A DNA stretch of 64,000 bases. Origin: Scatophagus argus (taxonomy: Eukaryota; Chordata; Actinopteri; Scatophagidae). Every line of letters begins with the position of its first letter. The first letter of the stretch is position 1. Below are positions 1 through 64,000 of this stretch, piece by piece. The DNA is taken from contig NC_058498.1 in assembly GCF_020382885.2 (NCBI RefSeq), forward strand, positions 12,188,501-12,252,500, in the 5' to 3' direction. The notes below the pieces were generated by a model that saw nothing but the letters and a program-made list of their open reading frames with translations, made no database searches and was not told the DNA's origin. The position numbers were made by a program, and so were the translations under genes.

Positions 1-1180
1 GCGAGGGCACCCGTTTGTTTCCATTCGACGTTGAATTTGTTTTGTTTTGACGGTTTTGATTGTTGAGTTTTCTTTGCATTTGTTGTGTTCTGTTGCATCA
101 TCAGATGTTTTCATTTTAACTAGCAGGAAATGTGTTGCGCTGGGAGCAAATTATCATTTTAATCCAAAAGGCTTTGATTTTGCGACACCTGTGGTTACCA
201 TGGTAACTGCTGATGCGGTTTAATACTACACATCTGATAATTCCTGGAGCAGCAAACGGCAGCTACTTATTTAGAAATACAACAGAACAAGGACAATATA
301 AAGGAAGGAAACACACGCTCGTGCCACGCCGAACGCCCGTGGCACAGTTAGCGTAGTGGTGACCATCAGACACTGACGAAGAAGTGCTAGAAATGACTGT
401 TGCTTTGTGTATTGGTTTATTTTTTTAACTATCATGGTTGCACTATCCTGTTTTCTGCTGCTTGCTGCTTGCTACAGTTGAAAACCACCTCGGGTTTCCC
501 CTGTTGAAAACTTTTAATGTGAGGCAGTGGAGGTAGGAAATGTTGAGTTTGAGCAGTAATTTGTGCTTTTGAAGAGTAATTATTGAGCCTGTTACTGATG
601 AGACAGAACTACAGTGAATTTCTTGCATGCATCACGGCAACAGCAATTTGAATCGAGTTCGTGATTGTGAATGGTGGACGGACCCCTCCACCAACAATCA
701 AAACTATATAGGGATGTTATTACTGAAAGTGAAGAGTTGAATGGAATAAAACTGGAACTAATAATGGGGCTGCTGTTAGTTTGGTTTAAATAAAGTCAAA
801 CTAGAGACGTGTTGTAATCAAACATGCGATAATATAATTTATCCCAAAACAACACAAAATTCCTACATGCTGCAGTATTTTTTGTGTGTGTGTGTTTCTT
901 TCACTTGCTTTCTTGATTGTATGATGTGTTTTTATAATTTTGCTGAGGCTTCACCAACACATTACTGTGACTTTCCAATATGTGGGCTGTGGGATGCAAG
1001 ATACACACTCTGCTGCTGTCATTTTCACACCTGTGTTTCCCTTGCTTTTCTTCTCTTACGTTACAGTAGCAGGTGTCTATCTTGTAATGTGTTTATCCCT
1101 GGTAGCGTGCGAGTTCTTGCACCCTATCCAGCAGCAGCCCCCGTATCTGTCACAGTAACTGGTGTGTTATGGCCTCGCAG
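1..1180. other. mfn1 intron (left edge of window)
   Basis: This stretch holds no exon that I can find. The preceding mitofusin exon, which should encode the end of the helical region before the ECISQSAV motif, is not present, so the window opens inside an intron. The one clear motif is a perfect 14-base palindrome at 194-207 (gttaccatggtaac), an RFX X-box-type sequence. ORFs in the stretch have no recognisable protein similarity. Confidence 0.7.
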
Positions 1181-4100
1181 GAGTGTATCTCGCAGTCAGC
1201 AGTGAAAACAAAGTTTGAGCAGCACACTATCAGGGCCAAGCAGATCACAGAAAAAGTCAAGAGCATCATGGACGCCATCAACATCGAGGCGGCGGAAAAG
1301 AGGTGAGAATCTCGCTCCATCTATTTCCCTTTTTTCTCCTCCTGCTCTGTTAGTTGGAGTATGTTAATAGAGATAAAAGTCTGATATTGTCAGAGTGATG
1401 TTGTCTCCTTTTGCCAGTGCCATGAAGGGCTAATAGAGGTAATCTGTTAGAACTTTTCCATTGGCACTCTTGCCGCATTGATTTGCATTTCCATTACCAA
1501 CTTAAACCCACAAATTGTGCAAATTGCGCCCAAGACAGACCATTTCTGGAGTTGTGTCAAAGCATGCGCCCAAATGGTACCTTCCTCTTCCTGAAACAAT
1601 GTGTCAGCCCTTCTGCATTTTTCAAGCAACAAGTGGTAGCTGTCAAGCTTTTAACAGCCTGAACATTCATGATGATAAGTAGTTGCTTACCTACAGCCTT
1701 TGCACAGTTACACGCATTAGTAAACCGCACTACAGAGGGCGCTGCTTCTAAATGCCCTCAGTTAGACACACCTTCAAGCAGGTATCCCTGTTGTAATGGA
1801 GATGCATTTTTATAGAAAAGGGGTTTATGAAACTTTTGAGGAGATTTTTTTTCTGCCCTTTACTGTGTTTCACTTTGTGTGTGTTTGCATGATTCTTTCT
1901 TGGTGAGAAAACATTTAGCTGCCAGTTTGCGCTTGTGACTTTATTTCCTGTTGGTGGGGTGGGACTTCAGAGTTGCAGCACTGGAGGACAGAGAGTATCA
2001 GATTGACCGGCTGGAGTTTGTCAAGAATCAGCTCAATTTGCTGATTGACGATATCAAGAAGAAGATCAAGGCCATCAGTGAGGACGTGGCGTCCAAGGTA
2101 ATGTTTTCATCACTGATGAATTTCATTACATTGATTATTTTCTTGGTTTTATTGCAGTATTTTAGAACCCCATGCGGACATCTTCACATAACCCGAAATC
2201 CTTAGATAGTCATTTAATCATCGGAGAAGACCATAAAAACCCCCATGTAAATACCTCTGGTACTGGTAGACAGAAAACAAGACATGCACTAAGTACAACA
2301 TAAGTAGTCTCACAGTAGTTGTGTTTCATCAGAAAGCTAAAATATGCTATTTGATGTGACACATGAGTAGCTGACTGATAAGTTATGTTTCCTACAGGTA
2401 TCCAGCGCTATGGAAGAAGAGATCTGCCGCCTCCACGTAATCATCGACGAGTTCCATGCCGACTTCCACCCCTCTCCACATGTCCTAAAGATCTACAAGT
2501 CTGTAAGTTGAAGCACAGCTGAAATTGTTTTGTGATCACAGCTTTCCTAGGCAACGGTCTGATGCGATTACAAAACAGCGGTGCCAGCTGACAGCTCTTA
2601 AACTAGATGTCAGAGTGACATATCTGGTCTCTGTTTTTATTGACTGCTTTCCGTGTGACTCTCCTCTGACCGCTGTTGCCGTTGGCAGGAGCTGCTGGCT
2701 CATGTGGAGGAGGGGATGGGCAAGAACCTGGCCTACCGCTGCTCCAGCGCTGTCAACGCTTCTGTCCAGTCCTCTCAGAGATACATGATGGGTACTTAAA
2801 CTGCAGACATTACTGTGCAAATAATGAGATGACCTTTATGGTACTGATTTGCCAGGAACAAACCGATAAGATGGATACTTAATATTGGTATTAGTATCAG
2901 GTACACTTCAGTACTTTTGAATATGCACCCAGTTATTTACCTCATCATAATCAAAGTGAATTTAAATGACATAGTGAGGGATTAGAGCTTCCTCTTAATA
3001 AAGAACAAATACCTCAGTCAGATTCTCATTTAGACAATGTTGCTAAACTTAGTCAACTCCTGCTGGGCACTTGGGCTATGGTCTGCAACACCCTGAGCTC
3101 TGCTATATTTACCCTCCTCGCTGAATGCCATCATCCCATGCCCCATTATGCTACAAGTGCGTCACTGTGTCATCCACGCGGGCAAGCTGTCCTCGGTGAC
3201 AGTGACGTTGGAAAGGTGTTAATGTGCCCTATGATGAAAAGGACTCAGGTGCTGATGTTATGAAAATGTGGTCTGATTTCCTTTTATTTTTTTCCTCCCC
3301 TAAGGAGAGAAAACAAAAAACGGGGAAATTCACATCAAATTTGGCCTTTTGTAACAATGTGGGGGTATTGTTTGCTTCTGTCATCTTGTTATTTTATGCC
3401 CTCTAGTGACAAAAAAGAATATTTGCCATTTAACAAAAAAAAGTCCAAGTGCTCATTTTGAATAACAGTCTCTTAAAGGGTTAGACATATTTTCCTTTCT
3501 GCATCAGTGCATGTTTACAGTACAAATGTACCTACAAACCATCCCATGACTGCTGTTGAATTCCATCTGTCTCACTGTAAGTCTCACACTCTTATGTTTT
3601 ATCTCTTCCCAGAGAGTATGCTCCCCCTGCTCCCCTCTTCGGTCCAGAGTCAAGTCCACATGCTGGTTCCCAGCAGGAAGTTTGACCTGAGTTACGACCT
3701 AAACTGCGCCACACTTTGCAGTGACTTCCAGGAGAACATTGAGTTTCAGTTTTCATTGGGCTGGACAGCGTTAGTCCACCGCTTTCTGGGATCCGTCAAC
3801 GCACAAAGAGCTCTCAAACTGGTGGACCAGAACTTGCAGGTACAGACTGGAAAGATGGCCAACTTCTTTGATTCACATTGTGGTATTTAATGGCAATAAA
3901 AGTAATAATAGATGCAATATAAACGTATAAAATGAAAAAGGATTTTAAAACCTCTGCTGTTGTTACTCAGGCCTCTCGACCGGCGCTGCCCCTGGCACCC
4001 ACGCCCTCTTCAGGACCCTCCTCCATGGTAGCTCCACCCAACAAGGAGATGGCCCTGATGACCCAGGAGGACCTGATGGTAGCCATGGCAACCAATGTGG

Positions 4101-5760
4101 CATCCCTCACTTCCCGCACCTCAATGAGTATTGTCGTCGTTGGAGGAGTGGTATGTCGTTCTCCAACATGTTTCTGTATCCAGGATGAACGTGCATCCTG
4201 GATTTCTTTTTGTTGTTGAATATGTTTTCCTTCTAAGGCCAGTTTAACTGTGAGGGTGCTAAATCAGCTTCTGTTTGATTGAATTCTTTCTAAGGTGTAT
4301 AAAGCAGTTGGCTGGAGGTTGATTGCCCTGTCAGCCTCACTGTACGGGTTGCTGTACCTGTACGAGAGACTCACCTGGACCACGAAGGCAAAGGAGCGAA
4401 GTCTGAAGCGGCAGTTTGTGGACTACGCCACAGAGAAGCTGCAGCTCATCGTCAGCTTCACCAGTGCAAACTGTAGCCACCAGGTCCAGCAGTAAGTCCT
4501 GACACAGTATTGTTTCTGTCTTCTGATAGTAGAACAAAGTAGTGTGTGTGTGTGAAGTGTGTTTTGAACTGTATTTTCACAAATACTCCATATAGTATGT
4601 GACAGTTACAAAGTAACAAGTTTGCTGGCTGAAGAAGAAGTTAAACTCGTAATCCAGGCTAAAAGCAACACATCACTTTCTGAGTGTGGAAATTAATAAG
4701 GCCACCACTGCCCCATCATAGGAGCACTGACAGTAACTACATGTGTGTGTGCCACTAAATTAACGTGATGCTTACAGGTATTCTTATGGGGTGTGTGTTT
4801 TACAGCTTTATTGTTTGATTAACTGTGGGTGGTGTGCAGCACAATCAATCTGACAATGTTTGTGCTGACATTAAAATGCTCATTTCTCTGCACCCTTCCT
4901 TCTTTCCTGTGGGTGGTATTTAACCTACTGACAAAGCCAGACTCCCCATAATGTTCCTAATTTACACAAACACACACACACCCACACAGCCCTGTCCTGC
5001 CCCACCCTCCTCCGTGCCCCACCCAGCCTTCCCCTCTGTAGCAGGGCTAAATAAATAAGCACTGAGACGCTGTGCCCTCTGTGTTGCCAGGGAGATGGCT
5101 ACGACCTTTGCTCGGCTCTGTCAGCAGGTGGACCAGACGCAGAAGGAGCTGGAGGCTGAAATCCGCCGACTGACAGCCAAGATTGATCAGCTGGAGACGG
5201 TCCAGAGCCGCTCCAAGAGCCTGCGGTCAGTCCTCCAACGGTCTTCTCTTACTGGGACTGTTATGAAAAGTGGAGATGTAGGGGAGGGAGTAGATAGTAG
5301 AATGGTTTGGGAATTTGGGGAAAATGAATATCCTGGATGATATGAATGATACTGCAAAGCAAAACCAGCTTCCTCTCAGAGCATCGATTGGGCCAGAATG
5401 TAGTGCAGTGCTGAACCCCTGTATGCAGCCTTTATGTTTCTATTTCCTGTTCCTGAAAGGTTCGGAAACTGCTCATATTGGACACGTGTGGCCCAAAAAA
5501 AATCATCTGTTTGGTCATGTTATACAAACAACTGCACCAGACAGACAGAGATTAGATGTCACTTCACAAGTTACAGAACTGGAAATAAATTAAGTTACAA
5601 GAAGTGTTACTTGACAAGTGGTTTAGTTGATCCAGATCATGGTCCAGATCATGATGTGTGTGTTTGTGTGTGTGTGTGTTTCCTCTGCAGACATAAAGCG
5701 ACAGAGTTGGAGAAGCAGTTGGAGGCGTTCACAGACCAGTACCTGCAGCCTCAGCAGTGA
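1181..5760 (+). CDS. mfn1: Mitofusin 1, C-terminal half (partial, 9 exons)
   Basis: Outer-membrane dynamin-like GTPase that fuses mitochondria; only the last 421 residues are here, and the GTPase domain lies left of the window. Exons read 1181-1302, 1971-2097, 2398-2502, 2689-2791, 3613-3839, 3971-4150, 4295-4491, 5091-5225 and 5691-5760 (stop TGA), all GT-AG and in frame. They encode the helical bundle from [14 protein letters not shown], a proline-rich linker, two closely spaced membrane passes (SIVVVGGVV and [19 protein letters not shown]), then heptad repeat HR2 ([19 protein letters not shown]) and the end [16 protein letters not shown] and [12 protein letters not shown] favour MFN1 over MFN2. 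The fish paralogue (mfn1a or mfn1b) cannot be decided. The gene converges on gnb4, its neighbour in human too. The last intron ends in a TG repeat just before the acceptor. Confidence 0.95.
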
Positions 5761-6490
5761 GCTGCTTTTCCCCACAGTTTGGTTCTTGTTGAACCAGTCA
5801 TTCCTCAGCCAGGCACCGCCTCACTACTACTACCACCATCGCAGTTTCTGTGTGGACGGTAAAGCTGAAAAGATCAATTGAATTAGTCTGCCAGCTGAAT
5901 AGAAATGTATTTTGATAATCTACGAAATGTTAGTCATACATCAGGCAAGAGTTAACAAACTCCTGAAGCCTCTCAAAGGGGAAATTTTGAAAATTTTTGA
6001 AAATTGTATGTTTTTGTTTGGATTTTTTTCCACATCAAAAAGTCATTTTGAAGACTTAACGACTGCTTGTATTTTTTTTAAAACATTTTGCTTACTGATT
6101 GATTACTTAAAAAAAAATAAAAAAGATTAATTTATATAGAAAAAAATCTTTAGTCTCACTCCTTGTGGACAAAGGAGCATGAAGGCCCGGACATGTCAGT
6201 ATTTCCCCTCCACCTCTTCAGCCATTCAGCCACGCGAGAAACAGCAACGAAACTATAAAACAAAAAAGTGCACTCACGATGTGCAAAGACACTCCACAAG
6301 GTGGCGATATGATCTCTGTCGGCGTGAAGGCTACCGGTCGGGTGCTAAGTTTCAACACCACATTACTTGACGCTAACTGTGAATATGCCTTTTTTGGATG
6401 AACTTTTGTGGAGCAAATGAAGTTTTGTGTGTCTGTACATGTATCTGTCCAGACAGATGATCTACTGTATGTTAGCAACAAAAAATAAAT
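5761..6490 (+). other. mfn1 3' UTR (inferred)
   Basis: A/T-rich sequence follows the mfn1 stop codon, with AATAAA signals at 6117-6122 and 6484-6489. The transcript probably ends shortly after one of them. A CTCF-like motif lies at 6294-6306. The limits are inferred from the signals only. Confidence 0.5.
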
Positions 6491-7599
6491 ATATTTAGTG
6501 TTGAAAGAAAACAGGTTAGTTTTTTTCTGAATTATAAGGACCTAGTTAGTGCACTGAGAGAAATCATTTGAGTAGAAAGGGAATGCATGTCTGCAACATA
6601 CTCAACGTTCATGTTCTATTTTCTAAGAATTCAAACTGTATAACTCAAAGGCTTTGAAAATCCTCGTATATTTTATAATATACTGTTTTATTTATACCCA
6701 CAAGACTTGTCACAAAAATTGTCATCTTTTTCCTGTGTTGAAATACCTCCAGATTTGCCCGATTGTATTAAATCTGCTACAATCTAAAACAGACTTGCGC
6801 ATTTATTTGAAAGACACTGAGTGTAAATGTGACTTTTTTCCACATTTCTAAAGACTTTAAAATGCTGCTTCAGGTAATTGAATAATAATGTGGGGCATCC
6901 AAAATAGTTTATAAGTTAAAGTCTCTCTTTATGACTTGCATAATAACCCAGAATGTGGTTTAGTCTCATCACAGAAATATGTCTTTTGATCATTAAAGTG
7001 ACCTCATGTAAAAGCGTGTAAATCTTTAGCTCTCCACCTCATCATCAGTGATGAGCTGTTTGGGTTTTTGTCTTTTTTCAGGTCATGTATCTGCCTGAAT
7101 GTTCCACCTGTGGGAAAGGAAAGTAGGCCTTCTAATAGAACAAATGAACAAAATAAATACTGCTACAGCTCTAACATTAAACATCTAATTTATTTTGATT
7201 GTTTTTCAAATTGATCAAATGGAGCATCAGTAGATAATACTAATAAATCAACTTTTGATTTAAAAACAAACAAATGTTTGGTTTTCTTTTTTCTTTCTAC
7301 ACATCGGTCAAAAAATCTTTGCTGTCAAAACTCTGAGACAAATAACCGCAAACATAGTATTTTGTCCAGAACAGTAACAATTTATTTATTTTTTTTTACT
7401 CTTTAAATATTAAGAGCCAACAGGAGAACTTACACCATAACCAGTTTTGTCTTATTTGGTGCCAGTGAGTCCATTTTCTCATCAAATGGGTGATTTTGAA
7501 TGTCTTCCACAGTTATTAAATGAACTTGAAAAAGAGCTTGAGTCCTTTACACACTTATATGTAGTATAAGGAAATCAGCCGGGATGTGTATTCTTGGTT
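6491..7599. other. Intergenic, between converging mfn1 and gnb4 3' ends
   Basis: A/T-rich DNA without a supported gene. It contains further AATAAA words on the + strand (near 7156 and 7243) and on the - strand (near 7190 and 7380), so either 3' UTR may extend into it. I see no coding potential. Confidence 0.5.
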
Positions 7600-7607
7600 A
7601 GAAGCTT

Positions 7608-7613
7608 TTTATT
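7608..7613 (-). terminator. Candidate gnb4 polyadenylation signal
   Basis: AATAAA on the - strand, followed on that strand by A/T-rich sequence. It is a candidate only; other AATAAA words occur further downstream near 7380 and 7190. Confidence 0.35.
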
Positions 7614-9096
7614 GGTTACAATAACTCATGGCAACATATCAGTATCACCAAGCCACTGTACAAATACAAAAAAAGGTCTGGTGTGAAAAAGACTATAAAA
7701 ATTATTCCATAACAAGTGATTATAATTTCACACAATAGCACTGTAAGAGAATTATCATGGCACCAAGTCCCTGGTCTTTACTGGCTTAAAACATAATAAA
7801 TAAAACTGAAATGAAACATACGGTCAGAACAGTAGGTTGTAGAGTCACAGGGCAGTGCATTGATTTTGTGATGGTGCTGTGGTGGTGGTGGTGATCATGC
7901 AACATAATCAATTCAAGTCGTGGGGTGTCATTTAAATTTTTATACTCCATGTTGAATGTTTATCACAAACTTAAAACAGCTCCTCATATTCTGATATTGA
8001 ATTGGACAGTCGTGCAAATGCGATCCTGAAGATACTGCCTGAACTGGTGCAGATGAGGAAATTCTTGCATCTGCTCCTTGAAGTTAGTAGCTGTTACTTG
8101 TGGTGACAGTGGCAACTTAGATTGACTGTCAAAATGGCGCCAAACAAAGCACTCCAATTATTCAAAAACTGAGTATCTACGACTGTGAGTTTGGTACTGG
8201 AAAATTCATAAAATGTTGACTTCTTTTTTTCTTTTTCTTTTTGTAACCGCTGATTCAATCAGTCATGTAGTTGAGAGAATAAACTGGAGGAGACTTCAGG
8301 TAAACACAACAATAATGTGAAATTAAATGAAGTCAAGCACCTTTTTGGATTAGTGAGTCTATAGCACTACTTAGATGAGTGAACTGCACAGGCACGTAGA
8401 AGTGTTACTACTCCAGGTTCCAGCAGCTAATACTGCTGAATTACAGCGAGGAAATGGTTGCCTGCTGAATATCACTGTCGGTAATACACACAGTCCCCTT
8501 TTCAGCTGTTAAGGGCTTTGGTGTTTTTTTTAGTTTTTTAATTTAAGCTCACAACTGAATGAAAGAACAGGGTGGGTTTATTGGAACAATTAGACACTGT
8601 GGGAAAGTAAAAATACCTTTTATGTTAGCTTAGAAGGCTACCACTAGCTTCCAGCTATTTTAGCTTAGCTCATAGATGGGTAATGGGAGGAAAAGGCTAC
8701 CTTGGCTCTATCAAATGGTAACAATGTCCACCTATCTTCATCCAAAACATCAAACTAAAAAGTTTAATATATTTTGTACGGGGTACACTTGAATGTCTAA
8801 AGTCTACTGACTGAAAAACAAAATTAAGCCTAATAAGCACTGTCAACTTAAAAACACTTTGGGATACAAAAGTCCGTCTTCAGATATAAGCAAACACCTG
8901 TTTGGGTATGAAATCAGATACAGATGTGACTGGATGGAATTGGAGAAGGCTGGCAGTGGCACTTGAGTAAAGTGAGCAAACTTTTTTTTGTCACATTGAC
9001 TAGTTTTCAGTTCACAGCTCAGGGTCTGCGGATAACATTGGCACAAATGAGGAAGTAACACTTATCTATATGTTATCCACATACATAAGCAAATCA

Positions 9097-9115
9097 CCCT
9101 CCCTCCCTCCCTCCC
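9097..9115 (-). other. G-quadruplex motif in gnb4 3' UTR
   Basis: The + strand has five CCC runs separated by single T, so the gnb4 sense strand reads five GGG tracts with one-base A loops. This meets the standard pattern for a very stable parallel G-quadruplex, in RNA if the UTR runs through it. Further G-rich sequence follows on the sense strand. Confidence 0.6.
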
Positions 9116-11864
9116 ATTCCCTTCCCCTACCATTCCCATCCCTCCCCCCTACACACACGCCTCAACACTGATATGCAACACATATCGCATCCTACACACC
9201 CCAAAGTTATTCTCAGGCTAAAAACGATAACTGTTAATTTTAACATTCTCTCAAAAAATGGATTCATTAATGCAAATTCAGGTAGAAGCAGCTAAAACAT
9301 TAAGAGAGTAAAGGTCACGAGAATCACGGTATGCCAAAGACGGGTTTCATCGATAGCTGATTGAACCTAAATAAATACTACAAACTGTACGGTAGTAGTA
9401 GAAAGTAGAATTGTATAAAAAGTGATGTAAAAGACTTGCTTTCAGAAGCAGTGTGGAGCTGCATGTGGTCGTGGTGTTTTTTTTCCCGTAAGCATGCTTT
9501 TTTCTTTTTTTTTAGTGTTCACTAGTATCAGAATGTGCTTCTATACGAAAAAAGAAAAAAATAATTATCAATCTTTCTTACTGATCGGTGTTTAAAAAGG
9601 AATAGCAAGAGGAAAACGTTACTGTAGTTGATGCTAGCATTAGCTTCTATCATGAATGGTATCGTAAGGCAGAATGGAATCACAATAGTGCCACATCTCA
9701 CAGGAGCACAAACCCTCCTTTATCCAGCCCATGTGGGTCAAATATATATCTATATATATTTAGAGATAGGCACCTGAGACAGCTGATGGATAGGTCCAAC
9801 TCACATACATTGTGTGTATTTGTTTTATGTTTTTTTTTTTTCTTAAATTAAGCCTTAAGAGGAACCAAGATAATTGAAGATGCATAACTAGAAAGTACTC
9901 AAAATCAGAGATACGACTTCTAGGGCTAAATAAGTCACATGTGCTTGATGGTTTAAGTTTGTACTACAGCTTGTGAGTGCGTTTCTAGTTCTCTACTGAG
10001 TGTACTTTCTTCTCTAGCATTATTTAACAGTTCATAACATGTTTTTGGTGAAGAAAAAAAAATCTTTGAAAGTGTTAAACCCTTAAAAAAAAAAAAAAAA
10101 AATCATTTTTTTCTTTCCTTCTTTTTTTTTTTTTTTTTTAAACAGGCTTGCAGTGGCACTGGTGTGATTTTTGAGTGGACGACATGATTTCAGTTCAATG
10201 CGAACACTCAGTTCACAACGTGCTGATGATGGAAAGGACTTGTTGATCCTTCTTTTCACAAAAAAAAGAGATAAAAATGACATGGCAAGCTCTGACAGAC
10301 ATTTCTGTCTCTCTTCATCTCTTCTCTAGTCCTCAGAGGCCACTGACACAGTCACTGCTGTCCCTTATGGTCCTTTAATATCCTCACATAGCGCATGATC
10401 ACTCTACCATTTGTCCATGCAGGCCTCGGCACCGTTACGGGCTCATCGGTCGTAAACGGCTTCTGCTCGCAGAGAATGTGTCTTTCTTTGCAATGCCCTT
10501 CTCTCCATCAGCCTCATTTTGTATGGGCAACTGAAGATGCTCGTCTCGACTTTAAGGAAAAGTGTAGATTCTCTGGGCCTTGAGAATATTATGATGCAAA
10601 GCCTCTGTTTAGGACCTTTATTGGGTTATTGATCGTATTACACATCTGTTGATATGCATGGAATGGATGTGGTCTTCAGATACTCAGCAGGCGATGATTT
10701 GAAACCACAATCCATGTGACTAGAGGCAAAGGCAGCGCCTCCAGTAAAGTCTGTTTCTTTTTTATTATCCTAGCCTAAAATTCACTGGTTTCTACTTTGG
10801 AGCTAAAGCTGAATCCAGACAAAAAAAAAAAGACTTAAAAACACTGCATGTTGGTTCTGAAGCGCTCTCTCTAATAACTACCTTGGCAGTGCGACAGTTT
10901 CTTTCAAAAATAAAAAGACTGTGGTGAGGAATGCCAGGGGTCACGCTGTTAAAAATAAAAAGGAAAATACCATCATAGCCATCATTCACATGAACACAAT
11001 GTGTGCAGATACAAGATGCATGAAATATTCCCACTGCATGTAACCATGATACACACACAAACACATACACATGGGAAAAGTGAATTTAACTGGGCCAAAT
11101 TATAATGTTGAAAACTGTTTTATATCCTCTTTTGCTGCTGGATGAGTGGGTCTGACTAAATCAGTACGTTTTCAGATAAAGTCATGTCGCATTGCTGTGT
11201 CTTAACTGTCTCACACTAAATCTGGTACCCACACAGGATATAATAAGTGTTTCTGGCATTATGTTGTGTAGTAATGTGAATATGTACATTTCAAATGAAA
11301 CCTAAAACCCCCAAAATCATTAAAAAAAAAATGCAAGGGTGGGAAATGAACTACAAAAATATATACATACACATTATATATGCATATATGATGCATATAT
11401 ACACACATAATGCTATACATATATATATACTGTCTTTATATATACATTTACATATTACACAATAATGCTCATGTTGCTTGTTGTTAGTCATGTAACAGAC
11501 ACTGTTTATCACCTTCAAAAGAATTGGTATAATTGGGCGAAATCTTTTATGTTTTCATAGCTCATCTCTTTTTTTTTTTTATTCTTTTGGATGAACAACT
11601 CTACCGGAAGGTTCTTATTTCTGTTTCTGTGAAATAGCTGGGTGAAGAAAAAAAAAAAACTTGGAAAAGTAGAAAGAGTTAGTACTTTCCCACAGGTGGC
11701 AGATCGCCAGCGGAGAGGAGAACTGGGGATGATGTGAGAGGATTTTGCCTGACATAGTGCGCACCCCGCAGGTCCAGCCCAGCAGATGAGTTGGGATATG
11801 CAGGGTGGGGTTGCGGGGAGGAAGTTGGCGGGCAGTGATTGAGTACAAGAGGGAAGTGGTTTGT

Positions 11865-19313
<7,449 letters not shown>

Positions 19314-19471
19314 TGTCCCGCTGTGATGTGTTCAGGCCACACTCCGCTCCAAATACTGACTGAGCTGGGAAAACACACGTGCCTGCACACGCACGCGCTC
19401 ACGCACTCACACACACGCCCGCACACACACACACACACACTCTCACAACCACACACTCACACAGCTGACAC
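19314..19471 (-). other. gnb4 5' UTR part of start exon
   Basis: A good acceptor (pyrimidine-rich tract then ttttgcag) precedes 19471 on the - strand, and no in-frame ATG lies between it and the MSELEQ start. The exon therefore probably carries about 158 bases of 5' UTR, most of it a CA/TG repeat. The first noncoding exon lies further right. Confidence 0.6.
19384..19466. repeat. CA-type microsatellite
   Basis: CA-rich simple repeat with CG and CT interruptions, overlapping the probable gnb4 5' UTR exon. Histidine/threonine-rich ORFs here are artefacts of the repeat. Confidence 0.8.
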
Positions 19472-21654
19472 CTGCAAAAGAGAGAGACAGAAATACTATG
19501 AGTATAACAGGCAAACAGAGAACGACAAATGGGAAGTACCATCATACAAACACAGGTATCCTGTGTGTATGGGTTCAGACCAAAGGAGGGTGCTGCAAAG
19601 GGTGGGGCAGGGTGGGGGCCTGGAGGGTGGCCTGGCTCTTCAAACACCCCCAGTCTGGTTCAAAAAGCCATCTGAGCCAGGCTCTGACCTTTCCTGACTC
19701 AATCAGCCTTTTGTGTTGTTGAGCTGTGCTGTTTGCTCAGCCCACCCCAAAATGCCCTGAAATTGTGTGTACTTGTGTGTGTGTTGTATACTGTAGGCAG
19801 ATATGGATAGTTTATTAGACAATATGGCCAAAGGAGAAATACAGTCTATTTATCTGAGTGTACATTATGTGAGCATTTAGTTAAATGTGTGTTTGGGATA
19901 AGTGTATGTGCATGCTGGTGTGTGCGGGTATGCGTGAGCAAGTTTCCACTTCCTTTACCTTGCGGAGCCTGAATGTGGGTCACAAAGCACTTAGACACTC
20001 CTTATAAATGTTTGGACCACCCCCCCCACACCTCAATCCCCTACTCACCCCTCATTTTACAGTGTGCTGTCCAGAAATGTAACCCTCAGAGATTAAAATT
20101 TCACTTCCCTTTTCAGTCCATTTCTTCCTCTCCACAACAAACATGTTAATGTGAAGAAGAGGTTGTTAATGCTTTATCTTTAATTTTGCAGAGCCTTTAA
20201 AACTATTGGGGCACAGTTACACTGCAAAATAAAACCCTGTCATTATTCTCAGCAAATACATATCTAAGACAATTTGATATCCATCCACCGAGATTGCCTT
20301 TCAAAGATACTGTGTGTGTAAAGCTATTCTGGACTCTGGTCTGGTCTGCTAACACAGGAGAGGATGCCTCTAACAGCACATCATGAACTCTGGTCTCAGC
20401 CAAAGAAGCCTTTGACACTAACGAGGCATCAGGGATGGTGAGCGTTGCAATGTTTTCAGCTGCCCAGGAGAGACGTCACTCTCTCCTCCGGCTGACGCAA
20501 TTCCCCTGAAGAGAGGCTCTCAGCGTCAGCTCGCCTGCGATGTGGTACTGCTCTATGACTGCCATAGATCCATTATACTGTACGCCTCCAAAATCGGCCA
20601 CGTCACACAAAGCGCCTTGTGGACTACCAATACACACGATATGACCTTCTACACTCGGCTAAATATATATTTTCAATGTTTTCAGCCTGAGGCTTGTGAC
20701 GTGAAAGGCAACTGAACACAAAAGAGAGATGAGGTGAAAAATAATGCAGGTATAATGGAAGATGATGCAGAGAAACGTGATGTGTCATTGTGTTTTCCCC
20801 GCAAGTCTGGATAAGACCTGCAGCTCTGATTTCAGACATACCATAGTAGTGATTTGCCAAAGTGCCACATGAATTATCTTGTTCACACACAGATATTAAA
20901 TAGAAGTCATTTAGAAACCAAAACAGCCACTCCTGACTGTGTTAAATGAATTCAACTGCAGCTAAAAGAAGCCGTCATTCAGATCAATCGTCCTTTAAAG
21001 AAGACTGGCTAAAGTTTACCTTTAACAATTTATAGTCGTAAACCTCAAGTGCACACTTGTGTGTGTTTCCTCCAGTTGTGGCTGGAGTCATGAAGTCAGC
21101 AAGGAGGCTGAGAGGATGGCACAGTATCAGGACGACAAAGACGGAGCTGTGTGTCGGAGCTGCCCATTGTTTAGTATGTGGCTGCCAGCTACAGTAGATA
21201 GTGCTGCTTGGCACCACCACAGTTGGGGCTCTGAGACTGTCGACGGGAGGCTATTATCGCTATTGGCCCTCTGACACCAACCAGCCACCCAACCACCCAT
21301 CCAACTTGGTCAGCTTGAAGCTGAAAGATCCCAGCAATTATCAACAGACTTGAATGTCTGAAATGTGACCAAATAGCTGCAATCTGCACGTACGTCTGCA
21401 CAATCTGAACTGTACGTTCAAGACAAATACGCAAAGGCAGAAATAGGCATCTTCGCAGAGTAATTAAAGCAGCAAGTAAAGCTCTCATCAAAAAAATTAC
21501 AAAATGCTTCACTAAAACAGATAAAATACACAGAACAAACTGAGAACTGAAACCGTGACTTAAATGATTTTTAAGTAACCATAATAAAAACAATCATATT
21601 GCGTACACAAAATCCCTTCACTCACATATTAAGAAAAAAATATATGCAGTCTGA

Positions 21655-21985
21655 GGTAGGGCTGAAATGACTGATTAAATGAAAATGTTTTTTTTTTTTT
21701 AATAACTGAGTAATTGTAAAAATTTGCAGCCTATAGCTTCTCACAATTGAATATTTTCTGGCTTTCTCTGAAATTATCTGAATATTTTGGGGTTTTGGAC
21801 AAATGATCTGAAAACCCAAGTGGTTTCAAGTGATCACTTTATTTTTACTATTAACTCACTGCTATTTTATCCACCAAGCATCCACAGACCATACAAATAA
21901 TAGAGAAAATTTTTGAGATTACTGAATTGAATTCATTAATCAATTAAATGAAAAATAATAAATGATTTATTAAATTGTTAGTTTG
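21655..21985 (+). repeat. A/T-rich dispersed repeat, near full copy
   Basis: It begins gggctgaaatgactgatt, passes ttggggttttggac, and ends with attaatcaattaaatg-type words. The same words recur in other copies in the window. I recognise the pattern as a common fish repeat but do not name the family. Confidence 0.5.
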
Positions 21986-22624
21986 TTTTATTTTATGCAA
22001 GCAATGTTTCACACCTGGCTCAGCTGTCAAAGTTTTGTGACAATATAATCCTTACAGGGGACTGTCCCTTCACTGTGCTACCCAAATGACTCAGTCAAAG
22101 TTCACGTTCATCAGGAAATCTACAACCATATGTCAGCAGGTGCCTCCAGAGGACATGTTAAGTCCAGAAGCAGATCTAAGTGTTTTGATTCATCAAACCT
22201 GAAGAAGATTCATATTAGATGGAAATCTTATGCTGCCCTAACTCCTATTAACATATTGTGTATTTACCTTAAATTTGTCAATAAGACTTTCTGCTCCTTC
22301 TGGGTCACAGTAGAAATAAGTAGAAGGTCAGTCACATCTGCCTCAATTATGACAAATACTGGTGAACAGAGCAGCAGGAGGTGCAAGCAGTGCAGCTGCA
22401 CCCAGAGCCACAGGGGCCCAACAACACAAACTGGTCAGGAAGGTAAGGAATTAACATTATGAACAGCCGGATCAAAACAACTGTGAGCACCAGTGTTTAC
22501 AGTAAAATTTTAATATTTATCAATATCTAAATAATGTTGTTTTTGTCAGACAAGTATTTTTTTTATGTTTTTATGATTTTCAGAATTAAAAAATGTAATT
22601 GTCGCAATCGATTTACCTTATGCA

Positions 22625-22690
22625 CATATTTATACACCTCCGTGACCCTGACGAATAAGCGGTATAGACAATGGATGGATGGATGGACAT
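22625..22690 (+). mobile_element. SINE/LINE 3' tail ending in (ATGG)n
   Basis: gaccctgacgaataagcgg followed by tatagacaatgg and ATGG repeats, a very common 3' end of fish retroposons. Only the tail is present, so it is a 5'-truncated copy. Confidence 0.6.
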
Positions 22691-24134
22691 ATTTATACAC
22701 TTTGCTCCTTTAATATATTTTGCTGATCGGAATATTTCATCAGCTCTGCTGTCAACGTGTTCAATTTATAATAAATACAATGTAAAGGCTTAAGTAACCA
22801 ACACTGAGTCGTTTTCTTGAACAAAAATCAGTTTCTACACAATTCATCATCAATTGTACACATTTTTGATTTATGATATAAACTGCTGGAGGATGTTGTA
22901 TGTGCTCATTAGATTAAATTTAAAAAATGCTATACATCTTGTGCAAAAGAAAAGGAAGAAAAAAAGAAAAGAAAAGCCTATACCTATGTCCAATTTTGCC
23001 CTTTGAGTTCCTGTACCGATAGGCTCCACTGACAAATAGCTGGAAGCTCACTATGGTTTAGAGTGTTAAAGTGAAAGTTCAATGCAACAGGGCAGCTCCA
23101 CCAGGTGTAAACGTGTTCAGATAACCCAGTGACTATTCCAAACATCTGGAGAATGGAGGAACTACCTGCTGAGATGCCGGTAAGGTAAGAGTCCACATAT
23201 CTTCCTTCTGACACCTGATACATGTTTGTATATTGTACTGTACCTTCTGGACACGGCCCAGGTGCCCTAGAGCAAAGCACTAACCCCACAACTGCTTTGA
23301 AAACCGACTATGTGGCAGCCCCGTCACTTTGACATCTCTCCATTACAACAAATGTGAATGGGCCAAATGTGCATTTCAGGCCTGTGTGAGTAATGAAAGT
23401 ACTGACAACAGAATAATAACATAAATCTTATTACATTTAAATAACAAAACGGCTTAGATAAAGCTTAGGATGAGAGACAAATCATGGCGCTACTTGTCAG
23501 CAATATTATAACAAGTTTGACTTTGCTTGCTATTACAGAGAACTGACATGAACACAGTGAATGAATGTGTGATGACTGTATGACCTATTTGATCACAGGT
23601 TTACCCCACCTTGACCAGACAGTTGCAGAATTACACATAACACAGTCACACATAATTCCTAACAAAACTACAAGAACCTAATTAGACACTTTTAGTCCAT
23701 GTTGCAAACCATGATCCTGTTACACGAAATTTCAAGATTTTGAGGGCACTGGGGCGATACGTGTCACAATAATACGTGAATATTTTTGTGATGCACTTTT
23801 TAGCTCTCGATATGCGTAAAACAGAAGCTTCATTATCTCCTTCTGTTAATTTTCGATTAGTTTGTTCCGAACCGAATTTTACAAAACAATAACAAGATAT
23901 GAATGTCACACATCGTGTTATCATTTCGTAAACTTGTGTTTCTCGGTGCAATACAATTTAAATGGAAGTCAATAAAGCATTATATTCACACAACCATTAC
24001 TTTAGCAGCCCAGTCCTACGAGCCCATACACAACAGTATTTCTGTGAGGACTATTTATTGTCTTTCATCTTCCAAATCGTTGTAAAATGTTTCCAGTGTT
24101 CGCTTTTCCTAGCTGTGGGACAACAACTAACAAT

Positions 24135-24410
24135 TATTTTTATTATCTGTTCATCTATTGGATGAACAACAAAAAAAATGTGAAATAGGCTGCCACAAAT
24201 TCACAGAACCCAAGGTGACGATTACAAACTGCTTGTTTTATCTGAGCAGCACTCCGAAAAGGACATATACAATCTTCACACTTGAGAGGCTGACACCAAA
24301 GAGTTTTGGGCATTTTAGCTTGATAACCGGCTTAAATGATTAAGCAACTACCAAAATTCTTGCAAATTAATTTTCTGTCGATCAACTTATCATTAACCCG
24401 TTCAGCCTTA
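24135..24410 (-). repeat. A/T-rich dispersed repeat, reverse copy
   Basis: Contains agaacccaaggtgacg followed by aaactgcttgttttat, and near its end aattaattttctgtcgatc. These match, in reverse, the words in the copies at 26040 and 34150. Confidence 0.5.
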
Positions 24411-25182
24411 CCTGGCATTAAAGGGTTTATTACAGTTAAGTAATATAAATATTCTAAATGATTACTGTATATTTCTCTGCTTGCCCATTTTATGTATAAA
24501 CTATAACTTCATACTGCATATCGTACATCAGCAGGAATCCAGTGTCCTGACGTACTGAGCGTCAGTCAACAACAACCAAGCCAGGAAACCATTAGCTAGG
24601 CTACATCCTAAGGACACGTACAGACTCTAAATGAAATTAACCTATATTAACCATCTTCATTAACTGATCTAAGTGGAAATACATTTCTGTCACGAGCAAC
24701 AAATTGTATAAGCCGCGCGCCCCGTCACGCTACCAGTTGCCGCTCAGATGAGGGCAGACTGGCATGCATATTTAATAGCAAAGAAAAATATACGCAGGGT
24801 GTCGTGCAACCACAAATGAGAAAACGGATGTATGAAATGAGAAGAGATGAATATGTGCCCTCTAGTGAAACCCCCACCCTCCTCCAGAGTTCCGCCTGAG
24901 AGTCATTTGACAGCCTGTAAAAAGGCCGCGTTTGGATAGCAGTGAATTTTCAGCAGTGGAAAGCTTGGTTTAGAGGAAAAAAAAAACAGCATTGAGGCAA
25001 TAGCAGCCAGGGAACAGTTATGTCAAGAGAGCTACACTGCTACCCACAGCACCGACAGTAATAAAGCCCACGTATATTTTTGGCGTCTCAGCCTCAGTAG
25101 AAAACAAATTACAACCGCCGTGAGCAAAGCAGGAAATAGCATAAAAGCACCAAAATATCAACACAAGACTACACGTCCTTAC

Positions 25183-25260
25183 CTGAAACAGGCTTTTTTT
25201 TTGGCTCTGTCCGTCCTTGTTATACAAGTCACACCGGTCCGTTTTCACACGACAACCATG
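25183..25260 (-). other. Candidate noncoding first exon of gnb4
   Basis: A strong donor on the - strand (tgtttcag then gtaagg) ends at 25183. No coding frame leads to it. A noncoding first exon is expected for GNB4 and would splice to the acceptor at 19471. The upstream limit is unknown. An alternative donor lies at 30868. Confidence 0.35.
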
Positions 25261-26039
25261 GTCCCAGCTGTGACAGAAATGGTAAAGGGAGTCTAGTTAA
25301 TTTTAAGACAATTTAATGGGTTTAAAGGGGCAGAAGCGAGCGCAACTCAGGTCGGATTAGACTAAAATTTTCACCAAGCAAGCTAATCACCACACCCATG
25401 AAAGTGGGAACATGGCAACAACCTACGCTGAGGGGTGCGCGGAGTTGAATTTATTGATATTTATAGATTTCAATCGATATACCAAGCTATAAAATATCTA
25501 AACCTTACAAAATTTCGTTTTGTTACAGGAAATACTTAAAACAATCGGTAATAACGCTTAACTTAAGCTTGGGAAAATGCCTGAAATGAGTTGTGTAACC
25601 TACGTGAAAAATGGTACCGTCTGTCAACCCCCTCGACAAAAAGGAACCGAATGGGATACAGGAAAATATTAGACCTATAAAGCCTTTAGTAGTAGTAGTT
25701 GTAGTTGTGATTTGAATGAACTTTCACCTAAAATCACTTTTTGCTTAAAAATTCCATTTTCTGACTTGCTCACATAACAATACACTGAAAAAAAACAGGA
25801 GAGTCGTGCATCTTAAGTATTAGCATGACAACTGGAGGTGAGGGAAGTACAGTATTATTTAAATTTACTCCATAAATATAACCTATTAGTATTTGTGACT
25901 TTACTTTGTGAACTGTGGGCGTTATTCTAAAGTTATGTTTTCTTTCTTTGTTTATTTTGCATATATGAAACAGTTCGTAAGTATGAAAATATTCCTGCTT
26001 CTCAGATATGTGTGTTTTCCCTCTTTTCTATGTTTTAGA

Positions 26040-26165
26040 TAATTCTAAATTAATTAACTTTGGGCTTTGGACTGTAAGTAAGTGATTTAAAACAATCACC
26101 TTGGGCTCTGTGATATTATGATGGGCAATTTAGCTGTTTTCTGACATTATGTAAAGAAAGTATAG
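26040..26165 (+). repeat. A/T-rich dispersed repeat, 3' part
   Basis: gggctttggactg, then caccttgggctctg, then tgatgggcaattta and ttttctgacatt: the right half of the dispersed repeat. A second, left-half copy begins about 45 bases later in the same direction. Confidence 0.55.
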
Positions 26166-26209
26166 ACATTTTTAGTCACAGTCTTCAAATAATTCGGTAT
26201 GGAACAAAT

Positions 26210-26400
26210 ATACAGCTGCAAAGATTAGTCAAGAAATTATGTAATTTCGCAATAAATAGTTAATCAACAACTATTTTGATAATCATTTCATTTTGAAGTT
26301 ATTTTGTAAGCAAAAATAACTAAATGTTTTCTGTTTTTTGTCTTTTGTGATGGTAAACTGAATGTCTTTGAGTTGTTGAAATCAACTACATTTGCAAAAT
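26210..26400 (+). repeat. A/T-rich dispersed repeat, 5' part
   Basis: agctgcaaagattagtc, then aactattttgataatc, then aagcaaaaataac and gatggtaaactgaatg: the left half of the same family. Together with 26040-26165 it may be a rearranged element or two neighbouring fragments. Confidence 0.55.
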
Positions 26401-27627
26401 ATTTGCTGATGTTATCATGGGTTCTGAAAACTGATTATTTACATCAAGATAAATAACAAATGACACAAAGATGCAATTTACTACAGAAATATTTTTTCTA
26501 TATATAACACAGCTGAAGTTTAGAATACAGAACAGTGAAGATAAATCTGTTTTTTTGGGGGGGTTTTTTTGTTTTTTTTTTTTGCTCCCACAAAAAAAGC
26601 ATAAAAATCCAAATTAGGTGCAAGGTCTGGATAGGGCCAGGAGACAGCTGTGCCAAGTCTCATCCCGGCACACCACAGTTGGCCTGCAGTGGGCTCATTG
26701 AAAAGGATCTCTCTCCATTAGGACAGGATGAATTTTTAATGGGGCCAATGAAAGGGAGCAGTGGGATAGGCTTTTCCATATCTCTGCACGAGCTGCAATC
26801 AATGAGGCAAGATGAAAGTTGCCCAGCCCTTGGTTTCCTTTTGGAGTGGCATGGGGTCAGATTAAGTCTAACTGACAGCCAAGACACACACAGTAGCAGT
26901 TAAGGTGTGTCAGACCAATTTCCCACTAAACACATGATGAAGTTCAAGATTAGCTTGTTAACAGAAGCATTCTGTATACTGCTGCTGGTTTGTTGTAAGT
27001 GCAGCCTAGAGGTAGACTATCCTTAAAATATAAGACATTAGCAAATGCAGGTATGTATGTGTTATTCATGTTTCTGGACAATTGTACTCAAAATGAGAAC
27101 TAGGTAATTCTTCTATACTAGTTTATAACTCACTGCATAGGTCTGAATGTCCTCACATATGATTTCGAGAAGTTGGATCATACGTACAAAATCATAACCA
27201 CAAATCTGCTCCTATATCTGAGACAACTACATACAATAATCACTGTAATCAGTACTGAAAATCCTGAACAGTTTTATTGCAAAATGTACACAATAACAGG
27301 TTTTTGCCATAACTTAGATGATGACATAATCTCACGTCATCTCAGGATTTCTGTCTTGTCATGTCTGAAGTTACTCAACAAATTCATAAATGATTGCTCA
27401 AAGGTTGATATAAATCGTGCTAGTCCAGTGCAACTACAATTCAACTTCAGTCACAAACGGTCAGCTCATTTTGATAATATTTCTTTTGTCATTTTTGGGT
27501 CAAAGATTGACTTTTACACAAGACTATAAGAAATAGTCAACTCCACTGCCCTGTGCCTTCACTGAAGAGATAGAATTCATTAGCCAGCTGAGAATCAGAG
27601 TCAAGGTGTCCAAAAGCACATCCTTGG

Positions 27628-27760
27628 CCAATCAGGTTCCTTGGCCTATTGCTTGGCAACTGAAAGGAGAGGGAGGGAGCAAATTGACACTGTAAAAATA
27701 GCACATCAGTAGGCTAGAAAAAAGAAAGACACACATGTTGTTGAGGCTATAAATAGCCTC
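27628..27760. promoter_or_regulatory. CCAAT box and MEF2/TATA-like palindrome
   Basis: A CCAAT word (27628-27632) sits among ttggc/ggcaa half-sites, followed about 115 bases on by ctataaatag (27747-27756). The latter is a perfect MEF2-type and TATA-like word inside a 7-base inverted repeat (27743-27760). It could be a muscle-type enhancer or a promoter; no coding exon follows. Confidence 0.3.
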
Positions 27761-28694
27761 CTGGAGCCTGGAGCGAGGATCGTGTACATCTCAACTTTAT
27801 TGTTGCCTACAAATGAGGCATATTTGTTTCAGTGCAAATTTGGCATGGGTTGTGCACAACAATCAGAGTTTAAGGTAACAGTCAGACAACTGGATAAAAT
27901 CATTTGAATGTGAGGGTGGTGTCAGCTCTTAGGGAGGAGTAACAAGAGCTGACTGCACTATCCCTTTATGACTGTGTCAGGAAAGGCTCTAAACTAACAA
28001 CAGGTTGGTACATGTAGGCAGTGTTGGCTATGTGATGTTTTGGAAAGATGCAAAGTTACAATGGAATAATGCATTTGAATGTACTGTGACAATCAATAGT
28101 TTGCATGGGGAAGTTTCCATGCTTGAGAGGATTTGGGATTTAATGGCTTACATGAGTAGCTTATATGATAACTGATCTTTTGATATTATCTCATGATTAC
28201 ATCTGCTTATTTTTCAGAAGCAAAATGATAAGCTGTGTGCTGTATATAGTTTTAACATACTGCCTCATCACTACAATGGAACATTGTTAAAATGGGTTGC
28301 ACACGTCTTTCTTGTAACGTAGGAGTAGAGCACAACATGGCCAAGAATAGAGCCATCACATCACATCAATTCAGTTTCAGAGAACCTCTCAAAAATGAGC
28401 AGTTCTGTGAAACTGAATTAATATGATGGATCACAGGACCGCTCAAAAATGAGCCCAATACGTGGGTGATCAAATCAAGTAGAGATAATGGGACATCAAT
28501 CTGAAGTAGCTTCTCAATGTCTATTTTTATCTGCACGTTCCCATTTTTTGCCCACATGTGGCGAAGCGCCCCAACAACCTCCATGTAATACTTCCACTGT
28601 ATCAAAGGCAATTAAAAGGTGTAGCAACAGTAGAACCTTAAAAGGCTTTATCAGGGCTGTCTTATCCACCAGACATCTCCCAGGGAGGCTGGCC

Positions 28695-28785
28695 GTTGCC
28701 AGGGTAACCCTCACAAATGGCAACTGACGTCAAGAAGGTAGGAGAAATACCAGGGAGAGCCAGAGCTGCTATGCATAATGGATTA
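28695..28785. promoter_or_regulatory. Cluster of RFX-like, CRE and homeodomain motifs
   Basis: An X-box-like word gttgccagggtaac (28695-28708), a perfect palindromic CRE tgacgtca (28725-28732) with an RFX half-site ggcaac immediately before it, and a paired-homeodomain word taatggatta (28776-28785) lie within 91 bases of non-repeat sequence. The motif content is seen; enhancer function is inference. Confidence 0.35.
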
Positions 28786-29554
28786 TTGAAAAAAGGGCCC
28801 TCTTGAAGAGTGCAAAGTGACTTAAAATATGCGTGCCTTGCTGAGCTCGCCACACTTCACTCACTCTCTCTCTCTTTTTCAGTGTGATGAGGAAAATAGC
28901 TGTTGACAGTTTCAGGGTTTTACTTGCTGACTGCCACAGCTTGGGCTTGACTGGCCCAATTTAAATGATCCATCTTGTGTCAAACACTGCTGATGAACTA
29001 TCTACTCACATTATGGTCCTTTTCCCTGGGTTGGATCATTATAATGCCATTTGGCAATATTTAGTACTCTTGTCCCGTAGGCTGGAGTATATGTACTGCT
29101 GTGTGTCAATGTGAAAGCAAAACCTTCCTCTGCTGTACTTAAATCAGAATGTGTGACTAACTGCACTTCATCTAACCCATCTAAACCAAAGCAAGAGAGA
29201 TTAGGAACATTACCATCTGCAGCAGGTTGGTTGTGTAAGAAGGATACACAACCACATTCATGCATAGGTTCTCAGAAGTGATCACTTCAGATCGTGTGTC
29301 AGTCCAGAGCATAACTACCAGCAGCATACTCTGTCCTTGTGTTGGGTTCTTGTCTAATCTCAGTGCTGTTGTTTGCCCATGAGAGACTGCCACAGCGGCA
29401 GCTCAGTGAAGAGCCCTCATTGTTTCTCTGATAATGCTTCTCGCATTGTGTTGGAGTCACACTATCAACAGTCAAGACACCGATTGTGAAGTCAGGTTGC
29501 CTGATGGTAAAGGCCAGGTACTATTGCCAGTAGGATTGCCACTGCCAATTGTTT

Positions 29555-29860
29555 TCATCAATGATTAATCGGATGGTTCATTTCAAAATTTACAAATTAG
29601 GTTCAATTAGTCCAAAGATTAAAAAAAAAAGAAGCTCATCACAATTTCTGAGAGCCTAAAGTGATGTGTTCAGATTGCTTCTTTTTTTCATCTAAAAATC
29701 AAAAATCCAAAGACTCTTCATTCACTATGTCAGAACCAGCAAATATTTGACTTTTTTCTTGGAAAATTGATGAAACAATTAGTCAATAATTAAAATAATG
29801 GGCAATGGGTTTTTTTTTTGTTGTTGTTGTTGATTAGTTAATAATCTGGTTGCTATCCAA
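29555..29860 (-). repeat. A/T-rich dispersed repeat, near full reverse copy
   Basis: It starts with aatgattaatcgg, then gagcctaaagtgatg and ttcagattgcttc, then agaaccagcaaatatttg, and ends acaattagtcaataatta. The order matches the other reverse copies. Confidence 0.55.
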
Positions 29861-30867
29861 ATGAATACATTAGGACAGAGTCATGTACATGCAATGGAGA
29901 ATTGACAAGGTATTAATTTTGGGGCAGAGGTGGAGATAGATGCAACAACACTGATTACTTGGTCATTTTAGAAACAAGTTATTTGTTGATGACATGTATG
30001 TTAAAAATAAATATTAACATATATATTATATATACTGTAAGTTGCTCCAAGTAACCGCACGTTACATGTCTGCAATGAACATAGAGGGGTTAATGAACAC
30101 CAGAAAAGTTGGCCTGAAGCTTGTAACTTTTGTTTCAGGGAGAAACTGCAGAGGAAATGTGCAACGAGAAGAAGTGAGAGCGTTTCAGTCCAGGGGAATC
30201 CCAGACACTTCTGTAAATCAGGGGTGCAACAAGCAACACAAAGCATGAACTAACATGCTCTGAGTTTCCAAAGAAGTGAATCACACAAGTCATGTATGGG
30301 GGGTAAAAGATTTAAAGGAAGTGAGGAACAACCCTGATGTGCTAATGCAATCCTTTTCAAATGACTCCAGTTACAGCTGCAACACCATGACACCAGATAA
30401 TTATTAATTTATTACCAAGAGCCCTCATTTATTTTTGACTTGACATTTTGGGGCACCACAGGTCTCGAACACAAAATGAGCCAGCGGTATGACTTCTTGG
30501 TTGCCTAAAACCCAGACAGAATCCCTGATGGCAGAAATATAGATCGATTTGATGAGCCCACAACCAAAACACAACAGTCACCAGTGCTCCCTCTGTTAGT
30601 CCTGGCTCCATAACCATCTCCATTTTAATTCAAATTAAGCTTTTAGTGCAGATTTAAAATCTTCTTTAGGCACTTTTTTAAAAAAAAAACAAAAAAAACA
30701 AAAAACTGTAGGGATATCTCTCTGTGGACATTTTACCAAACTATATAATATAAGAATTAGCCTGGCAGTAACACACTGTAACAATAAATCTCAAGATAAA
30801 AGAATCTAGAGGAAGCACCAGACAATGTACACACTAATGTACACCAAAAACAGTTAAAGCTTTTCTA

Positions 30868-31050
30868 CCTTTGTCCAGTGCAGATGAATAGCAGAGGAAG
30901 CAGACGTTTTCTGCATACGTCCGAAATGGCACTGATTGAGAGTCGTACTACCGAGCGCTGTCGTTTCAGTTCTTCCTCTCAGCCGAGAGCGTAGATGCTG
31001 CTGGGAGGAGCAGTAAATGGAGGGGGAGACAGAACTGGAGTATGAGGTAG
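30868..31050 (-). promoter_or_regulatory. Candidate alternative gnb4 first exon/promoter
   Basis: A possible - strand donor (ggacaaag then gtagaa) ends at 30868, and the sequence behind it is richer in G/C and CpG than its surroundings (cgagcgctgtcg, agccgagagcg). This would suit a distal promoter for gnb4. No transcript evidence is available, and confidence is low. Confidence 0.25.
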
Positions 31051-32076
31051 AGAGTTGCTGAGTGGGAGGGTGAGCATATGGGGGGCATGCAGGATGGGAG
31101 ATGGAGTAGTATTTCTATTAAAGGGACAGAGTTTATTTCTTCAGAATTAAAGTGAAAGATAAAATATAGACTCTGTCCTGTACATATTGTAATGCTGTCT
31201 TCATATTAACCTAGAGTACATGGTACATGGAATTTTCAGTTTGCCTCAATCTGTGGCTTGTGATATTTAAATGACACACAGAACAACTGAACATTATAAA
31301 GATGACCAGCCTGCAATGAAACAGTTGGCATGTCTGACTGTTCTTAAGTTTTTGAGTTTTACTGGTCTTTAGGGACTGTTGTTGCTTCATCTTCCCTTCT
31401 CTGTAAAATTTTTTGAAAAAATAGCACAGGCAGTCCACACAAGCATAAAGCCTTTTATTTGTTGTTTTATGTGTAACTCTTTTGGTCTTTAGATGGAAAG
31501 CACCATATAATCAATGCTGTAAAGGAGATGCAAACATCCAGGACTTGAATCTATTAATTTAAAAAACATAAAGAAAAAGAAAAAACAAACTTGATGACAT
31601 CTTAAGAGTGTCTGTTTGAAATTCTTTTTGCACTGCAATGATTTGATCTACACGGTAATAACGTCCACTCAAGTTTTTCTTTCACAATAAATGTAAGGTT
31701 TATTTTTTTATAAAGTACAAAGTATCTGGTACAGTTATTCAGCGCTCAAACTCACTTTCTTAAGTGCTTGAAAAGTGCAAACCAGCCATTTGAAGAAACA
31801 GTATTTGACCTTTCACAAACTAATTTCAAAGAGTTATTTCAAAACCAAGAATAACAACTAAAGCAATAACCAGAAGTATGTAGATATGATACAGGAAAAA
31901 TTAAACCAAACCAAAATTTATTTCTTTTTTTTTGCTAGAATTCAAACTGAACTGTTTGTAAAAATGCAATGACACATGTCTAAAATTTGTGAGACAACAA
32001 CACTCTGCCTCTAAACCATTTAGTGTTGTCCTTTCTGCTTCATCAAATGCTTTGAACAACAAACCACTTGAAGGCT
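31051..32076. other. Gene-free stretch containing aldh7a1 3' UTR
   Basis: On the - strand, downstream of the aldh7a1 stop, AATAAA signals lie at 31917-31922, 31699-31704 and 31454-31459, so the 3' UTR is probably 0.15-0.65 kb. No clear poly(A) remnant or target-site repeat from retroposition is visible. No other feature is supported. Confidence 0.4.
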
Positions 32077-33705
32077 TCACTCAAACTTGATTCCCTGGGC
32101 CAGAGGAAGATCCTTGCTGTAGTTTATTGTGCAGGTTGAACGCCTCATGTACTGCTTCCACGAGTCACTGCCTGACTCTCTTCCGCCTCCTGTGTGTTTC
32201 TCTCCACCAAAGGCTCCTCCGATCTCAGCTCCGCTTGTAGGAATGTTGACGTTCACAATGCCGCAATCTGATCCTTTAGGCCCCAGCCAGCGGAAAACCC
32301 GGCCCATATCTTTGGTAAAGATGCTGCTGGACAGGCCCTGTTTGACCTCGTTGTTCCAGGCAAACGCCTCCTCTTCTGTCTTGAACTTGAGGACGTACAA
32401 TATGGGGACAAAGGTTTCGGTCTGGACAATGGGAGCGTCGTGAGCCAGCCCTGTGATGATGGTAGGCTCCACGTAATTTCCAGGGCGGTCCATTACCTTG
32501 CCCCCACAGACAAGAGTGCCACCCTGCTGCTTGGCCTGCTCAATAGCTGCCAGATACTGCTCCACAGCTTGTTTGGTGTGCAGAGGCCCATACAGGGTGT
32601 TGGGATCCCAGGGGTCTCCGATGCGGACTTGTTTGTAGGCCTTGGCAATCCTCTCGACCACTGCGTCGTGGACACTCTCATGCAGCATCAGCCTCCTGGT
32701 CGTGGTGCAGCGCTGGCCAGCAGTTCCCACAGATGCAAAGACAGCAGAGGGTACCACAAGATTCAGGTCAGCATCCTCAAACACGATGATGGCATTGTTT
32801 CCACCAAGCTCCAGCAGCTTACGGCCAAACCTTTCCTGCACCATCATGGCCACCATCTTCCCGACGTGGGTGCTGCCTGTGAACGACAGCAGATCCACAC
32901 GCTCATCCTTCGCCATGGCTGTGCCGATATCAGCGCCTCCACAGGTCATGGAGCAGATGGCGCCAGGCAGGTTGTTCTGCTCTAGCACCTCAGCCACAAT
33001 CTTGGTAACTGCAACACTTGTGAGAGGTGTGGTTGGAGCTCCTTTCCACAGGCAGACATTGCCACAGGTTAGAGCGATGGCATTATTCCAGCCGTAAACA
33101 GCCACGGGGAAGTTAAAGGCAGTGATGATACCAACAAGACCAACTGGATTCCACTGTTCAATCAGGGCGTGGCCTGGTCTTTCTGATGGCAGGACAGGAC
33201 CACCAATCATTCTAGACAGACCAACGGCATAATCACAGACATCAATGTATTCTTGAACCTCTCCCACTCCTTCAACATAGATCTTTCCCATTTCCAGAGA
33301 CACCAGGCTCCCAAGGTCTTTAATCTTCTTTCTAAGTGCATCTCCAATCTGCCTCACAATCTCCCCTCTTTTGGGAGCTGGAACATCTGCCCACATCTTC
33401 CAAGCCTCCCTTGTCTTCTGTACAGTTTCTTCATACTCCGCCAAAGTTGCCTGAGTTACTCTGGCAATCGGCTCATTATTGGCAGGACAGTATGATGTGA
33501 TGACCTCTCCGCTGCCTCCCCAGCTCCCATTGTAAACACCAGGGTTGTCTTCAGACAGACCCAGCTCTTTCAGCCAGGAGTATTTGGCCTGGTTGATGAG
33601 AAGACCTGACATGGCTGCTGACTGCTGGCAGCGGACAGATCCTAAATTATTTCTCAATAGGAGCCTGCTGTGCTGGGCAAGGGTCAGAGTAAGGCAGCGC
33701 TGCAT
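32077..33705 (-). CDS. aldh7a1: Alpha-aminoadipic semialdehyde dehydrogenase (antiquitin), intronless
   Basis: NAD-dependent aldehyde dehydrogenase of lysine breakdown, oxidising alpha-aminoadipic semialdehyde; it also handles betaine aldehyde, and acts in mitochondria and cytosol. One uninterrupted ORF encodes 542 aa, the full family length. The N-terminus [17 protein letters not shown] is basic and hydrophobic like a mitochondrial presequence. Asn198 (TAFNFP), Glu299 (ELGGNN) and catalytic Cys333 (GQRCTTTRR) are present, and the protein ends LAQGIKFE as in vertebrate ALDH7A1. The start is the ATG at 33705. The frame is open five codons further but with no ATG, and a splice acceptor sits there. 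Mammalian ALDH7A1 has many coding introns and lies elsewhere, so this looks like an intact retrogene. It is divergent from actl6a. Confidence 0.95.
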
Positions 33706-34149
33706 GAGTGCTGGAAGCAAACCAAGTTAAAAATTAATTTCACAAGTTAAAAATTTTGGAAGAACATTAAATAACTGTCTTCAAATGTTTTCTCTTGAAT
33801 CTACAGTTCAAAGATATTTGGTTTACAATAGTTTAAAATCAACAAAATAAAAATCCTCACATTTGAACCAGACAATGTTTAATTTTCCTCAGCAGTTTAA
33901 CTGATTCTCCAAACTATAAGGTCTTGTTCTGCTGTTTCAAAGGTCAAAAATGAACTCTGAATTTCAAGATCAATAAATAACTTGAAAAAGCTGCGTCAGT
34001 CGAGTTGCGTTACAATGCAGCATACAGTGAACATGTGCTACAGGCAATGTGACAGTCAACAGCTGTTGACCAGAGAATGCTGGTATAAAAATAGGAGCTT
34101 TTTGTTCCAACTTTGTCTCTATGAATGCCTGAAGTAAATATTTTGTAAG

Positions 34150-34345
34150 AACGATTAATTTTGACAGTCTATTAACTGTTTATTATCTTAATAAGCAAAA
34201 ATGGCCAAATTATCTGGTTCTATCTCCTGACGAGTGAGGGTTTTCTTCCTCCTCTATGATATGAAGCTGAATTGCTTTGGGTGTGTGTTAGCATAAAACA
34301 AGTAATTTGAAGATGTCTCACTGGGCTTTTCCTGTTTTTAAGAAA
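34150..34345 (+). repeat. A/T-rich dispersed repeat, forward copy
   Basis: Words gaacgattaatttt, aagcaaaaatggcc, gtgagggttttct, atatgaagctgaattg and aatttgaagatgtctc occur in the order seen in other copies. Confidence 0.55.
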
Positions 34346-34414
34346 TTCAATAAACCAATTGTGACAGAAGCATAAAGTCAATAGAGCAGAAGCCACAAGT
34401 TAAACAATGGTTTG

Positions 34415-34620
34415 CAGTGGTGGAAGAAGTACACTAATTATCTACTTGAGTGAAAGTAACAATACAATGCAAATGTTGTGGATAAAAAATTAATTATGTT
34501 TGGAGTAATAGTGTAAAGATGTATAAAATGAAAACACTCAAGTAAAGTACAAGTACCTCGAATTTGTACTTAAGTACAGTTCTCAAATAAATGTACTTAG
34601 TTACAATTAGATAACCACTG
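34415..34620. mobile_element. hAT-like nonautonomous DNA element
   Basis: It begins cagtggtggaagaagtac and ends gtacttagttac...accactg, giving short inverted ends (cagtggt/accactg) and internal tacttaagtac-type words. The cagtggtggaagaagtac start is frequent in fish genomes. No 8-base target duplication is visible, so it is old or its edges have drifted. A related copy lies at 56264. Confidence 0.6.
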
Positions 34621-35107
34621 CTCATTATACCTAATGGCATTTGTGGGTGTTTCATTCAAAATATTTTATGGATTGGGCAACCATATACCTTATCATACCT
34701 AAACTAAACCTGCAGTTAGTCAAACAGATCCACTCTATGCGCTTGCGCCATTAATCCACCTTTGCAAAACCACGAGGCTGACGAAACTAGAACTTAATCA
34801 CGATTTTCTTGAAGAAATTAGACAATTAACGCTATAATATAACGCTGAAAGTAAAGCCATAAATAATTACGTTTGCATTTTCAAATCCCAAATTCTGCAT
34901 GTCATAAAGTCGGTGCTGCCACTTCTGCAGCATGACATGACATGGTCGCCGAGTTTGCTGAGTCTAAACGACCGTGACTCAAGGTCCAATAGTTTGCACT
35001 TGTTAACATTACCGTGCTGTTATAAAGCCTGCACTTACACTCGCAGTGCGTCAGCTTTTAATGAGTAAAAGTACATTTCTGTTACTTGCAATCAATTTTT
35101 CACTCAC

Positions 35108-35200
35108 GTCGATATCAAGTTCGTAGGGCCACGTCCACTCCAGAGCATGGAAGTACTTGCAGTTGCTTATGTTTCCGTCACAGCTGAAAACGGAAGTACT
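35108..35200 (-). other. Probable noncoding first exon of aldh7a1
   Basis: The exon ends at a strong GTGAGTG donor (35107) and would join the acceptor at 33710, five bases before the aldh7a1 ATG. It contains an ATG near 35146 whose frame does not match the main ORF, so it is either 5' UTR with an overlapping upstream ORF or lies outside the transcript. The start of transcription is not known. Confidence 0.5.
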
Positions 35201-35369
35201 AATGCAGTGCTACGTTCTGATTGGACAGTTGGCTCTGCGCAGTGTGGCGCCTGCTTTGTTAGATTGATCCATGCTAACGAAATTCCTTTGTTGTGATTAA
35301 CCGTTTAGCGGTTGTGATTCTGCAATAGTAACTTATATCAAGAAAGTTGGTGTTGAGATTATTTAGACG
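35108..35369. promoter_or_regulatory. Bidirectional promoter aldh7a1/actl6a
   Basis: Only about 260 bases separate the aldh7a1 first-exon donor from the actl6a ATG. The interval holds an inverted CCAAT box (ctgattgg, near 35217), ETS-type words (acggaagt near 35191, tttccg), and gcgcag/gcgcc words. No TATA box is obvious. The arrangement is typical of a shared housekeeping promoter. Confidence 0.6.
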
Positions 35370-43459
<8,090 letters not shown>

Positions 43460-44195
43460 TTTCAACACCCAGCCACCGCTACCCTCCTTGTCACTGTCAC
43501 AGACAGAAGCTCAACATCACGAGTCGTTCACCTCTGACCCTGGACTCAGGAACACTTACAGATGATTGCTCTTTTGTATGATTTGTTTTAAAAAATTAGT
43601 TTGTCCATGTGCCACCTGTCTATGATTTTTTTTTAGTGAAAATCACACAAACATCTACAAAGGAAACCGCATCATGATGAAATGAGGTTTAATTTTCTTG
43701 TATATCATAACCATCAGTCTGCTGCCTTATCGTTAGGATTGTTGGCGTTTAGTTGAAAACCTACATCTTTAAAAAAAAAAAAAAAGTTTTTCTGGGATTG
43801 ACAAAAGCGTGAGCTTGCTTCCTGTTGTCCATGCCTTTTCTCCCACTTTGGACAGAGTCTGGCATTGTCTCAAGGCAATTAAATATCAGCATGTTGGTCC
43901 TAAAGTTTGTGATCAGACTTGGGGAAAAACACAATGTAAAAACCAGTTTTTTCTGCAAGGTTTCTGTAGAATACTGAAAAGGTCAAATATGGGTTATGTG
44001 TATTTGGAACCTGAACAATTTGAGGTGAATGTCTTTTGTCTATAAGCCTTTCTCTCTTCTGTGTAGTAAGTAAACTCATAGGCCAGTCAGTGGTTGCCTA
44101 TGCTCATCGGTGTGAGTGTCCGCTCAAATTAACCTGTATTTAATTTTCACTTTGCTTGTAATTGGCTATATGCAGTCTTTTAAAAATAAAGCCCT
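43460..44195 (+). other. actl6a 3' UTR
   Basis: Sequence after the stop codon up to an AATAAA at 44185-44190, the expected cleavage region. It has no coding content. Confidence 0.6.
44185..44190 (+). terminator. actl6a polyadenylation signal
   Basis: Canonical AATAAA about 730 bases after the actl6a stop, with T-rich sequence following. It is the only canonical signal near the expected end. Confidence 0.6.
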
Positions 44196-44284
44196 TTTTT
44201 GTTAAATGATTTCTTTAAATGTTTGTGATTCCAGTCACACAATGTCAAAAACTTCATCTTATGTCCTTGTAAAACATGAGGAAA

Positions 44285-44553
44285 ACACCATTCATGAGAT
44301 GTGTTTTAATATTACGTATGAAAACAACAACCAAAACATTTCAAGTTGATGTAGCATAATTTATAAGATCAAATAACAGCTGGACAAGTACAGTCATACT
44401 CCACATAGGACAACAGTTTCAGACAGTCTTCCTGTAATTAATATGAGCTGATTCAGATGTTTTGACTCTGATAAAATTGGAAAGGACGTTGTGTCTGGAC
44501 AGACGCCTGGCTGACAGCTGGCAAGAACATCTGTAAAACATGCATTTGAAATT
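44285..44553 (-). other. mrpl47 3' UTR (inferred)
   Basis: Sense-strand sequence after the mrpl47 stop down to an ATTAAA-type signal at 44305-44310. Only about 100 bases then separate the converging mrpl47 and actl6a transcript ends. Confidence 0.45.
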
Positions 44554-47305
44554 TCATGATGCGGGAACTTTCATTTCAAGAATCTTCTCCTTCAGTTTGG
44601 CCACAGTTTCCTTCTCTAAATTGGCTTTCCTGGCCTTCTCTCGAAGATGCTTCTCTATGCGCAGCCTGCAAGACGGAAAAATATGTGAAAAACAAGGACT
44701 TTTAGATTTCTGAAACGTCTCTCTCTACATGTGAATCTTTTACATATAGTAAAACAGCACAATACTGTGTGTGCCGAATGTCCTTATCTTACCTGATGTG
44801 TTCTTTGACAAATTTGGGTGTGAAGAACTTCTTTCGCTTGTATCTTCTGTTCATGTACCAAGGAATAGCATACTCTTTGAATCGATACCTGACAGAGAGA
44901 AAACGAATGTGAGTGGTGTCGTGCCAAATTTCATTTTCATTTCATTTTCATTTCATTTCTTCTTTAAGAGATACTACAAGCAAGCCAAATCAGCATGTGG
45001 GGCTGTGGAGCTTTTGAATATTACCAGATCTAATTTTGGGTTTAATTATTTTTTTAACTAATTTGACTCAAATCTGCATTAAGAATGATCCCTATTGCAT
45101 GAGCCATTATACTGGTTGAGTTAAAAGTATCCTGGTCAAGTTCATTAAAAATAAACAAAAAATATGTTCACATTTACTGTTATTCACCAAAATACATTGT
45201 TTTTATCCATGGGTTTAAACAAACTTGTTGAATACAACTGAGCCCTCACAAATCATACACAACGCCGCTTTTGTAAAGGTATTTTAAATTCAGCATTGTT
45301 TACATCAGCGGTTGCTAGTTGCAGGCTTCTTCCAGCCCACCTTTGCTGGTACATTTCAGCATATCATAGTGTGTCACCGCCATCACCTGTACATCAGTAG
45401 AATGTCACCTGCGCTCTCGTGCAAACAAGCAAAGTGTTAATTAAGAGCCGTGTATGTGTGACATAATGTATACAGAAGCTCTGCCCTCACCAGTAGACAT
45501 ATCCCAATGTGTTGCTCCTCCAGGCTCCTGGTCTGCCTTTCTCCTGTCCTGTCTGCAGCAGACGCAGTGCAGTCTCTCTCTCCTTCACCACTGTCTCCAG
45601 TCTGACAAGCGAACGGTCAACCTGGAGGAGGACGACAGGGCGATTTACATAATTTAACATAAACAACACCCACAAATGTACAAGTAAATGTAATTCATTT
45701 AACAGTAAAAGTGACCTTCTTTATTCTTTCTGGACTTGGCATCTGAAGCCTTTGCCTTCTTGCTTCCTGCTCTAGTGTGAGCAGCATGTTCTTTTCTTTC
45801 AACAGCACATACCTGAGACAGAATGAGAGCGTCACACACAGCAAGTGTTACTACATCGTGAAGAACCAGCGTTCACAGCGCTTACCACAGTTTGTGTAAA
45901 TCTTCATTGCTCTTTGTTCTCAGCTGTTTTGCGGTCCACGGTGCACCTACAAAATTATAACAATATATAGAATGTAAGTACAAAATATGAGTGTGAAATG
46001 CTTGTCATGGTGCCTGGCGGGTTCTTTTGCACAGCTCTTTGGCTACATAATATGTGAAATACTTGGGTGTTTTACCTGACTTTACGGTGGTCAGTCCCCA
46101 GTTCTCAGGGTAGTCAAAAAACTCCTCCAGCCCTCTTCTGCTGATGGTTGTGTGAAGGGCACGAAACTGACCCACAGTGCTGTTGGAGGCGTAGCAAGAC
46201 AGGGCAGCAAGTGGAGACTTTTCCCTAGTGATTGCAAAATAAATTCACATAGTAAGACTTTAATGCATAATTTACTTTAAATGTAATTTTCCTTCCTTCG
46301 GACTGCACCTCATGGGAATTTCAGCAAGTTTCTCCTTCAGTGAGCAGCCGAGATAATCCTAAAAGAAGTGCTGTGTGCATCTTTGATTTTAGAGAATTCT
46401 TAACTACTCATTTATGTACACAACACCAAACAGAAGATAAAACAACAATCCTTGCAACAGTTATGACAATTTAAAACATAGGCGAAGGATCATGGAGAAT
46501 CATGGAGTAGCATCCTGGAAGAAGGCTGTTTCATTGCTCTATCTACCACACATACATGGTTGTACAGACAATACAAAAACATTGACCTTGAACAGGCAAA
46601 AACTTAAGATGCTTATTATGAGGTGAACAAACAGCAGACATCAACTATGCAATTAGTTGTGCTAATCCAATGCTACTATTACTAATACTATTCCGTTACT
46701 GTACTAACAGTCGGAAACTGGGAGTTTCAATTTTATGGAAACGTTTACAGATTATAGAGTAAACATTGGACTCTGTAAGACAATCTGAACTGAACATTTT
46801 AATATCTGATAAATGAGCCTGAAGCTGGTACTGCCATCTTACCAGTCGATACCATCAGAAGTAATCTGAGAAAGATTTGTCCTGAAAAAGGACCTGGGAG
46901 CTGCATTGTTGATCTGCCAGATTAGTGTTTTACCTGTAGCCTTTGCTGATTTCCTGTCTATAAATAAAGTTAATAAAGGGTCATTTATTGAAAAAAGTCC
47001 AACCTATAACTCTAAAAATCATAATTTAAACGAAACACTATTATATTCGTAGTCAACGAGCACAAATGACTCTTTTACACCAACCCGTCAATGAGGAGCA
47101 GTGTCAGCTATGAACACGTTGATTTTAATGTCGCTTATATATCATGTTTTATACACTGCAAAGCTTCTTACCTGTAAAGACAAGGCTGGAACCTGGTTAC
47201 ATTAGCAGTACAATGCGGAGTATTTATTGCTGAAGATATCCTAAATACATTTTGAAACTGTTTGCAAAGAGTCAAAACGCGTCCTGCTGATGAGGACGCC
47301 GCCAT
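44554..47305 (-). CDS. mrpl47: Mitochondrial large ribosomal subunit protein uL29m
   Basis: Component of the large subunit of the mitochondrial ribosome, in the bacterial L29 family. Seven exons, right to left: 47172-47305, 46076-46224, 45886-45946, 45716-45812, 45491-45621, 44793-44888, 44554-44665; 780 bases, 259 aa. Exon 1 gives a basic mitochondrial presequence ([17 protein letters not shown]). The family signature [14 protein letters not shown] starts the mature part, followed by the L29-like helices ([32 protein letters not shown]), [17 protein letters not shown], and a lysine/arginine-rich tail. The start codon lies in a YY1/TISU-like context (aaaATGGCGGC). It shares a promoter region with ndufb5, as in human. 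Confidence 0.95.
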
Positions 47306-47567
47306 TTTTGTCATGGACCTCCCCACATTACCCGTCATGCATTTTTCTGAAGCAAATATATATTTTATGTATAGCCAAAATATTTATGTATGACATATAT
47401 AAACCTATATGGTATATATAGTTAATAGTATCATATACTTGTATATGACATTACTCAACTAAAATATAAATGAACATATCTGCCCTTTTCAAATATGGCG
47501 ATTTGCGCTTCAGTCTTTCATCAACGAATCACAGATCGTGTTATTGGAACGTCCTCCCACAGTAGCG
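47306..47567. promoter_or_regulatory. Divergent promoter mrpl47/ndufb5
   Basis: 262 bases separate the two ATGs. The middle is strongly A/T rich with repeated tatatg/catata words, not a CpG island. An aatatggcg YY1-like word lies near 47493 on the ndufb5 side, and aaaatggcggc overlaps the mrpl47 start. Confidence 0.6.
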
Positions 47568-50507
47568 ATGGTGGGAATGAGTGTTCTCAGGTCTGCTGCT
47601 GCTTTAGCAGCCAGACTTGGTCCTCTGAAATGTGGAAATAATGTGGCAAATTTACTCACCCGCACAATCCCGCGGACCGATAAAGGTAAGAAACATCCTG
47701 GTCGTTTAAAGATTGAGAAAGTTGACCATAAAGGTGGACATCTCTTCTCTTGACCTTGCGCTGGAACTTGTTAGCTGGCTAACACTAGCTTGCTAGTAAC
47801 GTTTGTCCTGCTGTCAACAAAAAAAGATATGTTAGCACTTCAATAGTTTCAAATAGTTGCTCGCTTTTCTTTGTCAGCCAGTGACAGTATAAACTCTAAA
47901 CAGTGGCGCAAATAGTATTTGGTTGTCGGCATAATAGATTTATTGTTGCATTTGGATGGAAATTTATAATTTTTCCCCATTTAACCACGACAAAATGACC
48001 CATAAATGTTATATTTTTATTTAGTTGGCAAGTTGCACGTTAAACATTTTTTCACACGATTTTCATGATCCCCTGTCTTGTCTTGCAGTGGCAGTTCGTT
48101 GGGGTCATGGAAAGAAAATGTTTGTCATCAACCCCCCTCAATTCTATGACAAGCGATTTCTGAACTTACTGGTGAGTACTGTAAGATTGTCTCATGTCTG
48201 TGATCATGGCAATTGAAGGGGTTGTCCAAAGCCAAATTTGGGAGCTGCATTAAATAGGTAACAGGGTTGATGCCAGCAGCAGTCAGTTTTTCTAAGGAGC
48301 TGGATTTGAATAGCCAAGGCATTTGAGTGGCACTTTTGAATTTTGAAAAAAATATACTAAAACACTAGAATGTAATGCTACTCAGGTTACTCAAACCTAA
48401 TAAATAACCATGCTCATTATGGCCCTTATTTCAGAGGATGTTTGGACATTCTCATGTCATATTAATATTTAGATTTCATAAATGAAAATGCACTGATTCA
48501 GAAGGCCTTGCATTTAGCTCAGGATTAGACAGTTGAGCCATTAATATCACATTGAGCCAATAGCACGCCTCAAACCGACGTGGACAGAATCTCTTATTTC
48601 TGTGCTTGTAGTTTCTGTGATATAGAGGTGCGACATAATGAAATAAAAGTCACGTTTAAAATGTCAGCAATTACTATTGGTGGCTTGGTGAGACCTCCAG
48701 TTTTGATCAGTCCTCATGCAGAACAACGTTACAATTTTAAGTATTTCCTTTTGTCCTCTCATTTTTTTTCCTCAGAGATTTTATGTCCTGCTGACTGGCA
48801 TTCCTGTGGTTATCGTTGTCACATGTGTGAATCTCTTCATTGGTAAGTCACCATAGATTTTAAAGTGTTTTTGTTTTTAATACTTTATTTTGTCAATTAA
48901 ATACATGATTTAATGAGTAAAGAAAAAAACATGTTACTTTGAATTCACCTTGAATGTGATTGTGTTGTGAAGGTGAGGCAGAACTGGTTGAAATTCCAGA
49001 CGGCTATGAACCTGAGTACTGGGAGTACTACAAGGTATATACCTCATATCTTGTCTCAGTGTACTTTTGTGTCACTGATCTGAACCCTGATTCAGGGAAA
49101 GATGGGCTGCATGTATTAAATTTGGGATTGAGTAGCTCAGTGTGTGCATACCAGAATGCTTGCAACCACATACAAGTAAATGTTTTATGTGGAATTTTCA
49201 GACCACGGTTTTAAGTATTATTTGGACCCAAACAGTTTTATGATTATATATGTTTCAGTGAAGAATCTGAGTACAGTTCTCATTCATGTTGTAGTATGTA
49301 GAGAATTGTAAAAGGATGAAATCTAGTGTTATAATAGTGACAACTGAAGGATGACTACAGTTAAAAGAAATGATTGTTCATTTGGCTCAAATACCTGAAG
49401 TAATTAAAAATGACTTCTGTCTTGTGTGTCATTGCAGCACCCCATCAGCAGGTGGATTGCACGAAACATCTATGATGATCCTGCAAAGGACTATGAAAAG
49501 GTGATGGCTGCACTCCAAATAGAGAAAGAGAAGGAAGATGCCAGGTGAGTGTTAGTTCTGGTATGTAATGTCGTAGGACAGAAAATAGTTATGGTACAAT
49601 ACGATTTCTAACTGTCTTTAAACTTCAGCAGCAGCAGTATGGCTCTACAGCTAGCAGTTTGGTACTTTATTAACACAGTCAGTCATGCCTTTGCTTTAAG
49701 CTTTTATGTGTTTTAAGAGATCAGTTCAATAATTTTGTGATATTTCTTTCAACACTACTGAACTGCTTAATTTGAAGGTTTGAATTCTTTGAACACCTTA
49801 CCATACCAGATTCTTGTGCATGTTTGATTGAATTTGATCTAGTCATCTGACTCCACACAACAGTTTTTGTTGTTCGATATTTGACCATGCAAAAAAAAGA
49901 GCGTCGGCCTGTTGATGCATCACTGAGGAAAATTAAATTCTCTCCATAACTCTTGTCATGATGGAAACAAATCTCAAATTAATCAGCACCTGCTCTCTGT
50001 TTGTTTTCCTTTAACCCTTAATTTTGGGACTCTGATGGTGCAGGAAAAAAAAAGAAATCCCTCAAGTCCTGTCTCTAGACACCTGAACACGAAGCAGGAT
50101 TGACATAAATATGGGCTGCAGAGACATACACAACACACTTATTTTTAGATTCTGTTTGGACTAAGTCTAGTTCAGTCACACAAGGGCGTTTAATGAGAAT
50201 CAGAAGAAGCAGGAAGGAAATTTGGATATTTCTGAAGAAAGATGTCGTGATTTTTTCTTTCTCTAGGCTTTGTGAAAAGTGAGTGAAGGGAGTTGTTTTC
50301 ATTACTCTGGGATCCACAAGTCACTCTCTTTTTTTCCATTTCTGAATTATGATTTTATTAATTTGCTGCCTGATTGTCATCAACAGACTGCTGCAGATGG
50401 AGGCGCGGAGACAGATGAGGATGAGGGGAGACGGCCCCTGGTTCCAGGTAGAAAGTCTCAACAAGGAGCTAATTGACAACAGCATCAAGTCAACACCTGA
50501 CAATTAA
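47568..50507 (+). CDS. ndufb5: NADH dehydrogenase 1 beta subcomplex subunit 5
   Basis: Accessory subunit of the membrane arm of mitochondrial complex I. Six exons: 47568-47685, 48089-48171, 48776-48842, 48973-49034, 49438-49544, 50387-50507 (TAA); 558 bases, 185 aa against 189 in human. The N-terminal presequence ([18 protein letters not shown]) is followed by [21 protein letters not shown], a single membrane helix at about residues 69-90 ([19 protein letters not shown]), [20 protein letters not shown], a charged helix, and the conserved [17 protein letters not shown] end. The ATG at 47568 is the first in frame; the frame is open for 10 more codons upstream but starts there at TTG. It shares a promoter with mrpl47. 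Confidence 0.95.
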
Positions 50508-50605
50508 TCCAGACACGTCTGCCATTGGTCCATCATCCTGGGCAATCTCACTGTTTGTACATTTTTTCCCTCCCTGCGTAAATAAAGTATCTATATGTAC
50601 TCTGA
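50508..50605 (+). other. ndufb5 3' UTR
   Basis: Short 3' UTR with a canonical AATAAA at 50581-50586, 74 bases after the stop. Confidence 0.65.
50581..50586 (+). terminator. ndufb5 polyadenylation signal
   Basis: AATAAA 74 bases after the ndufb5 stop codon, followed by a G/T-rich stretch (gatgtttttgg), the expected downstream element. Confidence 0.7.
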
Positions 50606-50680
50606 TGTTTTTGGCTTCCAGTATCTTTATTGGTATCATGCTGTAAGGAATGTTTTGAGTGAGTACAATTAGTGAAATCT

Positions 50681-50962
50681 TTGTGGATTAGGTTACATTG
50701 CTGCCTATAGAAATGGTTCAAGGTCTTTCTTTGTAGAGTCTGCATGTTCTCTGTGTGTTTGCATGGATTTCCTCTGGGTGCTGTGTCCTCTCACAGTCCA
50801 ATAGTATCCACATTGGGTGAATTGGAGATTGTAGATTGCCTAATTGTTCATCTGTCTACATTTGTCAGCCATGTGACAGACTGGCTACTTACCTTATCCC
50901 TGCAGTATTTGCAGGGATGTTCTCCAGCCTGCAATGGATTAAGAGGCGCAGATAATGGATGG
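50681..50962 (+). mobile_element. V-SINE copy, near full length
   Basis: The head has a decayed tRNA promoter: an A-box-like region about 50683-50700 and a B box ggttcaaggtc (50715-50725). It is followed by the conserved V-SINE centre (gagtctgcatgttctctg, cacagtccaatag) and a tail ending cagataatggatggg. The order head-centre-tail matches vertebrate V-SINEs such as zebrafish DANA/Mermaid. It sits just after the ndufb5 transcript end. Lack of a clean tail repeat or flanking duplication suggests age. Confidence 0.7.
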
Positions 50963-51281
50963 GTTCCTTTCCTCTCCAAGTACTGAAACAACAATTTGAA
51001 TTTGAAATGGGTCAGCCAGTTGTACACATGTACACACTTTATGCCAGTAACTGTAATGTACAATACATACACACACAGGCCCATGAGTTTGGGTGATCGT
51101 GCTTTGCTCTGTTCATTTCCTCTCTATGTAAGAGCCTAAGCGCAGCTGTCCCAGATACATTACATCTGTCTCTGTTTTCTATACAACATTCTTTATCTAT
51201 ACTGTAAAATAAGCATTTAATCGGTACAATATTGGCAAATCAGTTTTAATTGTATACATTTTTTGCAGTTAATGAGAATGC

Positions 51282-51295
51282 CCACCAGGTGGCAG
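51282..51295 (+). promoter_or_regulatory. CTCF core motif
   Basis: ccaccaggtggcag matches the CTCF core consensus closely. It lies between the ndufb5 end and the usp13 promoter, where a boundary would be plausible. Binding is inferred. Confidence 0.5.
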
Positions 51296-51749
51296 CGTTG
51301 TGCAGACAGGATTATGTTGTCGGATGGACAAAGGGCCTTATGGAAATAACATACTGATCATATATTGTACGGTACCCGAAATTTGCCCTTTGCTGTGTCT
51401 CTTGGTAAACGTAACCTCCACCCATTTATTTACTACAAACCAAAAAACGTTCCGAGACATTTTTTAAACGAGTCCTAATCTTAAAGCTTCTGCAGGTAAA
51501 TACAGTCTTTTGTTGTGCTTGAAGGACACTGCAATCAGCAGCTATTAATTAAAACTCAAAGCGCACCTCACAATCATGCTTTTCCCTGAATCCCTGAAGG
51601 GGAAACGTGCTGTAGTAAGTGTGGGTGGCTTTATGAATCATCCTCAGAGGTGGGAGGGGCACTTCTGGTAAAATATCCCAGTGTGCACAGAGCGTCGCCA
51701 CAGTCAACATTAGACTTGAAATATCTGCGCAGGGCATAGCTGCTTTCTA

Positions 51750-51780
51750 CAAGAAGAAGAAGAAGAAGGAGAAGAAGAAA
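51750..51780. repeat. AAG purine microsatellite
   Basis: AAG units with GGA interruptions, about 225 bases before the usp13 start codon. Confidence 0.8.
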
Positions 51781-51880
51781 AACCAAAACAAACGAGCAAG
51801 ATTAGCTTTCATGGCCTTAGCTTTGCAGGCTGTGTAGCAGCCAGCCCTCCACCCCTCTGTCATTTTATTTTTATGTTTTT

Positions 51881-52005
51881 CAGCGTCACATCCCGCTGGC
51901 TGGAGGAATGTAGAGACGGAGCGCTTTAAAAATAGCATCCTCTCCTCTGACAGCGCTGCTCCGGTGGCTCCGCAGCACTGTGGTGCGAGAAGCAGGAATG
52001 CGAAG
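51881..52005 (+). promoter_or_regulatory. usp13 promoter/5' UTR region
   Basis: G/C-rich, CpG-containing sequence directly before the usp13 ATG, contrasting with A/T-rich surroundings. The CpG-rich zone runs on into the first intron to about 52430. The transcription start is not determined. Confidence 0.5.
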
Positions 52006-55000
52006 ATGGCTGCAGACCTAGGAGAGCTGCTGGTCCCGTTCATGCCCACCATCAGGGTGCCCAGGACAGGAGACAGGGTTTTCAAAAGCGAGTGCACCTT
52101 TTCCTTCGACTCTCCAGTAAGTGTCTGCCTTCCCTCCTCCGCCCTCGCTCTCTCTCTCTCTCTCACTCTCTCTCTCCCTCACACACACACACACACACAC
52201 ACACACGCGCCGAGACACGAGCTGGATGTTTGCGGGGCTGATGTGCGTCGGAAGCGGGCTGACAGCCTGGCACGGACCCACACGAATCTTGCTGTAATGT
52301 GTGTTACGTGTCCGCGGCCGTCAACTTGAAAGAAAATAAATAATTAAATGTTGTTTACATCTCAGGCGAGAGGGATGGAGGAAGAGGAGGAGGAGGAGGG
52401 GGGACTCCCCTTTGTGCGGGGAGTTCAGGCCACATTAACGCTCATAAACGAGACAAGCTAACGCACCTGCCGTGGACCTTGAATTAATTTGCGTTGCTTT
52501 GTCAGCCATGTCAGGTTGTGGCCGCGGTGTGGTAGGAAGCAGCTGTTGTGTGCCGCTCGGCGAGGCTTTTGCATTCACCTCATGGTGTTTCTGCAATTTA
52601 TAATTTGTCTTAAAAATGAACTTAAAGAGTGTCTTTGTCGCGTACATACGATATACCCATCATTTTATGCTCACAAAAGTTAATTTATAGTATTTTTAAT
52701 TTTGTGTTGTTTTTATTTTTAGTCTGTGATAGCCTATAATAATCAGTTTATGTTATTTATGCAGTTAAAATTCATTGCTGTGCCCAGTAGTGAGTTCACA
52801 ATGAGCAAACAAACATAAGTTTGATTTTGTCTTCTTTGTTCCCCAGAGAGTTATCATGACCCCATGACCACCATTAATAGTGATAGAGTGTCAAAACAGT
52901 GACTATTTAGGTGTATTACTTTTTTCAAAACTTTTACAGCTTTTACATTTGACGCACAGTTCAACCTTTCCTGCACTTGTATTAAAGGCAAACAGAAATT
53001 GAAAAGAGTTCTCGGCTTTTAACACATTCAGCAGCTAACAAAAAAACCCTACTTTCTTGGCTGAAACCGTTTTTAAAGGTGACTCAGCTGTCTGGAGTTT
53101 ATCATGTTAGCTCCAGGACTGGTTTATTTTTATCCTTGCGCTGTTGAAGCTCATGTGTCACCCTGGGCCACTTAAAGGTTTATCACAGGGGTCTATAAGG
53201 CCTCCACTGATCGCAGATTTAGGTTAGTTGTCAATGGTGTTCTTGGTATATTTGGTGTCTGACAGTCCTCAAGTTGAAGTGTTTAAAACACCTTAAATGT
53301 GCATCACTGGTCACGTGCAGATATTTTTTGAATGTGCCTTTATGTCTTGTAGCAAGCTGCTTTAGATACAGTAAGCCAACCCAGATGTGACATGTGTGGG
53401 CCTCAGTCCACAGACTCTCACCAACAGTTTTATGAGGAATAAGATTAGTGAGTTTTTAAACCTCAGTAAAACCTGCAGGTCCCCAGTGCCCCTAAAAGAT
53501 AACTAAAAGTATTTTGTCACAATGTCACACAACAGGAGCAGCCAAATTAATCTATCAAATTCCTTGTATGAAGCCAGATATCACAGATTAATCCCATTTT
53601 TGTGCCATTCTTCAGCTAAAATAACATGTAAAATGTGACTGTGATTTCATGGATTTACAGTGAAATCCAAGCTTTTCAGCAGCAGGCGTTTTCTCCATAA
53701 AAGTGAGATTTATTTTTTTCTGTGAAAGAGTGCTGCAACATACTTTTGGCTGTTTGACAGGATGCAAGATGGTCTTTTTGAAAATGTGTTCACAGAGTCT
53801 TCAGCACACATCTCTCTCTTGTATTGCTGTTGTACATGTTGCGTTAAATGTTTAGCGTTAGAGAGCCAGGTAGTAGAAGGATTAGGATAGATATGTGGAG
53901 ATAGGAGCCACTGGAAGTAGAATAAACCTGCCTTGTAGCTACTCTGAAATTAGACAAAATAGAGACTCAGACCTGTGTGATATAAGAGAATTTCTGTGTA
54001 ATGTGCACTTTTCAATGTGTGAAATGAGCTGTTGTGTTGATGCTTGTTCATCTCGTGCTCCTGTTCACTGTTGCTGTTTGTTTTTGCGTGCAGGAGTCAG
54101 AGGGAGGCCTGTATGTGTGTATGAACACATTCCTGGGCTTTGGACGAGAACACGTGGAGAGACATTATCGCAAAACAGGACAGAGCGTTTACATGCACCT
54201 CAAACGACATGTCAAAGAGGTACGTTTTACGCCTGCACTGTATTTGTGTTTAGTACTTATTTTTAGTGGCACCGCAGTTTATATATTGCTTTTATTAATT
54301 ATAGTTTTAAAGGGCTTTGTAATCAATTAAAAAAATCATACGCAAAAGAGAACTAATATGAGATTATACGATTCAAGAATAGAACAGGAAAGTCAGATAC
54401 AATACATTTAAAAAAAACAAAAAACAAAATTTAAACTAAAAGCTAAATAACAAGACTGAAAGTAAAGTGCTGCCCGTTCCACTATTAAAGAACCACTTGT
54501 CCTGTGTGTCTTTCAGTAATTAGACCATGTCATTTTCGCTGTCAGGATTACAGGTTAAATGCTGCGTAAGTGTGCGATACAGTGAGGAGCGTTAGATAAC
54601 AAAGTACACTGCGTGACCTGATTTTGAATATCGCTGACTGAATTACGCTGTGTGCCCTGCATATGCTTGGAGTTAAGATTGTTGGCCATCGACATTTAAT
54701 TTTGAAAGATGAAAAGCCTTTTCGTTGGACCTGCGTGTTTTCAGCTCTGTATCTGTCTCTCTGTACTCTCCATATCACAACCATAACCTTTCGTACTGTT
54801 TCTTTGTGGCTGTATTGGTAATGCTTTCTCCTGCCTCATTTCCTAATTGTTTCTGAATTGTTACCCTGAAATAACCTGGTGAATTGGTACTGATTATGTG
54901 GAAATTAGAGATAGTTTTAACATAGAACGCCTCTAAATCATTAATTAAAATTATTTTCCAGCAAAACCCCAAAACCAGGTCAACTGGACATGCAAAAATA

Positions 55001-58000
55001 TAAAATTTGTTTTCAAGTGTGCAATTTAATATAAAGACAGTTTCAGATAACCAATGATAATGAAAGCATATTTAGTGTTTTTCTTAAGGAAATTCTTATT
55101 TTCGCTAGAAATACCACCCATATATAGTTATTTCTAAGAGACATTTTTGGAAATTATAGATAGATAGATAGATATACTTTATTGATCCCAGGCTGGGAAA
55201 TTGCAGCTGGGAAATTATAAAGCAAACTTTGAACTCGGTAGTAACTTCTGAAGTTTTTGATAGTGTTACGGTATGTTGGATTGCATTATATTGTAAAGCG
55301 TTTCTGTTATTTTGTCCATCCCTGTATGAATAAAAAAATAATAATTCAACGCAGGACCCCAGACAAACCCATTTTAAAAAGCTGATGGTAAACAACAAAG
55401 GTCTTAGCTGCTGCCATGTTTTCTCTCTGGCTCTAATTGCCCTCAGATAAGCTCTGCTTTGTAAAGAGCTGCTATTTCCATGCCTGGATGTGGTCAGAAA
55501 CAGCTGCTCACATTCTGCAGGCTCCTGTGTCTGCTGTTTTTTTTTTATTTTCTCATGAGTCCACTTGGTCGTGAGTGTGTCAGCATTCTCTGTCTTTCTG
55601 TCTGTCTGCCTGCTGAGTGAACGGGAAGCAGTCACCTGAACTTGAGAGGATTAACAGGAAACCAGTTGGTGGCACTTGGTTGTTTTACTGCCGGTAGATT
55701 GACATTTTAGTGGATTCGCTTTACTTTTGTTTGGTGATTGAAAAATGTTGATCTACCAGTCCATTCAAGATTGTTTTTATCCAAGGCTTCTATAACTCTT
55801 AAGTGTGTAGTATAGAAAAGAAAGATGCTGGCACACTCTGCAAGCCCAAAACAGGCCCAGACACGACGGTTAACATACTGTAAATGATATCTCTCCAAGT
55901 CCACAAATCAAAGTGTACAAGTGAAGCAGTTTCATTTGTCATTCTTTAATTTTGACCATGACATGGAGGGGATTTTCCCCTCGCCTTGTAACCTGACCTG
56001 GCAACTGCAACATCCAGCATCTATTTCTAACAAAATGACAGCCATGTGGACCTGCTGTCACAGCAAAGCACAACATTCTTTTTTTCCAGCATTTTACAAA
56101 GAGAATCATGTGAGGTGTTTTTAATGTGATGAAGGCTCTTTGATCCAGTTTAATCTCTTTCTTCCTGTTTCCCCACAGAAAGCCACAGGAGCTGCAGGAG
56201 GCGCCATCCCCAGACGAAGAAATGGAAAAGTGTTTCTTGGTAAGTTGGGCTTGACTGTCAGTGAGAGGCAGTGGTGAAAGAAGTGCTCCTTTGCTTCAGT
56301 AAAAGCAGCGGTTCCACTATAGCTACACTGCAACACTTGCAAGTAAAAATTCTGCATTCAAGTATTATTAGAAACAATATACCAGAAGTATCAAAAAGTA
56401 AAATATATGATTATATGTTACTGTTTATGTAGAACATCATTAGATTAACATTGATACAACAATGTGTAATTAGTTAACATTCCGTGTTGTAGCTGGTCGA
56501 CGTGGAGTTAAATGTATCTACTTCCAACAAGATAAATCTGAGTTTGTGTTAAATAATCTGGTGCACAAAGGATGAAAAAAAACAAATTCTGCTACACAAC
56601 GCGGGGGACAATATTGGAACGTTTTACCTCTTTTGGCCTGCAAATGTTATTTAAATGAAGCCAACAATTAGCATTTTTTTTCTAAATTAAAATGTTAATA
56701 TGACAAGTAAGTACTAACTATAGCCAGGGGTGCATCAAACTGATTATTTGCATTAAGCCGGTGTTTTAAATATCAAAGTAAGTGTGATTTGTGTTGTCAG
56801 AAACACCTCTCTCCAGTGAGAGGACCCCTTGTAGTACAAGCTGGTGCTATTGTTTGTTACACTGTGGTGACCTGCCAGCTTCCCCCTGAGCCGGCCTTTA
56901 CCCAAAGCGTCAGATATTTCCCATGATGATTCCCATCTCCTCCTCCTCCTCCTCCTCCCCCCGTGCGCCAAATATAGCCCATTTATTTGTATATGTGGTT
57001 GGTAACTGTTTGAAATAAAACCCCGGCCTCCTCCTCTGTGTGGGGAGGGGGTGGTTGGTCTCTGGCTTCTCAGCTGCCGCCACCTGTCAACCTCCCTTCT
57101 ACGCCGACACACTTCTACTGCAGCTATGACGCTGTTCGGAGAGGACCAGGTGTCTCTCGGTCGCGGCTGGCCCGGCGGGGGAGGAATTCCTTCCACTCAG
57201 CCTCTGTCTAATTGATGTTCCGTTTTCCTTATCATCCAGAGTTCAACTGGCTTTCCTATCCACTGCCCTCAATCTGACTGATGTACGTTCGATCTCCCTT
57301 CTAGCCAACGTCTGACTCCTAACAGAAATTTGTTTGTTTGTTCTCTGGGATGGCTCTTGTTGTTGTCCATTTTGGATCTTTGAAGTAAAAGAGGGCATGT
57401 ATGTGTCCGCCATCATCTCCATACCAGACCGATGATGTAATCAGGCTGCTAGGCTGTGATGTCAGATGTTACCATGAAACCAGTGGACACAATAACAATG
57501 TCAGGGATAACCTGATCGTGTTTCTCGTGAGTCATGACACGACTTTAAGCTGGAGTGCAGAACGGACAGCTCTATATGGAGAAGCTCTCTCTGGACTGGA
57601 CATTTTCATTAGATCGGAAATTATTAGTTGATTAATCCTCTAGCTGATTGACTATCTAGAATTGATTATCTGGTTATTCTGGTTCCAACTTCTTCTTTAT
57701 GAGAATTTGACACCTCTCTTTGTCTTACTTGACTGTAATCAATGCCTGAAACTAATTATTTTCATTTTCGATTCATCAGGAGGTTATTTTTTTTGTTCAC
57801 TGATTTTGTTATTTGGTCTAAAATTTTGTGAAAAATAACCACTGAAAGTTCCCATAGCCCAGAGTGATGTCTTCACATACCTTGTGCTAATACATTTACA
57901 ATGCTTTAAAGAGAAAAAGGAGGAGGAGAAATGAAAGACTGAAATTTTGAATCAGTTCTGAAAAAAGTTGAGCATTTTCTTTAATCTACGAAATGTCTTT

Positions 58001-61000
58001 GGTACTGGGCAAAATAAGATGTCATTGTGGGGTTTAGAAACATTTTGCTGGGCACTATATCACCATTTTCTTGCATTTCATAGACCAGACAGTTACCGTA
58101 GTCAAACCAATGCCAAGCAGCATCTTTTAGTTCAGATAATGTGATGAATAAAGAAATGAGCATGTAGTAGCTGCACAGCTACACCATCCATAGGACTCCT
58201 CAGTATTAGTTGCTGGTGATAATAGGGTGTGATGAATTTCTAATTATAACTTCACATGTATTGTGTCTGTGCAAAAAAGGCATCAGCGTTGTATTAAGTC
58301 ATCCTGTCACTGTCAAAAAAAAAAAAAAAGAAAGAAAAGATGCCATTGATGGTTTTCCTGCTCAAGGATTCATCACCATCATCAAACTGTTGTGGTATTC
58401 TTTAGTGAGTCTTTGAATGACTGCAGGATTTTTAAAAAGAACAGACCTCACACACTCAAACATGTAATAAAAATAACCAAGAACCAACACGACTATCGGC
58501 TAACGTCAGCCAGCAGTCACTGTCTAACAACAGCTCATTGGATGTTTACTTCCTGCTCTGTAGACTTAGAGCTCAACCGTGATTTTAATGGAGAGGACTA
58601 TGAATATGAGGACGAGGCCAAGCTTGTCATTTTTCCAGACCACTTCGAGATCCCCTTGCCAAATATTGAGGAGTTGCCCGCTCTGGTCAGTGAGTCGCTG
58701 CTGCACGGGCTCTGTGTGTATCCATGCATGTCAATGGGAGGGTGCTCTCAGTGGTTCCCTGTCACTGAACACACATGCTGCTCATTCTTTTCTTAAAAGC
58801 CTGAATCCCATAATTTGTTTGGGTTTCAGTGAGAGTTTTATGGTCACACATTTTAAACTCTGCACTCAAGAATATCATTTGTGGAGGCTCGGGGTTTCCC
58901 CTCGCCTCTGGTAGCTCTTAACTGATCTAAAAGTTACTGAAGGTGCAAAGAAAAGCTTCCGGGGAATCACTAGATGCACTTTCTGTGAAGGTGTGCATGT
59001 CAGTTGTGAGACATGTACTTCGTGTGTCATTTGCTTGCAAGGAGTGCAGAGTTGACATTTCACTTCTGTTTGTTTAGATTTTAGAGCCATATGAGCTGCT
59101 ACACTAGATAAGGCTTGGTTTTGGCACGTCGTAGGGGCTTGCATTTTCTAATTATTTTATGCATGAGTCATTGAATGTTGTGAATGTACAAATTGTGGTG
59201 TTACTTCTTGTTTTGCATGGTTTGTTTTTGCACTACAGCAGCAACATACTGCCGTTCTTCCTCTGCTGTATCAGTTGCTTTATGTGGCACAACTTCACAG
59301 CGTCTTGCATAGATCCTGCATGTCCACAACTGTCCGTTCTATTTCCTGTTACTGACGACGTTTAAGACTCACTGATAGAAGACAAATGTCTCTACGGTAA
59401 TAAAAACATATTTATATATATGACAAATGCACCAAAAGGTCCTTGATATATTTTCAGGGTGACTTCAGTCGCATCTGCTTCACAGAAGTTAATTCTGTCT
59501 CTGCTCTTTCATGTGATGTTCAGGTGACCATCGCCTGTGACGCAGTGCTCAATGCACCATCAGCTTACAAGAAACAGGAGCTTGAATCCTGGGAGGAGGA
59601 GATCCAGGTGTCCAGACATGCCAGGAGCCTCAGACAGCTGGATAATGGGGTCAGGATCCCTCCCAGGTATGAAAGGCACCAAGCCACACTGATAAAACGC
59701 TGTGTCATTTATACAATAAGCCTTAAATTTCTGAGTAACCACAAGCCACTTTAGAGACAGCGATAGGTTATGTTACTTGTTCAGCAGGTTTAGCCTTCTA
59801 AGCAGTGTGTTTGTTAATGTTAAAACACAAAAATTAGAAATTAAATTATATCTACTCCAAAGCAGGAAAGCAGAGGCAGTAAGAAAGAATATTCAAATAA
59901 TTGTCAAAGTTGGTTTCTGTTTGTATGCAAAAGTTACATTTTTGGAGAGCCATGCAGCACTTGTGCTTGTGTGTCCAAACCTATGGAGATTAATTGACAG
60001 CAAACACAGTGGTAATCTGTTACAAAATGATGATATTGGATGATGCAAGAAGGAATCATGATTTTAACACCTTTATTTAATTTAAGCAAACCATCAGGAT
60101 ACTTAAAACACCTCCGCTATTCATCACTGCCTGTCACCTTGAAGTGCCCATCTGTCATTGGAGCCTAACAGTCAAGAATAATGCAGTGTACTACATTTTC
60201 CTACAAGGCTTAAATTTTTGTCTTGGCATGATACGCATGATACGTTTTAAGATACGCAACTCAAGAGATAACTGCAGTACTTTGTGTCTTTGTCTTTTTC
60301 CATCCAGTCAACACTCAAACTGCCAGTCTTATCCTTTGCACCTGCTTGTGAGGGGCAGAACACATTTTTTCAGTCCTTCACCGAATCTTTGAATGACGGC
60401 AGGATTAAAAAAAACAAAACAATAAAAAATGAAAACAACACAACAATAACAAAAGTCTCTGTCTTTGTTTTTTTTTTTTTTTTTGCTTTCAGCGGCTGGA
60501 AGTGTCAGAAGTGCGAGATGAGAGAAAACCTGTGGCTGAACCTGACGGATGGTGCAGTGCTCTGTGGGAAGTGGTTCTTTGATGGGAGCGGAGGCAACGG
60601 CCATGCTCTGGAGCACTACAAAGAGACCAACTACCCCCTGGCTGTCAAACTGGACACCATCACACCAGATGGAGCAGGTTTGAGACACATGACGTGATTA
60701 TCTAAACTGCCACATGAATCTGTAGTCATATTTATATGATCATATTTATTGTATTAATCACATTGTACTCAGAGGTGATTATAAACCTTTATCTCACTTA
60801 AGTCTGCAAGGATGGCACCACCTTTGGCTTGCATTAGATTGCGCGTTTTTACCTAATAACGTGGTGGTGCTTGTAATGTAATAAATATCTTATGTCAGAT
60901 TAAAAATCAGGCCTATCTCCGATCATTTGGTTTCAGATGTCTACTCGTTTGAGGAGGAGGAAGCTGTTTTGGACCCCCACATATCAGAGCACTTGTCACA

Positions 61001-63641
61001 CTTTGGAATAGACATGCTGCAGATGCAGAAAAGAGTAAGTTGTCCTGGCTGTGAACGATCCAAACAACAACCAAAGTGTGAAGCTACTGCAGCTACAGCT
61101 TTCACACTGAGCTCTCTCCCTGCCTTCAGACAGAGAATGGCCACCACACAGACAACAGCTCCCAGCTGCGGGTCAGTGAATGGGAGGTGATCCAGGAGTC
61201 GGGCATGAAGCTGAAGGCGGTGTTTGGTTCTGGGTACACGGGCATCAAAAACCTGGGAAACAGCTGCTACCTCAGCACAGTGATGCAGGTCCTCTTCAGC
61301 ATCCCAGATTTCCAGAGAACGTGAGTATACTGTGACAACACTTCACTCACTTTTTTATTATTCATATTCTATACATCATAGCACTTTTAGCGCAAAATGG
61401 GCATCTTAATGACTTTGGGTGTCATTAAGAAAGAACACAACATGATTTCATGGGCTTTTTTAATTTAATACTGAATACTGTGTCTTTGGCCGTCAGTGTT
61501 GTAATAATCAGAGATAAGCAGATTATAGTCCGTATGCAGCATAGGAAAGGAGTTGCAGTGGTTCAAATGATTGCAATTTGTAAATATCACATAATGACAA
61601 AGTACAGCAATCGCTGGCAAAGCAAAGTAGTTCATATGAACATGATGGACATCCTTATGTGACCCACATTTTTAGTCAGTTTTAGTCACTAACTTCAAGT
61701 TAAAGTCAGTTATTAATTATTCTGTCAACTCAATACTCAATAATTACTGAAGGCAGTCTGTATTTTTTTGTTTGTTTTTTTTGACTGTCTTACACTTTTG
61801 GCTGAAATGCAGAGTAACACAGAACGGATACTTCTCTGGAAACATGTTTGGGTATTTAAATAACTGACATGGCCTCCTGTGGAAGGTGTTAGTGTCTTCT
61901 CAGTACAACATCATGTGTTCCCAAGGGTCTTGTGTCTGTGTGGGTGACATGTATTTTGATCTTTAGGTATGTGGGAAATCTTCAGAGGATATTTGACTAT
62001 TCACCACTTGACCCCAGCCAGGACTTTGCCACACAAATGTAAGTGACTCCAGTGTTATCTAATGCAGTGTTCAAGTACACAAGACAAGTTAAGGTGTTCT
62101 CCAACTCCTGCTGTCCCTGTGGGGAGATTATGTTGTATCTTATCAATGGCAATGGTAATAAATAATATATATTTTGTTGGGTTGAAAGCCTTTTTTTTCC
62201 CCATATGTTGTGGTAAATACTTGGTGCATTTTGTCATGTAAGCCGGTGTGTTGCAACAGGCCAGTGGACATGCTGAAAGGTGAGTCAAGTCTTAGCCAGG
62301 CAGGCGATGAGCATCAGTTATGTGAAGCAACAAATGTTTCAAATTGTCAGAAAAATGTGTTTGTATTCATCACTGTTAGTGTTTATAATTTAGCCTGTCA
62401 GTACAAATCCAGTCATTAAGAATGAAAATCTGCATGTGCTAATGCATTGGGCCCTTATTGATTAAATATGACCCCTCCCTTAAAAGCACTGAAGGCAGAG
62501 TGGGATTAAACTAATGAAATAAATATATTGCCCTGTGGCCTGTAGTTAACGCAGTTGATACCACAGTGGATAAATAAGAAAATGCTGAGAGAGATTCAGA
62601 AAATATACTATAAAGGCCACACTCACAGTTATGATTGTGAAAATCATCCCAATCATCCTAATAATTTGATTATCCTTTTTAAAACTTTAATTGTTTTAAT
62701 TGATGCAACCCCCTGTTCACACATATTGTTTAAGTTGGTCTTCTTTGTTGTAGTTCTTGTATAATAATTTTACATAGACAGCTGACACTATCTAAAGGTC
62801 TGTCTTGGCCAGTAAAATGAGATTAATCTCAACGAGGTCTTCCTGGTTAAATAAATGTCAAATAATATAAAATGGCAGGTTTCTTGACCAGGGTATCTTG
62901 AAAAAATATAATGAAAGGGATCATGATATTTAGAGAGCCTTTTATGCTGTGTGTGTTTTACAGTGAAAATCAACACAATGCCCAGTTTGCTTATATTTTG
63001 TTTTCATACATTCTTAAAATGTGTAAAAGAATACAAAATATATATGAATGTTAATATAAGCTTTTGTAGACCCTGACACAAGTGACACTTGAAACTCATG
63101 GTACTGAAATGGGTTGAGATACTGCCCTCTACGGTTAATGTGTGGTATGGTGAATTAAAAGTGATTTTTCTATACAGGCTATACTGTATGTAATCTGACT
63201 AAATAACAAACATTTTTGTTATCAGTTAAGGAGAAACATGGATTTGAGATACCACATCTGCAGGAGCAACCAATGATGAACAAAATTGTAAGAATGTGAA
63301 GAATAGGAAGGATTTAGGATAAGACAGAGAATAAAACTTGATGTATTCCTGAAAGGTCTGTTACTGGAGTCAGCTTTGTGAAACAGAATAGTGAAACAGG
63401 CCCCAGGTGTGTGACGGTTTTGAAACGTTTGCTCTGATGAGTAAAGACCGACGTGCCCTCAGGGTCTGTCTTCCAAGAAACTGCCCCAAGAATACTGAAA
63501 ACCTGATGAAACGCTGTAGTGTTTATGCCTTTGTTTTCGTCCCACAGGGCTAAACTGGGACATGGACTGCTCTCAGGCCAGTACGCCAAACCACCCATGA
63601 AATCTGAGCTCATTGAACAGGTGATGAAAGAAGAACAGAAG
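52006..63641 (+). CDS. usp13: Ubiquitin carboxyl-terminal hydrolase 13, N-terminal half (partial)
   Basis: Deubiquitinase of the USP5/USP13 family. Ten exons: 52006-52116, 54094-54219, 56179-56239, 58564-58685, 59524-59666, 60493-60677, 60937-61034, 61130-61320, 61967-62038, 63548-63641; 401 aa so far, about half of the human protein. The rest lies beyond the right edge. The cryptic N-terminal zinc-finger region comes first, then the ZnF-UBP (about residues 188-250) with ligands Cys192, Cys195, Cys212 and His225. The USP domain opens with the Cys box NLGNSCYL (catalytic Cys328), followed by [20 protein letters not shown]. Short of the long N-terminal extension of human USP13, it starts [19 protein letters not shown]. 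The ATG has a YY1/TISU-like context (gaagATGGCTGC). The downstream place after ndufb5 is as in human. Confidence 0.95.
52117..54093 (+). other. usp13 intron 1
   Basis: It starts with CT-rich then CA microsatellite sequence (about 52147-52206) and a CpG-rich, purine-rich segment to about 52430. The rest is A/T rich without features I recognise. Confidence 0.6.
52183..52206. repeat. (CA)n microsatellite
   Basis: CA repeat following a (CT)n tract, about 70 bases after the usp13 exon 1 donor. Confidence 0.85.
55156..55207 (-). mobile_element. LINE 3' tail with (GATA)n
   Basis: tagatagatagata, then tactttattgatccc, then ctgggaaatt: on the - strand this reads into AATAAAGTA followed by CTAT units. 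This is a very common 3' end of fish non-LTR elements. Only the tail is kept, in a usp13 intron. Confidence 0.6.
56264..56560. mobile_element. hAT-like nonautonomous element, second copy
   Basis: It starts ggcagtggtgaaagaagtg, continues through ttctgcattcaagtatt and ttgtagctggtcgacgtgg, and matches the start of the element at 34415. The right inverted end is not clear. It lies just after usp13 exon 3. Confidence 0.5.
56930..57250. other. G/C-rich island in usp13 intron 3
   Basis: A 300-base segment rich in G/C with a (CTC)n run, CACCTG/CAGCTG E-boxes, several CpG and a G-run, set in A/T-rich intron. It could be an internal promoter or enhancer. No protein family is recognised in its ORFs. 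Confidence 0.35.
57605..57895. repeat. A/T-rich dispersed repeat, inverted pair
   Basis: A forward left half (agttgattaatcc, attctggttccaac) meets a reverse right half (tggtctaaaattttgtg, agcccagagtgatgtc) near 57745. This is either one rearranged copy or two copies head to tail. Confidence 0.45.
62039..63547 (+). other. usp13 intron 9
   Basis: 1.5 kb, A/T rich, with no supported gene or repeat that I recognise. A CTCF-like word (tgccctctacgg) lies near 63124. Confidence 0.5.
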
Positions 63642-64000
63642 GTATTAAACTGGGTATGTCCAGCTCCCAAACTGGGTCCATAACCGACAGAAGCATGTTA
63701 ATAACTGAGTTCATTTAGTGACCAAACTGTTATGGTTGTCAGGTTCAAGTTTAAGCTCCTTGTTTGACGTTTTCCCAATTTAAACATGAAACACCGCCTG
63801 TAATGCAGTATAACACTTGAGGGTTTTTTTGTGACTGTGACAGCTGGAGAGATTTTGATTGAAACAAAAAGAAAAGGACGTGATTTTTAGTTTTGTAGTG
63901 CTCTGACCTTTGTCGCTTAGTCTGAAAATAGCTGCTGGCTGCAGTCCTAAATGTGCGGCTCAGATTGTTTATGAACGCAGCTCCAGGCACAACTTTAGTT
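63642..64000 (+). other. usp13 intron 10 (right edge)
   Basis: After the GAACAGAAG end of exon 10 the sequence has no continuation of the USP domain. The next exon is outside the window. Confidence 0.6.

Follow-up and report, generated by a model that had tools for sequence, protein, structure and literature searches.

An intronless aldh7a1 in Scatophagus argus is very probably an orphan retrogene, and its ancestral neighbour phax is a candidate for a second

The antiquitin gene aldh7a1, found in a 64,000-nucleotide stretch of the Scatophagus argus genome (the window; positions without a chromosome are positions in it), is very probably an orphan retrogene, that is, a case of retrogene replacement. 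We put the probability of this reading at about 0.88. Its coding sequence has no introns, it lies away from the ancestral locus as judged by the human gene order, and no parent was found in the one assembly searched.

The coding sequence and its N-terminal segment are placed as follows.

32077..33705, minus strand: aldh7a1 (antiquitin) coding sequence, a single exon encoding 542 aa, identified by translation and by Pfam and PDB matches
33613..33705, minus strand: leader-like N-terminal segment, residues 1-31, preceding a conserved second Met at codon 32

The original prediction that the whole antiquitin protein is encoded in one ORF of 542 aa was borne out; the strand, which had gone unstated, is minus. 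The ORF starts with an ATG at 33705, ends with a stop at 32077, and its 542 codons contain no internal stop. It matched the Pfam Aldedh family with E=2.8e-136. Its best PDB match was seabream antiquitin (2jg7), with 501 of 510 residues identical (98.2%, 1158 bits), and an ORF of 542 codons that is 98% identical to a known enzyme cannot be a chance ORF. Human ALDH7A1 (4x0t) came next (431/511 identical, 1024 bits), with an alignment starting at M32, and was followed by four further entries (4pxn, 10fm, 6rtr and 6dbb; 488-711 bits) and then by betaine aldehyde dehydrogenases at no more than 237.5 bits. The top NCBIfam match was the L-piperidine-6-carboxylate dehydrogenase equivalog NF050084, whose 695.4 bits fall below the curated cut-off of 730; that library is bacterial and archaeal and does not define animal ALDH7A1. 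Residues 1-31 are probably a mitochondrial presequence, and M32 is presumably the cytosolic start by inference from human ALDH7A1. The catalytic Asn, Glu and Cys lie in the AFNFP, LELGG and GQRCT motifs, all three of which are present, so that the reported retention of these residues holds at the level of the motifs. Third-position G+C is 0.58 in this ORF as compared to 0.63-0.76 in seven neighbouring exons, a difference that we leave uninterpreted. The prediction that the copy is functional rests on conservation and sole-copy status.

By exon scan and by eye, the gene order around the ORF is mfn1, gnb4, aldh7a1, actl6a, mrpl47, ndufb5 and usp13. The ORF thus sits between gnb4 on the minus strand and actl6a on the plus strand.

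11889..19331, minus strand: gnb4 coding exons, multi-exon, named by eye; one exon matches WD40_Gbeta
35370..35394, plus strand: first coding exon of actl6a, encoding MSGGVYGG and followed by a GTGAGT donor, named by eye

The order mfn1-gnb4-actl6a-mrpl47-ndufb5-usp13 had been proposed from the sequence, together with the multi-exon structure of the neighbours. We saw the same order by eye, with partial Pfam and PDB support, and the other genes of the block are likewise split into exons in our exon scan. Pfam supported the G-beta WD40 exon, NDUFB5 and zf-UBP, and three of the nine queried sequences (mfn1, actl6a and mrpl47 exons) matched no family. A later exon of ACTL6A and MRPL47 were supported by PDB matches. 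The name mfn1 was given by eye only, as were gnb4 and usp13 with respect to their paralogues.

This block is a foreign position for aldh7a1 when compared with the human gene. Human ALDH7A1 lies on chromosome 5, flanked by GRAMD3 and PHAX and upstream of LMNB1 (PMC4424952); GRAMD3 is the current GRAMD2B. It spans 53,550 bp, with mention of an exon 12 and of a variant at the exon 11/intron boundary (PMC12443544), in agreement with the many coding introns originally stated for the mammalian gene. In zebrafish, a knock-out guide site was placed in exon 4, hence aldh7a1 has at least four exons (PMC5650160). Because both genes are multi-exon, introns are ancestral in aldh7a1, and the idea of an ancestrally single-exon gene was rejected (PMC12443544, PMC5650160). 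As far as one genome can show, these structures and the human location support the original prediction of a retrogene, given that the ORF is intact, lacks introns and sits in a syntenic block foreign to it. The ancestral place of aldh7a1 in ray-finned fish was taken from the human order, not from another fish.

We searched the Scatophagus argus assembly (570,666,677 bases in 48 contigs) in six frames with the aldh7a1 protein, and 32 candidates were scored. At E<=0.001 there were six matches, namely the ORF itself (100% over 542 aa) and five short pieces of 32-40% identity, which on re-alignment looked by eye like exons of aldh8a1, aldh9a1 and aldh1l. At E<=10 the number rose to 30, the ORF and 29 short pieces of 22-42% identity, and no second aldh7a1 was found in this search. 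None of the 29 weak matches falls in the stretches examined around gramd2b on chromosome C4 or lmnb1 on C20. As a positive control, a lamin B1 query, for which 75 of 145 candidates were scored, recovered lmnb1 on C20 as nine separate pieces at 19580757-19589448. Exons of 30 aa at 70% identity scored 49 bits on average in a rough ungapped simulation, with a 5th percentile of 34.6, to be compared with about 26 bits for E 6e-4 in the genome search. The search pre-selects candidates and reads masked stretches as N, and it would miss a parent located in sequence that is unassembled or masked. The lamin tail domain PF00932 had also been tried as a finder of lmnb1; it gave one weak match, which by eye is not a lamin, and the protein query was used instead. 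Introns presumably divide the domain. That match, at C21:8747258-8747407, lies in a 280-aa open frame with a secreted-like start.

The loci of the two old neighbours were then examined directly. The GRAM domain (PF02893) gave 18 matches, two of which, at 5.25 Mb on C20 and 22.56 Mb on C4, appeared gramd2b-like by eye. The C4 copy is gramd2b by eye, and slc12a2, also named by eye, follows 5.6 kb past its stop; in humans, SLC12A2 is found further along the segment that contains GRAMD2B. The gramd2b-slc12a2 stretch contains no N and neither aldh7a1 nor phax (best tblastn E 5.0 for aldh7a1, no match for phax). Around lmnb1 on C20, both genes were also absent from the 20 kb on its upstream side and the 10 kb on its downstream side (best E 0.55 for aldh7a1 and 3.6 for phax). 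Both gramd2b and lmnb1 remain split into exons. The GRAM exon at 5.25 Mb on C20 adjoins a TRAF-like gene and was set aside; it may have arisen in the teleost genome duplication, and the 20 kb around it (C20:5226001-5246291) contained neither aldh7a1 nor phax. The sequence upstream of lmnb1 (C20:19589001-19609000) showed by eye several transposon-like open frames, resembling reverse transcriptase and transposase, and no recognisable host gene.

The original suggestion that the parent may be missing in this fish is thus supported by the assembly search and by the gramd2b-slc12a2 and lmnb1 stretches. Because no other aldh7a1 was found, the lmnb1 control was recovered and the stretches examined at both neighbour loci lack the gene, the multi-exon parent has apparently been lost.

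The 5' side of the ORF was inspected for a promoter, and both sides for marks of retroposition. aldh7a1 and actl6a are arranged head-to-head, with 1,665 bp from ATG to ATG (actl6a start at 35370). The features are listed below, with a slash at each predicted splice junction.

34801..35700, no strand: CpG-rich stretch covering the actl6a start, candidate bidirectional promoter
33706..33711, minus strand: candidate 5'-UTR splice acceptor, TTTGCTTCCAG/CACTC-ATG; predicted exon start at 33710, 5 nt ahead of the ATG
35099..35107, minus strand: best-looking candidate 5'-UTR splice donor, GAC/GTGAGTGAA, predicted, 1.4 kb upstream of the acceptor
31917..31935, minus strand: A-rich run with AATAAA (31922), about 155 nt past the stop

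CpG observed/expected is 0.81-1.1 in the three 300-base bins of 34801-35700 and 0-0.67 in the remaining bins of 30001-44100. The predicted acceptor is one of three acceptor-like sites that a simple pattern finds in 33701-35600. The same interval contains three donor-like sites by pattern, at 35107, 35038 and 34321, the first two inside the CpG-rich stretch. An acceptor beside the ATG and donors within the CpG-rich stretch suggest that a non-coding first exon from the actl6a promoter region may be spliced onto the retrogene. A bacterial promoter scan was irrelevant to a vertebrate gene and was disregarded. On the 3' side, the A-rich run is possibly a poly(A) signal or a tail remnant and is not diagnostic; three more AATAAA motifs lie downstream at 31704, 31459 and 31137. 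Short imperfect repeats flank the ORF, but such two-copy pairs often arise by chance, and neither a clear poly(A) tail nor a target-site duplication was found when repeats of at least 14 nt were sought. Poly(A) tracts and target-site duplications are expected to decay with age.

The gene phax, which is next to ALDH7A1 in humans, shows the same pattern. It is one uninterrupted 405-aa ORF on the minus strand at C22:14970974-14972188, and searches with the PHAX domain and with the PHAX protein each matched this single place in the assembly. Human PHAX has introns. The fish ORF adjoins pmpcb, dnajc2, psmc2 and a slc26 gene (exons by eye), a block that lies on 7q22 in humans. The best PDB match of the pmpcb exon was MPP-beta; 26S subunit 7 was one of the many AAA proteins matched by the psmc2 exon, without ranking first. 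The start codons of phax and pmpcb are head-to-head, 1,070 bp apart (pmpcb start by eye), and splice-like sites were seen by eye just upstream of the phax ATG. Both aldh7a1 and phax are therefore intronless, the sole copies found, and head-to-head with a housekeeping gene, and their chromosomes differ from those of gramd2b and lmnb1. On these sequence features phax is a candidate second orphan retrogene, and retrocopies seem to have taken the place of two genes that were ancestrally adjacent. If orphan retrogenes are rare (25 for human; PMC5408686), the chance that two of them were neighbours is small. We tentatively suggest that a single event took the aldh7a1-phax pair once each gene had a backup; a decaying block that lost the two genes separately would give the same picture. 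We can offer only tentatively the full scenario, in which both genes were rescued by retrocopies at housekeeping promoters (actl6a and pmpcb) and the pair is gone from the loci of both old neighbours, probably by one deletion that was tolerated because the retrocopies already worked.

Other origins of the intronless aldh7a1 have to be weighed. The gene might have been translocated with its introns, at the DNA level, into the gnb4-actl6a block and then have lost all coding introns in situ. A poly(A) tail and a target-site duplication are not convincingly visible, as this origin would have it. However, a gene that in human covers 53.5 kb with at least 12 exons (PMC12443544) would have to shed every coding intron, and gnb4, actl6a and usp13 beside it have, by eye, kept theirs; moreover, phax is equally intron-free at an unrelated place, so retroposition fits better. 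We consider translocation with intron loss quite improbable. It is also very improbable that the ORF is a young processed copy beside a normal multi-exon gene that is absent only from the assembly. A single assembly was searched, with no reported completeness, which leaves some room for such a gene. Against it, the assembly is chromosome-scale (570.7 Mb, 48 contigs), lmnb1 and the ALDH paralogues were recovered exon by exon, identity stayed at or below 42% in every match at E<=10 apart from the ORF itself, and the gramd2b-slc12a2 interval is free both of N and of aldh7a1.

It is hardly credible that the ORF represents a processed pseudogene, whether dead or non-coding. The 542 codons are intact, both start codons and the catalytic motifs are retained, and identity to the seabream enzyme is 98.2%. 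When neutral evolution was simulated in 300 runs, a divergence of 0.05 substitutions per site left 7% of copies open and brought mean protein identity down to 90%. Since no other copy was found, loss of this one would deprive the fish of antiquitin, and zebrafish aldh7a1 mutants die as larvae (PMC8175701).

We thus favour an orphan retrogene, which may have arisen as follows. Reverse transcription of a full-length aldh7a1 mRNA that still encoded the N-terminal leader would have given a copy that landed between gnb4 and actl6a, two genes transcribed in divergent directions, on the upstream side of actl6a. The retrogene probably uses the CpG-rich actl6a promoter region through a newly gained non-coding first exon. 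Once expressed, it would have supplied antiquitin (alpha-aminoadipic semialdehyde dehydrogenase, lysine breakdown) and could have taken over the function of the multi-exon parent, ancestrally beside gramd2b and phax, which would have been lost afterwards.

Antiquitin is an enzyme of lysine breakdown; ALDH7A1 deficiency causes pyridoxine-dependent (vitamin-B6-dependent) epilepsy in people, and zebrafish mutants model this deficiency. A fish that obtains all its antiquitin from an intronless gene at a housekeeping promoter would be a natural experiment on whether this enzyme needs its introns, its splicing and its native regulation. If aldh7a1 and phax were lost and replaced as a pair, they would offer an unusual test of whether retrocopies license the deletion of a linked gene block. 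If the pair was indeed rescued by retrocopies, retroposition can protect against the loss not just of single genes but of a small block of genes as a whole. The replacement would also serve as a marker that could be dated quickly with other fish genomes.

Orphan retrogenes are a known kind of gene, and we found no published report of the aldh7a1 case. No report of an aldh7a1 retrogene was found in open-access full text, and the main text of part of the open-access teleost-retrogene literature does not mention aldh7a1 or antiquitin. No report of a phax retrogene was found in open-access full text either, by a weak check. Seabream antiquitin (2jg7) is the same enzyme (501/510 identical), and the seabream gene could be either this retrogene or the parent that has apparently been lost here. 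The 98% identity fits a wide spread among spiny-rayed fishes without showing it, and the aldh7a1 retrogene may be widespread in these fishes.

The closest parallel is the SYCP1 retrogene replacement in amphioxus, for which expression, UTR isoforms and promoter support have been reported (PMC5803294). As in that case, aldh7a1 has a single coding exon at a new place and the parent appears to be lost. Amphioxus SYCP1 co-opted the CHIC bidirectional promoter and gained de novo 5'-UTR exons (PMC5803294), which parallels the head-to-head layout, the CpG-rich region and the 5' acceptor of aldh7a1. Unlike in amphioxus, the promoter sharing and the UTR exon of aldh7a1 are predicted; the gene encodes an essential metabolic enzyme, its host is a fish, and phax, its neighbour in the human order, shares the pattern. 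Human orphan retrogenes, 25 in one list, include CHMP1B (Ciomborowska 2013, cited in PMC5408686), which is likewise an intronless functional copy whose parental gene was lost or pseudogenised; here the gene is aldh7a1 and the host a fish. Retrogene replacement also broke up an old gene neighbourhood in the case of tetrapod Sowah (Maeso 2012, cited in PMC5803294). In that case a single member of a linked pair relocated, whereas in Scatophagus argus retrocopies at different sites appear to have replaced both aldh7a1 and phax.
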